64,000 nt of DNA. It comes from Natrinema sp. SYSU A 869 (GTDB lineage Archaea; Halobacteriota; Halobacteria; Halobacteriales; Natrialbaceae). Both the position numbers and the translations under genes were made by a program. The stretch is from positions 806,001-870,000 of the forward strand of contig NZ_CP082248.1 of the NCBI RefSeq assembly GCF_019879105.1, in the 5' to 3' direction. Below the pieces are notes generated by a model. The model was not told where the DNA came from. It did no database searches and saw nothing but the letters and a program-made list of their open reading frames with translations. Below, piece by piece: positions 1-64,000 of the stretch. Numbering within the stretch: the first letter of the stretch is position 1; each line of letters starts with the position of its first letter.

Positions 1-336
1 GTTGGACAGTGGACGATTCTGATAGAGGAAGCGGTGTGGACGTTCAACGGGTTCGATTTTGGAGGTGAACGAACCACTCGAGAAGGCAGTACATGTGGGA
101 TCACGAGTGTCATAGAAAAGTTCCACACTCTCTGTAACTATCCGACAAACGGTAAGTACAGGTGTGCCACACATCATTCGATACAGAACATTCTGGTAGC
201 GGTATCGAAAACTGAATGATACTGCTAGTGTTTTCGTCGAATGAAACGTTCAACAGAAACCAAATACGGTTACGTCCTATCATATAGAGCTCCCTCGGGG
301 TGAATCCGTAACCAAAATTTGGCACCGAAGCGATAG

Positions 337-345
337 ATTTATACT
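337..345 (+). promoter_or_regulatory. TATA box of the tup operon
   Basis: ATTTATACT lies about 28 bases before the ATG at 371. That is the usual distance from a haloarchaeal TATA box to the start site of a leaderless or short-leader mRNA. No clear ribosome binding site precedes 371, which fits leaderless translation. Confidence 0.5.
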
Positions 346-370
346 ACCACTTTCCATCGTTGTTCTTTGT

Positions 371-1294
371 ATGGAATATCGACGTCGAGAGGTACTCGGA
401 GCGAGTGCGGCCGGGATCGCCGCAGCAGTCGCAGGGTGTCTTGGACAGGGTGGCGACGATAGCGGGGGGTCGATCGAGGGTGAAGAGCTCGCGCTCGCGA
501 CAACGACGAGCACGTACGATACGGGACTGCTCGACGAGATCAACGCAGCGTTCCAGGAGCGGTTCGGCACGCCCGTTGCGGCCAACGCCCAAGGGACGGG
601 CGCCGCGATCGAGTCCGCTCGCAACGGCAACGCAGACGTTATTCTGGTCCACGCGCGCTCGCTCGAGGACGAATTCATGCGAGAGGGACACGGGGTCAAC
701 CGGCGGAGCCTGATGTTCAACGACTTCGTGATCGTCGGGCCGAGCGACGACCCAGCGGGCGTCGGCGACACCGAGCAGGCGATTGCGGCCTTCGAGGCCA
801 TCGCGAGCGCGCAAGCGCAGTTTGTTTCGCGCGGCGACGACTCGGGCACGCACACGAAAGAGTTAGCTATCTGGGACGAATCGGGTGCCGAGCCCGGCGG
901 CGAGTGGTACCAGGAGCTCGGGAGCGGCATGGGAGAGACGCTGAACAACGCGAGCGAGTCGGGCTCGTACACGCTCGCCGATCGGGGGACGTTCCTCTCG
1001 ATGCAGGATAACGTCGATCTCGAGATCCTGCTGCAGGGGCCGATCGAGGGCGGACCGGAGCTGCTCGCGAACCCGTACGGAATCATGGCGGCCAATCCGG
1101 AAATCCACTCGAACGTGAACTACGACCTCGCGATGGCCTACATCGGCTTTTTCACGAGTCCGGAGGGGCAGGAACTCGTCGGGGACTACACGGCGAACGG
1201 CGAACAGCTGTTCTACCCCGAGGCCCTGTCGGAGGACCCAAACTTCCAACAGTACGTTCCGGAGGGATGGCAACCGGACTCGAGCGAGGAGTGA
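371..1294 (+). CDS. tupA: Tungstate ABC transporter, substrate-binding protein
   Basis: This 307-residue protein binds tungstate (or molybdate) outside the cell and hands it to the permease. The N-terminus has [12 protein letters not shown] followed by the lipobox AVAGC, so it is a Tat-exported lipoprotein. The motif [14 protein letters not shown] just after the linker is the signature of the TupA family and separates it from ModA and PstS. A second family block, [11 protein letters not shown], lies mid-protein. It is the first gene of an operon with the permease and ATPase (39 and 34 bases apart). Tungsten use fits the tungsten-dependent oxidoreductases known in archaea. Specificity for tungstate over molybdate is inferred from the family. 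Confidence 0.9.
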
Positions 1295-1333
1295 TCGGCA
1301 GGTCCACTACTCAGACGAAACGACCCACTACTG

Positions 1334-2005
1334 ATGCCATTCGAGTCCCTCGCCGAACCGAACTATCTCCGGAGCATCATCCAGGTCTCGCTGACGGTCA
1401 GTCTGACCGCCATCCTGTTGAGTACCCTCCTCAGTCTGCCGATCGCCTTCATCGTCGGCTTCGCGGACTTCCGCGGGAAGCGGCTGATCACGGCCGTCAT
1501 CAACACGGGGATGGGCTTTCCGAGCGTCGTCGTCGGACTGCTCGTCCTGATGGCCCTCTCGAACAGCGCCCCGCTCGGCGCGCTCGAACTCGTTTACACG
1601 CCCGAAGCCATGATCATCTCCCAGTGTGTCCTCGCTGCTCCAGTGATCACCGGCGTCGCCCTGTCGGCCATCGAGAGCGTCGACAACTCCGTCCGGGACG
1701 CGGCTTACGGTGTCGGCGGGACTCGAGCCGACGTTGCGCTGATCACTCTCAAGGAGGCGCGCTACGGCGTCGTGACCGGAATTCTCGCCGGCTTCGGCCG
1801 CGCGATCAGCGAGGTCGGCTCGGTCCTGATCGTCGGCGGCAACATCGCCTACGCCGACGGGACGTCGAAAACGCGGACGATCACAACCGCGATCACGCTC
1901 GAGACGCGCCGCGGCGAGTTCGAGACGGCGCTGGTGCTCGGTGCCGTGTTGCTGGTGCTCGTCTTGCTCGTCAACGGAATCGTCCTGCGGCTCGGAGGTC
2001 GATAA
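1334..2005 (+). CDS. tupB: Tungstate ABC transporter, permease
   Basis: This 223-residue integral membrane protein has about five or six hydrophobic segments. It forms the membrane channel of the TupABC importer. The cytoplasmic loop containing [12 protein letters not shown] and the earlier [14 protein letters not shown] region matches the EAA-type loop that docks with the ATPase in BPD_transp_1 permeases. It lies between the binding protein and the ATPase genes, on the same strand and closely spaced. Length is normal for TupB. Confidence 0.88.
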
Positions 2006-2039
2006 TGACTCGAACGACTGCAATGAAGGCGGATCAGAG

Positions 2040-2843
2040 ATGAATCTCGAACTCGAGCACGCGTCCTACGGCGTCGACGAGACGGAGATCCTGACTGACG
2101 TCTCACTCGCGGTCGAGTCGGGCGAGATCGTGACGATCATCGGCCCCTCGGGGGCCGGCAAGACGACGCTGTTGCGGCTGGCCGCGCTGTTCGAGCGGCC
2201 GACCGACGGTGTCGTTCGCTCCGACGGAACGGATCCGTGGTCGCTGTCGCGGGACGATCGACTCGAGTTCCGTCGACGGATCGGCATGGTCTTTCAGCAA
2301 GCGAGCCTGTTCGAGACGTCGGTGGCGCGCAACGTCGATATCGGACAACGGGTTCGCCGGTCGTGGCCCCAGCGAGTGGGAGACTTCCTCGAGCGGCTCA
2401 CGGCCCGCTGGATTCGCGCCTCGCCGACGGTCGACGACCGAACGCTCGAGGCCCTCGAACTCGTCGGCCTTCGGGACGCGTGGGACCGCGACGCGGGGTC
2501 GCTGTCTGGCGGCGAGGCCCAGCGCGTTTCCTTCGCCCGCGCGCTCGCCGCCGAACCGGACCTGCTGGTGCTCGACGAGCCCACTTCGGACCTCGATCCG
2601 CGGAACACGGCCATCCTTGAGCGGGCAACCGAGCGCGCTCGTGAGCGCGATCACGGCGTGTTGCTCGCGACTCACGACATGCACCAGGCCGAGCGAATCT
2701 CCGACCGGGTGGCCTTCCTGCTCGAGGGCGAACTGGTCGAGGTCGGTCCGCCGGAACGGATCTTCGACGATCCTCGCGACGAGCGAACTGCACGGTTCGT
2801 CAACGGAGACCTGTTGTACGATGAAAACGAACTTCCCGCCTGA
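2040..2843 (+). CDS. tupC: Tungstate ABC transporter, ATP-binding protein
   Basis: This 267-residue ATPase powers tungstate import. It shows Walker A GPSGAGKTTL, the signature LSGGEAQR, Walker B LLVLDEPTSDLD and the switch histidine in LLATHD. The start at 2040 (MNLELEHASYG) is chosen because the reading frame upstream of it is overlapped by tupB and lacks family sequence. It follows tupB by 34 bases and is co-directional. An insertion between the Q-loop (MVFQQ) and the signature, about residues 100-140, makes it a little longer than the minimal ATPase. Confidence 0.9.
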   Translation: MNLELEHASYGVDETEILTDVSLAVESGEIVTIIGPSGAGKTTLLRLAALFERPTDGVVRSDGTDPWSLSRDDRLEFRRRIGMVFQQASLFETSVARNVDIGQRVRRSWPQRVGDFLERLTARWIRASPTVDDRTLEALELVGLRDAWDRDAGSLSGGEAQRVSFARALAAEPDLLVLDEPTSDLDPRNTAILERATERARERDHGVLLATHDMHQAERISDRVAFLLEGELVEVGPPERIFDDPRDERTARFVNGDLLYDENELPA

Positions 2844-2906
2844 ACGTGAATCAAGGCTCAAGCGTCCCCCGAACCCGTCCAGTCGGGACGACAATACGAA
2901 TTAACG

Positions 2907-3659
2907 ATGACCATGGAGAAAGAGTTCGATCCCTACCTGCGCATCGACGACGTCGCCGTCGATCGCAGCGACGTCGAGATGCTGTGCGCGATTGACGACT
3001 GTGGCTCGCTGTCCGGTGCAGCAGAGGCTCTCGAGCGGTCCTACCCCCGCCTCCAGCAGCGCGTGGTCGAACTCGAGGCGGCGATCGGCCCGCTGGTCGA
3101 GCGCACCCGCGGCGGAGCCGACGGCGGCGGTAGTTCACTGACGGAAGCGGCCAGAGACCTGCTGGTGCGGTTCGACCGGTTGGTCGCGGCCTACGAGGGC
3201 GTCGCCCGCGTCGACGAGACGGTGCTGTCGGGGCCGGTGGTCGACCGCGACGGCGAACTCGCAACCGTCGAGACGGCGGTAGGTGAGATGCTGGCAGTCG
3301 TTCCCGCAGACGTCGACACCGCTGCCGTGACGATCCGCTCCGACGCGGTCAGCGTCAACGTGCCCAGCGACACCCCGCCGGCCGAGGGGACTAGTGTCCG
3401 GAACCGCTTTCAAGGAATGGTCTCCTGGCTCGAGTCCGGAGACGCTGTTGCTCGCGTCGGAATCGAACTCGAGGCCGACTCGACAGTCGACGGTGACGAC
3501 TCCATCGAACTGATGGCGCTGGTCACACGACAGAGCGTCGATGCACTCGGTCTCGAGCCCGGCCGGGCGATCGTCGCGTCGGTGAAGGCGATGGCTGTGC
3601 ACGGTGTTTCGATGGATGATTATAACGGAGGATCGGCAACCTATTCATCATCTGGATAG
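2907..3659 (+). CDS. ModE-like transcription regulator with TOBE domain
   Basis: A 250-residue protein, probably the oxyanion-sensing regulator of the tup operon. Residues about 20-65 form a LysR/ModE-type winged helix (DVEMLCAIDDCGSLSGAAEAL then RLQQRVVELE), as in ModE. The C-terminal part has the TOBE pattern, ending VTRQSVDALGLEPGRAIVAS, which in ModE binds molybdate or tungstate. It follows tupC by 63 bases on the same strand and is likely co-transcribed. An alternative start is Met3 (2913). That it represses tup when tungstate is plentiful is inferred from ModE and not shown by the sequence. Confidence 0.8.
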   Translation: MTMEKEFDPYLRIDDVAVDRSDVEMLCAIDDCGSLSGAAEALERSYPRLQQRVVELEAAIGPLVERTRGGADGGGSSLTEAARDLLVRFDRLVAAYEGVARVDETVLSGPVVDRDGELATVETAVGEMLAVVPADVDTAAVTIRSDAVSVNVPSDTPPAEGTSVRNRFQGMVSWLESGDAVARVGIELEADSTVDGDDSIELMALVTRQSVDALGLEPGRAIVASVKAMAVHGVSMDDYNGGSATYSSSG

Positions 3660-3660
3660 T

Positions 3661-3700
3661 GACATCCTCGCCCGCCGTGAACGGCGGGATTTTCTCGCTG
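3661..3700 (+). terminator. Hairpin after the tup operon; terminator or IS200/IS605-type end remnant
   Basis: CCCGCCGT (3671-3678) pairs perfectly with ACGGCGGG (3681-3688), followed by ATTTTCTCGCT. It sits two bases after the stop codon of the regulator gene, so it could end the operon transcript. The context GACATCCTCGCCCGCC also resembles the hairpin at the right end of haloarchaeal IS1341/IS605-type elements. The two readings cannot be separated by eye. Confidence 0.45.
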
Positions 3701-4068
3701 CTCAAAGATAGAAACGCGTTTGCCGGTGGATCAACGATGCTACCGGAGCAGAGCGTTCTGCACGTGTACGTGTTGTTGAGCAGGGAGCTGTACCGAATAC
3801 GTTCCTGAATTTTGCGGTATACGACTCGGTTGACCTCTGTTGCTCAGTTCGCAAGTGTAGTGAACGGATAGTTCGCTCCAGATTCGGTGAAAAGAACGTC
3901 ATGCGGATCGTTCGATGATACCCTCAAACCGGCCTCTGCTTCAGTTTTCGCCATTTAATTGAGTGAAAAGATATCAAACAGAGAGCAATATTCTACTTTC
4001 ATAGCGCGAAAACATACAATTCTCTGTGAAAAAAAGTCAAATGCAGCATCGTTGAATACTCACGTGAG

Positions 4069-4344
4069 ATGGATGACCTCACCGGCTTCCAACGAGACCT
4101 CCTGTACGTGATCGCAGGTGCCGACCGTCCATCCGGCCAAGATGTCAAGGAGGAGATAGAGGAGTACTATGAGAGCGAAATCAATCACGGCCGGCTGTAC
4201 CCAAACCTCGACACGCTTGTCAACAAGGAGTTGGTCGAAAAGGGCGAACTCGATCGACGGACGAACTATTACGCGATCAGCGACGCAGGAGAGCAAGCGA
4301 TCCAGGATAGACGAGAGTGGGAAGATCAGTACGTCGAGTTGTAG
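4069..4344 (+). CDS. PadR-family transcription regulator
   Basis: A 91-residue single-domain winged-helix protein. TGFQRDLLYVIAG, then GRLYPNLDTLVNKELVEKG and RRTNYYAISDAGEQA match the PadR layout (helices, recognition helix with LYP, wing with YY.I). Haloarchaea have many such short PadR proteins. The target is unknown. The gene stands alone, with the next gene 93 bases downstream on the same strand. Confidence 0.8.
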   Translation: MDDLTGFQRDLLYVIAGADRPSGQDVKEEIEEYYESEINHGRLYPNLDTLVNKELVEKGELDRRTNYYAISDAGEQAIQDRREWEDQYVEL

Positions 4345-4437
4345 TGCATCCCATATTCATTTGTTCGATACCGTTGAAAATTCCGACCGTTTTGCCAACG
4401 AGAAGGCTTATACTGGCAAAGTTGAGTCTACCACTGT

Positions 4438-4743
4438 ATGCCAAGTGAGAGAACGATGACAAATATCGTTACAGTAATCGGTCGTGGAGTGCCATCCAAC
4501 TACGAAATTAGCGTCGATGGTGATATCGAACCAATTGAGGCTGACTCGCTTGAGAAACCCACAGTGGTCTCGGAACATGCTGTCGAGGGGACGATCGAAA
4601 CCGGAGTCCAGCGGTTCCGGTTTTCTGGAGAACTGGCGAACGTGCATGTTCTCGATTGGAACGGAACCGCTGCATCAGAATCACCGAGCACACCGGAAGT
4701 TCACATCGATTACGGCGTCCCCGGCCGGAAGAACAACAGCTAG
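4438..4743 (+). CDS. Conserved haloarchaeal hypothetical protein
   Basis: A 101-residue protein with no signal or membrane segment. It is rich in acidic residues and beta-strand-like patterns (TVIGRGVPSNYEISVDGDIE, then QRFRFSGELANVHVLDWNG). It resembles small haloarchaeal proteins of unknown function that read as a beta-sandwich, but I cannot name a family. Translation could also start at Met7 (4456). Function unknown. Confidence 0.65.
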   Translation: MPSERTMTNIVTVIGRGVPSNYEISVDGDIEPIEADSLEKPTVVSEHAVEGTIETGVQRFRFSGELANVHVLDWNGTAASESPSTPEVHIDYGVPGRKNNS

Positions 4744-4877
4744 ACTGGCAACGCGATCTCGCTTCACTAAATTTCTACAATCGCGGTCGTAGGTCAGCTG
4801 TTATCGTTGGTTTCGAGCTTGAGCTGGTCGTCTTCAGCGACAGCGTTGAGAACGAGACTCGTATTTGATTGGTTGAT

Positions 4878-5153
4878 GTCTGGACTGACGGATTGCCAGC
4901 CTACCGAGGCATGGAGCACGATCACCGGTACGTTGTCCACAACGAGGGATATGTCTCCGAAGACAGCGTCCATACGAACCAAGCGGGGTATCTCTGGTCG
5001 CTGCTCTAGCCGTGGTTAGCGAAGTTCCGTGGTCTCTCCAAGCAGGGCTTGGAGCAGGCCGCTCGCACCTACGGATTCCTCCGCTCACACACCCTTTCTG
5101 GGGAACCGATTCACGGACTCGTCGATTGCATCGCCGTCAATGTATTCCGCTAG
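4878..5153 (+). pseudogene. IS1595-family transposase, C-terminal remnant
   Basis: Reading from 4878 gives WTDGLPAYRGMEHDHRYVVH, then VHTNQAGYLWSLL, a TAG stop (about 5006-5008), then PWLAKFRGLSKQGLEQAART and an ending IHGLVDCIAVNVFR. This is the end of the DDE domain of IS1595-type (ISH4-like) transposases: the second D lies in TDG, and the third acidic position in the NQAEYLW motif is G here. The N-terminal two thirds are missing. It is therefore an inactive fragment. It matters because IS1595-type elements are known to carry passenger genes, as the cassettes here do. Confidence 0.75.
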
Positions 5154-5285
5154 ACTACCGAAGAGCGACTCTCGAAGACCATCTTAGAAGAACGCACACA
5201 TGAGGAGATAGTCCAGCACCTAATATCTCAGCACAAGGAAACTGACATTCAAACTATTTCATGACTTCCTCGGTCGGATGTCGGC

Positions 5286-5813
5286 TCAGCTTCCGTTCTC
5301 ATCTCCGTTTTCCATCGTATCCTCGATTATCGGCTCGAGATGCTCCTGAAACGCAAATGGGTCAGTAAGCCCAGCCTCGAGCGCGGCGAGACACATCTCA
5401 ACGGAATATATCCGATCACCATCTGAGCATGGAGCAACACAACGGAGTTCGTCATCCTCATATACAGCCAGACAGACGATCGGTACCTGAATCTCCACGG
5501 CTGGGTGAGAACTGATCAGGGACGTAGTTTCACGCTGTGTAAATGCTGGACGAAGCGTGTATCCCTCGCGATCAGCCCATGCCTGAAACGATTTGACTGT
5601 GAGTGAAACTGATGGCCCGGAATCGGTGAGTTCTTCGAGAGCAGGGTTTACAGTTGTCCAGCTTTTGATTTCCACGTTGGCAATCCTATCTGCCTCTAAC
5701 CGACGCACGCGAGTGACGGTCTTTCTGAGTTGCTGTATGATTTCCGAAGAAGTGCGTTGGCGAAGATACAGTTGAGCTCGTATTGTTTCAGCCTGTTCTG
5801 ATGATTTTGTCAT
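5286..5813 (-). CDS. HTH-domain protein, haloarchaeal type
   Basis: About 175 residues from the Met at 5813 (MTKSSEQAETIRAQLYLRQR); an upstream in-frame ATG at 5882 gives 198 residues. The pattern of an N-terminal 'elements of two-strand plus helix' region, then VSLTVKSFQAWADREGY and PIVCLAVYEDDELRCVAPCS, matches a family of haloarchaeal proteins annotated as HTH-domain regulators. No DNA target is evident. It stands alone between the IS1595 remnant and cassette 2. Confidence 0.55.
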   Translation of the reverse strand: MTKSSEQAETIRAQLYLRQRTSSEIIQQLRKTVTRVRRLEADRIANVEIKSWTTVNPALEELTDSGPSVSLTVKSFQAWADREGYTLRPAFTQRETTSLISSHPAVEIQVPIVCLAVYEDDELRCVAPCSDGDRIYSVEMCLAALEAGLTDPFAFQEHLEPIIEDTMENGDENGS

Positions 5814-5946
5814 TATTATGAAGAGGAGCCGGGTATTATCTTCCGTATTCCCCTCCCATTTCTGGCTCAATAAAGTAACCACAAGTTATAGATTTCTATA
5901 TCTAATAATCTTCATAATTTGAACCATGTTTTATCCGGTGTTGTGA

Positions 5947-6779
5947 GGGTGTCATAGAACTATTCACGAGGAATTGCTTTCACCCGACATGCAGTGAGCC
6001 GGCTGCTCCGTAGGTATGCGAAAGTTCCACTACTCACTCCGCCACATCTTCCAATTCGAACGAGCCGTGGTCAATCTCGCCCGCCCGCTCGTATCGGAGC
6101 ATTTGGACCCCCGTGCTCGACGTCTCGGCAGTTGTCAGTTCGAGGGCCGCAGGAATCGTCCCGTCGCCGAACAACCGCTTCCCGTCCCCCAGGATTAGGG
6201 GAAGGTCCAGAGCCAGAACTCGTCGACGAGGTCGTGTGCGAGCAGCGTTTGGATCAGGTCGCTGCTCCCCTGCATCACGATCACGTCCCCACCCTTTTGA
6301 GGTTCTCGACGGCCTCCACAACGTCGCCTGAGAGGAGTGTCGAGTTGTTCCACTCCACCGCGTCGAGGGTTCTGGAAGCGACGTACTTGGGCATGCTGTT
6401 CAGTTTCGTCGCCATGGGATCGTCTTCCTCGACGTTGGGCCAGTATGAAGCGAAGATCTCGTAGGTTTTTCGGCCGAGCAGCAGCGCGTCCGCCTCGGCG
6501 AACTGGCCGTCCATGACCTCGCTCATCTCCTCATCCCAGTAGTTCATCGACCACCCACCCTGATCGAAGCCACCGTCTCGGTCCTCGTCAGGTCCCCCCG
6601 GTGCTTGCATCACGCCATCGAGGCTGAGTTGTGTTCCAACGACGAGCGTTCCAGTCGTGTCGTCCGTATGATTATCGTTCATACATCTTGATTACGTGAA
6701 AGCAGACGATAACGCTATCTCTGTACTAAACGATCCAGTGGTAGCGCACCAAAGGTGTGCGAACTGTTCTATGACACCC
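5947..6779. mobile_element. Cargo cassette 2 with A/B ends (DHFR-like gene)
   Basis: The left end GGGTGTCATAGAACTATTC (5947) and the right end, reversed, GGGTGTCATAGAACAGTTC (6779) form inverted repeats of about 15 bases. The left end shares the spacing to TTTCACCC and AGTGA with the A end at 14628. The right end shares GTTNGCACAC and TAGTACAG with the B ends at 105 and 15620. The only gene inside is a DHFR-like reading frame, read from the B end toward the A end, as in the other cassettes. No transposase is present. Flanking 8-base sequences do not match, so no target duplication is proven. Confidence 0.55.
6034..6682 (-). pseudogene. Dihydrofolate reductase-like (RibD C-terminal domain) protein, frameshifted
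   Basis: The N-terminal frame (6682 down to 6281) reads TLVVGTQLSLDGVMQAPGGP and later LLLGRKTYEIFASYWPN, typical of YyaP/YqjY-type RibD_C proteins. The product then shifts frame at about 6285 into GDVIVMQGSSDLIQTLLAHD, and again at about 6200 into LILGDGKRLFGDGTIPAALE. All three pieces together give a normal-length (about 215 residue) protein. Two single-base shifts therefore break it, the second next to a CCCC run. It is either a recent pseudogene or a sequencing error. It is the cargo of cassette 2. Confidence 0.75.
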
Positions 6780-6854
6780 TCGTAGCACAATAATCGCTAT
6801 GCACGAGTCGCACTCGAGTGCATTGATGATCTCGAGCAGAAGCGGTCGATCACT

Positions 6855-7075
6855 CACCGTCTGTCTCCTTGCTGACGATGTCGATGGTCTCTTAGGCGGT
6901 CGAATTGATTCGTTCAAGCTGATCGAGAATCATCTCTGGTTCATCATCGTGCCACGGGGCAAGGTAGAACGCTGACCTACTGGTATCCAACTCGAAGTAC
7001 CGCTCAACGATGTAGCCGACCGCTTCGGCCTCGAGCTCACGCTTCGATCGCTCAGCCTTGTCATCGGCACCACTG
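6855..7075 (-). pseudogene. ArdC-like / IrrE-type protein, C-terminal remnant
   Basis: The reversed sequence reads KRELEAEAVGYIVERYF, then SAFYLAPWHDDEPEMILDQL, then ERINSTA, a TAA stop, and ETIDIVSKETDGE. This matches the metallopeptidase-like C-terminal part of ArdC-type anti-restriction proteins carried by haloarchaeal plasmids (EAEAVxYVV helix and FYLA.W block). The upstream part is lost or degenerate. It is evidence that plasmid-type DNA was once inserted here. Confidence 0.55.
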
Positions 7076-7159
7076 TGTACTCTTCGATCCGTTTTCCCAC
7101 TCTCGATCTGGTGATCTCAGATTCCCAACACGGGTGGCTGCAAGACGATGACAGCGCTG

Positions 7160-7190
7160 TCTCTCCGCCCTCACGGACGGGGCTTTAGCG
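7160..7190. repeat. GC hairpin resembling an IS200/IS605-type end
   Basis: GCCCTCACGGACGGGGC within TCTCTCCGCCCTCACGGACG and GGGCTTTAGCGC forms a short stem (GCCC/GGGC) with a layout like that at 3661-3700. It may be the remains of an IS1341-type right end. No TnpB gene is next to it. Confidence 0.25.
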
Positions 7191-7247
7191 CCTCCAATTC
7201 AGATAAAGGAACCGTGCTACCATCGACTGTTCAGGCGCGAGAGGGTG

Positions 7248-8574
7248 TCAAGCGCAAAGCGCTTGCTGCTTAAGCGGTGGGCCCATTTGAACAGCGCGGC
7301 AGTTCCCGGGAGTTTCTGCTACTGTGAGCGCAGCTGCTATTTGCAGCCACAGACCAATCGTCGAATGCTCGAGTAGGCGTAGCGGATCCGGCGGCCAAAA
7401 GAGAACACTCCCCAGTGGATCGTTTGGGTCGCCGTACCGATCTGGTTGGCAAGATCGTCTCGAGAAACGCATCAGCAGCGTCGAGGAGCGTCTGGTTCTC
7501 CTCGAGGACAGTTGGAACAACCGAATCGCGGCGTTCGGAAGTAGTCTGGAACGATAGTGCTAGGCGGTATCCGTTCTCGTCAACCCGGATGAGATCGAAC
7601 GCCTCGAACCGGTTGCGATAGTTCCGGATGCTCCGTGCTGAGACGCCCGCTCGGTCAGCGAGGTCACGCTGCGACAGGCGGTTTTCGGCTGTGAGAAGCA
7701 CCTGAACGATTCGGCCAACTGTCGGTGGAAGATCGGAGAGCAACTGGTCGGCTTGAGCGTTCCCAACACATAGCGGAGTTCGTCCGGCCGGAGCTCGCGA
7801 CACTCCTCTTCATCGGCGAGTTGGTACAGTGCTTGGGCAGTGGCGTGTGGTGAGCCAGTCAGTGCGTGGAGCAGTGAGACAGCGTCTCGAGTCAGTCGCA
7901 GGTTTTTCTGCCCTGTTGAATAGCTTTTCTGAATCCCGAGAGGGAGAGAAACTACAGCAGAGACGGTTCGTTTAGTGGTCATCGGTAGCGTACTTTTCTG
8001 ACCTGGTAGCAAGAATGAAGATTGGTTTCTGAGATTTTACTCTTCAACCGCTGATTCGTAACCATAACACACCCACCCCGACGCCGTACCCCTATTCAAC
8101 AGAGCAGGTTTTTCGACTGCAGGATCCGCGTCGCAGTTGCTGCATAGGACGTCCGATCGACCGTCGAGAGGGAGACATGGACAGCGAATTCGGGAGCATC
8201 ATCAGCGACCGCTGCTGGCGTCTCGAGCGATTGCTCAAGCTGGGGGCGGAGTCGGTGGATATCCTCTCCGCGAACGACCAAAGAGCCAATGAGTGTCCCC
8301 AGCGGATCGTCGGCATCGACGGTCGGTGAGAGTGCACTCTGACGCTTCTCCTCCCGAGACTCGAAGAGCTGGCGATAGCAGGCGAACGCACCGTATTTCT
8401 ACTGGAATGCTGTTAAGATATTGACCGACGTCGCGAGCTCGTTCAGCGCGCTGTATCAAGTCCGGTCGGTACTCGGAGTTCGCGAGTGGTATCTACCTCG
8501 AGAGCGTCAAACAGATGAATGTGCGACCCTGCAAGGTCGTGAGTCGACCGCATAATCGAGCCACAGAAGCGGTC
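7248..8574 (-). pseudogene. Decayed second copy of the large plasmid-type protein of 15791-18327
   Basis: Blocks of reversed sequence match the protein at 15791-17158 almost word for word: LLTAENRLSQRDLADRAGVS (intact copy RELADQADVS), SFQTTSERRDSVVPTVLEEN, and ELRPDELRYVLGTLKP. The copy has several frameshifts (near 7300, 7450 and 7750), a MITE-like insert at 7909-8103, and a degraded 8400-8574 part that runs into the end of the Bax1 gene. The family is unknown. The central helix-turn-helix-like stretch, LSQRELADQADVSARTIRKY, suggests DNA binding. Confidence 0.8.
7909..8103. mobile_element. MITE-like insertion, 195 bp
   Basis: The ends CCCTGTTGAATAG (7911-7923) and CTATTCAACAG (8092-8102) are inverted repeats. 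The insert is flanked by an exact 11-base direct repeat GCAGGTTTTTC (7898-7908 and 8104-8114). The uninterrupted copy of the host sequence exists at about 16449, where GCAGGTTTTTC occurs once. The insert has no reading frame of note. It is a clean non-autonomous insertion; the parent IS is not in the window. Confidence 0.85.
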
Positions 8575-9932
8575 TCACTCCGGAGCAGGAGTCGTGTGGT
8601 TTGATATGGCAACTGTTTCAGCCCGCTCGACCATATCATAAACGTGGATTCCGGTTTTGAACCATAACACGCGATCCGCAGCCTCCCCGAAGTCCTCGTC
8701 GGCACAATCTAGTCGCTCTGAGACAGCCAGTATAAATTGTCAGCCTCTACCTGGCGGATTTTTGCCAGTTTTGACTCAAGATATTCAGGCGTCCAGAAAC
8801 CGACAATTTCGAGGATTGCCCGTCGACCGTCCGGATGTTCGATTGCAAAGTCGGGGATCATCACTTCGGCACCGAGGTCAAAGACATCGTCCTCTCGCAC
8901 GAGTTCCCACTCTGTATTCGCTCGCTCCCATTTCTGGGCGAGTGTCCGCTCGACATCACTATCGAACTGATTACCAGCGCTGTAATGCGAATCGAGTTTT
9001 TCAGTATAATCGAGCGAGAACTGCCGCGTCTCGCCTGACGTCTCGTCGGCGAGTACCTCGGCAGTCATTTCCCAGCGATCACAGAGTGGTAACGCCGGTA
9101 GGAAGTTCGCCATGCGGATGCCATACTTCTGCGATTGGGAGAACAGTGATGCTGGCCCGTCCAAAACCGCTTCATAGCCTGCAGCCAGGTCCGTACTCGC
9201 GACGCGTTCGCCGTCGGCGTCGATCGGGTAAATTCGGTGCATCAATCCAAACAGCTTGACATAGCTGAATACCGTCCCGAAGTGGTCCCATACGCGAATC
9301 CGCATCTCGGTCGCGTCGTAGAGGACTGCCTGGGCGAGCGCGAGGTTGTACCGGGTTAACAGCCAATCTACAGTGAGGTTGGTGTGTTCATAGTCCTCGT
9401 CGCTGCTGCCGGTCAGCGTCGTTGTAGATGACTGTATATCGTCATCAGTGGCGTACTGGTTGGCCGTCCGCGTGCCGATCCGGATGAGTCGCTTGTTGTC
9501 TTCCAAGTCGGCGTACATCCCTCGATAGCACTCCTCGAGTGAGATGCCTATTTTGTCGGCGACTGCGCTATACACCTCTAGTTTCTGGGTGTCTTCGCCG
9601 AGCGTTGGTTGACGAACAACGGGGTACCGCTCGTTGGCTTTCTCGAACAGCCGCCGACGGATTTCGCGGGGCTCGACTGAGGCCACGACCTCGAACTCAC
9701 ACTCGTCTGTGAGGAGTTTCGCAAGGCCTTGGATGATCTTGTAGTCGGTATCTGCGATAGTCAATTCGTCAATCGCGTCTTCGAGATCGCCTTTCGGCTC
9801 ACCAAGGTGAGCATCGAACAGCTCGATGAGTTCACGGGCGGCCTCTCGATATTTCTCATCAGCTGGATCGATGAACAGCGGCCTGATTGCGTCGCTGGTG
9901 GTGCGAGACCGCGCAAGATCAGCCGTCAGCAT
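8575..9932 (-). CDS. bax1: Bax1-like nuclease (DUF790), partner of XPB; C-terminal frameshift
   Basis: Bax1 proteins bind archaeal XPB and act as the nuclease in XPB-dependent DNA repair. The reading frame from 9932 runs 407 residues and ends at 8709. The expected family C-terminus (VSERLDCADEDFGEAADRVL, then FKTGIHVYDMVE) continues in another frame to a stop at 8575. A one- or two-base change near 8735 therefore cuts off about 45 residues. The nuclease-like core is AEVMIPDFAIEHPDG and ILEIVGFWTPEYLESKL (PD, E.V type). It overlaps the XPB gene by 14 bases, so the two are translationally coupled. Whether the short form works is unknown. Confidence 0.85.
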
Positions 9933-11331
9933 TTGTTGTCACCCCTTTTCGACGCTGCTGGGAAACATACGTTTCCATCGTGTCTGCCGTAATGATCTCG
10001 TAGAGTCGCGCGGGCTGGCGCTCATCTGTCGGGCGGAGGATCCGCCCGAGCCGTTGGGCATACTGTCGTTTCGAGGCACTCCCTGAAAGGATGATCCCAA
10101 CGTTCGCAGCGGGAACGTCGATCCCCTCGTCGAGAACTTGTGATGTTGCCAGCATCGAGTACTCGCCGGTACGGAACCGTTCGAGAATCTCGGTGCGCTC
10201 GTCGGTCTTCGTCTGGTGGGTGATACAGGGGATGATGAATTCCTGAGAAATCTCGTAGGCGAAGTCGTTGTTTGCAGTGAAGATAATCGCGCGGTCATCA
10301 TGGTGGCGTTTGATCAGATTGTCGAGCGTCTCGAGTTTCTTCTGTGCCGTCCGGGCGAGTCGCTCGGCTCGCTGCTTGGCAATGAGTGCCCGCCGTCCCT
10401 TCGGATCATAGGATGTTCGCTTGAGGAACTCTTGGTGACCCCGCTCTTTCCACAGATCAAACTCGTGGCTATCGACGTAGTCGCGATAAATCTGGTACTC
10501 TTCGTCGTATGTTTCGCGCTCGTCAGCAGTGAGTTCGACCGACATGTGGATGGTTTCGTACTTGCTGAGGTACTCGCCAGCGAGTTCGTCGACATCTTTC
10601 TGATAAACAACCGGGCCGATGAGATCCTCGAGGAGTTCGTGCTTGCCATCAGGCCGTTCATAGGTGGCAGTCAGCCCAAGGCGATACGGCGCGATGGTCA
10701 TCTCGGGAATCTGCTGGTAGGTCGGAGCTGGCAGATGGTGTTCCTCGTCGACGATGAGTAGGCCGAACTGATCACCATACTTGTTGATGTAACGGTAGGC
10801 GCTATCGTAGGTAGTGACCGTGATCGGGGTGACGTTGTGGCTGCCGCCACCGAGGACGCCGACCGGCTCAGATAGTTGGTCACTAAAGGCATTGGTGAGC
10901 GTGGCGTGCCACTGGTTCATCAGATCGATCGTTGGTGTGACGACGAGTGTGCTGACGCCGGCGTCGGCGATAGCCTGTAGTCCGAGGAACGTCTTCCCGC
11001 TGCCCGTGGGAAGCACGACGCTCCCTTGTCGTTCGTGGTCGATCCACGCGTCGAGAGCGGCCTGTTGATAGTCACGCGGTTCGATGTGGAGAGCTGGTGT
11101 GAGGGCGAGATCGGGATAGGCTCGCGCGGTGTCTTCGAGAGCGTGAGTGAAGCCGTCCTGAAGCGTTGCCTGCTCGTTTCCGTCCGCCCAAGTACCCGCC
11201 CATTCGAGGAGAGATCGATATCGATACGCTTGCGTTCGGTACTCATCAACGCGGTCGTCCCACTCCGCATAGGGGACATCGTCGGGGGCATCACGGAGCA
11301 GGAGCGTCCCGTCGTCGAATTCGACTCGCAT
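9919..11331 (-). CDS. XPB/Rad25-type DNA helicase (SF2)
   Basis: A 470-residue superfamily 2 helicase that opens DNA in nucleotide excision repair. It has Walker A LPTGSGKTF (residues 107-115), the Walker B box VDEEHHL (194-200), motif III GLTATYERPDG (from 219) and motif VI YAQRLGRILRP near the end. The N-terminal 80 residues form the damage-recognition-like region. It is first in a two-gene operon with Bax1 (14-base overlap), the arrangement known for archaeal XPB-Bax1. No close promoter element stands out before 11331. Confidence 0.9.
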   Translation of the reverse strand: MRVEFDDGTLLLRDAPDDVPYAEWDDRVDEYRTQAYRYRSLLEWAGTWADGNEQATLQDGFTHALEDTARAYPDLALTPALHIEPRDYQQAALDAWIDHERQGSVVLPTGSGKTFLGLQAIADAGVSTLVVTPTIDLMNQWHATLTNAFSDQLSEPVGVLGGGSHNVTPITVTTYDSAYRYINKYGDQFGLLIVDEEHHLPAPTYQQIPEMTIAPYRLGLTATYERPDGKHELLEDLIGPVVYQKDVDELAGEYLSKYETIHMSVELTADERETYDEEYQIYRDYVDSHEFDLWKERGHQEFLKRTSYDPKGRRALIAKQRAERLARTAQKKLETLDNLIKRHHDDRAIIFTANNDFAYEISQEFIIPCITHQTKTDERTEILERFRTGEYSMLATSQVLDEGIDVPAANVGIILSGSASKRQYAQRLGRILRPTDERQPARLYEIITADTMETYVSQQRRKGVTTNADG

Positions 11332-11450
11332 TCAGTGTAGCGATGGAGGTTCCCGAGTGAATTCAATATGTTGGTTCTTCGAGTTCTGCTGAGGCGTGTC
11401 GTTGTCCTTCTGTGGCTAAGGGAGAATTCTATTATACGGAGCCGCAGTTG

Positions 11451-11821
11451 TCAGCGTTCGAGCCAGTAGTGCCAGTCTGCGATTGCTTGGTCTGTGTCAC
11501 AACTGGCGTCGTCAGGCTCCAGTTGTTTCAGTGGCACGCCAAGTTCCCTGTCCATCCACTCTACCGTCACAACATCTGGTTGGGGGTTGGCTCGGTCGGG
11601 GACATTCCAACAATCCGCACCGTTTCGCCTACCTCTAAGGGCGACTCTTCTCGCTCAGTGATACAGCATGCTTCAAAGGGGAAGTCCAACGTGTCGTCCA
11701 GATAAGCATACCACCCCATCGCTTGCTCTTTTGAACCATAGGTGTCGACGATGATCTCCATCTTAATGCGTTCCTCCCGTTTTTCGTCTTTCTCGGTTCG
11801 TGGCATACCCTCAGTACTCAT
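11451..11821 (-). pseudogene. Haloarchaeal 'calcium-binding' small protein, frameshifted
   Basis: From the Met at 11821 the frame reads MSTEGMPRTEKDEK, then MEIIVDTYGSKEQAMGWYAY and LEVGETVRIVGMSPTEP. It then hits a stop, while the next frame continues VVTVEWMDRELGVPLKQLEP and ADWHYWLER to a stop at 11451. The whole (about 122 residues) matches a haloarchaeal family often annotated as calcium-binding protein, ending in DWHYW. The shift falls at a CCCCC run (about 11581-11586), so a sequencing error is quite possible. Confidence 0.7.
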
Positions 11822-12003
11822 CCTGAGCGTGAAGTGTTTGGGACGGTCGAAATTACCCACCGACCTGTACGGGAGTGTCCCAATCTTGACCGCAGAAGTA
11901 CAGATCTGATTCGCTGGCACTATTGACCAACAGATGTGGGACAAAGCTGTTTATTTCCAAGAACAGCAGCTCGAGGATGTTCTATAGTGAGAGCGTACGT
12001 AAC

Positions 12004-12150
12004 TCAGCTATTCATGTGATTCCAGAGGAAACGAGTGACTTGGAAATCGTCTCGTGAGGAGAGGGTTTTTCCTTCTTGTTCCGCTATTTCATCCATAATG
12101 CCGTTCCAGTCGACCTGGAGTAACTTGCTTGAAGAGTGTGACGCATTGGG
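12004..12150 (-). pseudogene. Short unknown reading-frame fragment
   Basis: The reverse strand reads SSKLLQVDWNGIMDEIAEQE, then TLSSRDDFQVTRFLWNHMNS before a stop. The composition looks like real protein. Upstream of about 12150 it runs into the opposite-strand remnant of the next gene, so it is probably a C-terminal fragment left by a rearrangement. No family recognised. Confidence 0.3.
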
Positions 12151-12157
12151 AGAGGAG

Positions 12158-13067
12158 GCCACACTGACGACACCAGTATCGAACACACCATTCAGATCAC
12201 AGATGTCCAGGAGCATCGGATCGTCATCGAATTTCTCGACTCTGGGGAGAAGCAGCCACTCCAACGCGAGCAGTTCGAGACGCTTGCCCGCCGAATCGGC
12301 GATGCAACCAATACGTTCGACCTCGAGCGCTTACCGTCCGACGCTGACCCCTATCCAGCAGTCCTGAGTCTGCATCCCCGCTTTGAGATCGATGAGCGCG
12401 AGGGGTTGATCCGCGAGAGTGACGAACCGGGCCCTTCTCAGCTCGTCCAAGCGCCCGAGACTGAGACTGAACATGAACGGACTGAACCAGACCTTGCTGT
12501 CTATGCTGATGCTTTGCTCCTCACTGATGCGCTCGAGCGCCACGATGTGACCGATCTCAGTGGACTCGAGACGTCCACACTGGTGAATCTCTATACGCTG
12601 CTCTCTGACGTGCAACGCAATGCCGACGATCTCCGACAGGACGTGGCCGACATTTACTCGAGCGGATCCACCACGATCAGCCCATTCACGCCCAGTTCGG
12701 CTCGGTACAGCGGACCAGCCGTGAATATCGATCGTTGCAGGATGAAGAGGATGTGCTCACTACCCTCGAGGACGCTGGCATTCCTCGCGAGCGCGTTACC
12801 AGTGTTGATTCCAGTAAGGTCGACGAGGCCCTCGAGGTCACAGAACTCAGACCAAGTGACGTCTATAAGATCGAAAACCGCGAGTACGTCCGGAAAGCGG
12901 ATGTCAACGAAGAGCACAAGGAAACACGATTGCAGGGACTCAAGGATCAATTGGCGGCCAGTGACGACCCTGAAGCTGCTGAACTACGCGAGGAAATTGA
13001 TGAACTCGAGGCTCGTATTGAGGATCTTACCGAGTTCAGTCCTGCCCAAGAGTTCCACGCCGAGTAG
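12158..13067 (+). pseudogene. Conserved plasmid-type protein of unknown function, frameshifted
   Basis: From 12158 the frame reads TIQITDVQEHRIVIEFLDSG, RFEIDEREGLIRESDEPG and LYTLLSDVQRNADDLRQDVA. At about 12660 the coding frame changes to LQDEEDVLTTLEDAGIPRER and VYKIENREYVRKADVNEEHK, ending with a coiled-coil-like EELEARIEDL-type stretch (13067). No start codon is found for the first part, so the N-terminus is also lost. It is acidic, soluble and helical near the end. I cannot assign a function. Confidence 0.55.
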
Positions 13068-13132
13068 TCTGTGGACTGTTCTGAATTGGGCTCGAGAACG
13101 TGGAGAACAACTCCGCTGTTCTGGTACTGCAC

Positions 13133-14563
13133 TCAGTCTTCGCCAAGCACCTCATAGAGGTGTTTCCGGAGTCTCAGGTCTTCGTTCGCGAACTCAGCAA
13201 GCACGGTCCGAAGCTCTTCAACGGACGCCGTTTCAAGGAGGGTATCTAGCGACTGATCATCGTCGACAGCTTCAACGTCACCGCTAGCCAACACGGCGGC
13301 AACGATATGCTTACAGGGCGCTGCATCATCGGGGCAGCTACACTGGCCGCTGACATAGCTTCCTTGTGAGAGTGTAACTCGGACATCGTATGGACGGCTC
13401 CCTTGGACTGTCGCCTGGAGGGAATCGTCGATGTACTCGATATCCGTCACCGACCCACGTTCGTAGTAGCGGGTTCCTCGGTCATAGCGGCCTGGCTCGG
13501 TTATCTGTCGAAGCGTCTCGAGGTCAACTGAGTTAGCTGGTGTCTGTGTCTGAAGCCGAGGAAATGCGTCTACAACGGGCTCGTCTCCAGGGATAAAGGG
13601 ATCAGCTGACCGACGGTGAATCCATCCCTGCTCTGGCCACCCGATCGGGAACCACTTGGTCGGATCGCTCACGATGTCCCAACACGTTCCGATCACTGAC
13701 GAACTATCCTCGGGGAATATCCCCTCGATCGTTACCGTACGTGAAGTCATACCGATCTCGAGCGTGACATCCGTCTGGTGGGTATCGTTGTCAGCAACTT
13801 GGTCGGCGTAGTTCGAGCGACTCTGTTCAAGTGCAGCGATCCCCTCGGCTGAGAACGCGTGGCCAGTCCGCTCGAGTTCGAATACCAGCTCAGCATATTT
13901 GTGCTTATCGCGGTATTTGATCAGCGGCCGATTGCTCCCGACCAGCTCGGTGGGATCGTAATCTGGAAGTGATGTTCCGAATACGATCGGTTCAACCGGC
14001 TCAGTTGGAGTATCCGGTAAGCGGGTAGCTTCTGGCCGATTCTCGGCAGTTGGCTCACCAAGTGGTGTCTCGAAGAGTCGGCCACAGGCTGGACAGACTG
14101 TACAGCTGAGCTCATCACTGTGCCAGGTGGTGAATTCATGGGAGCGACACCAATCACAGGGGCGTCTGGTATCTTGCTCGACTGTGTTCCAGCCACCGTC
14201 GCGAATCGGCGTTACTCGCTTGAGTTGAGTGATGACTCGTGATCGCCGTTTCTGATGGTGGTCTAGTTGTAAGCGGCATGAACGACACATTTCAGAACTG
14301 CTCTCGCGAACGTCACTCGGGAAGACGAGTCGTTGATTATCGTTCTGGCTCTGTAGAAGAGAGTCTCTTCCCGAAGAGTGCGATCTCGAACGAGATTGAC
14401 TGTTATCTGGTGGTTCGGGTGGCTCGTATGCGACAATATCTGTTGCTGTGACTGACTTGTCTGGCGCGTCCTCGGTCTCGTCAGTAAACGCTCGCCCATA
14501 CCGGCACCCATCAGGACCGACGATGTGCCACTTCCCAGATTCTGTTCGGCCAAACGTTGGCAC
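13133..14563 (-). CDS. SWIM zinc-finger protein
   Basis: A 476-residue protein. Near the C-terminus it has the SWIM zinc motif CSCPDDAAPCKHIVAAVLA (CxC...CxH), which in other proteins binds DNA or protein. Earlier cysteine pairs (EMCRSC; PCDWCRSH; CTVCPACGRL) suggest one or two zinc ribbons at about residues 95-165. Such proteins are frequent on haloarchaeal plasmids. It stands alone, ends 65 bases from the convergent fragment at 13067, and starts 65 bases from cassette 3. Function unknown; a smaller relative lies at 62858-63421. Confidence 0.75.
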   Translation of the reverse strand: MPTFGRTESGKWHIVGPDGCRYGRAFTDETEDAPDKSVTATDIVAYEPPEPPDNSQSRSRSHSSGRDSLLQSQNDNQRLVFPSDVRESSSEMCRSCRLQLDHHQKRRSRVITQLKRVTPIRDGGWNTVEQDTRRPCDWCRSHEFTTWHSDELSCTVCPACGRLFETPLGEPTAENRPEATRLPDTPTEPVEPIVFGTSLPDYDPTELVGSNRPLIKYRDKHKYAELVFELERTGHAFSAEGIAALEQSRSNYADQVADNDTHQTDVTLEIGMTSRTVTIEGIFPEDSSSVIGTCWDIVSDPTKWFPIGWPEQGWIHRRSADPFIPGDEPVVDAFPRLQTQTPANSVDLETLRQITEPGRYDRGTRYYERGSVTDIEYIDDSLQATVQGSRPYDVRVTLSQGSYVSGQCSCPDDAAPCKHIVAAVLASGDVEAVDDDQSLDTLLETASVEELRTVLAEFANEDLRLRKHLYEVLGED

Positions 14564-14627
14564 GGTTGTTCGAGAGAACGAGACGACTCCCTATAGAGTC
14601 TTCCAAGTACCCTTAACAATGAGCAGA

Positions 14628-15620
14628 AGGTGTCATAGAATGATCCGCATGACGATCTTTTCACCCAATTTGGAGTGAACTATCCGTTCACTACAGTTGC
14701 GAACTGAACGCGAGAGTCTTCTTCGATCCGGTTGAAAATAGGGCGCGTTGGTCAGCGCTGTGGCCCGGAATCGTTTCCCTCGTGACGAGTTCGTCTCACA
14801 TCGGATACCGATTTACTGTTCAAGGAGTCCTAATCCCTGTACTGTCGGAAGGTTCCAGTCACGAGTGACCGCAGCTAACCGTGTTAGCACGGTAACGACC
14901 GCGCATATTCCGGCAGCGGTACTCCCAGAGACGCCGACGACTCCCGCTAGAAAGTATGTACTTCCGCCCAGCACCGCACAACTCGCGTAGAAATCGTCGA
15001 AGAGGATAAACGGGGATCGATCCAGAAGAATATCGGCGAACGCACCACCACCGACTGCATTGATCGTTGCAATAACGACGACACCAAATGCTGAAACGCC
15101 CACTTCGGTGGCGATGATGGCACCGGTTGTCGTAAACGCGGCGAGCCCGATAGCGTCCGCGACGAGCGTGATCGGATGCGTATCTGGAGACGAAAGGACA
15201 ACACTCAGTGCGATCGCTAAGCCGATTCCGAGCAGTCCCAGAGCGATTTCGATCGGGGACTGAAGCGCTAACGGAACTCGCGCCACAAGGAGATCGCGCG
15301 TCGCTCCGCCAGCGAATGCCATCGCCAGTCCGACGACAGTAATTCCGAGCAGGTCGAACTCCTCACGAATCGCCTTCGATGATCCGACGAGAGCGAACGC
15401 GAGTAAACCGATCGTGTTCATCACCGCGAACGGATCGCCGAACAATACTCCGAGGAGGTCCTGCCCCATTGGCCGCTCCTATGAGAACGAGTCCCTTGAG
15501 TCCTCTGAGACACCGGTCCCGTCTCGATCCACAGCCTGTCACGTGTGTTATCAGTACAATCTGTACTTACCGTTTGTTAGGTAGTCACAGAGGTGGGATG
15601 GGAATTTTTCTATGACACCC
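14628..15620. mobile_element. Cargo cassette 3 with A/B ends (TRIC channel gene)
   Basis: The left (A) end AGGTGTCATAGAATGATCCG (14628) matches the reversed right end of cassette 1 for about 80 bases (both continue ATGACG..CTTTTCACC..., TGGAG, GAACTATCCGTTCACTACA). The right (B) end, reversed, GGGTGTCATAGAAAAATTCC (15620) matches the left end of cassette 1, including ACAAACGGTAAGTACAG. Between them lies one gene, a TRIC/UPF0126 protein read from B to A, and no transposase. The flanks TGAGCAGA and TGTATAGA agree at only 5 of 8 positions, so a target duplication is not shown. Confidence 0.65.
14813..15469 (-). CDS. TRIC-type / UPF0126 membrane channel protein
   Basis: A 218-residue integral membrane protein with about seven hydrophobic segments and an internal repeat. 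Each half carries the glycine-rich family motif: FAGGATRDLL (about residue 55) and VGGGAFADILLD (about residue 145). This is the UPF0126 (YadS-like) family; bacterial and archaeal members with known structure are trimeric potassium channels (TRIC), and some have been linked to glycine transport. It is the cargo of cassette 3. A potassium role would suit a salt-in halophile, but that is inference. Confidence 0.85.
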   Translation of the reverse strand: MGQDLLGVLFGDPFAVMNTIGLLAFALVGSSKAIREEFDLLGITVVGLAMAFAGGATRDLLVARVPLALQSPIEIALGLLGIGLAIALSVVLSSPDTHPITLVADAIGLAAFTTTGAIIATEVGVSAFGVVVIATINAVGGGAFADILLDRSPFILFDDFYASCAVLGGSTYFLAGVVGVSGSTAAGICAVVTVLTRLAAVTRDWNLPTVQGLGLLEQ

Positions 15621-15639
15621 TGTATAGATGTCAATCCTG

Positions 15640-15762
15640 CTCTCGGAGATGCGTTCGTCGACTGCAGCCGAGCTTGACGCAACGCTGATCGTCGGTGGTG
15701 ATGACGACTACGACGATGTCGAGGACGTCTCTCTACACGGATTCAGAGACGGTAGTTCGTGA
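15640..15762 (+). pseudogene. PIN-domain (VapC-like) C-terminal fragment
   Basis: The forward frame reads LSEMRSSTAAELDATLIVGG, DDDYDDVEDVSLHGFRDGSS and a stop. This resembles the end of haloarchaeal VapC toxins (ATLIVG.D.D-type strand with the last acidic residues). The rest of the gene is missing on the cassette 3 side, so insertion of the cassette or a deletion probably removed it. The family call rests on a short stretch. Confidence 0.35.
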
Positions 15763-15790
15763 ACGACCCCAGAGAGATAGGGTAGTCAGC

Positions 15791-18327
15791 TCATGTCAGG
15801 GATTCCGGAAGGGCTTGCTGCTCGAGCGGTGGGCCCATCTGCACCACCCGGTTGTTCCCGGTAGATCCTATTGCTGTGAGCGCAGCTGCTAGTCGCAGCC
15901 ACGGACCAACTCGGTGGTGATCGAGTAATCGCGACGGATCCGGTGGCCAAAACAGCACACCACCGAGTGAGTCGTCAGGATCACCGTATCGATTTGGCGG
16001 CAGGATCGTCTCGAGAAAGGTGTCGGCGGCGTCGAGGAGCGTCTGGTTCTCCTCGAGGACAGTTGGAACAACCGAATCACGGCGTTCGGAAGCGGTTTGG
16101 AACGATAGCGTTAGGCGGTACCCGCTCTCGTCGACGCGAATGAGATCGAACGTCTCGAGTCGGTTGCGATACTTCCGAATTGTCCGTGCTGAGACATCTG
16201 CTTGGTCGGCAAGCTCGCGCTGTGACAGGCGGTTTTCGGCTGTGAGAAGCGTATGGATTATTCGACCGACTGTCGGTGGGAGATCGGAGAGCAACTGGTC
16301 GGGCTTGAGCGTTCCCAACACATAGCGGAGTTCGTCCGGCCGGAGCTCGCGACATTCCTCTTCGTCGGCTAGTTGCTGCAGTGCTTGGGCAGTGGCGTAC
16401 GGTGAGTCAGTTAGTGCGTGGAGCAGCGAGACAGCGTCTCGAGTCGGTCGCAGGTTTTTCGGCTGCAGGATCCGCGTCGCAGTCGCCGCGTAGGCGGCCC
16501 GATCGACCGTCGAGAGGGAGACGTAGACCGCGAACTCGGGAGCGTCATCAGCGATCGCTGCTGGTGTCTCGAGCGATTGCTCGAGGTACGGGCGGAGTCG
16601 GTGGACATCCTCTCCGCGAACGACCAAAGAGCCAATGAGCGTACCCAGCGGATCGTCTGCATCGACGGTCGGTGAGAGTGCGGTGCGACGCTTCTCTTCT
16701 CGAGCTTCGAACAGCTGCCGATAGCAGGCGAACGCACCGTATTTCGACTGAATTGCCGTCGAAATACTGATCGACGTTGCGAGTTCGTTCAGCGCGTCGG
16801 TATCGAGCCCAGCCGGTACTCGGAGTTCCCGAGTAATGCCGATCCCGAGAGCGTCGAACAAGTGCACGATCGAGCCAGCAAGCCCGTGAGCGGAGCGCAT
16901 AATCTCGCTGCGGAAGCGGTTGCGATCCTCGTACTCACCGGCGGAGAGTTTCGCGGTGAGGTCCTCGAGGTCAGTGCCCCACTCGATGAACGCCTCACGA
17001 ATCGTTTTGGGATCCTCGAGTGCTTCATCCGAGAGCGCACCGATACAACGAGCGTCTCGCAAGATTGGCGGCGGGTCTTCCAGTGACTCGAGACGGTTGT
17101 CGGTGAGCGCTCGGTTGAGCAATCGCGGCGAGGCTAACGCTGTCGCGAGACTCACCACATACTGCAGGGGCCCACTTGCCCGAACGGCAACGACGGCTTC
17201 CTCGCGATCACCGTCGAAGCTGACGTATCGAGTATGGTCAGGGCCGCCCGTACGGTCCTCGAACGGGGCCTCTATAAGGGAGATCCCGCCGTCCTCTCCA
17301 CAGCCAGCGGCGGCAACATGCCCTGGACGGTCGAGGTAGGCCGTCCGGTAGGGGTTGCTGTCCTCACTTCCGCCGTTATCCCCTCCCTCGTGTGCGCGGG
17401 GTTACACGGCACTGTTGGGAGGCTGTTCCGGTGTCGCTCACGGCCTCCGACAGTTCCTGCTGACGACCGTGTTGGGCGTCCAATGTGGCGAGTAGCTGTC
17501 GGCCGGCCTCGAGCAACTCGACAGTCCGATCATCGGCAGGGCCGAACTCAGCGACCAGTCCAAGTTCGGTGAGCGAGTTCGTTTCGGAGACGAGCAGTTG
17601 CGAGATCCGGCTGCGATCGACGTCGTGCATCGCCCGCAACGCGTGTCGAGACGAGTGTCTGGGCGGGTTCATCAGCGAGCTGCCGGAGGAGTTCGACCTT
17701 TCGGCCGTCCGGATCCAGCGCCTCGAGGGCGTCGTCGACGCGGTCCCTACTTGGGTGGTGTGTCTCTCGCCATTCGCTCACACCAGGGAGGTCTTCGCGG
17801 TGGTGCTGGGCAAGCCAGTGCTGGGTCCGTCCGGTTGCGATGACACGGACATCGAAGCCGGTTGCGAGGACGGCGAGCAGTCGACAGATCGTCTCTCGTT
17901 TTCTTCGGGGTGCCGTTTCGAACGCACGGTCGATGGTGACCGCGAGTGTCGGTGGCTGATCGTCGGGCACATGATCGGCGAAGAACTGCGCGGTCGCGAA
18001 CAGGTCCTCGAGACTCGCATGGCCCTGCCCGAGCTTTGGCACGAGATCGGCGGCGAGTCGCCACGCGTCGCGACGGTTCCCGCGTGCGACCTCGAGGATC
18101 CGGGAGCGAAACCAGTAGGGAACGTTCTGCTCCTCAAGCGCGTCGTAACACTCCGGCACAGTCCGACCGTCGGCGAACCGTCGGACGGCACGGATAAATT
18201 GGTCTCGGATCGACTGATGGGCGAACAGCTGGTCCCACAGCGCCGAGACGGGATCGGTAGCGATCGCGAGGCTGGCCTGTGGGGACAGCGGTGGCTGCTG
18301 TGTTGGTGTGAGTCCCACGTCGGTCAC
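15791..18327 (-). pseudogene. Large plasmid-type protein of unknown function, two frameshifts
   Basis: Three frames together read as one protein of about 840 residues. The part from 18327 (MTDVGLTPTQQPPLSPQASL... ARRFADG) runs to about 17640. The middle part (MHDVDRSRISQLLVSETNS, 17672-17400 frame) shifts again near 17400 into SEDSNPYRTAYLDRPGHVAA, which runs to 15791. The C-terminal third contains a winged-helix-like stretch, LSQRELADQADVSARTIRKY, so DNA binding is likely. It is the better-preserved copy of 7248-8574. It follows two small genes (18473-18841 and 18838-19140) on the same strand, a probable plasmid operon. No family name recognised. Confidence 0.7.
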
Positions 18328-18472
18328 GGTGGACTCACCTCGAGTGGGAGCTGGGGGCGTGCTGACTGGCGAGTGGAGTGGCGTGCCATCGAGTCCTGGA
18401 GTCGAGTGCGGAGAATGCAGACAGCCGAGCGCAGTGGCTCACCGGCTGTCGGCGCGAGTGCGTGTTAGGGGC

Positions 18473-18841
18473 TCACCGGTTTGGAGCGGGGATCGCCTCT
18501 GGTTCGGCAGCCCTGTTGGAGGGCGGACTCGAGTCCTGGATCTCGGGCTCGAGAGCGACTAATCGTGTCTGCTGGGTGGGCAGATCAGCGCGGGTGCCGA
18601 GCCTGCACTCGGCGAGGAGTTCCGTACAGCCAAGTGTTGGCTCTTTGATGGTGTCGGGACTGCAGGCTACGCAGTAGGGTCGGTGGATCGCCCAGCGGTC
18701 AGTGTCGGCTGGGCGTGAGGCAAGGACGGTCACACAGTCGCCTTCGTACAGTCGGTACTCACAGTGTTGGCACTTGGTAGTACCGTGGGGACCGACCGGG
18801 AACCCCTCGAGGAGTTGCGTAGGGGTGGTGACGACCTTCAT
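18473..18841 (-). CDS. Small zinc-finger-like protein
   Basis: A 122-residue soluble protein with two cysteine pairs, CQHC (about residue 24) and YCVAC (about residue 56), spaced as in a zinc ribbon. The tail is proline- and acid-rich. Its ATG overlaps the stop of the upstream gene at 18838-18841 (ATGA), so it is translationally coupled to it. It is second in a three-gene reverse-strand operon with the large protein. Function unknown. Confidence 0.7.
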   Translation of the reverse strand: MKVVTTPTQLLEGFPVGPHGTTKCQHCEYRLYEGDCVTVLASRPADTDRWAIHRPYCVACSPDTIKEPTLGCTELLAECRLGTRADLPTQQTRLVALEPEIQDSSPPSNRAAEPEAIPAPNR

Positions 18842-19140
18842 TGGTCGTCACCTTCGAGTGCATCGAGGAATGAGTTCGTGAGGCTCGAGTAGAGATGTTG
18901 GCTTGTGAAGCCCCGTTCGGTTTTGACGTACTCGATCCAGTCGTTGATGCACTGGTCGACGGCCTCGAGGTCGTAGCGGTAGGTACGCTCGGCGTTGTGG
19001 ATGACGTAGACAGTTTCGTCAGTGGTTCGGTAGACGTGATGTGCGTCCTCGGTGTCGATGCCGACGAGGATGTAGTCTGGTCGATGGTCGGTGCGGCTGC
19101 GAGCCGAAACCGTTTCGGTCGTGCGCGGTTGAATTGACAT
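18838..19140 (-). CDS. Conserved hypothetical protein, first gene of plasmid-type operon
   Basis: About 100 residues from the Met at 19140 (MSIQPRTTETVSARSRTDHR). The core is YILVGIDTEDAHHVYRTTDE, YVIHNAERTYRYDLEAVDQC and INDWIEYVKTERGF. I chose 19140 over the ATG at 19203 because the extra residues are low-complexity and arginine-rich. It overlaps the next gene by 4 bases. It is transcribed divergently from the winged-helix gene at 19319, which may regulate it. Function unknown. Confidence 0.65.
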   Translation of the reverse strand: MSIQPRTTETVSARSRTDHRPDYILVGIDTEDAHHVYRTTDETVYVIHNAERTYRYDLEAVDQCINDWIEYVKTERGFTSQHLYSSLTNSFLDALEGDDQ

Positions 19141-19209
19141 TGGTCTTGTGCTCCAAGACCGAGGTCGGCTGCTGGAACAGCCGGCCAAGATTTTCCCGGC
19201 CACCTTCGG

Positions 19210-19296
19210 TCTCTACTCTATAGTATGGGTCAATTCTACTTATAGTTAACGTATTGTAGCCTATAATAGGACGCAACTTTAGACAAGTTATAATAC
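19210..19296. promoter_or_regulatory. Divergent promoter region
   Basis: TTATAATA (19288-19295) is 24-31 bases before the ATG at 19319 and fits a TATA box for the forward gene. ACTTATAGTTAAC around 19237-19249 reads as CTATAAGTA on the reverse strand and may serve the gene starting at 19140. The AT-rich spacer contrasts with the GC-rich genes on either side. Confidence 0.45.
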
Positions 19297-19318
19297 ATTT
19301 CCGATATATTGTTGCTCC

Positions 19319-19558
19319 ATGGCGATAAAAAACGCAATAGTGCTCACACCGGATAAGCTAAATAGTACAGATGAACGGTTGCTTGATGTACTCAGTGACG
19401 GGCGAGTGACCCCGCAATACGCTGCAGATCAACTCGATGTTTCACGGACATACGCTAGCGAACGGCTGAAGCGACTCGTTGAGCATGGCCATGTCGAGAA
19501 ACTCGCACCTGGCCTCTATGAACTTGTCGACGATCCTCGTCAAATAACTGATTCATAG
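19319..19558 (+). CDS. Winged-helix transcription regulator
   Basis: A 79-residue single-domain protein. LNSTDERLLDVLSDGRVTPQ, YAADQLDVSRTYASERLKRL and GHVEKLAPGLYELVD give a complete winged helix (three helices and a wing), of the haloarchaeal MarR/ArsR-like type. It lies divergent from the reverse-strand plasmid operon starting at 19140, 178 bases away, and may control it. That link is inference from position only. Confidence 0.75.
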   Translation: MAIKNAIVLTPDKLNSTDERLLDVLSDGRVTPQYAADQLDVSRTYASERLKRLVEHGHVEKLAPGLYELVDDPRQITDS

Positions 19559-19738
19559 GCTGGCTTCAGTGCCAGCCGAAATATACAGAGTGTATAGAAG
19601 GGGAAATAAGACCAAATCCCTCGAAGCGTCACGAAATGTAGCGTCACTTTTATGTGCTCGTTCTCGGAGATCAGAGGTGCGTTCGCGGGTGTGACGGACT
19701 ACTGAAAGTCCGAAGGCAGATGTAAGCACATTCGCCAA

Positions 19739-19999
19739 GTCGAGTTCGCCAAGGGCATTCACCCAATCCCGACCGACACCGGAATCGATGTCGACCCAGA
19801 CCTCAGTGAGTATGTTGAGCCTATCGATATAGACGAGTCCGACGCGACCGTGGACATTCACGAATTTGGCGAGTACCTCGGCTACTCCCTACAACCGTTG
19901 TTGGATCGGCTGATCAAAGACGCACAGAAGATTCACCAGCAACGACCGGTGTTACAAGAGACACTCGCTACCCCTACACAATCGAGGATTGAAGCTTAG
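19739..19999 (+). pseudogene. C-terminal gene fragment, unknown family
   Basis: An open frame without a start codon reads FAKGIHPIPTDTGIDVDPDL, VEPIDIDESDATVDIHEFGE and LQPLLDRLIKDAQKIHQQRP before a stop at 19997-19999. Composition and codon use look genuinely coding. It is the end of a lost gene, possibly from a plasmid partition or helicase protein, but I cannot say which. It meets the convergent CoiA-like gene tail. Confidence 0.45.
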
Positions 20000-21115
20000 C
20001 TAAAGACGAATGAGCCCGTTTGATACTCTCGGACGCCTGTTCTGGGTCTACCAGTGCTGTTACTGAGCCTTGATAGTGGTCCTCCAGACCAACTGTGGGT
20101 TCGCCTGTCTCAGCGTTACAGAGGAGTTTCAGACGGCACATCCCGGTATCGACCTTCCAGACTGTGACCCAGTTGCCAGCCTGACGATTTGACGTTCTAG
20201 TCGCCCAATCTTGCCTCTGCTCCGCATTCCACTCCGACAGGATGTTAGCTAGCTGTTTCAAGTCCTGAGACCGCCTTCTCAGGTTGGGGTCATCCTCATA
20301 CTCAATAACAGAGCCGTTACGTATTTTCCTCAAGAAGACTCGGAGATGACCCATCCCATCAACTGCTAACCCTATCTCGCTCCTTGTTCGGCCGCTATCG
20401 TAGAGTGGGGCACTGAATATCGTCTGTTCTCCGCCCTCGTCTGAATAGGTGTTATACAGGCTTCTCGCCCAGAGTGTCGAATGTTCGGGCGCAAACAACC
20501 CGTCTGGAAACGGTATGGTTCGCTCAACTGATGGGCGGTGGTGTTGTCGTAGCCACTTGATAATATTGTGATACCCGGACCATTCGTCTGGATGCGGTAT
20601 CTGCGCTGCCCACCACTTCGAGAGGTCACCAGCTCCGAGGTCTACGTCGTGGTCGTCGAAATGCGTAGAATTGAGCCATAGAACACTGTACTCGTTCGAG
20701 CGAAACGTCGCTTGGACGGCTTCTTTATCCTTCGTATGGTGTTTATGTTGAACCTCAATTGCAATCCCTTCTCCGAGTGATTCGTGGTGACGGTCGAACT
20801 CGACCAGAACGTCTGCACGCCGGTCTCCAATTGGTGTTTCAATCGAGACTGTTGAATTGGAGAACGTGATCTCGGCTTTGGAGGCGGCGATAGATTTCAG
20901 TCGTTTGTGTTCCGCTGATTCCCGCCTGCGCCCCCTGAACAGCCACTTGGTGGTTGCGTAGGGTGTATGAAATGGCGAGCCACGAACGACCCCTTTCGAC
21001 GATGAGAGTCCCGAATTGCGAGTTCGTTCCCGCATCCGGGGCACTCTGGAGAATCACTGGTATCTGCTTCGTGTGGGGTACAGAGTTCCCCGTCGATTCG
21101 CGCGGTGAACGGCAT
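19974..21115 (-). pseudogene. CoiA-like competence-family nuclease, frameshifted
   Basis: The start at 21115 (MPFTARIDGELCTPHEADTS) leads through a zinc-finger part (SPECPGCGNELAIRD, then RHFIHPTQ) that matches the paralog at 46225. The frame shifts at about 20940, within a run of G bases, and continues SAEHKRLKSIAAS, GDRRADVLVEFDRH, then GIAIEVQHKHHTKDKEAV. That is the PD-(D/E)XK-like core (D, E.Q.K) of CoiA-family proteins. The total length would be about 380 residues. CoiA proteins act in DNA uptake in bacteria; the role in archaea is unknown. Confidence 0.75.
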
Positions 21116-21136
21116 GTTGATGGACTCCTAAGAGGA

Positions 21137-21826
21137 CTATTTGCTTATGTTCAATACCTCTGAGTAATCCCCGCTCCAGAGCGGGTCTCGTGACATCTGC
21201 CTGAGGATGTGCCGTAGCGAGGGCTCAATTGTCTCCAACTGGTCGTCGGGGATGTCGGGGATAAGGTCGGTGTACCCGAGTTCTGTCTGACCGCCAGCCT
21301 TCGCTCTGTAGAACAGAAGTGCCTCCCAGACGGCGTCGTGTCCGTGTTCGTCGAGGAATTCCTCAACCTCCTCATCGGCGTATGCTTGCCCGACCAGTCC
21401 AATCAGCAGAGGGTTGACAATTGCATCTTCTTCATCGATTTCCTCGACGATGGTCCCTTCTGCTTCAAGGAAATTGGCCTTGTATCCCTTTGGTTGGGAG
21501 TCTGAGGCTACTTCTACTGCGCCTATGTCGACGAGTTCCTCGATGTCGTTGTATAGTGTCGACTGCGGGACCTCCAAGTGTTCTTCTAGCTCGGGAACAG
21601 TTAGCCCATCCCCGAGGAACGGATTGTCACCCTCTTCAACGATGTTCCCCTCTACGTAGAGGGTATACCAAATGTGTGCGAGTCGAGATTGATTGAGCAG
21701 TTGGCCGATAGCAGCGAGTTCATCCGCACTCGTTCCAAGTGTATCTAGCCCCTCACCGTCTATATCATACATACTCACCACTTTCCAGAGAACATAGAAA
21801 GTCTCTTTGGTTAAATCAGCACTCAA
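21137..21826 (-). CDS. Helix-turn-helix regulator with long C-terminal domain
   Basis: A 229-residue acidic protein. LTVPELEEHLEVPQSTLYND, IEELVDIGAVEVASDSQPKG is a winged helix (about residues 75-115). The N-terminal 70 and C-terminal 100 residues are helical and unassigned. It follows the PIN-type gene by 7 bases on the same strand, so the two are likely one transcript. It could be the DNA-binding partner of the PIN nuclease, as in toxin-antitoxin pairs, although both are larger than usual VapBC proteins. Confidence 0.6.
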   Translation of the reverse strand: MSADLTKETFYVLWKVVSMYDIDGEGLDTLGTSADELAAIGQLLNQSRLAHIWYTLYVEGNIVEEGDNPFLGDGLTVPELEEHLEVPQSTLYNDIEELVDIGAVEVASDSQPKGYKANFLEAEGTIVEEIDEEDAIVNPLLIGLVGQAYADEEVEEFLDEHGHDAVWEALLFYRAKAGGQTELGYTDLIPDIPDDQLETIEPSLRHILRQMSRDPLWSGDYSEVLNISK

Positions 21827-21832
21827 ACACGT

Positions 21833-22614
21833 TTATTCGGTTGACTTTCGCTGGTTCTCCGACACGCCCCTCAAATCTCGATGGAATTCCTCGAAGTCCT
21901 TGTAAATCTCCAACTCAGCGTCCGTGTCGAGCTTATCCGTCACGGCTTCTACGAGCCCTAAATTCGCCCATTTCGCTTCTATAAGGAGCATATCGCAGTC
22001 TGAGAGGATTGCTTGCGTACAAACAAGCATATCAGCAACATCGTTCTCCTTGACGGTCTCGTTCGGGTCCATCATCGAGACTCGATGGAGGTATATTTCC
22101 TTTTTGACGTACGAAACTATGTCGACCTCGTGTTCGTGGAGGACGTACTGGTCTCCGCTCTGTTGTAGGTACTCCTCGAAGGCCAGTCCTTTCAGGTTAT
22201 CGTGGCCCCATTCTTCGTGAAGGTCTCGTAGCTGCTCCATCCCTTCAAATAGTCTTCTGTTGCACTCCAGGTAGAGTCTCGAAACACCCGCTGAAGGATT
22301 TCTACTAAAGATAAATCACTAATCTCCCTTCTGACGTAGCGCCGATATTCTTCGTCCGGTAGGATACCGAGAGGGTGGCTACTGACGTAGAATTCACTCC
22401 CCTCTTCAGGAGTTGGTGGCAGGACTTTGTCTGTAATAGCTACGATTATCTTGGACATCATGTCCTGCTCTTCTGCCTTAACGAGGTCGAGGAAGTTCCC
22501 CGTACTGAGGTACACCTGAACGTCATCCACTGAAACAGTCTCATAGAAGTTTTTGAATCGCTGTGGGTCCTCCCTCAGAGAAATCCAGTAGTTCGTATCC
22601 ATCACTACACGCTT
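21833..22614 (-). pseudogene. PIN-domain nuclease, split by a frameshift
   Basis: The N-terminal half (from MKRVVMDTNYWISLRE, start 22614) has the first PIN aspartate in VMDTNYW. The C-terminal half, in another frame from about 22240, has NDVADMLVCTQAILSDCDML and LIEAKWANLG, the last acidic cluster of a PIN fold. Neither half alone is a full PIN domain, and the two overlap around 22192-22240. A single-base shift near TTTGAAGGGATGG (about 22240) would join them into one protein of about 260 residues. Real overlapping genes are the alternative. PIN proteins usually cut RNA. Confidence 0.6.
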
Positions 22615-22874
22615 CATCGTTAACACTCATCGTCGCCAATCGGTTATAAAATCCAATACTTCCTCCAACTGAATGGCGTGTCACCGACCCAAGCTGGCTC
22701 AGTAGATTTAACAAGGAGAAGAATTCCAGCTATATAAACAGTGTAAGTGTATTTGGCGTGATTACGGCGTAACGGGTGGGTTGAGGTAGAAGTCATAGTC
22801 ACGGATGAGAGAGTGAGCAGAAGGGAGAAGTGAGTTGTGGGCGGAAGTCACTATCGACGGCAGTACCTGATCTG

Positions 22875-23183
22875 AGTTAAAGGTATGCGACAACCACCGT
22901 CGAAGGTGACCAGAATGCTGGCGGTCTTACCGGTTATAACGAGGGCCCCGAGGGAGTTGTGAGCGAGTCGTACTGGGACATTGAGGCCACAGGACATACG
23001 GACGGAATCGGTAACAATGTAGGTTACACAACTGACCTCGCTGGACTGTCCACCGATGAAATGCAAGGCGGAGTAGCTGAAGAGAACATACCCGCGCTTG
23101 ATTTCGAGGATACATGGACGGTCGTCACAGACCCAGACGACTATCCGATCTTGCGGTGGCAGGTAGCGGTCGATGCTGATTAA
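22875..23183 (+). pseudogene. GLUG-motif surface adhesin, C-terminal fragment
   Basis: The frame reads VEGDQNAGGLTGYNEGPEG, then SESYWDIEATGHTDGIGNN and LSTDEMQGG, ending DYPILRWQVAVDAD. The NAGGLxGYN and SYWD..TSG-like blocks are GLUG repeats of large secreted haloarchaeal adhesins. The rest of the protein is missing upstream. It lies at the left edge of the exported-protein cluster. Confidence 0.6.
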
Positions 23184-23490
23184 TCGACGATGCTCACGAC
23201 GCCAGATCACTGATGAGGTATTGGTAGGTCACGGGCACTCGGTGTAGGGTTTGAACGTTCAGTTATCACTAACTGTGATCCGTTACAAACGTATAATCCC
23301 TTATGACAAAGTACTAAATAGTTTAGTGATGGCGGTAATGGACATATGCGTCGAAGTCCCACACCCATACGGTATCCCAAATCCGGATACCACAGCGATA
23401 CGGCTTATAGGCTGAAAATAACTCGCGCGACTGCTTTGACCGTGACTACCGTCCCCGATTGAATGCGAAGCACAAACGAGGTGACAAAGA

Positions 23491-26231
23491 ATGTCCAACA
23501 CACACTTCACGCGCCGTCACCTCCTGCAACTAACCGCCGGATATGGGACTACATCCGTCTGGCCCACCGATCACGCACAGCAAACTACGAGCCGTGATGA
23601 TAGTACTCCCGAACGGTGGCGATTTGAAACTGGTGGGTTCATTTCCGCATCGCCGACGATCGTTGATGGCATTCTGTATATCGGAAGCCATGACAGTCAG
23701 ATCTATGCAATTGACGTAAGCACTGGTCAAGCAGTGTGGACTGTCTCGACCGAGGGTGAGGTGGGATCATCGGTAACAGTGGTTGATGAAACCGTCTACG
23801 TGGGCAGTCGCGATGAGAACGTCTACGCGCTCGATGCTGAGACAGGAGAGAAACGCTGGGTCTCCAACATCGGATCAAGTATTCTGATGTCATCACCGAC
23901 TGCTGGTGATGATTCCGTGTATGTCGGGGATTTCAGTGGGGATGTCCATGCACTAGATATGGTGACCGGTCGCGAAACCTGGACGTACGAGACCGGTGGA
24001 AGTATTCAACGATCGTCGCCAACAGTAGTTGCTGACACCGTCTATATCGGGAGTGCCGATAACCACCTCTACGCGCTCGATGCCACAAATGGTAATGAAC
24101 AGTGGGCGTTCGAAACTGGTGGCGAGGTACGTTCGTCACCAACAGTCGTGAAGGGGAATGTCTACGTCGGGAGTTTCGATGACTCAATTTACGCAGTCGA
24201 TGTCGCAACGGGGGAGGAAATCTGGAGCGTTGACACTGACGGCCACATCGGGACCTCATCACCGACGGTCGCGGACCACACCGTGTATATCGGCGGGTAT
24301 AATGCCGATGTGTACGCACTTGATGCCAGTACTGGCGAGCAGCAGTGGACGTTCACAACCAGTACGACTGTGGATTCATCGCCAACTGTCGTTGATGGCA
24401 TCGTCTACGTCGGGGATTCGTCACCGCATGGTGCCCCAAATCTGTATGCGATCGACGCGGTACGCGGCCATCTCATCTGGCAGTACAAAACTGACGGCCC
24501 TGTCTCCTCGTCCCCAACAGCGGTTGATGGAACCGTCTACATTGGGAGTTACGACTCGTTGGTGTACGCGTTCCCGACAGACGTTGATGGATCAAGTGAA
24601 GGATCACGAGTGTTACTCGGTACACTCGGCCATCACGATAGTCTCCGCCGTGGTGGTCCCGTCACCCTCCCACATATGATCACTCGCTACTGGCGGATTT
24701 CGTGATCGACACGGACAAACCAACGGTCAACGAGCCGGTCGCCTTTGATGCGTCAGCGTCAACGGTGGAAGACGGTAAGATCGTAGCGTACAAGTGGGAT
24801 TTCACCGGTGATGGGACCGCTGATCGCACCGGGCAAAGTGTTGAACATGCGTTTTCTGACAGAGGATTACACCCTATTTCGCTTACTGTGGTTGACGAAA
24901 CGGGAGCCAAAGATACTGTCCAACGGGCTCTCTCCGTCACGCCTCGCGAGAGCGACCTCTCGATAGCAATTGTTGACACAAACAGCCCGGTTGAAGGCGG
25001 TGACAGATTGATGATCACAGTCGAAGTCACGAATACTGGTGAAATAGCACATCGACCAGAGATTACAGCCATCTTTAACGAAGAAAAGAGAGGCGGGATC
25101 AAAACGACCGTCGAACCGGGGAAAACAGAGACCCACTCATTCGGCTATCGAACCTACCCCGTGAAAGACGAGGTGGATATCCCGATCCATGCTGAGATTG
25201 AAACGGACACAGCCACCAAAACAGTCACCGTTCGTGCTGTCGACGAGTTGGAGTCCACGTATACATCTCCGTCCTCCGAACTCACTATCCAGCCTGCTAC
25301 ACAGGTTATGTTCGAGATTGACACCACGGTGATGAAACCAGAGGGAACCATCCAATGGTATGTTGATGGTAGCCACCATCCGACTCAGGGTGCAGTGTGG
25401 CCGTTCATGTATGCCGATAAAGTTGGACGTGAATTCTTCTCGTATCTGTTTGAGTCTCCCGGCACCCACGAAATTACCGCAGCTGTTGTCAGAGACGATA
25501 GGAATCGTGCAATGCGGTGGACCATTACTGTGACCGACTCAGGGGCTATACCACCCAGAATTGATGCCGCTCGCCCAGTCACCAGCGAACTCGCAGCAGA
25601 CGGACAGTATACACTCGAACTCGATATCTCGAGTCCGACAACCGATCTTGACCGGGTTGTGTGGTGGATGACACAGGCGGATACGATCATCGGTATCACC
25701 GAGGTCAGTAGTCGGAATGACACGGCGTCGCTCGAGATCGATGGTGGCTGTCTATCGTGCCAGATTGAAGCATGGGCAATTACTGAGAATAACACGTACA
25801 CGTCGATCATTCCATGGCAGTTCAAAGACGGTGAAGACTCAGCGAGAAATCTCGATAAGAGAAGGGGCATCGACGTACTAGTTCTCGAGACGAACAGTCC
25901 AATTGTTGAGGGCGAGGCAGTGAAGGTAAGAGCAATGCTCGAAAACACCGAATCGACGCAAGTGACACGAGAGGTTGAACTTACGCTCGGTGAGAAGCCA
26001 ACGGTCGTAGAGAGTCAGACAGTGACGATGGCGGCTGGCACGACAGATGAGATCGTACTCACGTCCACGGTGCCATCCGCGCTAAAAGGGGAATGGATTT
26101 CGTTTCGCGTTCAATCAGATACACATCAAAATGATGGAGTAATCCACGTAGAACAGAAGAATACCGAGACCCACGACAGAATCACGTCGTTCACCGGCGA
26201 CCGCGATATAAGCAATCCGTGGCCCGACTGA
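23491..26231 (+). pseudogene. Tat-exported PQQ-propeller / PKD / CARDB protein, one frameshift
   Basis: Frame 1 (23491-24705) has a Tat signal (FTRRHLLQLTAG) and about eight WD-like PQQ blades of the form SSPTVVDGTVYIGS, LYALDA, W.F.T. Near its end the coding frame changes, at about 24600-24665, to YDHSLLADFVIDTDKPTVNE. This leads to a PKD domain (FDASAS, YKWDFTGDGTADRTG), a CARDB-type domain (DTNSPVEGGDRLMITVEVTN), the Ig-like module shared with 30465 and 39351 (FEIDTTVM, WYVDGS, YLFESPGTHEITA, VVWWMTQAD) and a second CARDB. The last 24 residues (from about 26159) belong to a different gene remnant. A cell-surface binding role is inferred. Confidence 0.75.
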
Positions 26232-26515
26232 GACAGAGGTGATCAACAAGGCCGAGTACATACGCGATTACCACGGATTCCGCGACCCGAGCGAGTTTGT
26301 GATTCTTGAATCCGCTCACAACGAGTTGCTGCGGCGCTCAAACTCCGAGCGGCCCAATTACTAACACTGCATCGTCACTCGACGCGTGGGCGACACCACC
26401 GTCCACATGGTCGCTGACGGTACGATAGGAGGCGCACGTCCCGGGTCCGCGGTGCCGCAGTTCAACGGCCGAGAAGACGAGCTCCGAGAACGAGCCTGTG
26501 CCCTCTGACTCGATT
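26159..26515 (+). pseudogene. Remnant of a paralog of the 42777-43337 gene
   Basis: THDRITSFTGDRDISN..WP (26170-26225), then after a frameshift ETEVINKAEYIRDYHGFRD, EFVILESAHNELLRRSNSER and HCIVTRRVGDTTVHMVADGT, match the protein at 42777 (IHDRIARYTGGRD, ISKAGYIRYHKQFRD, EFVIHKSSHDELLRQSD, HYVVTRRVDGETAHMIADTT). The first part is fused in frame to the end of the PQQ/PKD gene. A stop and a frameshift break it. Confidence 0.7.
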
Positions 26516-26520
26516 AGGTG

Positions 26521-26847
26521 GCACTCATCACCGACTCTGTAATTAGCTAGTATACCGTATATGTTCATCGCGGAAATCTTGTGTCGAAGTAGGCCATGGT
26601 AAGGATCCAAATCCACCACGCGACCTTATTTCCATTTTGACTAGACCAGGTACACTTTATGTAGCGACCCGATCAGAGTTGCCAATCGAGTACTGGAATG
26701 CTTATATGTGGAGAGTTTTATAGTGTGTTAATACATAGCACATCATAACAGGGGTGAGGCTACAAGGACCCAATGACCAACACAGCAAGGGGTAGTAACA
26801 AAACGGAATTATCGACAATACCTACGTAGAAGTGGGTTAATAAGATA
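26521..26847. other. AT-rich intergenic stretch, no gene seen
   Basis: It holds short AT-rich patches (GAGAGTTTTATAGTGTGTTAA at about 26712) that may include a promoter for the exported CARDB protein downstream. No convincing reading frame was found. Confidence 0.4.
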
Positions 26848-28458
26848 ATGAACAGGAGGAAAGGCAGAGCGATAAGTACAAGCAGAGAGGAGGGAAATGA
26901 AAACAACAAAGAGAGGACTTGTATTGCGGAAAATATTTCGCGTCGGTCATTTCTCGGCAGTACTACACTGCTTGTCGGCACTAGTACCGTTACAGCGAGA
27001 CAACAGGAACAAGATGATTCGGGAGAAGGGACCGAATTAGGAACTCTCTCATTTGATGAACAATTAAGTTCTAAGGATTCTCACACTGGAACGTACCCAG
27101 CAGATATACCTCGGGTAGCAACTAATGTAGAATTAGAAAATCGAGTGACGATTGATCCAGCGAAACAAACAGGGAATATTGAATTAGGCACAACCGTTGA
27201 GGGGGAGTTTGGAGATATTGGTGCCGGTGGCGGATATGTTAGCGCAGGCCGCCACCTGTTTTCGGCAGAATGGGAGGCTCCACGTGATGAGACATTTACT
27301 GTCTCATCGGAGTACGCGTATGAGGGAAATGTCTTCCAGTACCGAGAGTCTAGTAGATACCAGAATGCGGTTAATCGGGTCGGTGTACAAGGGCGATTAG
27401 TTATTCGAGACGCTGCGACAGGGGACATAATAGCCGAGTCACAACCAGTTGTCGAGTGGGACCTTGTAATACCCCATCTGGATACCCTTGATAATGAATG
27501 GATGATATCTGCATTCGAGGCCTTAATTGATGAAGTTATACCTATTGTCGGCGGACAAATTGCAGAGGAAGTAACCGAACGACCAGATGAAAATGTACAT
27601 GCCCCTGGAGATCCAAATCAACCAAAGCCAATTAGCGGCGAAAGTTCGGCCTCGGTCTCGTTCACCGCGAGTCAGGGGAAAACATACGAAATACAGAAAT
27701 TGTTTGAAGGGGTGACACTGGCCGTTAGTATTTTCGGAGCTCCTTCTGAAGCAGAACTGTCCTTCAGTCCAACCGTCCATGATCTGCGTGTCGCCGTAAC
27801 AGAGGGTCAAGAGCAAGGTCCGTCGCTTGAGGTGATGATTAGTGAGACAAATGCACCGGTCAATGCAAGTGAATTTCTTGAAGTGACTGCCCAGATCAAA
27901 AACACTGGCGAGGCGTCCACAAGGCAGACTATTGATCTTATTGTCGGACATAGCCCTGAACAAGTGGATACTAAGACGGTCACGCTTGGGCCCGGTGAAA
28001 CCCAGACGATTACGCTTGGATATGAGACGTATCCTGCAAAACAAACCACTAAATTTCCAGTTCGGGTCCAGAGCGAGGACGACACGGCTGAACGATCCGT
28101 CACGGTATATGGAACAGAAGATGAAAGTCGGGCAGAAGACAATAGGCCGACTGGTTCATCGTTCGTTGTAGACATCACCAAAACGAATACCCCACTTGAT
28201 GCCGGAAAGTTCCTCCAAGTGACCGCCGTTGTCAAGAACACAGGGCCAACAGAGGCAACACAGACTATCCGCCTTATTGTCGGACATAGTCCCGAGCAAG
28301 TAGATACCGAGACAGTCACGCTTGGGCCCGGAAGTAGCAAGACGATTACGCTAGGGTACTCGACCTATCCTGCGAAACAGACCACAGAGTTCCCTGTGCG
28401 AATTGAAACTGAGAAGGATGCGGACGAACAGTCTGTCCGTGTCTACGGCACTGGCTAA
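26848..28458 (+). CDS. Tat-exported protein with two CARDB domains
   Basis: A 536-residue exported protein. The signal is internal to the first 60 residues (ISRRSFLGSTTLLVG), so the first 30 residues may mean the true start lies further in. Residues about 60-320 are a unique beta-rich domain. Two CARDB-type repeats follow (ISETNAPVNASEFLEVTAQI, and ITKTNTPLDAGKFLQVTAVV), each ending VGHSPEQVDT, TVTLGPG and TITLGY. They are about 60% identical, so this is a recent internal duplication. The first half is more AT-rich than its neighbours. CARDB domains are adhesion modules; the target is unknown. Confidence 0.75.
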   Translation: MNRRKGRAISTSREEGNENNKERTCIAENISRRSFLGSTTLLVGTSTVTARQQEQDDSGEGTELGTLSFDEQLSSKDSHTGTYPADIPRVATNVELENRVTIDPAKQTGNIELGTTVEGEFGDIGAGGGYVSAGRHLFSAEWEAPRDETFTVSSEYAYEGNVFQYRESSRYQNAVNRVGVQGRLVIRDAATGDIIAESQPVVEWDLVIPHLDTLDNEWMISAFEALIDEVIPIVGGQIAEEVTERPDENVHAPGDPNQPKPISGESSASVSFTASQGKTYEIQKLFEGVTLAVSIFGAPSEAELSFSPTVHDLRVAVTEGQEQGPSLEVMISETNAPVNASEFLEVTAQIKNTGEASTRQTIDLIVGHSPEQVDTKTVTLGPGETQTITLGYETYPAKQTTKFPVRVQSEDDTAERSVTVYGTEDESRAEDNRPTGSSFVVDITKTNTPLDAGKFLQVTAVVKNTGPTEATQTIRLIVGHSPEQVDTETVTLGPGSSKTITLGYSTYPAKQTTEFPVRIETEKDADEQSVRVYGTG

Positions 28459-28516
28459 TCATCGATCTCACTTTCTCCACCCCTACGACTATTCCGTTGC
28501 TTGGTGATCAGACCGT

Positions 28517-29488
28517 ATGGGATCCAATACCATTCCACGGGGAGAGCCCGAAGGCGTCACGCGGCGACAGTTGCTACAGCACACCAGTGTGACAGCCGCT
28601 GCTGGTGTTACCGTGCCGAAAGGAGGAAGGGCTGCTACCATCCAAGATATCGGTGACATGCCTCTTCTCGATACACACCTCCATGTTACTCCAATTGATG
28701 GAACGACACGACAGGCGTTCTCTACCGAACAGGCTGTTAACTGGATGGATGACCATAGTGTTGATCAGGCTGTCTTACTCCCACTCGAGTCACCGACAAG
28801 TTGGTTTTATCCTGTTCCGACATGGTGGACTTTACGCGAAGAGAGCAAATTTCCAGATCGATTCATTCCCTTCTGTACAGTTGCGCCGCTTGTCGCAGAG
28901 CAGTTCGGTGAGGATACCATTAGAGAACGACTTGAAACGTATGTCTCCATGGGGGCACGAGGTGTTGGGGAGTTGAAAGCACCGGTGCCGTTCGATGATA
29001 ACCGGGTCCAAACCGTCTATGAGACGTGTGCAGAACTCGATCTGCCAGTCCTCTTCCATATGGACGGTGTAAATCTAACTGACGAGGTCGGCTTGCCGCG
29101 TACTGAAGCGATGCTCCAAGCCTATCCCAACGTTGATTTCATCGGGCATGGGGCTGGCTGGTGGGCCTCGATTTCTGGCGATCTTGATTCGGTAGCGACG
29201 GTGTGGCCAGAAGGGCCAGTTACATCAGGTGGGGCTATTCCGCGATTATTAGCGGAGTATGATAACCTCTCTGGCGATCTGTCCGGCGGGTCTGGATGGA
29301 ACGCGCTTACTCGTGATCTCGCGTTTGGGCAAGAGTTTCTAAACGAATACGCTGACAGCCTCCTCTTTGGCACAGATAAGCTCGCGCCTGAGCAAAATGT
29401 CGGTCAGTTCAATATTTTTCGTGAATTTGACCTCGCTCCCGACCAGTGGGCACAGATCAGATATCAAAATCTCCAAGACCTACTGTAA
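28517..29488 (+). CDS. Tat-exported amidohydrolase (metal-dependent TIM barrel)
   Basis: A 323-residue protein of the amidohydrolase_2 family. A Tat-like signal comes first (VTRRQLLQHTSVTAAAG). Metal and active-site motifs follow: DTHLH (residues 52-56), GVGELKAP (about 152), LFHMDGV (about 183), FIGHGAGWW (about 213) and LLFGTDKLAP (about 286). Members cleave C-N or C-C bonds in small cyclic substrates or decarboxylate aromatic acids; the substrate is not readable here. An exported member is unusual. It follows the CARDB gene by 58 bases on the same strand and may be co-transcribed. Confidence 0.8.
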   Translation: MGSNTIPRGEPEGVTRRQLLQHTSVTAAAGVTVPKGGRAATIQDIGDMPLLDTHLHVTPIDGTTRQAFSTEQAVNWMDDHSVDQAVLLPLESPTSWFYPVPTWWTLREESKFPDRFIPFCTVAPLVAEQFGEDTIRERLETYVSMGARGVGELKAPVPFDDNRVQTVYETCAELDLPVLFHMDGVNLTDEVGLPRTEAMLQAYPNVDFIGHGAGWWASISGDLDSVATVWPEGPVTSGGAIPRLLAEYDNLSGDLSGGSGWNALTRDLAFGQEFLNEYADSLLFGTDKLAPEQNVGQFNIFREFDLAPDQWAQIRYQNLQDLL

Positions 29489-29501
29489 TATCCCCCACGG
29501 A

Positions 29502-30246
29502 GGCACTGTCTAGTTGAGCCAGTTTGAGAAGTGAGCAGGTCGTTGAGTTTCTTGGGCAAGATGTTCGCAGACCTGCTCAGCGAGAGCTATGCAGCGGATT
29601 TAGAAGAATCTTGGGAGAATGAGCGGACGGCGACGCCCGTCAGGGCGTTCGCCGTCCACCTCCATCAGACCGGTTGTTCTCTTCGGGAGACAACAACAAT
29701 TCTCGCTGAATTAGGCATTGAACGCTCACATGGAGCGGTCTGGAATTGGGTACATCGGTTAGCTGACAGCGGCTGCGACCCGCCGACGGCGAAGCCGTCA
29801 AGGGTCGCGGTTGACGAGACCGCTGTCAAAATCAACGCCGAATGGTCTTGGTTGTATGCTGCAATAGACATCGAGACAAAGTTGATTCTCGATGTCGCGC
29901 TGTTTGGTCGGCACGGCACTGATCCAGCAGCTGCGTTTCTGCATAGACTCACCGAGAAACACGATCTCTCAGAGGCTGAGTTTCTCGTCGATCAGTTCGG
30001 CTATCGGACTGCCCTCTCCCGATTAGGACTGAGCGGTCAGATTGACTATACCGACCGAAACCTGATCGAAAAGTGGTTTCATACCCTCAAAATGCGGATC
30101 GACCGTTTCCATAACTCGTGGGTTGGCAGTCGGGCGAGCGTCCGCGAGTGGCTTGAACAGTTTATGCACTACTACAACTGTCAGAGACCGCACCAAGCTC
30201 TCGATGGAAAGACGCCGGTCGAGGAAGTGCAGAACTAGACAGTGCC
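29502..30246 (+). mobile_element. IS6-family insertion sequence, intact
   Basis: A 745-base element bounded by exact inverted repeats GGCACTGTCTAGTT (29502) and AACTAGACAGTGCC (ends 30246). It contains a single transposase gene. The 8 bases on either side (CCCACGGA and GACACTCC) do not match, so it arrived by replicon fusion, or a later recombination removed one flank. Confidence 0.9.
29531..30238 (+). CDS. IS6-family transposase
   Basis: A 235-residue DDE transposase. It has an HTH region (LRETTTILAELGIERSHGAV), then the catalytic D in VAVDETAVKI, the second D in EFLVDQFGYRTALSR and the E in RNLIEKWFHTLKMRIDRF, followed by the usual RPHQALDGKTPVEEV tail. A GTG start at 29531 is the longest; the ATG at 29561 (MFADLLSES) is nearer to the usual family start. 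It looks intact and probably functional. Confidence 0.9.
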   Translation: MSRSLSFLGKMFADLLSESYAADLEESWENERTATPVRAFAVHLHQTGCSLRETTTILAELGIERSHGAVWNWVHRLADSGCDPPTAKPSRVAVDETAVKINAEWSWLYAAIDIETKLILDVALFGRHGTDPAAAFLHRLTEKHDLSEAEFLVDQFGYRTALSRLGLSGQIDYTDRNLIEKWFHTLKMRIDRFHNSWVGSRASVREWLEQFMHYYNCQRPHQALDGKTPVEEVQN

Positions 30247-30464
30247 GACACTCCTTGTTCATCAAACCAAGGATGTTCTGCGTCCACTGAAACAATTATG
30301 GTGGGCGTTAACAGAGTCCATATTATGCGTATACGAAGGCGAAGTTCCTCGCTCTGGGTGGTTGGACTGACAGGAATGATCGGCGAGGGAATAAGGGGGA
30401 CTACTGGGCGTGAATGGTTCATTCACGAATTAGACTCACCCGATAAAAACAAATTTGAGTACCA

Positions 30465-32690
30465 ATGGCTGAAAACACTGGAATGAGTCGGCGGCGATTC
30501 GTTCGGAACGGTGCAGTCCTTAGTATGGCGGGCGTGTCCCGGGAGCAAGACATCGAGCTCGGGGTAACGGTGATTCCCGAATCCATCGTTGGTCTCTTCT
30601 CTCAAGTCCAGGATAATACAGAGTCGACAATTACCGTTGTGTTTAGCGATCCTATCACAGAGAGCGATGCGGACGATCTAACCGACGATCCCGAGGAGGT
30701 GCTGTCATTTCAGGATCGGCCAAATGACACCATAAATATTCGGTTCACTGCGAACGAAATCAATTACGATGTCGATGCGGCGCCGGTTAACATTGATCCC
30801 GACTACGCGATGAGTTCCGACCTGAGAGTGCCTCTCAGCTTCGAATGGGCTGGAGGAACATGGTTCGACATTCGACCACTGCTTGTTGAACGGCCCGTCG
30901 AGGGCGGTGCGCCAGCAGTAGAGGGGGAGTTTGATAATCGCCAGCGATTCTGGGTGACGTTCCCGACTGGATATACGTACCGGCTGCCCAAGGCTCAGCG
31001 ACAGGCCAACTACTATGACGGCGCGTTCTTCGAATATGCGGGCAGCACTGATCGTTCAATTCCACGGTTGCCGCACTTCGATCATCCATCTGTAACCGCA
31101 CTCGCAGCCAGCGCCGAGTTTCGTCATAATCTACTGGGCGAGGCCGCCGTCGACGGCGTTCGATTAACCCGTGCGCTCGATCCCGACTGGTACATTGAAA
31201 CAGCGCTAGAGGAACTAGTCGATGGACTCAACGACATATATGCATGGCTCGTCGGCGCCAGCGTCAGTCAGTTCGTTCCGATGGAGAAACTTCTCGGGCC
31301 GGAGGTAGCGGCAGCATTGAATCTAAAAGATATTCTGGATACCCTCGATACCGATCTTGAGAACTTCGAGGCAGGATTGGAAGGACTCTCGGGTGCAACG
31401 GAAGTGATTGTGGGTTTTGATCGGCGCCAGTGGATGGAGGTCGCAAACGAGACACTCATTGATCTTGGCTGGCTGAGCGATGAGGAGCTCCACCACCGCA
31501 ATCCTGCGTTGGCACTGGCGCACGCCCCTGAAGATGTGTCCCCCAACGATGTCGTGTATCCTGATGATTCGATGGTAAAACGGGTTGATGAATATCGCGA
31601 AATTCTCGAAAAACAGCGTTCAGTGCTTACCGATCTCCTTGATCCCAGGAGTGACTTCAAAGCAACGAGGGACGCATTTGTAGACGTGGGGGACGAACAT
31701 GATGACGATGAGTTGGGCCAAGATGACTATTGGGGAGCCCTCCATTCGTTTACTGAGACGCTTTTCACCCAGTACCTTGACCGGGTTAACAAGGACCTCG
31801 AGTTGCTCGCCGACCTTGAGACAGCGCTGGAAGAGGCCGAGGAAGCGATTCGCGCAAAAGTCACTGATCGCGAACGCACCATTCAACCGGGAACGCGACT
31901 CCTATTCGAGGCTGACATCGAAGACGTGGATAGCGACTGGGCTGTAGAGTGGAAGATTGATGGAGAACAAGTATCTTATACCGCTCATTGGCATGCCTTG
32001 ACGGCAGATTATTACCAGTATGTTGAGAAGTATGAGGCTGATTACTTCTATCACACATTTGACTCAATTGGGGTATACGAAGTCACAGCATCCGTCTTTT
32101 ATGATGTTGATGTTGGTCGCCAATCTCCTAACCACAACCCGGCCGACACAGAGCGGTGGACGGTCAATATCACCCCTGACGGCAAGACTCAACCATCTGT
32201 GGTGGCTGCTGATCCGGATCCCAATGAACCAATCATAGTCGGCCGCAGTGAGCCCTTTGAGGTCAGTTTAGATATTACCTCACCGGATAGTAATCTGGAT
32301 CGCGCCGTTTGGTGGCTCAGTCAGGCGGATATCATTCTTGGATTCCACGATCTTGAAGGTAATGAAGATACAGTAACGCTATCGATTGATGAAGGGGAAG
32401 GATGCCATACCTGCAGGATTAGTCCGTGGATTATTACCGAGGACGGCCTGCTCATGTGGCCAGATTCTTGGGAAATCGACCACATGGCTGATTGAACAAT
32501 AGAGCTGACGATCACCGACACGAACACGCCGATTGATGCAGGCGAATTCCTGGAAGTGACGGCCGAGATCGAGAACACCGGCAATGAGACCACTTCTCAG
32601 GAAATCGACTTTATCGTTGGACACGATCCCGAACGACTTGACTCTGAGATCGTCTCAGTTGACCCTGGTGACACTGAAACGATTACTCTA
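30465..32690 (+). pseudogene. Tat-exported protein with shared Ig-like module; nonsense codon and IS630 insertion
   Basis: The frame from 30465 (MAENTGMSRRRFVRNGAVLS, a Tat signal) runs 676 residues to a TGA at 32493. A helical middle part (about residues 240-460, with LKDILDTLDTDLENF and LELLADLETALEEAEEAI) precedes the Ig-like module (LLFEADIE, VEWKIDGE, YFYHTFDSIGVYEVTA, DRAVWWLSQADIILG, CHTCRISPW). After the TGA the same frame continues as a CARDB domain (ITDTNTPIDAGEFLEVTAEI... VGHDPERLDS) until it is cut at 32690 by the IS630 element. The gene has thus lost its end twice. The rest of the CARDB domain is not found beyond the IS. Confidence 0.75.
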
Positions 32691-32761
32691 TAGTAGGAGT
32701 TAGAAATAACTGCTCATCTTTGGTACAGAGAGCTGATTAAGTGCGGTATCGATCGCCGTTG

Positions 32762-33190
32762 TTAACTCGCCAAGTGAGTCAAAAACCGATTGCTGAGAGC
32801 CGTTTGGAGCTGTCGCCAGCACTCTTCGACCGGATTGAGTTCAGGAGAGTACGCCGGTAACGTGACGAAGGCGAGGTCGTCACGGGCCGCCAGGTCCGTG
32901 ACGGCCGATGCCTGGAAATACGGCGCTCCATCGAGCACGATGATTAGATCTTCTTCGAATTCTTTGCATAACGCGAGAATGAAATGTTTCGCGTGATCGG
33001 CAGTGACGTACTCGGTGAATCGTGAGAAGAAGCACTCGCCGTCTTCGGTGATCGCGCCGAGCAGACACGTCCAGTCGCGTTGGCCAGAAAGTTCGACGCT
33101 CGGCCGCGTGCCGCGCGGAAACCACGCGGCACGCGGCTCAACCTGGACGGATTTCTTGGTCTGATCGATGCAGACTACTGTGGCGTCCAT
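32762..33190 (-). pseudogene. IS630 transposase OrfB, frameshifted near its end
   Basis: It carries the DDE core: D in TVVCIDQTKKS, D in LIIVLDGAPYF and E in LNPVEECWRQLQTAL. It then ends SNRFLTHLAS, where copy 2 continues SNRFFDSLGELTTAIDTALN. The cause is one A fewer in the run at about 32778 (five versus six). It is read from OrfA by a probable -1 frameshift at the A7 run near 33200. Loss of the last 20 residues may inactivate it. Confidence 0.8.
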
Positions 33191-33699
33191 CTCCGCTCGC
33201 TTTTTTTGAGTTCGTCACGGAACTCTTCTGTGTCGGATTCCTCGGCTTCGTCGGCTGTGCGGCGCGGTTTTTGGTAACTCAATCCAGCTTCTTTGAGCAA
33301 CCGCCGGCAACTCGGATAGGAGTACTCGACGCCGTAGGTTTCTTCAAGAAACTCCTGGACGAGCGCCGGCGTCCATGCCGGCGCGTCGATCCCGACTTCC
33401 TCGGGAGGTTCGTGAACGGTTTGTTCAAACTCTTCTTGCTGTGTTTCTGAGAGCTTTCGTTTTCTCCCGGATCGGTGAGCATCAGAGACAGCTTGCTCAA
33501 GCGGTTCGTCCGTATCGAGTCGCATGAGCCAACTGTAGATCGTCCTTCGACCAGTGTCGTGCCACTCTGCAAGTTCGGTCTGTGTCACGCCGTTCTTGTA
33601 CGCAATCGCCGCTAACAACCGTTGTGTCGGCTTGTTTCCCTCAACCTTGTCAAGGGCGTCTTGGAGTTCTTCAACGGAAATCTCGTCGAGATGGTCCAT
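33175..33699 (-). CDS. IS630 transposase OrfA (HTH part)
   Basis: A 174-residue DNA-binding part of the transposase. It has TQTELAEWHDTGRRTIYSWL (first HTH), then TPALVQEFLEETYGVEYSYP and CRRLLKEAGLSYQKPRR (second HTH, the winged-helix part of HTH_32/33 type). It ends shortly after the sequence CTCAAAAAAAGCG. Slipping back one base on that A7 run joins it to OrfB (ELKKKRAEMDATVV). This gives a full transposase, as in other two-frame IS630 elements. Confidence 0.85.
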   Translation of the reverse strand: MDHLDEISVEELQDALDKVEGNKPTQRLLAAIAYKNGVTQTELAEWHDTGRRTIYSWLMRLDTDEPLEQAVSDAHRSGRKRKLSETQQEEFEQTVHEPPEEVGIDAPAWTPALVQEFLEETYGVEYSYPSCRRLLKEAGLSYQKPRRTADEAEESDTEEFRDELKKSERRWTPQ

Positions 33700-34212
33700 T
33701 GTCTACAGTAACAATCTACGGGCGAAAATTCTAACGGTTACTATAGACGGTGCCCCCACGGAATACTTGTCCAATGGATGTCTTGTGTACTTTGATCCCA
33801 TCCCCATATTTTTATTTCCGCTACTATCGTTCTCATATACTAACACCCTGGTTTTATCCTCAAGATCGGGGTAGCCAATCATGGAGGTATGACAATGAGG
33901 GGCACACGACTGATCATCGGAGTCCTGTGCGTTGGGCTCCTTGCGGCCGCATCGGGTACAGCAACCACGCAACACCCTACCCAGCAACCGACACTGCAAA
34001 CCGGAGACTTGGCAGATACCTGTGAGAACGCAACAGTGATAGAATCAGGAGTGTACAATGGGACGCTCTCACCGGGTGACACTGATGTGTTCCGTGTCGA
34101 GGCAATTGGTGAAGGCAGCTATATCGCGTTCAACCTCTCGTTCGAAGGTGGTGCAGACGCGATCGAGATGGAAGCATACGAAAACGAAGACGAATATGCC
34201 GCCGCGATATTC

Positions 34213-35638
34213 GGTAGTTCCCATCGATCCTGATTGCTGACTCGATTTTTAGAAGGACTGAAAGAGATCAGACCGAGTGATTCCCTGCGGCACGCTCAGA
34301 CGGCGATCTCACGACAGTGAGAGAGCCGTCGCGCCAGACACGATGCGAGGCCGTCGCTCCGGTATAGGGTTGCCGCTGGACGCGGGCGATCTCAGCCCGC
34401 GTCCAGCTGGCTATAGGTCGCCGGAATCCCGGTACAGTTCGTCGGTGCTTCCCATTTCCGCCGTAACGTGTCGTCGAGTGCGTGATCAATCCACTCGCGG
34501 AAGACCTCGAACCGGAACCAGACAGGCAGTGCTCGCCCGCCGCGCTGCGGCGTGGCGAGCACGCCCCACCGAACGATCACCCAGAGATTCCGCAACAGGA
34601 AGCTCACCAGAACGAACAACAGCCGCACGACTGGATCAGTCGTGCTGGTTCGTGCACGCGCTTCACGTATCGTTCGGAAAGCTGTCTCGATCGCTGAGCG
34701 CTTCTGGTAGAGTGCTTCGACATCTTTCGGCGTGCGATCGGTCAGATCGCACGCCACGTACGCCCGAACGAGCAAGCCGTGTTTACCTCGATTGCCCTGC
34801 TGGTAGGAGACACAGACCGCGAGCGGGAAGCGTAGTTCCCGCTCGCTCCCCTCGTACATCACGTACTCCGTCCAGTAGGACACCGTCGTGTCGAGTTTCT
34901 CTGCCATCTGTTTTCCGCGCCGCACGACTGGAAGAGCGACTGATGCGACTGCATTCAGTCGCTCGATCGACGTTCCGTCGTAGAACCCACGGTCGGCAAG
35001 AACGCCAGCGACATCAAAGGGGAGGGCCGCGACGTGGTCGAGCACTCGCTCGACCGCGTCGCTCTTCGGTTCATCACCACGAACGGGTGTGACTGCGACG
35101 ACCAGTGGTTTGGCCCGACAAAGAACAAATCCAGCAAGGTAGCGATGGCACTGGGAGGTGCCATCGCGAGGCTTCGTGTGACAGATTACACCAGGTTCAG
35201 CGTGTGGACAGCCATGATAATGGATATCGACGAAGTCGAGGCAGATGATCCTCGGCCCAGCGCCGAGGATCATCGCCGCCTGCTGACAGAGAAGGCGGTT
35301 AGCGATTGCTTCGAGTTCAGCAGGCGGGACCGTGTGAAGTTGGGCAAGCGTGTAGTCATCGGAGTACGTTCCACGAGTGGTGTCAGTGACAGCCTTGATG
35401 GATTTCTGATCGACAGCGGCCTGGAGGAGCGTCTGTCGGATAATCCCGGAGTCGAAGCCGCAGCCTTCGACTCCGGGGATCGGGATCTCAGAGAGGAGAT
35501 CAAGCGCTAAGGTTTCAAGGTCAGAGGCCGTAAGAACGGTGTCTGGATGGTAGAGGCACTTCATACACCCATTCAGACGCTTCCTGAGAATCTAACCTCA
35601 TCAGTCTCGACTAACTTCTGATTCGATGGGAACTACCG
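34213..35638 (-). mobile_element. ISH3-family insertion sequence, intact
   Basis: A 1,426-base element with perfect inverted repeats GGTAGTTCCCATCGA (34213) and TCGATGGGAACTACC (ends 35638). The direct repeat GATATTC flanks it (34206-34212 and 35639-35645), so the insertion is recent and clean. It carries one transposase gene. Confidence 0.92.
34392..35564 (-). CDS. ISH3-family transposase
   Basis: A 390-residue DDE transposase of the haloarchaeal ISH3 group. Catalytic residues lie in IICLDFVDIHYHG (D), VAGVLADRGFYDGTSI (D) and YQKRSAIETAFRTIREARAR (E, the Y(2)R(3)E(6)K-like block), followed by LLFVLVSFLLRNLWVIVRW. Length and motifs are complete, so it is probably active. Confidence 0.92.
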   Translation of the reverse strand: MKCLYHPDTVLTASDLETLALDLLSEIPIPGVEGCGFDSGIIRQTLLQAAVDQKSIKAVTDTTRGTYSDDYTLAQLHTVPPAELEAIANRLLCQQAAMILGAGPRIICLDFVDIHYHGCPHAEPGVICHTKPRDGTSQCHRYLAGFVLCRAKPLVVAVTPVRGDEPKSDAVERVLDHVAALPFDVAGVLADRGFYDGTSIERLNAVASVALPVVRRGKQMAEKLDTTVSYWTEYVMYEGSERELRFPLAVCVSYQQGNRGKHGLLVRAYVACDLTDRTPKDVEALYQKRSAIETAFRTIREARARTSTTDPVVRLLFVLVSFLLRNLWVIVRWGVLATPQRGGRALPVWFRFEVFREWIDHALDDTLRRKWEAPTNCTGIPATYSQLDAG

Positions 35639-35945
35639 ATATTCACCGGACCAGATGGGAGCAATTTCGAAGAAAACGTTGGTGAGGCACACTTCGCTGA
35701 AGACGAATACGACGATGATATTACAAGGAAAATAATCCTTCCGCAACAAGAAGACGATTCAGCAGTCTACAGCTTCCGCCTGTATGCAGAAGACAATCAG
35801 CCGCTCTGCATCGGTTTCCACACGCGCGGCCCAGAAGCATCCGGATGGCAACTTGGGATGACAACGCAAGACCCAGAAGCACCACCAATCGCCTGTTCAG
35901 AATCCCAAGACGCTGAACTCACAACAAACGGCTAGTGCACCGTCA

Positions 35946-37192
35946 CAGACATCATCCCGCTCTTCTAGTAACTAGAGGGGCTATTTTTCCCGGCCATAGC
36001 ATCTATCTCAACCATATATATCTAGCTTATACCATAGCCAAGCGCACGGGATCCTCGAGTGCATCGATTAGTTCGCCGATTGCATCGCAGAGCCGTCCTG
36101 GGTCCTCGAAACCACTGGGGGAAACTCAGTACCGGACATACATGGCTGTGTACGGCAATGCTTTTCACGGACTGGCGGACGGACACGTGAGCGACCCCAA
36201 CAAGCCAGTGGTTGCCGCTCGGATAGCGCGACATAGCGGTTGTGATGACAGTTAGTTACATCACCACAATCCCCACACTCAATTGGCAGCGGATTCAAAC
36301 GGCTCGCAGCCATACGGCCATCTGTCGCGTACTCCGCGGCACGACACACCCCCGAGCTCCACCCACATTCCCGCGAGCGGGCGTTTTCTACTCTCCCGTG
36401 CCGCTCGCGGTGTTTCAGCACACCTCGTTTCGAGTGAGTTGGAGGCACGGCCACGAAGCCTATACCGTATAGGACCACTATCGAAACTGTCGCGTTCTGC
36501 CACGGCGCGACAGTCTGATCCGATCATCCCGCTGAATCAGTCGTCGTCCGGCGTCGGTCGTTGCCCGCTCCTCGCCGGACGCTGTTTCCTCGTGCCACTC
36601 CCGGCACTTCATCCGGGGTTTTGACGGTTCTCGCGAGACACACCGTGTACCGAGTGAAACACGAAATTGATGCTCGGGAGAGCCCACGTCTTGAGTATCG
36701 CGTTGCCACGGCGCGGTATGTTGGATATCATCAGTATCTCAGTTACCCCGTGAGCATCTCGCTTTCTCGTGAACCACATTCGACGCTATGCTCACAAGGG
36801 TCAACTATCGAGACGACAGTCGTGAGTGATAGGAGGGCGGCATAGAGGGGATTGCCGCCCCAGTCTCACGAGCAGAGCACCGTTTACCGAACGTGGCGGA
36901 AACATTCGTGGACTCACAATTGCTCTTGAGATTCTGGCGGTAGAATGCACTGGTTGTTCCTCCAGGAACCAACGCCACGACACTCCTGAATTCGTAGCTC
37001 AGTTCTCAGCAGCCCTACGCACAGATCCATTTGTATGACGAAATGAAATATACCCTGTGACGGGACAGCTAGCCATACTAGAGAATCGAACCGTTTGCTG
37101 TCTCAGCAGCCGCAGTGACAGTATCACTGCGGTCGTTGAGACGTCCATGAATTGCCACAACGACACCGCTGACTCTCATCGCACATATCACC
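35946..37192. other. About 1.2 kb with no recognisable gene
   Basis: Both strands hold only short frames with atypical composition. A reverse-strand stretch at about 36285-36325 reads LPIECGDCGDVTNCHHNRYV, with paired cysteines, and may be a worn zinc-ribbon fragment, but it has no supporting context. The rest looks like decayed DNA between the ISH3-hit gene and the next real gene. Confidence 0.4.
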
Positions 37193-37579
37193 ATGGGATT
37201 AGATAACTACTGGACACCAAATGGTGCCGCCTGGGACAGCGAGCCAACCATCGCTATCGACTTTGAGCCACCGCTTCAGCTCGGTCCCTCCGGAGACCTC
37301 TTCGATGACGGCTGGTTCCGCGGCAAGAGATACAATCCGCTCGTAGAGACACTGACCGGGATATCGCTTTACACCAAGATAATCCATAATCACACCGTGC
37401 ACGAGATGGCGGACACGCTGGCCGCCGTGACCTACAAGGAAGCTATAGATCAGTATCAGAGGGCGCCGGTGGCCACAGGCACCCCCAATCCCGACATCAC
37501 CCGAAGAGAATACACGGATCTCCAGCGTATGTTCTGCGCCTATGCTGACGCAGGCGCCCAACTCGAGGCGTGGTACTAA
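37193..37579 (+). CDS. Hypothetical soluble protein
   Basis: A 128-residue protein, MGLDNYWTPNGAAWDSEPTI, then DGWFRGKRYNPLVETLTGIS and TYKEAIDQYQRAP. It ends TDLQRMFCAYADAGAQLEAW. The aromatic-rich N-terminus (DNYW, GWFRGK.YN) is typical of a haloarchaeal family of unknown function found on plasmids and in viruses. No signal peptide or membrane segment. It stands alone. Confidence 0.6.
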   Translation: MGLDNYWTPNGAAWDSEPTIAIDFEPPLQLGPSGDLFDDGWFRGKRYNPLVETLTGISLYTKIIHNHTVHEMADTLAAVTYKEAIDQYQRAPVATGTPNPDITRREYTDLQRMFCAYADAGAQLEAWY

Positions 37580-37784
37580 CGGTCCCAAAACTCACAGATA
37601 TATTAGATAGAACAGTTTAATTATCTTCTTGGAGCGATGGTCGTTTTGACACTCCGAAACGCCGTCTTCGCACCTGTTGATCGTCCAGTTGGCACGGACG
37701 TTCGGTCGGCCACTCTGTCGGAGTCGGAGACACCGACTGTCACTGGCCCTATCTTTGTACTGTTTCCCGTCGAACGAGCGTTCA

Positions 37785-38160
37785 ATGCCGATCACACCAA
37801 CGTGGGCCGTTCTAGCCGTGACGGTGCTCGTCGTGCTAGGAGTCGTCTGGCACACAGAGGGACGGGAGCGCTGGCGATCGCTCGTCGCGGACCGATTCGT
37901 CTACGGCGTGCCGTGGGAAACTATCGTTACAGTCGCGTCATCGTCGCATTCTACGTGCTGATCCAAAGTAATGTCCATCACATGAGTGAGCCTGTGGCGG
38001 TGTCGTTCATTACGTGGTAGTACTTTTATCTGCGAGGGTTACTCATAGCAGAAATCGCCCACAGTTCGCTCAACCACTCGTAGCAAACATGGCCGGAACG
38101 CTCGCGTTCGCGCCGACCGCCGAGTATGCGCGGAACCATTATCCGCCATCGGACCGCTCC
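37785..38160 (+). pseudogene. Rhomboid-family membrane protease, N-terminal remnant
   Basis: MPITPTWAVLAVTVLVVLGV and VADRFVYGVPWETIVTV start the protein. It then shifts frame to FYVLIQSNVHHMSEPVAVSF, and further on GLLIAEIAHSSLNH and ANMAGTLAFAPTAEYARNHY. This follows the first membrane helices and the NxxG-like loop region of haloarchaeal rhomboids. The catalytic serine part is absent. At least two shifts and a stop (TAG at about 38018) break it. Confidence 0.5.
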
Positions 38161-38345
38161 AGCGATGGCGGTACGGCCCTAAGGGAGACCGACTTTCCAC
38201 TAGATGCTACTCCACGATCGGCTGTCCGACTCTACTCTGTTTCTCGGGCACACACTCGCGCTCAGGTCTGTGCTTATCAAACGGGGGCGGATAGCTGAAT
38301 GGAAATCATTTCTATATGTACTTCGTCTCGTTCACTCTACCCACG

Positions 38346-38510
38346 ATGGATGATCGGGAGAGTACAGAGGATGTGTCCATCCGCTGTACCGAATGCGGTG
38401 CTGTCTATCCGGCGTTTCGACTTCCAGATGGGACACTGACACGGGCCAGCAACAGGCCATCTTGCCGATGCGGAAGCAACTCATTTGTCGAACTAACGAA
38501 GGAGGACTGA
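38346..38510 (+). CDS. Small zinc-ribbon protein
   Basis: A 54-residue protein, MDDRESTEDVSIRCTECGAV, then a second pair in SCRCGSN. Two CxxC/CxC pairs about 30 residues apart indicate a zinc ribbon. The Met at 38346 is chosen; the upstream extension is hydrophobic and unlike the family. Function unknown. Confidence 0.55.
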   Translation: MDDRESTEDVSIRCTECGAVYPAFRLPDGTLTRASNRPSCRCGSNSFVELTKED

Positions 38511-38580
38511 ACAGTATAGCAGTAGCGATGGTGTTCAGATAAGGTTGAAGGAGTGAGGTGTGGTGTTTTCAAAGTAATTC

Positions 38581-38871
38581 ATGCCCGAAAAAGCATGCCT
38601 CAGTTCGGGGGATGTTTTCGAAGTCACAGCTGACGTGCAGAATGTTTGGGCCACGGAAGCGACGCAAGAGGTGAGTTTCGAGGTACAACATGAGGGAACC
38701 ACGGTCAACACGGACTCTCGCTCGGTAACGCTCAACGGGGGAGAGATGACGACTGTCATGTTCACGTCTGAACTCCCGTCAGACAGTCCGACTGGCGACT
38801 TTCTTGTCTTCGTTGAAACAGACGATGAGGGAAGCGGGGGAGAAGTGACTGTGGCCGCACGTGATGACTGA
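38581..38871 (+). pseudogene. CARDB-domain fragment
   Basis: SSGDVFEVTADVQNVWATEA, TQEVSFEVQHEGTTVNTDSR and LNGGEMTTVMFTSELPS form a single CARDB domain like those at 26848 and 32493. No signal peptide precedes it, and upstream sequence is not coding. It is a detached domain of an exported protein, perhaps the end of a lost gene, although the ATG at 38581 could start a small protein. Confidence 0.5.
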
Positions 38872-38949
38872 GGACATCACCAATTCAACTCGAGAGTGGA
38901 GTCGTGTTCGGGAAAGGATAGCCCACTGATTCGTCACAAGAACCGTGCA

Positions 38950-40379
38950 TCAACAGGTATCGGATGCATGAATGCCTCGGACAGTGTGATCACATACAGG
39001 TCGGATCGTATGGTACGTAGGATCACCCGACGAGCTCTCGACTTCCCAGAGGATGGCTGACGTGACTGCCCCAGTCGTGTTCACGGCAAGCACTTCGAAC
39101 GCCCCGTAATACAGTTCGAGGTCGATATCGTGGAGCAGTGCTACATCGTGAACGCCTGTAATTTTTGAGTCGCCGAGGTAGACATCACCGAACCGATACC
39201 GCCAGTACACCCGTGCGAGTTCTCCATCCCAGTCAAGTACGTTCGCTTCGAGCGAGAACAGGTCGTCGCCAATCGTCATGGGTGCGACGGGGGAGTGGGG
39301 CCCAACTTGCGGTGCTCGATTCCCGTCATCGCGAACGGTTACGTTCCATGTCACTCGGTTCTCCACGGGATATCAGGCGTGTCACGGGTATTCTTTTGTG
39401 CCGGAAGCAAGGCTCCTTCCACAGTATACGTGCCCGGTTCCTCGAACGTGTGATGGAAATAATCACGGTTGGCTGGGAACATTGATCGTTCGATCGGGTC
39501 TGGATCAAAGAAACTGTCCGTGATGAGTGTGCCGTCAACCCACCATTCAGACCTGAGTGAGCGTGTCTGATCATACATTGAATCATCGAGTTCAAAGTGA
39601 ACCGTCGTTCCGGGCGTAACGGTCGGGTTGTACATCTCTGGGAAGACGCGCCTGAACGGAGGGCCAGTAATCTCGGTTCTGGGGATCGGCTTACCGTTCC
39701 GTTTGAAAATTGCGGGTCCGAGTGTCAAGATGGTCTCGAGTTCGCCTGTGTACCGGTATGTATCCGTGTCGGGGGTTATCCCGACCGCGTCGAGGGCAGT
39801 CGTGCCATCACTGACAGCCTCGGTATCAGTGGTTGGGACGATTGTGCCCGTTGTTGTGACGGTGTAGGGAGCCCACTCGAATGTCTTTTCTTTCTTCGTG
39901 ACGGTGAGCGTGTGGTCAAACGACTCTGGTCGGTCGTCGATTGAAGACTGGCCATCAACTGCGAGAATCGTGTCTGGGGTTGTTGACTGTGCATCGACCG
40001 AGATGGATGCGTCGCCGTCCACCAGTACACGCACCAAGGTGCCTGTATATGTGAGTGTCACTGAGTCACCCGGACTGAGTATCCCAAGAACTGTCAAATC
40101 AGTCGTAAGCGTTTGGGAGCCGAGTGGCGGACGAATTGACCCGGTCACCGATGCCGTATAAGCTGCTCGTCCAAATTCATCCTCTCTCAATTCGATGACG
40201 AGTGTCGACGACGATTCTTGGGTGACTGCTGACGCGATCTGTCTGATTACTCCAAGTGAGAAGGCGGCGCTCGTTGTACTGAGGAATGTTCGCCGAGAGA
40301 AATGGTTGGAACGCACATGTCTCACTGGAGTGTCTGGCTGGGTGGTGTCAATTGTGTGCCGTTGACCCATATGAGGCAC
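38950..40379 (-). pseudogene. Tat-exported protein with shared Ig-like module, frameshifted
   Basis: From 40379 the frame has a Tat signal (FSRRTFLSTTSAAFSLG), two related beta domains (TLVIELREDEFGRAAYTASV and FDHTLTVTKKEKTFEWAPYT), then the module VHFELDDSMYDQ, WWVDGTLITDS, YFHHTFEEPGTYTVEGA. It ends early at 39351. The next frame continues VENRVTWNVTVRDDGNRAP, LARVYWRYRFGDVYLGDS and AILWEVESS, which completes the module as in 24702-26231 and 30465-32492. One C too few in ATCCCGTGG (about 39368) explains the break. Joined length is about 475 residues. Confidence 0.75.
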
Positions 40380-40489
40380 ACATTGATCACTGACTAAAAT
40401 GGTACCACGTGCCAGCCTGTGACTACTTCTCTCTCGTCTTTATTTCTATTTCCAGTACCAACTAGATTGTACTAGCGTTCGATCCACGT

Positions 40490-40615
40490 CGATGTTTCCA
40501 AACAACCGGGATTACTTCCGCTACAAATTTGAGAATCCAGGTACGTATACCGCCCCGGGCGCTCTCACCCATAGCTCCGAGAATATGACTACTGGGAGAG
40601 AACGTCCTCCGTCGC
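40490..40615 (+). pseudogene. Fragment of the shared Ig-like module
   Basis: MFPNNRDYFRYKFENPGTYT, then GALTHSSENMTTG, matches MFPANRDYFHHTFEEPGTYT in the reverse-strand gene at 39351-40379. It lies on the opposite strand, about 110 bases from that gene's start. It is a relic of a fourth copy of the module. The downstream 40660-40790 stretch (YRAIREVHETVTRENPVSFV) may be the rest but is not alignable by eye. Confidence 0.5.
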
Positions 40616-40789
40616 GATGATGGAACCGGCCAATTTTAAAAATCGGATGACGACCATCGATAATGTTCCGTACCAGTACCGAGCTATTAGAGAAGTTCAT
40701 GAAACGGTAACGCGTGAGAATCCTGTCTCCTTTGTCTTCGCCGAAGATGTGCATAGCCGCACTCTCACCCTCGAATTCCTGTCCTGTAC

Positions 40790-42046
40790 TTAGTGGATAT
40801 CACGCCGCCTTTCGTGACTGTGGATTCCCGAGATGGCCGCAGTGAGATGAGCCAGTGCGGACTGAGTAGCTGACTCGTTCGAGTCCGTCTCATTCGCGTC
40901 GGACTCGTGTGTCTCTGGTGGACCGATATCAGGCGGTCCGCCGTCCTCTGGGTCGGGGAACGAAATATCGTCACCGGGAACCTGTTCGACCGTAACTATC
41001 CTTCCAGACTCAGTAATCTGGACATCTGGACAGTTCGGATCTTCCGGTAGCTGGATCTGTGATTGGAGATACTCGCGGATATCACGATAGATGTATATAC
41101 GCTCATCGTCAGTACTCGTTTCGAGAGCAGTAAAGAATTCAGTCACCTTCTCCGCAGGAACAGTCGCTGTCACGGTCGTTTCACCGTGATCATGAAGTTC
41201 GACATCAATACGTCCGAGGTGGTGGTGGAAGCGTTCGTAGAAGGATGCACAACCATCGTCATCGCGTTGTTTGCGGGCTGCTGGCACAGCGATAATTGCT
41301 GAGACGAGTGTTTCCATGGCAAACGCGAGGACGAGCTCAAGTTCGTACTCGGTGAGCGTTCCCAATGGCCAGTTCTCGTACTGGGCTGCGATCATGTCTG
41401 GATGACAGATGAAATACCGGATGCGGTCATAGACGCCGTCTTCTGCTAACTCCATGTCACAGTGGATTGGATACTGTTTCTCAGGATGTCGAGAGAGTGG
41501 TCGTCGAGTCGAGGACTGATTTGTAGTATTAGTAGTCGCAGTATTGTTGGTTGTTGAATTATTCACTGTCGTGTTTGGAGTTGCATTCGGAGACAGATTC
41601 ATGGACGTTGATTCTCTGATTGTCTCCGGCAGTCGGAACTCTGTCTGAATACTCTTCGGATCGTAGATTGGACTGGGGTAGAGGCCGTCCTCAACGAACC
41701 CCTCGTTGATGGCCTCGATCCAGTCCTGTTGGACTTCGTGAATAGTCTCAATGAGATCCGGTAGTGTTTCGGTACACCCGCTCTCCCACTCGGTTTCTGT
41801 CCGCATACAGCCTGCAAAGGGAACGGTAAGGACACTGAGTTTGCTCAGGAGGACGCGGCGAGACTGCGGTCGTGAGTGCACGTGTATCGATGTTGATTTG
41901 GTAGACAGCAGATTCGGTACTCCTGTGGCAGTCTGTTTTCGTCTCTCACTGATGCACTCGACCGGATGGTGGACTGATTCGAGAGGCGAGGGAATCGGAG
42001 AGGAACGATGATTGTGTGATATATGTGGTAGTCCACCAATCACCAT
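40790..42046 (-). CDS. Exported lipoprotein-like protein, halo-specific
   Basis: Up to 418 residues. The Tat-like lipobox SRRVLLSKLSVLTVPFAGC is at residues about 62-80 of the longest frame, so the real start is probably near the GTG at about 41881 (VHSRPQSRRV). A Thr/Asn-rich linker (NNSTTNNTATTNTTN) lies at about residues 165-185 and may be glycosylated. The next part has CHPDMIAAQYENWPLG and hydrophobic LVLAFAMETLVSAIIAV. The end is rich in Asp, Glu and Pro. It resembles haloarchaeal cell-surface lipoproteins of unknown role. It lies at the right edge of the exported-protein cluster. Confidence 0.6.
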   Translation of the reverse strand: MVIGGLPHISHNHRSSPIPSPLESVHHPVECISERRKQTATGVPNLLSTKSTSIHVHSRPQSRRVLLSKLSVLTVPFAGCMRTETEWESGCTETLPDLIETIHEVQQDWIEAINEGFVEDGLYPSPIYDPKSIQTEFRLPETIRESTSMNLSPNATPNTTVNNSTTNNTATTNTTNQSSTRRPLSRHPEKQYPIHCDMELAEDGVYDRIRYFICHPDMIAAQYENWPLGTLTEYELELVLAFAMETLVSAIIAVPAARKQRDDDGCASFYERFHHHLGRIDVELHDHGETTVTATVPAEKVTEFFTALETSTDDERIYIYRDIREYLQSQIQLPEDPNCPDVQITESGRIVTVEQVPGDDISFPDPEDGGPPDIGPPETHESDANETDSNESATQSALAHLTAAISGIHSHERRRDIH

Positions 42047-42390
42047 CTTAGTTCTCCGGACACGTCTCTTAATGGAATTATATACTTGAACACTAGTTTT
42101 CTCTCGTTTACATTACCACAAGAATATCGCTGTAAAACTCTGTACCGGACCGGGGAGTGGGAAATAAATAATTTCTGTGTCGGTCGCAACACGGCACCGG
42201 TAACAGCGGTCGTAGACTACGGTTCCTTCATCGGCTTCGATCGTGATTGTGCCCATGTTCTGTGGGGTGGTGGCTCTGTCACACCCCGGACGGGGTGATG
42301 TTTCTTGTTCTATGTCCTGTCTGTTATCGTGCGTACCTCATGTTCGTCTAAGACCTCACGCAATAAATGGGTTGGAGGGGACCGCTGCTA
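42047..42390. other. Intergenic stretch with no clear gene
   Basis: No coding frame stands out. CACCCCGGACGGGGTG (about 42280-42295) is a perfect short hairpin and could be a terminator or a regulator site. Confidence 0.35.
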
Positions 42391-42540
42391 ATGCCATACG
42401 ATTCGTCTTACCGAGTTCTATCGGTGGTATTGGTTGCAATCCAAGAATATGATAGAGAGATCGCGTATCACGATGGGACGGACGGCACGAACACGAATAG
42501 CGCGGAGCTAGCGCAGTGGGTCGCATCATCGTCCGAGTAG
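42391..42540 (+). CDS. Possible small protein
   Basis: A 49-codon frame, MPYDSSYRVLSVVLVAIQEY, ending GTNTNSAELAQWVASSSE. Its acidic, Thr/Asp-rich composition is haloarchaeal in style, and GGAGGGG (42374-42380) sits about 10 bases upstream. No family is recognised, so it may be chance. Confidence 0.3.
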   Translation: MPYDSSYRVLSVVLVAIQEYDREIAYHDGTDGTNTNSAELAQWVASSSE

Positions 42541-42776
42541 CACGGCCTATATACCGGCACCACAATCGACTAAACCGGCGAACTGGGACGCGGCATTCGT
42601 CCGGTGTTCGGGTTTCTTCACCGAACGTAGTATATTTATTTCTTAAACTATATTGGTCAGTTTCACACCTGCTTCACAACCTGTCTCGTTTCCTTCTGGA
42701 GGTACTTTTACTTTTGCCGCGGACGGGCAGCCCTTTTTGATGACCATGTGGACGACCCACATGCGGAGGGGATGAC

Positions 42777-43337
42777 ATGGCGACAACGAACGACGAAGAC
42801 CAGAGCAAAGACACGATCAGAGATAACACCACGATCCACGACAGAATCGCACGCTACACGGGCGGCAGAGACACGGCCACCGAGATCTGGCCGATGACGG
42901 AGACGTGGGTGATCAGCAAGGCCGGGTACATCCGCTATCACAAGCAGTTCAGAGACGCGAAGACCAAATACAGAACCGATGTCGAGATCAAAGGCGCGTC
43001 CATCTGTACGCGACATGGACCCGGCGAATTCGTCATCCACAAATCCAGTCACGACGAACTGCTCAGGCAGTCCGATCCTGATCTGCCGAATCACTACCAC
43101 TACGTCGTGACCCGCCGGGTGGACGGTGAGACCGCGCACATGATCGCGGACACCACCATTCCAGTGACCGAGATGGACCGATTGATCGGCCTCGACGGTG
43201 AGTACCAGTGGTCCCGGTACCAGAAATCCGGGCCAGTCCGATGGGCGGCGCACATCCCATGGACCTCGATCCCAGAATTCAGCGAGCGTGAGGAGGAGAT
43301 CCGGGAGCGTGCCAGCGCCTTCCGCATCGACGTATAG
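42777..43337 (+). CDS. Conserved hypothetical protein (paralog of 26159 remnant)
   Basis: A 186-residue soluble protein. Residues 18-50 (DNTTIHDRIARYTGGRDTAT) and 95-140 (HYHYVVTRRVDGETAHMIAD) are shared with the broken copy at 26159-26515. GGAGGGG at 42762-42768 precedes the ATG at a good distance for a ribosome binding site. It converges with the HTH/coiled-coil gene at 43357 (19 bases apart). No family or function can be named; the spread of copies suggests a mobile or plasmid origin. Confidence 0.65.
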   Translation: MATTNDEDQSKDTIRDNTTIHDRIARYTGGRDTATEIWPMTETWVISKAGYIRYHKQFRDAKTKYRTDVEIKGASICTRHGPGEFVIHKSSHDELLRQSDPDLPNHYHYVVTRRVDGETAHMIADTTIPVTEMDRLIGLDGEYQWSRYQKSGPVRWAAHIPWTSIPEFSEREEEIRERASAFRIDV

Positions 43338-43356
43338 GGGCGCTTACCACCCGTTT

Positions 43357-44190
43357 TTAGTGGCGACGACCGATGATCTGACGGACTATATGGCCACCAT
43401 CCACGGTGTCGTCTGACTCTTGCGCCGCCTCGTACGCTTCCACGACCGGCGTGATACGTCGTATCCCCGGGAGGAGCGTCCCCCGAATCCATTGATCCGT
43501 CTCAGTCGTCCACTCGTCGATCTCATCTACTCTCTCCTCGAGCACATCGACAGTCGATTCGACGTCTCCGACGCGTGCCTGCACATCGTTGATCCGCGTG
43601 CCCATATCCGCTCGAACCATATCCATCTCGTCACGCATCTCCCCCTTTGCTTGCTCCAGATCGTCATGTGTCGCTAGCTGGCTGATCGACGTTTCGAGGT
43701 CGGTGACGCGAGTCTCGATCTGCTCGAAGTCGGACTGGACGTGCGGTGTTTCATTCTGGGCGTCAATGTCGTCCAGACGTGACTTCATTCTGTCCTGCTG
43801 TTCCTCGAGCGATTCACGCACATCGCTTAATTCCTGACGTAACTGATGCACTTCCTCGCGCAAATCGTCGGTATCCATCTCGGCCGTCGCGAGCGCTGCT
43901 TCATGCTCGGCGACAAATTCCTCCCCGTCGGATGTGAGCATCGCGACCCGCGGCGGCTTCCGCGCCGAGCCATCCGGATCCACCTTGTCGATACGGGTCT
44001 GAATCAGCCCCTTATCCTCAAGCGAGTCGAATACGCGGAGTACCTTGCGTTGATAGCCGATGCTGTCACATGCTTGTCTGACAGTGGTGCTTTTCGCCAA
44101 ATCACCGCCCTCATGGAGGTAGAGCAGTGCTTCTCGCTCTGCATCACTGAGTTCTATCTCACCTCCGTCAAACGCAAATCTATTACTCAT
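43357..44190 (-). CDS. Winged-helix protein with long coiled coil
   Basis: A 277-residue protein. Residues 1-95 form a MarR-like winged helix (LSDAEREALLYLHEGGDLAK, VFDSLEDKGLIQTRID). Residues 100-245 are a continuous heptad coiled coil (DDLREEVHQLRQELSDVRES, RVGDVESTVDVLEERVDEID). The C-terminus is short and basic. This layout suits a dimeric or multimeric DNA-organising protein, possibly plasmid partition, as in other halo plasmid proteins. That role is inference. It is followed at 44366 by an IS630 element. Confidence 0.65.
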   Translation of the reverse strand: MSNRFAFDGGEIELSDAEREALLYLHEGGDLAKSTTVRQACDSIGYQRKVLRVFDSLEDKGLIQTRIDKVDPDGSARKPPRVAMLTSDGEEFVAEHEAALATAEMDTDDLREEVHQLRQELSDVRESLEEQQDRMKSRLDDIDAQNETPHVQSDFEQIETRVTDLETSISQLATHDDLEQAKGEMRDEMDMVRADMGTRINDVQARVGDVESTVDVLEERVDEIDEWTTETDQWIRGTLLPGIRRITPVVEAYEAAQESDDTVDGGHIVRQIIGRRH

Positions 44191-44374
44191 CTTATATTAA
44201 GATCATCAGTAGTAGCGTATAATCCCCACGACAGACCGCCTCGACACTGTCGCGCGACACATCCCACGCACCCCATGCGCCGTCAATATCTAGACCCACC
44301 AACCCCCTGGTAACGTCGATCTGAGCTGAATGCCACGTCTCGATTTCAAAACCTAACACTGGCTATAGTAGGAG

Positions 44375-44866
44375 TTAGAAATAACTGCTCATCTTTGGTA
44401 CAGAGAGCTGATTAAGTGCGGTATCGATCGCCGTTGTTAACTCGCCAAGTGAGTCAAAAAACCGATTGCTGAGAGCCGTTTGGAGCTGTCGCCAGCACTC
44501 TTCGACCGGATTGAGTTCAGGAGAGTACGCCGGTAACGTGACGAAGGCGAGGTCGTCACGGGCCGCCAGGTCCGTGACGGCCGATGCCTGGAAATACGGC
44601 GCTCCATCGAGTACGATGATTAGATCTTCTTCGAATTCTTTGCATAACGCGAGAATGAAATGTTTCGTGTGATCGGCAGTGACGTACTCGGTGAATCGTG
44701 AGAAGAAGCACTCGCCGTCTTCGGTGATCGCGCCGAGCAGACACGTCCAGTCGCGTTGGCCAGAAAGTTCGACGCTCGGCCGCGTGCCGCGCGGAAACCA
44801 CGCGGCACGCGGCTCAACCTGGACGGATTTCTTGGTCTGATCGATGCAGACTACTGTAGCGTCCAT
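44375..44866 (-). CDS. IS630 transposase OrfB (DDE part)
   Basis: A 163-residue catalytic part with D (VVCIDQTKKS), D (LIIVLDGAPYF) and E (NPVEECWRQLQ), ending SVPKMSSYF. It is made by -1 frameshifting from OrfA at the A7 run (about 44877-44883). The perfect inverted repeat CGCGTGCCGCG/CGCGGCACGCG lies inside it at about 44780-44812. It looks complete and functional. Confidence 0.85.
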   Translation of the reverse strand: MDATVVCIDQTKKSVQVEPRAAWFPRGTRPSVELSGQRDWTCLLGAITEDGECFFSRFTEYVTADHTKHFILALCKEFEEDLIIVLDGAPYFQASAVTDLAARDDLAFVTLPAYSPELNPVEECWRQLQTALSNRFFDSLGELTTAIDTALNQLSVPKMSSYF

Positions 44867-45375
44867 CTCCGCTCGCTTTTTTTGAGTTCGTCACGGAACT
44901 CTTCTGTGTCGGATCCCTCGGCTTCGGCGGCTGTGCGGCGCGGTTTTTGGTAACTCAATCCAGCTTCTTTGAGCAACCGCCGGCAACTCGGATAGGAGTA
45001 CTCGACGCCGTAGGTTTCTTCAAGAAACTCCTGGACGAGCGCCGGCGTCCATGCCGGCGCGTCGATCCCGACTTCCTCGGGAGGTTCGTGAACGGTTTGT
45101 TCAAACTCTTCTTGCTGTGTTTCTGAGAGCTTTCGTTTTCTCCCGGATCGGTGAGCATCAGAGACGGCTTGCTCAAGCGGTTCGTCCGTATTGAGTCGCA
45201 TGAGCCAACTGTAGATCGTCCTTCGACCAGTGTCGTGCCACTCTGCAAGTTCGGTCTGTGTCACGCCGTTCTTGTACGCAATCGCCGCTAACAACCGTTG
45301 TGTCGGCTTGTTTCCCTTAACCTTGTCAAGGGCGTCTTGGAGTTCTTCAACGGAAATCTCGTCGAGATGGTCCAT
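44851..45375 (-). CDS. IS630 transposase OrfA (HTH part)
   Basis: A 174-residue DNA-binding part, two residues different from copy 1 in the middle (KVKGNKPTQ versus KVEGNKPTQ; LNTDEP versus LDTDEP). HTH motifs are TQTELAEWHDTGRRTIYSWL and RRLLKEAGLSYQKPRR. The slippery CTCAAAAAAAGCG is near the end. Confidence 0.88.
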   Translation of the reverse strand: MDHLDEISVEELQDALDKVKGNKPTQRLLAAIAYKNGVTQTELAEWHDTGRRTIYSWLMRLNTDEPLEQAVSDAHRSGRKRKLSETQQEEFEQTVHEPPEEVGIDAPAWTPALVQEFLEETYGVEYSYPSCRRLLKEAGLSYQKPRRTAAEAEGSDTEEFRDELKKSERRWTLQ

Positions 45376-45667
45376 TGTCTACAGTAACAATCTACGGGCG
45401 AAAAATTCTAACGGTTACTATAGCCGTGCGACGGCAGAACCCGCTCTACGTTAGCGACCGTCGGCTCGAATAGCATTTTCTTGTCCCCATTCACACACAT
45501 CTATCAATAGCACATCACTTAAATCCCCAAACTAAGCTGTATTTCCAAGGGAAGTCAATTTCTGGTGAATTACACCAGTGACTACATATGTCACTCCACA
45601 ATATCCGATCATTCTCCGCCATTCTATTCAACTGTGGTAATAGTGAAAATTTCACGAATGTGAGGTT

Positions 45668-46133
45668 TTGAAACACGAAAGGGTGGTGTGGATTCCGTTC
45701 GATGGACTAGATATGACGCGAGCGGAACGGGTGGTTGACCGACTTGGGATGCTTTACGAGGACGGGCTTGACGCAGATGATTTCATGCTATTCGCGCCGG
45801 ATGTAGCGTCTTTACAGGGTGTAGATCAGACTAATATGTACTGGCGAAAACCATCCACGATGGAAAGGGGGCTATAAACGATATTATGGGCCAAACTGGC
45901 GGAAACAGCGAAAGAGAGCCTTGGAACGCGATGAATTCGAGTGCCGAATCTGCTTACTTGATAGACAGGGCCACAACCAAAAGTACGGATCTGACCCAGT
46001 AGTTCATCATATAACCCGATTCGGTGATTTTGAAAGCTATGAGGAAGCGAACATATTAGACAACCTCATCACTCTTTGCAAACGCTGTCACGGCCTTATA
46101 GAAGGTGGGCGAATCGAGTTGCCTGATGAATAG
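45668..46133 (+). pseudogene. HNH endonuclease, probably frameshifted
   Basis: The first frame (45668-45877) starts MKHERVVWIPFDGLDMTRAE. From 45836 in the +1 frame the sequence reads CTGENHPRWKGGYKRYYGPN, WRKQRKRALERDEFECRICL, then VVHHITRF and LITLCKRCHGLI. This is a complete zinc-stabilised HNH nuclease (CRIC, HH, CKRC). That frame has no start codon and a stop lies just upstream, so the gene has lost its N-terminus or shifted frame near 45830. It is followed by the CoiA-like gene. HNH proteins cut DNA. Confidence 0.6.
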
Positions 46134-46224
46134 CCCGGACAACTGTTACAGAGGATAAGACCGCGGCTGACCGTTCTCACAGCACTATTATTAATACAGT
46201 TGAAGCGTCACTTTAGATGTATCC

Positions 46225-47406
46225 ATGCCCTTCCGGGCCATCTACGATGGGGAGATCGTCGCACCTGCATCGGTCCCGGACCACGAGTCCGTCAAATGTC
46301 CCGAATGCGGATACTCGATGCACACTCGGAATCCGGACGGGGTAGCACGGCATTTCGTTCACTCTAACTCCGGGTCGGGAGGGGGCTGCTCGATGGCCGG
46401 GACCGGTGAGTCGGACACCCACGCTCGTTGCGTCGCCCTTGCTGCCGAAGCCCTTGCCGACCGGTTCGGCTCACAGCCAACCCAGTGCGGGATTGAAAAG
46501 CGAGTCGAGCTCGAGGACAGCTATCTCGGCCACGACTATCGGCGTGCAGACGCACTACTCGAGTTCGAATCTGAAAATCCCTACTTCGGGCACGGGATCG
46601 TGATTGAGGTTCAGCACAAGAATCACGAGAAGAACATCGATGCGGCAACGTACGACTATCTCAAAGCGGGCTACTCGATCGCGTGGCTATCGACGAGTGA
46701 CTTCGGGACGGAGTCCTTAGATTGCGATATCGTCGGAGAGACGTTCCAATCCACTGGTGGGGGCTGCTATAGTCCGCGTGAGAAAAACCCTCTATATCTG
46801 GTAAAGTGTGAACAATACCGGTATGAGGGAGAGCATATCTGGATCGAGATTCCCACGTCTGTCTTGGACGACACCGACGAGTACGAACTGTGCGTCAGTC
46901 GGGGGTGTGACCTTCGACGGCGATATGACGAGGAGACAGACAGCTACGAATACGATATCAACTCTGGTCTGCCGTCGTATTTCCGACCGAAACTGCTCCG
47001 GAAAGCCATCATCAGGGAAAGTTCGTTTGAAGACCTCGATGATTGGCTTAGCCAAATGTACCACATCTCCCCGATAGAGAAAATTATCGCTTTCCGTCCA
47101 GAGATAGAGTACTGCCGCGGCCCGAAAGGGTTCCACGAGTGGAAGACTCCGGAGACGGTACGGTCGAACAGAATTGGTGATCCGACGATCGAACTCAGAG
47201 AGTGCCGGTACTGTCCAGTGCATCTCTTGACAGACTTTCGTGGACGGCGTCAAGATCGAACGCATATCTTCTTTGGTGGCCCGCCTGATCCGGACGTGAA
47301 TCTGAGTGAAATTGAGAAGAACCCTGAGAGGTGCAACCATCGCAGTCACAATCCGGAAATGTGGGTTGAGTACTGCCCCGAATGCGGCGATACGGATCCG
47401 TCGTAG
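46225..47406 (+). CDS. CoiA-like competence-family nuclease
   Basis: A 393-residue intact paralog of the frameshifted gene at 19974-21115. It has an N-terminal zinc finger (KCPECGYSMHTRNPDGVARH, with FVHSNSG), then the PD-(D/E)XK-like core ADALLEFESEN, IVIEVQHKNHEKN and YSIAWLSTSDF. A second zinc ribbon follows (CRYCPVHL, and at the end YCPECGDTDPS). In bacteria CoiA acts during DNA uptake; the archaeal role is unknown. It follows the HNH gene, so a DNA-processing or defence role is possible but unproven. Confidence 0.75.
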   Translation: MPFRAIYDGEIVAPASVPDHESVKCPECGYSMHTRNPDGVARHFVHSNSGSGGGCSMAGTGESDTHARCVALAAEALADRFGSQPTQCGIEKRVELEDSYLGHDYRRADALLEFESENPYFGHGIVIEVQHKNHEKNIDAATYDYLKAGYSIAWLSTSDFGTESLDCDIVGETFQSTGGGCYSPREKNPLYLVKCEQYRYEGEHIWIEIPTSVLDDTDEYELCVSRGCDLRRRYDEETDSYEYDINSGLPSYFRPKLLRKAIIRESSFEDLDDWLSQMYHISPIEKIIAFRPEIEYCRGPKGFHEWKTPETVRSNRIGDPTIELRECRYCPVHLLTDFRGRRQDRTHIFFGGPPDPDVNLSEIEKNPERCNHRSHNPEMWVEYCPECGDTDPS

Positions 47407-47409
47407 AGA

Positions 47410-47570
47410 CTATCGGTCGTCTACAGCCAGCCACTCGAGTGCTGCACTGAGCGCTTGTCCGTTCGTTGCGACGCGGTCGACCTCCGAGATGATCTGGAAG
47501 CCGTTGATCGGCCCGGCCCAGAGGACGAACTCGAGGGAGCGATAGAACCGCTGATACAGCAGTGAGTGCG
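47410..47570 (-). pseudogene. C-terminal fragment, unknown family
   Basis: The reverse strand reads LLYQRFYRSLEFVLWAGPIN, GFQIISEVDRVATNGQALSA, then ALEWLAVDDR and a stop at 47410. The sequence is protein-like but has no start and no partner. It meets the convergent CoiA-like gene three bases after that gene's stop. Confidence 0.4.
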
Positions 47571-47700
47571 CGAAAATTTGGGCGTTTCAGCGGTTGGCGC
47601 GGGTAACGGGGTTGCCGGGTACCCTACGGTAGGTGCCCCTAAGGGGGCAGGGCAATCGCGCGGCGCGCAGAGCGCGCGCCGCGCTCGCGAAAATTGAGTC
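47571..47700. repeat. GC-rich palindromic region
   Basis: GCGCGGCGCGC (47658-47668) and GCGCGCCGCGC (47674-47684) are an 11-base perfect inverted repeat with a 5-base loop. Just upstream TGCCC/GGGCA (47634-47638 and 47650-47654) with the loop CTAAGGGGGCA makes a second hairpin, a relative of those at 50786 and 62811. No gene overlaps. A terminator, a plasmid-replication site or a regulator site are all possible. Confidence 0.55.
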
Positions 47701-47823
47701 GACCGATACAAGACGCCACAGCGGCGCTCCCCCTCTGGTAGGGTGTAGTAGGACCTCGCTAACTGTGATTAACAGATATGCCTACGAGGGTTTATCAGTG
47801 AAGCCACAGCCAAACGTGAGCGT

Positions 47824-47985
47824 CATGCGACACTCACAAGACGACCTACTGATCGTTTACGCACTGTCGTTACTTGCGCACGAGCACAAAGGAACTCAGA
47901 AAGAAGACTGGGACTGAACCTTGCAGCCGAGATCGCGAATCAGCAGGGGCTCGTAGTAAGCGAAGCAATTCGCCAACTTGAGTGA
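47824..47985 (+). pseudogene. Small 'DDLLI' plasmid-type protein, frameshifted
   Basis: MRHSQDDLLIVYALSLLAHE, HKGTQKEDWD is followed by a stop, and the next frame continues LNLAAEIANQQGLVVSEAIR to a stop at 47985. Inserting one base after GGGA gives 54 residues. The start and layout match the intact gene at 61494-61688 (HRDDLLIAVALTEFSVQYKQ), so the two belong to one family. Function unknown. Confidence 0.5.
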
Positions 47986-48011
47986 GCTACCACCTGATGT
48001 CATTGAGTTGG

Positions 48012-48458
48012 TTAGCAGAGAATATAAGTGTCTGACAGAAACCTATCTTCGGGATGTTCTGTGTCTTCAGCAGCCTTTTCTTCTGGATATTTTACTACTT
48101 TAAACCGATTGGGCTGCTTCTCGAGCAAGTATCCCTCGTCGACGAAATTTCGGACTTTAGTTTTCGTTTCAAATTTCAACAAACCTTCTTCTTGTGCAAC
48201 TTGCTTTATTTCATCCATATGGGCTCCTTCTTCGTTTGTTTGTAGGTCTTCTACTATTGGAATAACATGATGTTCGGAATCGGGATTAGAGTATACTTCA
48301 AGAGGAGAACCCTCTCCACTCCGTGCGGTCATATCCCTGAGCTGATCTAGAATTTGTTTCTGCATTTTTTCGCACTTTGAGAGTCGCCGATCCATTACGT
48401 TCATTCGTCGTTCAAACTCGTTTTCTGTAACGAAATCGTCCTCGTTGCTGCCACTCAT
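48012..48458 (-). CDS. Coiled-coil / winged-helix protein
   Basis: A 148-residue protein. Residues 10-50 form a coiled coil (FERRMNVMDRRLSKCEKMQK). The C-terminal half is a winged helix (MDEIKQVAQEEGLLKFETKT, VRNFVDEGYLLEKQPNRFKV). The composition is less GC-rich than its surroundings, which suggests recent transfer. It may be a small regulator. No family recognised. Confidence 0.6.
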   Translation of the reverse strand: MSGSNEDDFVTENEFERRMNVMDRRLSKCEKMQKQILDQLRDMTARSGEGSPLEVYSNPDSEHHVIPIVEDLQTNEEGAHMDEIKQVAQEEGLLKFETKTKVRNFVDEGYLLEKQPNRFKVVKYPEEKAAEDTEHPEDRFLSDTYILC

Positions 48459-48732
48459 ATTGAAAAGATTGATACTCAGGATATATTATTGTCTGGTGCG
48501 GTTGAGGGATCAGATAAGGGCCATTCGCAGTTGTCGCGGTCGCCGTTCTGTTTGCTCTGTGGCTAAGGCCAAGGTCCCAAACTAACCGCCCCGCTTCAGC
48601 ACAGCTTCAGCGGAAGCGAGAGAGAAGATGTTGATCGACCCGATCACAGCCAGGGCAGAGGAAAGATATAGCTCGCCAATTTAGTCCAATACCTTTGGTA
48701 TTATAGTGGAATAGAGGAGTGGTAATATCAGA

Positions 48733-49446
48733 ATGAATGTCTCAGATATTTCTACAGTACTAGAAAAGGAGACAGAAGTTGGGTTGCTAATAGTCCCTGC
48801 AACATTATTTTACATATTCCACTTGGTTGGTTCCCAAATCCATTTGTTGTTAGGCTTTGCTTCTATGTTTCTTCCTTCAATAGCGATGGTTTTACAATAT
48901 CATGATGATGGAGAAGCGGCGAATCAATTTGATGAAGAACTATCTACATTAGAAAAATTCACCGCAATAGTATCTATAAGTTATGGAGTTACTTACGCCT
49001 TTAGCATGTACTCACTATATCGAAATCCCAATCATAATGATTTACTTGGTGTATTATTATTTTCAATTCTTGTCTACCTGTCTGTATTTGCCATTTCATT
49101 CCTGATTTGTAGATGGTGTATTGAAAAGACGGATAGTGAAGGGAGACAGAGGGGAAGGAGAAAGAGGATAAGAAATAGAACTATACCCGTGGGGTTGCAC
49201 GTCGACAAATCCCGTTCCTCGAATATGCACACGAGACGCGAACTCTCGTGTGCAGATCTCAAGTCGATCAATCGTTCGAACCACTGTTCGTTTCTGGATA
49301 GCCAACACGTTCCGCCGATTTTAGACCGAAATGGGCTATTCAGTGAGTCGAAAAACGAGGATTTCGGGGCTCGTGTGTACGACCATGCAGATCGGAACCG
49401 ACGGCGACTACGCATATCTATGAGATGCGATCGACTGTGGAACTGA
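48733..49446 (+). CDS. Four-helix membrane protein, AT-rich, with read-through tail
   Basis: Residues 1-150 hold four hydrophobic helices (VGLLIVPATLFYIFHLVG, LLLGFASMFLPSIAMVL, FTAIVSISYGVTYAFSM, LLGVLLFSILVYLSVFAISF) and a basic end (RQRGRRKRIRNRT). The DNA of this part is markedly AT-rich. After about 49190 base use changes abruptly and the last 80 codons look non-coding, so the true protein probably lost its original stop in a rearrangement. The gene looks like a foreign acquisition. Function unknown. Confidence 0.5.
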   Translation: MNVSDISTVLEKETEVGLLIVPATLFYIFHLVGSQIHLLLGFASMFLPSIAMVLQYHDDGEAANQFDEELSTLEKFTAIVSISYGVTYAFSMYSLYRNPNHNDLLGVLLFSILVYLSVFAISFLICRWCIEKTDSEGRQRGRRKRIRNRTIPVGLHVDKSRSSNMHTRRELSCADLKSINRSNHCSFLDSQHVPPILDRNGLFSESKNEDFGARVYDHADRNRRRLRISMRCDRLWN

Positions 49447-49700
49447 CTTCTACGGCTGCAACAAGACGAAAGTCGTGGTGAGTGCCTGCGACGGCGTCCC
49501 GAAGTTTGTTCAGGCTCTCGCCAAGTCCTCAAGCGCGACGACCTCACACTCGAGCAGCGCCGGGAGATCGCTGAGAGCTGTCGACACGAGCGGTGACCGT
49601 CGAGGCAATACCGAGATCGCACCGAGACTGAGTGAGAGCTTCCTCTCAGCACTGGCTGCGGGATCTGAGTAAGTGTCGTGCAAAGAGATCCGATGTCTCG
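49190..49700. other. Rearranged stretch, no clear gene
   Basis: Reading frames on both strands (for example KRDDLTLEQRREIAESCRHE on the plus strand at about 49535) look partly protein-like but have no start, partner or family. They are probably pieces of decayed genes between the AT-rich membrane gene and the TFB gene. Confidence 0.3.
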
Positions 49701-49703
49701 AGA

Positions 49704-49742
49704 AACACCGGTCTCTGACCGGTGTTAGAGTGGTGTTTATCA
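49704..49742 (+). promoter_or_regulatory. Perfect inverted repeat and TATA-like box before the TFB gene
   Basis: AACACCGGTC (49704-49713) and GACCGGTGTT (49717-49726) are a perfect 10-base inverted repeat with a 3-base centre. TGTTTATCAC follows at about 49734, a possible TATA box. The TFB start at 49792 lies about 50 bases further on. The palindrome sits where an operator or BRE-proximal site would act, so self-regulation is possible. Confidence 0.5.
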
Positions 49743-49791
49743 CCCCAGAAGCGGTGAAGGGGCTGATCAGTTGTCCTCTTCGGAGTTATCG

Positions 49792-50715
49792 ATGGCAACG
49801 AGAGACATTTACACGACTACGATTGACGAAGGCGTCCAGACGGCTACGACGAACTGTCCAGACTGTGGCGGCAGCGTTCGAACGACTGACCGCGAGACAA
49901 TTTGTGAGGACTGTGGACGTATCCTTGAGGACACCCACTTAGACCGAGGACCAGACTGGGGTCGACATGACGAGCAAGGGTCCAAGAGGCGGACTGGCGC
50001 ACCACTGACACCGACGCGTCATGATCGAGGCCTATCCACCGAAATTGGCTACAAGACGGATGGAAACGGAAACACCCTCTCGAGCACAAAGCGACGACAA
50101 CTGAATCGACTGCGTCGCGAACAGTCCCGTGCACAGTGGCAATCGAAAGCAGACCGGAACCTCGCCTATGGACTCAGTGAAGTGCGGCGGATCGTCGCGA
50201 GTCTCGGTCTCGCATCGAGTATCCATGATCAGGCGTGTGCGCTCTTCCGACGTGCCCAATCCGAACAACTCTGCCGGGGGCGCTCGCTTGAGGCGGTGGC
50301 CGCAGCTAGCGTCTACGCAACGTCTCGATGTAACGGACTCGGGCGATCACGAACAGAGGTCGCAGCCAGTGCACGCTGTGACCAGGAGAGACTCACTACC
50401 GCCTACAACGCGATGAACGTCGAACTCGAGTTACCGACACAGCCGATTGCAGCAACAGATCGTATTCCGAGGCTTGCGACAGAACTTGAGGTCCCAGATC
50501 ATGTTCGTCGACTAGCGCTCGAGCTCGCACAGAGAGCGAGGGAAACTGGGCTCACGATCGGCTGCCGGCCGAGTGGTGTCGCAGCGGGTTGTCTCTATCT
50601 CGCTACCCAGCGAGTCGGATTGTGCCTTTCTCAGCAGCGAATCGCCGATATCGCAGGGATATCACCGAACACGCTCCGCAGTCGTCGAGACGAGTTACTC
50701 GAGATCGAAGCCTAA
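49792..50715 (+). CDS. tfb: Transcription initiation factor TFB (TFIIB family)
   Basis: About 307 residues from MATRDIYTTTIDEGVQTATT. The zinc ribbon is CPDCGG..., ...CEDCGRI (residues about 22-43). The linker or B-reader region follows (DWGRHDEQGSKRRTGAPLTP). Two cyclin repeats bind TBP and the BRE (IHDQACALFRRAQSEQLCRG, EAVAAASVYATSRCNG; LALELAQRARETGLTIGCRP, VAAGCLYLATQRVG). The recognition helix block ISPNTLRSRRDELLEI ends it. Haloarchaea encode several TFBs with partly separate gene sets; a plasmid-type one may steer a subset of genes. Confidence 0.88.
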   Translation: MATRDIYTTTIDEGVQTATTNCPDCGGSVRTTDRETICEDCGRILEDTHLDRGPDWGRHDEQGSKRRTGAPLTPTRHDRGLSTEIGYKTDGNGNTLSSTKRRQLNRLRREQSRAQWQSKADRNLAYGLSEVRRIVASLGLASSIHDQACALFRRAQSEQLCRGRSLEAVAAASVYATSRCNGLGRSRTEVAASARCDQERLTTAYNAMNVELELPTQPIAATDRIPRLATELEVPDHVRRLALELAQRARETGLTIGCRPSGVAAGCLYLATQRVGLCLSQQRIADIAGISPNTLRSRRDELLEIEA

Positions 50716-50785
50716 GCTGGTAGCAGAGAACCAGATAAGGCACTTGTAGCGGAGCCGCTCGAACGCTGACTCGAGTTCGTTTTTT

Positions 50786-50807
50786 CTCCCCTGAGGGGTG
50801 AGGGGCG
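50786..50807 (+). promoter_or_regulatory. Hairpin with TGAGGGGTGA loop
   Basis: CTCCCC TGAGGGGTGA GGGGCG: CCCC pairs with GGGG around the 10-base loop. It lies 32 bases before the small gene at 50839 and after a T6 run (50780-50785). The loop is nearly identical to that of the hairpin at 62811-62834, while the stem differs. Confidence 0.45.
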
Positions 50808-50838
50808 TTCCAAAGTTGAGCGTCCGTCATCAAGAACA

Positions 50839-50976
50839 ATGACTACGAACGACTGTTCGCCGGTGTCCTTCAATGACTCGGACACCAGACGTGACGAGAT
50901 GCACAGTACGATGGAAGCCTGGGTCGAAGACCTCGTCGACGAGGCGGTTGCTGCCCTCGCCAAGGAACTCCAGTAG
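50839..50976 (+). CDS. Small acidic protein, 45 residues
   Basis: MTTNDCSPVSFNDSDTRRDE, MHSTMEAWVEDLVDEAVAAL, AKELQ. The C-terminal half is an amphipathic helix. Short proteins of this kind are common in haloarchaeal plasmids next to TFB genes. The preceding hairpin at 50786 ties it to the other small-gene starts here. Function unknown. Confidence 0.45.
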   Translation: MTTNDCSPVSFNDSDTRRDEMHSTMEAWVEDLVDEAVAALAKELQ

Positions 50977-51088
50977 TGGCTTGTCCGGCATTTTGTTTAA
51001 GTTGGAATCCAGTAAAATCGTCGGTAAGTACGAGTTCGGACTTATCGAAATAGATTTCTAACCAGTGTTAATCTAAACACGTGCCTCC

Positions 51089-51277
51089 ATGGAAAACTCG
51101 GACCTTATCCAGGCTCTGATCCTCTGGTACGTTGTTATGATCGCTCTTGAGACGACCGACCTCTCTGGGAGTATCGGAATACTGTCCGGTTTAGTCGGTC
51201 TCGCACTCTTATTCCTGCTCCCACTCTACATCATCAGAGGTGTAGTAGTGATGATTGCAGAGCCAACAGGAACGTGA
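51089..51277 (+). CDS. Small membrane protein, two helices
   Basis: A 62-residue protein with two hydrophobic segments (IQALILWYVVMIALE and SIGILSGLVGLALLFLLPLYII). No family recognised. It is followed by another small membrane protein gene, but 217 bases apart. Confidence 0.5.
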   Translation: MENSDLIQALILWYVVMIALETTDLSGSIGILSGLVGLALLFLLPLYIIRGVVVMIAEPTGT

Positions 51278-51494
51278 ATTGATACAGGAATACCTTGTAT
51301 TGAACGAAGTTGCTGTCCAACTTCAGGGAGATTCTCGGACATGACCCAAGCGGTAAGTACACACGCGAATCTAACACAGCACAGCACAAAACGTCCCATG
51401 GCGACGAGGAAATTCACGACTGGGGGCATTTCTGGCTACTGCGTGGTCGTCCGTGAACCTTTTATAAATCTATATCAAAGTAATTAATAACTCT

Positions 51495-51806
51495 ATGTCC
51501 CGATTCAAACTCTTGATGAACCGTGAGAATGTTCAGATAATTGTAGAGTTGCTTCTATTGTGGGGACTGGTCACACTGGGATACCTGTATTTTTTGGAAC
51601 CGTTGCTTCAGTCGGTAGCACCGAACGTATACGTCGAGTCGGGGTTGGACTTTGGTCGGTACGAGGCCCCGGACACGCCGACAGAACTCACTCATGTTAC
51701 GCTTACCGTGATAATCGGCCTTTCATTTTACTACTGGAGGCTTAATTACACCACTCTTGGAGCGAAAGCTCAGGAGGCGATGGACAAGTTCGAAAGGGCA
51801 GAATAG
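51495..51806 (+). CDS. Small membrane protein
   Basis: A 103-residue protein with two hydrophobic segments (IIVELLLLWGLVTLGYLYFL; LTHVTLTVIIGLSFYYW) and a charged C-terminus (KAQEAMDKFERAE). An AT-rich promoter-like stretch with TTTATAAATC (about 51460-51470) precedes it by about 25 bases. Function unknown. Confidence 0.6.
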   Translation: MSRFKLLMNRENVQIIVELLLLWGLVTLGYLYFLEPLLQSVAPNVYVESGLDFGRYEAPDTPTELTHVTLTVIIGLSFYYWRLNYTTLGAKAQEAMDKFERAE

Positions 51807-51955
51807 CCGAACCAAACATATTGGCGAAGCTCCATCGACTTTGACCGCTTCGCCGTCGCGGTCAGACAGAGCCACCGTGATCCTATATATTCCCTGCTAG
51901 GTCAGTGCGCGGGTTCTCTCGAAGACGGACTCACCGGGACTCTGGTCGTGACTCG

Positions 51956-52356
51956 CTATGGAGTCTCGTCCGTAGTCGCAGATGTGACCTCGGCGGGATC
52001 GAAATTATCGACGTGCTGTTCGACGACCCCGGAGTTTACGCCCTGGGCCACCAGCTCTGGGACGTAGGGGTCGTGGTCCCAGAGTAGAAAGCGAATTACC
52101 GCGCCAACGAGACCGAGCCCCAGGCCGATTCCGAGAGACCCTATGAAATTCTCGAAGAATACCATCCCGAAATCATCGCGAGGACTGGAACGGAGATTCC
52201 GATGGTGAGGGTCGCTATCAACCGACGCTTGCGAGCCAGTCGCTCGTGGGCTCGGATTACCGGTTCACCGTCACCCGCTGGACAAACTTCCTGTTCACCA
52301 TCTTTGTGCTGGAGTACGTCGTACCGCTCCCATTCGTCTGGTGCCTCCTGAGTCAT
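51956..52356 (-). pseudogene. Small membrane protein, probably frameshifted
   Basis: The first frame (from MTQEAPDEWERYDVLQHKDG, 52356) ends with IATLTIGISVPVLAMIS at 52141. The second (MVFFENFIGSLGIGLGLGLV, GAVIRFLLWDHDPY, 52165-51956) begins inside its end. A one-base shift near 52160 would give one protein of about 130 residues with two helices. Two overlapping genes are the alternative. The upstream region is the edge of an old IS6 copy. Confidence 0.45.
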
Positions 52357-52976
52357 ATTCTCGGTTGGAAGTAGATTAAAATAATTCTGTTGGATCTTCC
52401 GGTCGTGTTTAGTTTGTAGCATTGTGCCAGGGCAGCGAAGGCTTGAAGCCACGATTCGGCTGTTGACGATTTTGCGTGACTAAAACAGTTTAAAACGAGG
52501 AGGTACATCATTTTATCTCACAAAAGATACGTTCAGCAGCGTTCCGATTTTCATGTTTTTCGTATCGAAATCGGAGCCCAGATAGACGGAGTGCAGTCTG
52601 GAGATGTTTTGCTCCATCAACGAAAACACAGCGTTCTCGACGTCGTGTTTCTCGGTCAGTTCATGTAAAAACAGCTCTGTGAGAGCAGCCGTAGTTGTCG
52701 AAAACAGCCGTATATGAAGTGGTTCGTTCGATTTGGGATCGACGGCAGCATACAGTCAGTACTGTTGATCGTCGATCCGAATCACCGTCTCGTCGAGCGC
52801 AACGTGATTTGGACGCATCGGTGGCGGGTTGTAGATCACACTTGTGTACCCAATCGTGAACGGCTTTCCGTGATCGTTGGACACCGAACTTCTCCAATTC
52901 TCGAACGGTATTCGAAAGCGATAGTCCAGACAGATGCAGCCGAATATCTAACTCCATCAGCTGACGCGGTGTCCGC

Positions 52977-53673
52977 GGCATTGTTCAGATTAGCTGGTTC
53001 CAGCAGTATGCGTAGCTCTGCAACCATGTTTCAGCGGTTTCTAGATCGGCATTTCTAAAACAGTTTCCAAACTGGGAGGTACGTCGTTTTATCTCTTGAA
53101 AGAGACGTTCAACGGCGTTCCGATTTCCATGTGTTTCGTATCGAAATCGGAGCCCGTGACCATGAAGCGCAGCTTTGAGCCACGGTGCTGAATCGACGAG
53201 AAACACAGCATCATCGACGTCGTGTTTCTCCCGAAGTTCAGTGAGAAATATCGAGGTAAGTGCTGTTGTTCGTGTTGAATAGAGCTTAACGTGGAGGAAT
53301 TCGTTGGTTTCGGAATCGACAGCGGCGTACAGCCAATAGCGCTGATCGTCAAGTTGGATCACTGTTTCGTCGAGCGCGATGTGATCCGGTTGCTTTCCGT
53401 CTGTTGGCTGTAGCTCGGCTTTCTGAACCCAATTATGAACGGTCGATCGCGCCGGTTCGACACCGAATTTCTCTAAGATAGAAACAGTATCCGAAAGTGA
53501 TAATCCAGACAGGTGGAGCTGGATACTCAATCGCATCAGCTCACGCGGTGTCGCTTCTCGCTCCACAAAATCTAATTGAGCGCCGCTACTAGAACCGGTA
53601 AGGCGGCTGAATTCGGGCATGGATACCTAGAATTCTGACCGCCTCACTTTTCAGACCTTATCTGAACAGCGCC
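52977..53673 (-). mobile_element. Younger IS6-family element, nested in the old one
   Basis: Ends GGCATTGTTCAGAT (52977) and, reversed, GGCGCTGTTCAGAT (53673) are inverted repeats. About 697 bases, one transposase gene. It sits inside an older relative. A clean 8-base target repeat could not be confirmed (TGTCCGCG and TCGCGCTC share only CGCG). Confidence 0.75.
52985..53620 (-). CDS. IS6-family transposase (intact)
   Basis: A 211-residue DDE transposase different from that at 29531. HTH region LSLSDTVSILEKFGVEPARS; catalytic D in DHIALDETVIQL, D in VFLVDSAPWLKAAL and E in NAVERLFQEIKRRTSQFGN. The C-terminus ends AYCWNQLI. It appears complete. Confidence 0.88.
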   Translation of the reverse strand: MPEFSRLTGSSSGAQLDFVEREATPRELMRLSIQLHLSGLSLSDTVSILEKFGVEPARSTVHNWVQKAELQPTDGKQPDHIALDETVIQLDDQRYWLYAAVDSETNEFLHVKLYSTRTTALTSIFLTELREKHDVDDAVFLVDSAPWLKAALHGHGLRFRYETHGNRNAVERLFQEIKRRTSQFGNCFRNADLETAETWLQSYAYCWNQLI

Positions 53674-53863
53674 TCGCGCTCCACAAAACCCAAATCAATC
53701 CAGCCGCTACTACCACTGAGGCGTGCGATTTCTGCTATGAACCAGCTGAAAATCAGCACGCCTCACTTTTCACGCTTAACTAAACACAACCGATACCTCA
53801 TGTGAAAGATAAAAATTAGAAGGTTTAAATGAAAGAGATGAGCCTGATAATTCGAGTCCGTTC

Positions 53864-56800
53864 TCAGATTTCGGCGGTCTGTGCTTCCTCGTAGATCTCG
53901 GTGAACAAATCGGCGTCCCGGAGCAACTGCGGCACCGAGTCTTCGTCCAGCCCCTTGCCGGACTGCGCAGAGATCTGATTCTGCAGCGCCGATATCTGGT
54001 TGATGACCGACCCGATCTTGTTGTTGACTGCCTTCGCGGGTAAAGTGGTCTCGGAGTCAGCCAGGCCAGCGACCTCGTCGATGAGGTCGACAGTCCGAAG
54101 AGCGATTTGTTCGGTCTTATTGTCGATTCCGTTCGGCACGACAGAATCGTTTCCATTGCCACCACCTTTGCCGTTGCCACCGCCTTTGGCACTGGATTGC
54201 TCAGCTCGGGCAGCGGCGATAGCACCGTCTTCGAACCAATCTACGAGTTCGTTAAGTGCACGCTCAAGATACGTTTGCTTGTTCTGGACAAGAATATAGC
54301 TCGACACGGACTCGGTCCGTCCGTCGATAGTAGCATTGAACTTTGGCTGGTACTTCCCGGCCGCTGGCGTGCCGGCGAGCGAGACAGTTGCCGTCTCCCC
54401 AGCGGCGATCTGGTCGACCCTGTTCGATGCGAGACTCACTGATGCGTCTGAGTCTATCGAGAGGACCACGTCTTCCGCTGCCGTCGTCGTATCGTTCCGA
54501 AGAGTCAGCTCACCGTCTACGTCCGACCCCTCGGGAACGATGAACTGCTTCGGTGCGACAGGTGTGACGAACACCGGCGACTGTATGTCCGTCTCTGTAC
54601 TCTCGAGTTCCGCTTTCAGTGCACCCACCTCTTCGTCGAACTGGTCATGAGTCTCGATGGCACTGTTCAGTTTGTCGAGTACCTTCTCCTCAGACTTCCC
54701 ACGGAGGTATCCGACTAGCGCCGTGTTTACTTCGATCTTCGCCTGGCCGACCCGTGCGCCGGTTTCGTACACATCCGATGCGACCGGTACCGTCCCGCCT
54801 ACCGACGCACGGGCAGCCCGTGACAGACTCATAAGCGCCTGCACTCGGGCACGGTCCCTCTCGGACGTGTCCAGAAGTTCGGCTGTCGCATCGACAGTTC
54901 GCTCGCGGTCGCCGGCCTGAATACTTGCGCGTAACTCGCGGAAGATTTCTTGAGTCATTTTAGTTCCTCCTCCAACCTGCGTGAGGTCAGTGTATGTTAG
55001 CAACGCCCCGGTTGCACTGTGGGTCCCACCGATAATCTGGACCGATTTCTCGGCGAAGAAAAACCGTCCGCGGTCGACGAGTACCTGCAGTCCCAGCAGA
55101 ACCAACGAGGCCGTCCCGAGCGTTGACAGCGATATAATCGACCCCGCCCCACCGGTCGCAGCGAGACCGATTAGTGCAGAGATGATGGTCAGATAGGCGA
55201 GATATTTCGAGGCCTCCGAGAACACATCTGAGAGTGTTTCCAGTTGGTTCAGCGCGAAATCGACCCCATCAGTGGTTGATTTGAGCACAGTGTTGGCGAT
55301 TTCCAGCAACGTCTCCCGGTCCGACTCTGACTGCAACGACAGCTCTCCATTCTCTGCGTCTTCAACAATGCGTTCGACCAGCTGGTCGATACTCGGGTTG
55401 ATGGAGGTGTCCGGAATTGCCGACACCTCGGCAACCAGGTCGGAGAGATTCTGAATCGTCTCCACGCCCGCTATCTCCCCGAGGTCGATCTCGTCCGGAA
55501 TCTCCTCGAGGAAGTCGAACGTGATCTCGTCCGGAATGTTTCCGAACTCTGCCTCCCCGTCCTGATTGTAGACGTTGAGGTCGTCCTCTCCACTGATGTT
55601 CGCTGCAGAATCGAATCCAGAATCGATTGCTCCTGAGAGTGCGTTCGACGCGTCCTCTGCGCCTTCGAGGCCATCGTTGGCCAGGTCGGACCCGGGAACG
55701 TTGATATCGACGCTATCCGGAATGTCGAATTCGTAGGACGGCGGTTCGAAATCCCCCAAGTCATCGAGCAAGTCGATGGCGGACCCGCTCGCCCCACCGT
55801 CGAGATACTTCTGGTATTCAAGCGCGGCGATGGTCTCAGTGGTTGTTGACGCGGTTTCGTCGATTGCATCGAATGTGTCTGTTGCAGGTTCCAGCCTTCC
55901 CTGGATGAGACCCTCTGTGCCTTCCTCGGCCCAATCCTTCGGATCATCCGCGTTCGCGAGCGTATCGTCCTGTAGCCTACTGTTGAGTTCGTCGAACGTA
56001 AGTTGCTGGTCGTCGTCGGCTGAACTCGTTCCACGGCCAGATGTCTTTCCGGTCGTGCTCAGGTCATCCCCGATATTCTCTACCTTCCGGAGAACTCCAT
56101 TAACCACGTCATCTTCCAGCGCTCGGGTGAGACCTACATTGATTGCTTCCCCAGCTCCGCGAGCAACAGCTTCGATGGACAGCGTCTTGATAACGTCGAC
56201 AGCCGCTTCCACCTGTCGGTCGATAATCGCACCCGACCCTCTGTCCTCGATGGGTGCGGAGACTGCAGCCTCGGTGACGTTCTCTATATTGACCAGTCGT
56301 TCGAGCGATTCGCCGGCCTGTTGCCGGTCAAGTGTATCGAGTTCTACTTCGCCGTCGCCGTTCTGGTCGAGGCGGTCGAGATACGACGATGCCTCGGTGT
56401 CCAGATTATCGGGGCTCAACAAGAGCACCGATGGGTAGCCGTCCGCCGACTCTCCGATCAACCGCGAACCTGCGGTATCCCGTATCGATGAGATGAGGGT
56501 CCGCTTCTCGCTGTACAGCCTGTCCAGGTTTAGACCATCGATGTCCGACGGGATAGTGACTGTTCCGTCTATATTGCTAGTGCCTCTGTCTGGGTCCTCA
56601 ACGATGACCGACAACACTCCGGCCGCTCCAATGGCCAGGTCGGTTCCGTACTCAATGACGTACGCTGTCACGATGAACTCGATAATCTCGCTGAGGATGG
56701 TCGTGAAGTCACCGTCGTCGATATCGACGTAGTGGCCGTTCACGAGTTCCGCGAGGTTCTCCTTCGAGGCGTCTTCGTCGTCGTATCCCGGTGACACGGC

Positions 56801-57520
56801 AACGTATGCAGCCCCGCGGTCACGAATCTTGTCGGCCACTTCGTCGATTGTGTAGTCTGTGAACCCGCTTCCGTCGCCCTCGTAGTGTGAGAGCGCGTCC
56901 GTGATGTCAATGATGACCTTCTGTGCTTCGTCACGGTAATCGAAATTCAGTGCACGGACGATGGCGTCAAAATTGTCCTCCGGGGAATCGCCCCCACCTC
57001 TGGCCGAGAGGCCATTGACGGCGGATTTGAGTCTGTCTGTATCCCCGTCGAGTTTCAGGTCGGTCTCGATGTCGTCTTTGAATGTAACGAGCCCGTACCG
57101 GGCGTTGACGCCCGCAGCCTCGATATCGTCGATGAGGTCTGCCACCTTTGTTTTCAGCCCATCGATCTCGTCACCCATGCTCCCGGTGTCGTCGAACACG
57201 AAGACGATGTCCGATTCCGCGCTCCCAAACGAGAAGTTCTGAATTTCCCGCTCGACGCCTTCCTCGATAATTGTGAAAGCGTCTTCGGTCAACTCCCCGT
57301 TTCGCCCCGCTTCAGTATCGACACTCATATTGAGCTGAATGTTCGGGTAATCTGATGGGTCCGCACTCAGCAGGTCTACGAAGGAATCTGTAGCACTTGC
57401 GTTCGAAGCAAAGAATCCCGGAAGTGTCACCCCTGAAGCAGCCAATTTCATCCAGTCTCGCCGCGTGAAAACCGTCTTTTGTTCCGCTGTCTCATCTGTT
57501 CGGTTCTGATTCTTATCCAT
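53864..57520 (-). CDS. Giant Tat-exported von Willebrand A protein
   Basis: A protein of about 1,218 residues. The start at 57520 (MDKNQNRTDETAEQ) is chosen because a TATA box lies about 30 bases upstream. Tat signal FTRRDWMKLAASG. The vWA domain runs from about residue 100, with the MIDAS metal site DDTGSMGD and TFKDD, and VSPGYDDED. An EF-hand-like loop DQNGDGEVELD follows at about residue 395. Then come long helical segments, a hydrophobic stretch (about 775-815: SALIGLAATGGAGSIISLS), a beta domain near residue 1030 (FIVPEGSDVDGELTLRND) and a Gly-rich linker (AKGGGNGKGGGNGNDS). A surface protein for adhesion or cell contact is likely; no partner gene is adjacent. Confidence 0.75.
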   Translation of the reverse strand: MDKNQNRTDETAEQKTVFTRRDWMKLAASGVTLPGFFASNASATDSFVDLLSADPSDYPNIQLNMSVDTEAGRNGELTEDAFTIIEEGVEREIQNFSFGSAESDIVFVFDDTGSMGDEIDGLKTKVADLIDDIEAAGVNARYGLVTFKDDIETDLKLDGDTDRLKSAVNGLSARGGGDSPEDNFDAIVRALNFDYRDEAQKVIIDITDALSHYEGDGSGFTDYTIDEVADKIRDRGAAYVAVSPGYDDEDASKENLAELVNGHYVDIDDGDFTTILSEIIEFIVTAYVIEYGTDLAIGAAGVLSVIVEDPDRGTSNIDGTVTIPSDIDGLNLDRLYSEKRTLISSIRDTAGSRLIGESADGYPSVLLLSPDNLDTEASSYLDRLDQNGDGEVELDTLDRQQAGESLERLVNIENVTEAAVSAPIEDRGSGAIIDRQVEAAVDVIKTLSIEAVARGAGEAINVGLTRALEDDVVNGVLRKVENIGDDLSTTGKTSGRGTSSADDDQQLTFDELNSRLQDDTLANADDPKDWAEEGTEGLIQGRLEPATDTFDAIDETASTTTETIAALEYQKYLDGGASGSAIDLLDDLGDFEPPSYEFDIPDSVDINVPGSDLANDGLEGAEDASNALSGAIDSGFDSAANISGEDDLNVYNQDGEAEFGNIPDEITFDFLEEIPDEIDLGEIAGVETIQNLSDLVAEVSAIPDTSINPSIDQLVERIVEDAENGELSLQSESDRETLLEIANTVLKSTTDGVDFALNQLETLSDVFSEASKYLAYLTIISALIGLAATGGAGSIISLSTLGTASLVLLGLQVLVDRGRFFFAEKSVQIIGGTHSATGALLTYTDLTQVGGGTKMTQEIFRELRASIQAGDRERTVDATAELLDTSERDRARVQALMSLSRAARASVGGTVPVASDVYETGARVGQAKIEVNTALVGYLRGKSEEKVLDKLNSAIETHDQFDEEVGALKAELESTETDIQSPVFVTPVAPKQFIVPEGSDVDGELTLRNDTTTAAEDVVLSIDSDASVSLASNRVDQIAAGETATVSLAGTPAAGKYQPKFNATIDGRTESVSSYILVQNKQTYLERALNELVDWFEDGAIAAARAEQSSAKGGGNGKGGGNGNDSVVPNGIDNKTEQIALRTVDLIDEVAGLADSETTLPAKAVNNKIGSVINQISALQNQISAQSGKGLDEDSVPQLLRDADLFTEIYEEAQTAEI

Positions 57521-57544
57521 TTGAACCAAATATTTGTATATATC

Positions 57545-57555
57545 TTTTATACTTA
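57545..57555 (-). promoter_or_regulatory. TATA box of the vWA gene
   Basis: Reversed, the sequence reads TTTAAGTATAAAAGAT, with the TATA core about 27-35 bases before the ATG at 57520. That spacing supports a leaderless transcript and the choice of start. Confidence 0.6.
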
Positions 57556-57700
57556 AATCAAACGTAATTCAGTAATAGTGCTATAGATTGGATACCCACC
57601 AAACAGCAGGGTGAACGCTGAGGTGGAATGAGTCCAAGGACCTTCCAAAATAGACGACGCGCCGTTTGAGTCGCGCGTGTTTGGAGAGAGAGGGGGACGA

Positions 57701-58186
57701 CTGCGCTGGCGCTGGCAGTCGGTCGCTTGCAGCGAGGGTTCAATCGGGGAAATCACCCTCGTAGCCGCCCGAAAAGAGTTCGCAGCCGAGAAGAAAGGAA
57801 ACTACGGATCGAACCTCGAGTACATCCTCAAGAAATGGACCGACAACTGGCTCGACGGCCGCGACGAGGAAATACTCGCGGACGTGACGCCGCTGACGAT
57901 GCGTCACTACGCCTCGTATCTCGAGCGACGGGCTCGCGGAGACACCGGGATCGCCGAGTCGGCGGCCCGCACGTACTACAACTATGTCTCGGCGCTGCTC
58001 TCGTGGGCGGTAAAAGTCGAGTATCTCTCGGAGAATCCGGCAGAGAAAGAGCGAGCGAAAGGCCCGCTTCCGTCGGCGACGACGAGTAGCAGCGACCAAC
58101 AGTTCTGGACACCCGAACAGCGCCGGGCGATCACCGACTACGTCGACGAACGCGCTCGAGCAACTCGTCGACTCAGCAGGCTCTGA
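57701..58186 (+). pseudogene. Tyrosine recombinase/integrase, N-terminal half only
   Basis: ITLVAARKEFAAEKKGNYGS, NLEYILKKWTDNWLDGRDEE, LTMRHYASYLERRARGDTGI and SALLSWAVKVEYLSENPAEK form the SAM-like core-binding domain of haloarchaeal XerC/D-type integrases. The frame ends soon after FWTPEQRRAITDYVDERARA, before the catalytic R..HxxR..Y domain, which is not found downstream. It marks a past integration event. The first residues of the longest frame are not family-like, so the true start is unclear. Confidence 0.7.
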
Positions 58187-58726
58187 TCTCGAAGTTAGGT
58201 TCTCGGTTAGTGAGTTTCGTCTCTGCGCAACACAGTTTGATGTGCAGATTCTTGCGGGTCCAGAGTAGGAGAACCAGCTAGGGTATCCTCGGCTCGTTTG
58301 TTCACTCCCTAAATTTCTCCCTCAGATTGAGGAGAATATACCAGTAAGTGCGTATGCGAATCTAACGCTGGCACTTCTCTCAGCCACCGATGATATTGGC
58401 AGAGCTGTGCTGAATACACAGCGCGGGCCGTGTTTAGACGCGAAAACTCACGGGATAGAGTGCCTGTTATGTGGGAATAGCAATATAGCTGTCCGAACTG
58501 TCGTTGACGTCTAAGAACACCTCTCAGAAACGTCGACGTCTCAGCCGTTCTTCCGAGAGTGTAGAATCGACACCGAGTGTCCAGTTAGCAAACTCTCGAC
58601 CACATCTCACGTTCAGTGGTCACAATCTATCCATAGAACACCTCTCGCTAGCGTCTAAACAAGGCCCACAGCGCGTATTCCCTCCCTTCCCTCCGATTTA
58701 TGTCGCAAATGGTGGTAACAATAAAC
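58187..58726. other. 540 bases without a recognised gene
   Basis: The region has low coding character on both strands. The integrase remnant ends on its left and the epimerase gene starts on its right. No attachment-site repeat or tRNA was found in it by eye. Confidence 0.4.
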
Positions 58727-59821
58727 ATGGCCAATGCAACCGTACTCGCCATCGGCGGTACCGGCTTCGTCGGCCGGCATACCGTCGCAGAATTACGTGA
58801 CCACGGATACGACGTCACGACGCTCACTCGCGGCACCCACGGGTTCCAGTTTCCCGACCAGCTGGATGTCGATCACATCGCTGGCGATCGTACCGATGAC
58901 GAGACGCTGGTCGACGCCGCCCGACAGGTCGAACCGGATATCGTCGTCGACTGTGCGGCCTACTACCCCGCGGACGTCCGCATGGCAACCGAGATATTCG
59001 CCGACGTAGATGCTTACATCTACGTCTCGAGCGGCGGTGTCTACAGCAGGCAAGAGATTCCCAAGCGCGAGGACGAGACACCGCTGCACGAGTGCACACC
59101 TGAGCAGGCCACCGACGACTCGATGAACACCTACGGGCCGCGGAAAGCCGAATGCGACCGGCTCACCCGTGCAGCCGCCGACGACGGGGTCACCGCCATG
59201 AGCGTCCGTCCGTCAGTCGTGTACGGGCCGCAGACGATCCCGGACGACGATGACAGCCGGACGGCTTCCGAGACGACCTTAACTGACGACATTCCGGCCA
59301 CCTGGGCTGACGAGGACTGGGCCGGACTCCAGACCCATCACGACTACTGGATCGATCGAGTCAACCGCTACGACCGCGTCATCGTTCCGGGTGACGGAAC
59401 GGCCATCTGGCACCGAGCCTACGTCGAAGACATCGCGAGCGCCATCCGCGTCGTGGCCGAACGGGGCGAATCCGGCGAGGCGTACAACGCCGCTGATCGC
59501 CGCGTGTGTACGCTCGAGGACGTCATCGGGCTGATCGCTGACGCCCTCGACACGTCCGTCGAGGTCGTTCACGCGAGTCGGCGCGAACTCGCACAAACTG
59601 GTCTCACGCCGAACGACTTCGTCCTGTACCACCATCCGCAAACGGAGTATCCCCACGTACTGGACACCTGTAAACTCCCATCGCTGGGATGGGAGTCAAC
59701 GCCGCCGGACGTCGCCATGGAACGGACAGTCACAGAATCCATCGCGAGCGACCGTGACGGCAGCGCCCACGACCCGGGTCGTGACGCCGAAGAACGGCTC
59801 CTCGAGACGCTTGCTGGATGA
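58727..59821 (+). CDS. NAD(P)-dependent epimerase/dehydratase (SDR family)
   Basis: A 364-residue protein from MANATVLAIGGTGFVGRHTV, an extended SDR with the Rossmann motif GGTGFVGRH at the start. DIVVDCAAYYPADVRM and AYIYVSSGGVYSRQEIP, with the YxxxK at NTYGPRKAEC, and SVRPSVVYGP form the catalytic and binding core. IVPGDGTAIWHRAYVEDIAS gives the C-terminal substrate loop. It resembles UDP-sugar epimerases or dehydratases; the substrate is unknown. It converges with the SnoaL-like gene. Chromosome-like in quality, unlike the decayed neighbours. Confidence 0.82.
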   Translation: MANATVLAIGGTGFVGRHTVAELRDHGYDVTTLTRGTHGFQFPDQLDVDHIAGDRTDDETLVDAARQVEPDIVVDCAAYYPADVRMATEIFADVDAYIYVSSGGVYSRQEIPKREDETPLHECTPEQATDDSMNTYGPRKAECDRLTRAAADDGVTAMSVRPSVVYGPQTIPDDDDSRTASETTLTDDIPATWADEDWAGLQTHHDYWIDRVNRYDRVIVPGDGTAIWHRAYVEDIASAIRVVAERGESGEAYNAADRRVCTLEDVIGLIADALDTSVEVVHASRRELAQTGLTPNDFVLYHHPQTEYPHVLDTCKLPSLGWESTPPDVAMERTVTESIASDRDGSAHDPGRDAEERLLETLAG

Positions 59822-59891
59822 AAAGCGCGTAGTCAGGACTGAGTCGGCGTAATCGGCGTAGTCGGCGCAGAAAGAGGGGACACGCTACAGG

Positions 59892-60365
59892 TCAGAGGAT
59901 GTTCCGGATCGCGCCACGTGCGAGCGTCGGGAGCTGGCCGACGATCGCGGGGAACGTGAGCCCGAGCTGTTCGGCCATCGACGACTGGTCGAAGTAGACC
60001 CTGAGGAACTCGATCCCGTCCTCGGAGACGGTGAAGACGTCGACACCCTCGAGTTCGACCGTGTTCCCCGTCGGCGGAAGCCCGTTGAACGGCCCCGTGT
60101 GAGTTCCGTGCAGGGTCCACTCGAGGACGAACACGCCCTCGACGTCCGTCGACAGTAGATCGTGGTCGCCAAAGTGAACGTCCGGAAACCCTCTCACAGT
60201 CTCCACGACCCACTTACCGATCTCGGTACCCGTCCGCGGTTCGTCGAACGGCGGGGCGGTGACGGTTCCTCCGGGTGCGAACGCTGCCATCACCGCTTCC
60301 GGGTCGTGGTCGTCCCAGCCCTCTACGTAGCGGTTGCAGTATTCGTTCATGTTAGTAGTTGCCAT
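59892..60365 (-). CDS. SnoaL-like (NTF2-fold) protein
   Basis: About 157 residues from MATTNMNEYCNRYVEGWDDH. DPEAVMAAFAPGGTVTAPPF, GFPDVHFGDHDLLSTDVEGV and FVLEWTLHGTHTGPFNGLPP are the cone-shaped NTF2/SnoaL domain typical of polyketide cyclase-like proteins and related nuclear-transport-fold enzymes. VDVFTVSEDGIEFLRVYFDQ ends the fold. The substrate is not known. The upstream ATG at 60395 is also in frame. Confidence 0.8.
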   Translation of the reverse strand: MATTNMNEYCNRYVEGWDDHDPEAVMAAFAPGGTVTAPPFDEPRTGTEIGKWVVETVRGFPDVHFGDHDLLSTDVEGVFVLEWTLHGTHTGPFNGLPPTGNTVELEGVDVFTVSEDGIEFLRVYFDQSSMAEQLGLTFPAIVGQLPTLARGAIRNIL

Positions 60366-60716
60366 GATCATGGTATCTATACGAGATGGATACATAAATC
60401 CGTGTTAACGCCGAGAGCAAGCGTGACGAGGTGGAAGCGATCACTCATGGCACCATCTGGAACTCTCGATGTCGATCCACCCTCGGGGTGAGTAAATGCT
60501 CTGTATTCAGTACGCCGTTTCTGCTATCTCCCGGATAAATCGATCGCCGCTTCGTTACCTGTTTACCCTATATTGAACGAAATTACTGTCTTCCTTTGGG
60601 GAATTTCTCGGGCGATTATTTCACTAAACTTGTTTTCGAAAGTGGTGTTACGTACGTATGCAAACTTGTCACAGAGAACAGAACAAATATCTAATTGGAT
60701 TCCATTCAAAGACGTA
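60366..60716. other. Intergenic stretch with no gene
   Basis: 350 bases between the SnoaL-like gene and the small membrane gene pair. Apart from AT-rich patches around 60600-60700 that may carry a promoter, nothing stands out. Confidence 0.35.
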
Positions 60717-60717
60717 T

Positions 60718-60814
60718 GGACAGTCGTAGTGTAGCACTCTACGAGAACAAACACTTCCGCACTATCGTCGGCACAGTCGGCATACTTGCCCTCCTCGTAG
60801 TTTCACCGATATGA
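60718..60814 (+). CDS. Short membrane peptide, 32 residues
   Basis: MDSRSVALYENKHFRTIVGT, then VGILALLVVSPI and a stop. It has one hydrophobic segment. The stop TGA overlaps the ATG of the next gene (ATATGACG), so the two are coupled in translation. It may be a leader peptide or a partner of the downstream membrane protein. Confidence 0.45.
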
Positions 60815-61385
60815 CGCTCCGAACAAGTGTTCCGGTGATATTCATATTTGGTGCGATGGTGGCACACGATGTCGTCGATGAGTCACACAACTTGCCCGAG
60901 GGGACGAACTGGCTCGTCTACGGGGTATCTCTCTTCGCTGTAGGTGCATACTGGGTAATCATTGCCCCACTCCCGTGGGTTGGCAGTTTCTTGGCTCTCG
61001 CTGGTCTCTGGTTCGTCTTTGATAGCGTGACGGCCATCCGATATGGGCCATCTCAGACGACACACGAGTACATATCTGGCCTTGAAGAGGACCAGATGGG
61101 GGAGACAATGCTCCGAATGCAGACGTTGAACGTCGTGTATCAGGGTCTTAGAGACGCCCTGAGCCGCAGACAGTCACAGAGCTTGCTACTGATCTTGACC
61201 TCACTGAATCACGCATTGAAGGTGCCCTTGGATTTCTGGAAAGCAAAGGCCGTGTTGAGCAGGAGGGGAACCAATACCATGCAGAGCCGCCCCGATGGGG
61301 CCGACTGACTCCCGTCGTCCAATTCCTTGTCTGGTTACCGCATCGGGTTGGCCGCCCGTTTCGCCGGGTGACCACCAACGCATAG
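60811..61385 (+). pseudogene. Membrane protein with C-terminal winged helix, frameshifted
   Basis: The first frame has three hydrophobic segments (VPVIFIFGAMVAHDVV, WLVYGVSLFAVGAYWVIIA, WVGSFLALAGLWFVFDS). At GACGCCCTGAG (about 61157) the frame shifts: DLDLTESRIEGALGFLESKG, RVEQEGNQYHAEPPRWGRLT and FLVWLPHRVGRPFRRVTTNA, a winged helix and basic tail, ending at 61385. One more C in the CCC run restores a single protein of about 190 residues. Such membrane-anchored HTH proteins occur in haloarchaea. Confidence 0.65.
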
Positions 61386-61493
61386 CTTTGTACTGAGCGA
61401 TACGTGAGTCCCCTGTACTGAACGGTAGCTCTCAGCAGAATAGTATTCTGTGAGCTATTCTCTGATAATTAAGATTAGTTTCTCTGATTAGTC

Positions 61494-61688
61494 TCACTCT
61501 CTACTTGGCGCTCCAATCTCGAGTTCTTCGACAGCCTTGCAAGGCCTGCTATCGTGATCGACGAGACGGGTGGCAGCCAGTTGCCACGCATGCTCAGCAA
61601 GTTCAGGATCGGCCTGCTTGTACTGGACGCTGAACTCAGTCAGTGCGACAGCGATGAGAAGGTCATCTCTATGTTCAGATTCAGGCAT
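61494..61688 (-). CDS. Small 'DDLLI' plasmid-type protein
   Basis: A 64-residue protein from the Met at 61688, MPESEHRDDLLIAVALTEFS, VQYKQADPELAEHAWQLAAT, ending EELEIGAPSRE. It is the intact relative of the frameshifted gene at 47824-47985. Helical and acidic. The start is picked where both copies share it. Function unknown. Confidence 0.55.
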   Translation of the reverse strand: MPESEHRDDLLIAVALTEFSVQYKQADPELAEHAWQLAATRLVDHDSRPCKAVEELEIGAPSRE

Positions 61689-61803
61689 CGCCGGCAGTGG
61701 CCTCCTGATCGTATATAAATCAGAGCACGACGGCCAGAATACCGGCAAAGAGTCACCGAGCAAGATGGGTACCGAACTATTTCTCTCGAGTTGTAATCCC
61801 AAT

Positions 61804-61965
61804 GCTATAAGTGACTAGGTATCATCAATCAAGATGGAAGCTGCGCTCCACCTCGTCGCGGGGGCATGCGTTGAAATGCCCCGGGTGCACCAACACCCGA
61901 GACGTGGCTTCCAGCCGCAAGGCTCGAAAGCCATGTTTCGCTTACTTCTAACGGGATATAAACGT
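61804..61965 (+). ncRNA. Candidate structured RNA with GCAA tetraloop
   Basis: TATA-like GCTATAAG at 61804-61811 lies about 25 bases before a run of hairpins. Stem 1: GGGGCAT (61861) with ATGCCCC (61876). Stem 2: CGGGTG (61882) with CACCCG (61894). Stem 3: TGGCTT (61905) with AAGCCA (61928), containing AGCC-GCAA-GGCT (61913-61924) with a GNRA tetraloop. A fourth, CGGG..CCCG, is possible at about 61953-61969. The GNRA loop appears on the plus strand only. It precedes the zinc-protein gene at 62031. I know no named RNA family with this form. Confidence 0.45.
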
Positions 61966-62030
61966 CCCGCACGAGAGTCGTATCGCACTCAAGTAGCCGT
62001 CGATCCCGACAGTCGCCGCTCGAGGTGGCT

Positions 62031-62183
62031 ATGAGCGAGAAGACACAGTCAGGAGAGGAGGATGACTGGTCGCTGCCGTCGTGTCCGCATTGCGGGAAAG
62101 CGGTGATTCTGGTACACACACGCGGTCCGATGGAGCATGTCGCGGCGCCGTGTGGCTGTCGAGTCGCGTCACCTGACCTCTGA
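62031..62183 (+). CDS. Small zinc-finger protein
   Basis: A 50-residue protein, MSEKTQSGEEDDWSLPSCPH, CGKAVILVHTRGPMEHVAAP, CGCRVASPDL. CPHC and CGC pairs, about 25 residues apart, suggest one zinc ribbon. The candidate RNA lies just upstream. Function unknown; common beside TFB and SWIM genes on haloarchaeal plasmids. Confidence 0.6.
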   Translation: MSEKTQSGEEDDWSLPSCPHCGKAVILVHTRGPMEHVAAPCGCRVASPDL

Positions 62184-62364
62184 GGAATACTCAATCATCG
62201 ACGCCGATTGAGACTACCGCTGCCACATATTTTGGATCGGCGTAATCAATGCGAAGAGGAGCATTTTCTATTGATCCAGCGGAGATCAGTGAAGGAGCGA
62301 TCACGGAAACTGATCGTCGATTACGTTCCAAATCCAGTATTGCGCTTCGAACCGCATCCACGAG

Positions 62365-62646
62365 TTAGTCTTCTGGCGTCGTCACCCGAAGTTCGCCGTC
62401 AACCTCGTAGAAGTAGCCTCGCTCGATCAACCGGGAGAGTGCATGGGTCGCGTCGTCGGGTTCGAGGGCCAGTTCATCGGTACTGTGGAGAACTTCGAGC
62501 GCTTGCTCTCGAGGGATCGACTGGACATCTTCCTGCTCAGCCGAGTTGAGACTGTGAGTACAAAGGATATCGTACGCGTCCAAGATCCACTCTGGAAGCG
62601 GTGGCCGTGGATCAGAGAGATCGTTCATCTCGACGTCGTACTCCAC
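62365..62646 (-). CDS. Small helical protein of a haloarchaeal plasmid family
   Basis: A 93-residue acidic protein. MNDLSDPRPPLPEWILDAYD (Met at 62628 is a likely start), ALEVLHSTDELALEPDDATH, ALSRLIERGYFYEVDGELRV. The last part is a winged-helix-like wing (RLIERGYFYEVDGELRVT). It is the only reverse-strand gene of this small-gene group. Function unknown. Confidence 0.55.
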   Translation of the reverse strand: MEYDVEMNDLSDPRPPLPEWILDAYDILCTHSLNSAEQEDVQSIPREQALEVLHSTDELALEPDDATHALSRLIERGYFYEVDGELRVTTPED

Positions 62647-62810
62647 TCTTTGCTATCGACTCGCTTAAGAATACCCCTCAGCGGGTATAGGCCAGACTCT
62701 GGGAGGTACCAAACGGTCTCGGAGTGCTCATTCGAGCAACTGGGACTGAGATCCCTATTCAGATCTGTCTCTCCATCACCGATTCCCTGACCTGAAATCT
62801 GAGTTGTTTT

Positions 62811-62834
62811 TCGCGCCTGACGGGTGAGGCGCGA
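62811..62834 (+). promoter_or_regulatory. Hairpin with TGACGGGTGA loop
   Basis: TCGCGCC TGACGGGTGA GGCGCGA: a perfect 7-base stem with a 10-base loop, following a T5 run. It lies just before the SWIM gene start (ATG at 62837 or 62858). The loop is shared with the hairpin at 50786 (TGAGGGGTGA) while the stem is different, so structure appears to be conserved over sequence. Confidence 0.5.
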
Positions 62835-62857
62835 CGATGTGTGCCTCGAGAGTACCC

Positions 62858-63421
62858 ATGAGTACAGATCGACTGATCCATCACGAGCAGCAGCAGGAGC
62901 ACCACCACGATCGCGGCGACACCACTGACCGAGAGCAAAGGTATTCCGGAGACGTTGCTCGACTAAACGGGCATGAGCTCATCGCAATCGACGAGTGGCT
63001 CCCAGGCAGGGAGCCGACACCGTACGATCTCGATCTCACCGATGGCTACGAGTACTGCACACGCTACTGGCGCTGTCGGAACTGTGGCCAAGAACGTAAT
63101 CGTCGCGACGAGTTCAGAGACCCGTGTGAAACACCAGTACCATCGACCCCACTTGAGGCCAGTGGCTACGCAATCGACGACCCACGGACTCGCCGTGCAT
63201 TGAGTGAGGACATGGACGTCCGCTTTGCCACGGCGGGCGCTCTCTACGAGGTTGTGAGTGAGAGTGGAAATACCTACGAGGTCGATATCGAGAAAGAGAC
63301 GTGTAGCTGTCCGGACTTCGAGCAGCGCCAGCCAGACGACGGCTGCAAGCATCTTCGGCGTGTCGACCTCGAGATCCGCACCGGGCTGGTTCCCGCTCCA
63401 GATGGGACATTCAGCTGCTGA
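62858..63421 (+). CDS. SWIM zinc-finger protein, short form
   Basis: A protein of 187 residues from MSTDRLIHHEQQQEHHHDRG (7 more if GTG/ATG 62837 is used). The N-terminal His/Gln-rich stretch is followed by CRNCGQERNRRDEFRDPC (zinc knuckle) and by the SWIM motif CSCPDFEQRQPDDGCKHLRR near the C-terminus. A smaller relative of 13133-14563. It sits in a run of small genes leading to the TFB-like gene. A DNA-related role is likely, not proven. Confidence 0.75.
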   Translation: MSTDRLIHHEQQQEHHHDRGDTTDREQRYSGDVARLNGHELIAIDEWLPGREPTPYDLDLTDGYEYCTRYWRCRNCGQERNRRDEFRDPCETPVPSTPLEASGYAIDDPRTRRALSEDMDVRFATAGALYEVVSESGNTYEVDIEKETCSCPDFEQRQPDDGCKHLRRVDLEIRTGLVPAPDGTFSC

Positions 63422-63456
63422 CGATGGGTGACTGAGTCATTGCTTGAGACAATTTG

Positions 63457-63480
63457 TCGCCCCAGACGGGGTGCGGGGGC
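63457..63480 (+). promoter_or_regulatory. GC hairpin with AGACGGGGTGC loop
   Basis: GCCCC (63459-63463) pairs with GGGGC (63476-63480) around AGACGGGGTGCG. It lies 100 bases before the small zinc protein at 63580 and resembles the hairpins at 50786 and 62811. Confidence 0.35.
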
Positions 63481-63579
63481 TCAAATGGAGCCACCGCAGC
63501 AATCCATGAATATTGCTGATAGAGTACCAGGGTCGCCAGACAGTGAGACAACTCGTTTTCTGAATCGAGGTATCGCCAG

Positions 63580-63735
63580 ATGACCGACCGCAACGAGTGC
63601 CGACTGCCGACCTGTACGAGACTTGCCCGCGATCAAGTAGGGCACGCCGGACGGTTCTGTTCAGACAAGTGTGAAGTCCGATACGATCACTTGCAGGCGG
63701 ACGCTCGAGACGCTGCTCAAGAGGATTCATACTGA
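63580..63735 (+). CDS. Small zinc protein
   Basis: A 51-residue protein, MTDRNECRLPTCTRLARDQV, GHAGRFCSDKCEVRYDHLQA, DARDAAQEDSY. Two cysteine pairs (ECRLPTC and FCSDKC) form a zinc-finger-like unit. Its stop overlaps the ATG of the next gene (TGATG), so it is translationally coupled to the TFB-like gene. Function unknown. Confidence 0.6.
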   Translation: MTDRNECRLPTCTRLARDQVGHAGRFCSDKCEVRYDHLQADARDAAQEDSY

Positions 63736-64000
63736 TGCTTGAGCAGATCGATCACCGTGGCAAGCACTTCACGATCGATAACGCTATCGTCGACGAAGTA
63801 GGTGACGAGCACTCTCGACGGGCAGGTGCACTCGAACAGCAGGCACAGCGAGAGGCTCGCGAACTCGAGCTCTCCGACTCGGTACGCGACCAAGCGTGCC
63901 AGCTCTTCCGGAGTGCCCAGAACGAAGATCTGCTTCGTGGCCGATCCATCGAGGCCATCGCCGCGGCCAGCGTGTACGGGGCCTGCAGGTGTAACGGACT
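63735..64000 (+). CDS. TFB-like protein, partial (runs off the window)
   Basis: The frame runs open to the window end. It begins MLEQIDHRGKHFTIDNAIVD and shows no zinc ribbon, then enters the first cyclin repeat (RDQACQLFRSAQNEDLLRGR, EAIAAASVYGACRCNGL), very like the TFB at 49792. The absent zinc ribbon and B-reader mean it may be a shortened TFB that cannot recruit RNA polymerase normally. It is coupled to the small zinc protein upstream, which may supply the ribbon; that is speculation. Confidence 0.65.
   Translation, partial: MLEQIDHRGKHFTIDNAIVDEVGDEHSRRAGALEQQAQREARELELSDSVRDQACQLFRSAQNEDLLRGRSIEAIAAASVYGACRCNG

Follow-up and report, generated by a model that had tools for sequence, protein, structure and literature searches.

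A multicopy structured RNA, probably a 5′ mRNA leader, with a hypervariable loop and a candidate start-codon switch in haloarchaea

Introduction

What is encoded by the dense cluster of hairpins that precedes a small zinc protein gene in the haloarchaeon Natrinema sp. SYSU A 869? The cluster lies in a 64,000-nucleotide stretch of contig NZ_CP082248.1 (positions 806,001 to 870,000; hereafter, the window). The original prediction, made from the letters of this stretch, described a candidate new structured RNA on the plus strand behind a TATA-like box and offered three interpretations: a free-standing noncoding RNA (ncRNA), a riboswitch-like leader, and a mobile-element RNA. The cis-acting leaders listed for archaea are those of S15, eL15, and L4 (PMC7247131), and the fluoride riboswitch was given in 2021 as the only experimentally determined natural archaeal riboswitch (PMC8241225). 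Our sequence comparisons favor the view that the element is a structured 5′ leader, acting in cis on a two-gene mRNA and probably equipped with a start-codon switch.

Results

A structured RNA on the plus strand

The element occupies approximately positions 61832–61970 of the plus strand of the window, a region delimited by comparison of own-genome copies and by a covariance model (R1, see below) and comprising the leader and the beginning of the first open reading frame (ORF1). The plus strand of 61830–61975 has a folding energy of −66.5 kcal/mol (z = −5.3), and none of 200 shuffled sequences was equally stable. The minus strand likewise folds well (z = −4.2), so the strand is not given by folding energy alone; it is set by the promoter, the ORFs, and conservation. 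The TATA box, TATAAG (61806–61811), is present, and a TATAA-type box is present in 84 of 94 loci, in most of these at −20 to −23 (about 21 nt) from the start of the RNA model, in agreement with the predicted promoter and its spacing. Among the 10 loci without a matched box, the eight printed show variants, for example, TATATG and TTTATC. Judged from the TATA spacing only, transcription would start near 61832. With the promoter, ORF1, and the zinc ORF included, the locus extends over about 61806–62183.

The window contains the core motif, GAAAYGYSCCGGGTG-N6/7-CACCCG, a single time, against a chance expectation of 0. No match to Rfam 15 was detected in the window (the best sub-threshold hit was to a microRNA, 20.5 bits versus a cut-off of 90), consistent with the prediction of a new RNA, and ARAGORN found no tRNA gene there. 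No description of this RNA was found in the literature searched, subscription papers being outside the reach of that search. In none of 14 plasmid records does the leader region carry an annotated feature. Because of an in-frame ATG at 61834, we considered whether the whole leader is coding and rejected this reading: the frame is not maintained among copies because the loop length differs by one base.

The predicted fold is a three-way junction in which a closing helix, P1, encloses two hairpins, H1 and H2; for a leader ending at the AUG, no other fold has a lower energy. P1 is formed by GGAAGCTGCG (61836–61845) and CGTGGCTTCC (61903–61912), the latter being a shared strand that can alternatively serve as the 5′ strand of a start-codon hairpin. 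The helix has 10 bp, often lengthened to 13, and changes on both sides are found in seven of its 10 pairs; none of 500 shuffles reached its covariation score. Together, P1 and H2 are paired in 91.8% of the alignment cells. H1 (GGGGCAT-n8-ATGCCCC, 61861–61867/61876–61882) contains a conserved GAAA (61873–61876); it was kept outside the covariation scoring, and its 5′ strand is misaligned in some rows. The stem of H2 (CGGGTG-loop-CACCCG, 61882–61899) is invariant across 46 family sequences and shows paired changes in relatives: GACGTG/CACGTC (L172), GGCGTG/CACGCC (L179), and CGGATG/CATCCG (L141). The hairpin noted originally, GGGTG-CACCAA-CACCC (61883–61898), is the inner part of H2.

The variable tip hairpin AGCC-GCAA-GGCT (61913–61924) is nested inside the pairing of GTGGCTT... 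with AAGCCATG. A tip stem of at least 4 bp is present in 87 of 96 copies, with unrelated sequences (mean 4.9 bp versus 3.2 bp in shuffled sequences). The loop is of the GNRA type in only 16 of the 96 copies, so that the GNRA tetraloop, to which the original prediction drew attention, is incidental.

Thus, the three hairpins and the nested GCAA-loop stem described initially are all present where they were predicted, and the proposed plus-strand RNA is corroborated by its stable fold, its copies in the same genome, and the covarying P1, in which homologs maintain the base pairs through changes on both sides. The long third hairpin of the original fold is an alternative that draws on the strand also used by P1; covariation best supports the P1-closed junction, which had not been seen. 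We consider it practically certain that the element is a real structured RNA.

Copies in the genome and across Halobacteria

The genome comprises one contig of 3.9 Mb and two smaller ones of about 0.9 Mb each. A DNA search identified 22 paralogs, the window copy included: ten on the smaller contigs, at 89–94% identity (the window copy itself being at 100%), and twelve on the large contig, at 74–86% identity. The model R1 was built from these 22 copies and recovers all of them. It matches sequences in 96 of 391 Halobacteria genomes, representing 46 of 86 genera. Most of these genomes belong to one family, and it is only in this family, the window's own, that the matches are strong. The named loci carrying the 3′ element come from Natrinema, Halopiger, Natrialba, Halostagnicola, Natrarchaeobius, Natribaculum, and others, assigned to Natrialbaceae in the plasmid records. 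In the ten genomes searched in full, there are 4 to 26 copies per genome. Of the loci analyzed, 80 named ones were fetched by the element CGRGAYATAAACGTCYCGCACGA, in the ORF1 palindrome region (see below), and the 22 own copies by similarity alone.

In other families, the matches are weak (E = 1e-11 to 1e-4) and have the same architecture with different sequences. These outlying relatives, whose P1 is displaced by one column in the MAFFT alignment, keep P1, a GAAA-containing H1, and an H2 closed by UG...CA, as well as a further strand that is able to pair with the 3′ strand of P1 and runs into the AUG. A strict core pattern was found in 62 of the 391 genomes (22 genera), and the reversed-pattern control in none.

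The mobile-element interpretation fared poorly. The genome contains 26 matches to the TnpB-type zinc domain PF07282, all of them more than about 15 kb away from the 22 copies, leading us to reject a TnpB/IscB omega RNA; homology borders between copies are ragged; and no match to the element was found in viral contigs, so that a viral origin was likewise rejected.

Several features of the neighborhoods are worth recording. A 714-bp stretch of the window (59711–60423) recurs, inverted and at 98.3% identity, beside a different copy on contig C1, suggesting that it was duplicated or transposed recently. About 2.3–2.5 kb around the leader (61392–63870) is 91–92% identical at two copies on contig C2 (L007 and L008); this block includes a SWIM-like ORF (62837–63421), and its borders are ragged at other copies. 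Two copies (G000 C3:373911–374058 and C3:1298939–1299090) have tRNA genes no more than about 300 bp away. Near the leader, an ORF that runs off the window (63735–63998) resembles transcription factor B (TFB) by eye, and a TFB-family gene adjoins a copy on a Halomontanus plasmid.

Two overlapping ORFs downstream of the leader

The leader occupies a fixed place between the promoter and the downstream ORF. A conserved ORF begins with the ATG at the base of the third hairpin, and its end overlaps the zinc ORF; for this reason, we interpret the element as the leader of a two-gene mRNA. In the window, ORF1 (61933–62034) encodes a basic peptide of 33 aa, MFRLLLTGYKRPARESYRTQVAVDPDSRRSRWL, beginning with MIAYILPGYKRPAR. 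Across loci, it mostly spans 33–60 codons, with the consensus M-[IFL]-x-[YLF]-[ILV]-L-P-[GR]-[YH]-K-R-[PL]-A-R followed by a basic tail. The ORF1 frame is open in all 89 scored loci; of the other two frames, one is open in 18 loci and the other in none. A palindrome within ORF1, CGGGAT-ATAAAC-GTCCCG (61952–61969), codes for GYKRP and shows paired changes to CGAGAC/GTCTCG and, in L177, to CGGGGT/ACCCCG. In the 80 named loci, which were fetched by it, conservation of the palindrome and of ORF1 codons 8–14 is by construction; the 22 own copies are independent in this respect and show the same codons. In two outlying loci (L173 and L177), ORF1 (GFKRPDR and GYKHPAR, respectively) continues in frame into a longer zinc-containing protein, which is followed by an ORF overlapping it by 4 nt; in L173, the latter encodes a CPxCG...PCGC protein.

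The small zinc protein predicted downstream is indeed encoded there, by ORF2 (62031–62183; 50 aa, zinc-ribbon-like, MSEKTQSGEEDDWSLPSCPHCGKAVILVHTRGPMEHVAAPCGCRVASPDL), which overlaps ORF1 through ATGA at 62031–62034. The two ORFs are found in this order in 21 of the 22 own copies, and the zinc ORF has a match in most of 100 named loci. The stop codon of ORF1 overlaps the start of the zinc protein in 88 of the 89 scored loci. The zinc start lies inside the end of ORF1 by 4 nt in 47 loci, 8 nt in 37, 11 nt in four, and 1 nt in one; starts were taken as the nearest in-frame ATG or GTG at most 40 nt from the stop, a window far wider than the clustering at two values. Overlaps like these proved to be strictly coupled in 13 of the 14 pairs tested in Haloferax volcanii and Escherichia coli (PMC6728339). 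For this locus, we infer both production of a common mRNA and coupling of the two ORFs. That the element is a cis-acting leader of the ORF1-ORF2 operon is, in our estimation, very probable. The riboswitch-like leader comes closest among the original guesses; the message has two genes, ORF1 having been overlooked.

ORF2 contains CPxCG and PCGC motifs, with C18, C21, and P40-C43 invariant in 47 sequences. It has no Pfam or NCBIfam match above the cut-off; the PF07754 (HVO_2753) profile scored 14.9 bits against a cut-off of 33.2, with one paralog only. The predicted beta model is of moderate confidence (pLDDT 72), and its fold matches, mostly to large-subunit ribosomal zinc-ribbon proteins, are non-significant (best E = 0.42). 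A class-wide search detected the zinc protein in 96 of 292 genomes, in multiple copies mainly in the window's own family, and in some relatives without a detected leader. Six copies from Halopiger djelfimassiliensis (L071, L088, L109, L122, and L145 among them) lack a recognizable zinc ORF; these copies keep the leader and the ORF1 start, and their ORF1 frame is much longer.

A candidate start-codon switch

The shared strand GUGGCUUCC can pair either with the 5′ strand GGAAGCC in P1 or with the later AAGCC-AUG (61928–61935), which consists of a competing strand followed by the start codon of ORF1 (61933–61935). In a set of 40 distinct sequences drawn from several lineages, coevolution links the shared strand to each of its two partners: the pairing run was 9.2 versus 7.4 with shuffled partners for P1 and 5.9 versus 4.9 for the AUG hairpin (0 of 500 shuffles in each case), although these sequences are related, so that the shuffles overstate the significance. 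For the 13 sequences of the outlying set, the values were 8.7 versus 6.3 (P1) and 5.5 versus 4.2 (AUG hairpin). Within the family, 87% of the cells of the AUG hairpin are kept, and its covariation is not above that of the shuffles. In two Halostagnicola loci (L094 and L103), all three strands are altered together, to AGAAACC, GGTTTCT, and AAACC. When the leader plus 30 nt was folded under standard conditions rather than molar salt, the lowest-energy fold contained P1 in 52 cases and the AUG hairpin in 44, with a median difference of 3.9 kcal/mol between the two states.

These patterns make a start-codon helix switch somewhat probable. Transcription would begin about 25 nt past the TATA box, just before P1, and the nascent RNA would form the junction, with P1 closing H1 and H2 and the AUG of ORF1 free. 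The AAGCC-AUG segment could then invade and pair with the GUGGCUU strand used by P1, burying the AUG in a hairpin. A shift between the two states would turn translation of ORF1 on or off, and, since the ORF1 stop overlaps the zinc ORF start, the zinc protein would be translated through termination-reinitiation after ORF1. The likeliest candidate for reading the input is the H2 loop, perhaps together with the tip hairpin, as these are the parts that differ among copies; the best fit would be an RNA partner matching a single copy and none of its paralogs.

The hypervariable H2 loop

The loop of H2, 6–7 nt long and CACCAA in the window (61888–61893), stands out in the comparison of paralogs. Among ten near-identical paralogs, its mean pairwise identity is 0.455, compared with 0.641 for the tip, 0.973–1.0 for the rest of the leader, and 0.877 for third codon positions of the zinc ORF. 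Pairs of paralogs with identical leaders outside the loop carry different loops, and all 22 own loops are distinct. In another genus, two copies 4.3 kb apart have the whole leader in common, with loops TTGGCG and CCACAAA. The loop sequences are non-random: their first and last bases favor C-A or U-G and avoid Watson-Crick pairs. Certain loops recur in different genera, and, among orthologs, some syntenic pairs retain the loop and in others it is entirely replaced. The simplest interpretation of this pattern is diversifying selection for locus identity; alternatively, a mutation process confined to the loop may be at work.

The loops showed no complementarity to their own loci in six regions within 1 kb on both strands (all |z| below 1.5). 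Complementarity to the 41 tRNA anticodon loops of the same genome was no better than for column-shuffled loops, and, given this lack of enrichment, we rejected a T-box-like tRNA sensor. Complementary loop pairs are not enriched within a genome (0.9% within versus 1.4% between genomes at 5 nt), and identical loops within a genome are not significantly depleted (2 seen, 4.8 expected, P = 0.13). We put the chance that the H2 loop is a copy-specific recognition element slightly below even. The broader scheme, in which a class-wide leader family uses the hypervariable loop as copy identity, operons are addressed separately by matching RNAs, and strand exchange is the output, is speculative and rather doubtful.

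Discussion

Alternative explanations

The multiplicity of paralogs and the variability of their loops also suit a module resembling type I toxin-antitoxin systems, in which ORF1 or the zinc protein would be harmful and silenced by the leader, a putative cis-antisense RNA would bind the loop, and loops would differ so that copies avoid cross-silencing. The hydrophobic start and basic tail of ORF1 would fit a toxin; the near-identical leaders have two variable regions, with every own loop distinct; in Zor-Orz, a 3-nt variable region sets paralog specificity (PMC3919570); and the minus strand of the ORF1 palindrome has the sequence TTTATATC, which could serve as an antisense promoter. Such a module is nevertheless unlikely, given that no sequence complementary to the loop was found within 1 kb and that the avoidance of identical loops is non-significant. 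A further alternative is autoregulation by a protein, whereby the zinc-ribbon protein or the ORF1 peptide would bind the leader or the GYKRP palindrome and repress translation. The palindrome, an in-frame hairpin, maintains pairing through changes; the zinc protein has weak fold similarity to ribosomal zinc-ribbon proteins; and in outlying relatives, the leader precedes other zinc or SWIM proteins. Autoregulation leaves the hypervariable loops unexplained, however, as plasmid paralogs with near-identical zinc proteins differ in their loops, and the fold matches are non-significant for a model of moderate confidence; we regard it as quite unlikely.

The original interpretations included a free-standing ncRNA. 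Acting in trans and ending, by processing or termination, ahead of the zinc ORF, such an RNA would account for a compact, conserved, multicopy structure whose hypervariable loops would suit trans targets. It is very improbable, considering that the conserved ORF1 begins inside the structure and overlaps ORF2 and that the conserved region contains no U-run terminator. The cis-acting leader with a start-codon switch is the reading we prefer.

Relation to known systems

Like this element, the S15 leader of Halobacteria and other ribosomal-protein leaders are structured archaeal 5′ leaders, which probably control translation of their own message. The present leader differs in its genes, its many copies per genome, and its hypervariable loop; the two are set apart by description and by the lack of an Rfam match. 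Translational riboswitches hide or expose the start region by means of alternative helices, as we propose here, but the candidate sensor loop of the leader varies among copies, whereas a metabolite-binding site would not. The Ibs-Sib and Zor-Orz systems (PMC3919570) share with the leader family small ORFs, multiple near-identical paralogs, and short variable RNA stretches. Those systems are bacterial, whereas here two ORFs are probably coupled and one product is predicted to bind zinc, and the two would work alike only if an antisense RNA exists.

As for the proteins, the haloarchaeal zinc-finger micro-proteins HVO_2753 and HVO_0758 (PMC10716476) are small and have C(P)xCG motifs, as does ORF2, which differs in having one CPxCG plus PCGC. 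By description, a pair acting on bop in Halobacterium (PMC5496347) combines a small basic protein with a small zinc-finger protein, resembling ORF1 and ORF2; that pair is described without a leader RNA (PMC5496347). Thus, a translational leader is of a known kind, and its multicopy, hypervariable archaeal form appears to be new within the sources searched.

Implications

Very few cis-regulatory RNAs are known in archaea, and this leader offers dozens of natural variants in single genomes, together with covariation and a clear readout, namely, how two small ORFs are translated. It would make strand exchange, as a means of start-codon control, testable in haloarchaea. Each copy also adds about two small genes that are usually missed by annotation. 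The loop raises the question of what recognizes one copy yet not its near-identical siblings; if the addressing scheme is true, it would amount to self/non-self or type I-like RNA addressing of 4–26 near-identical operons per archaeal genome.
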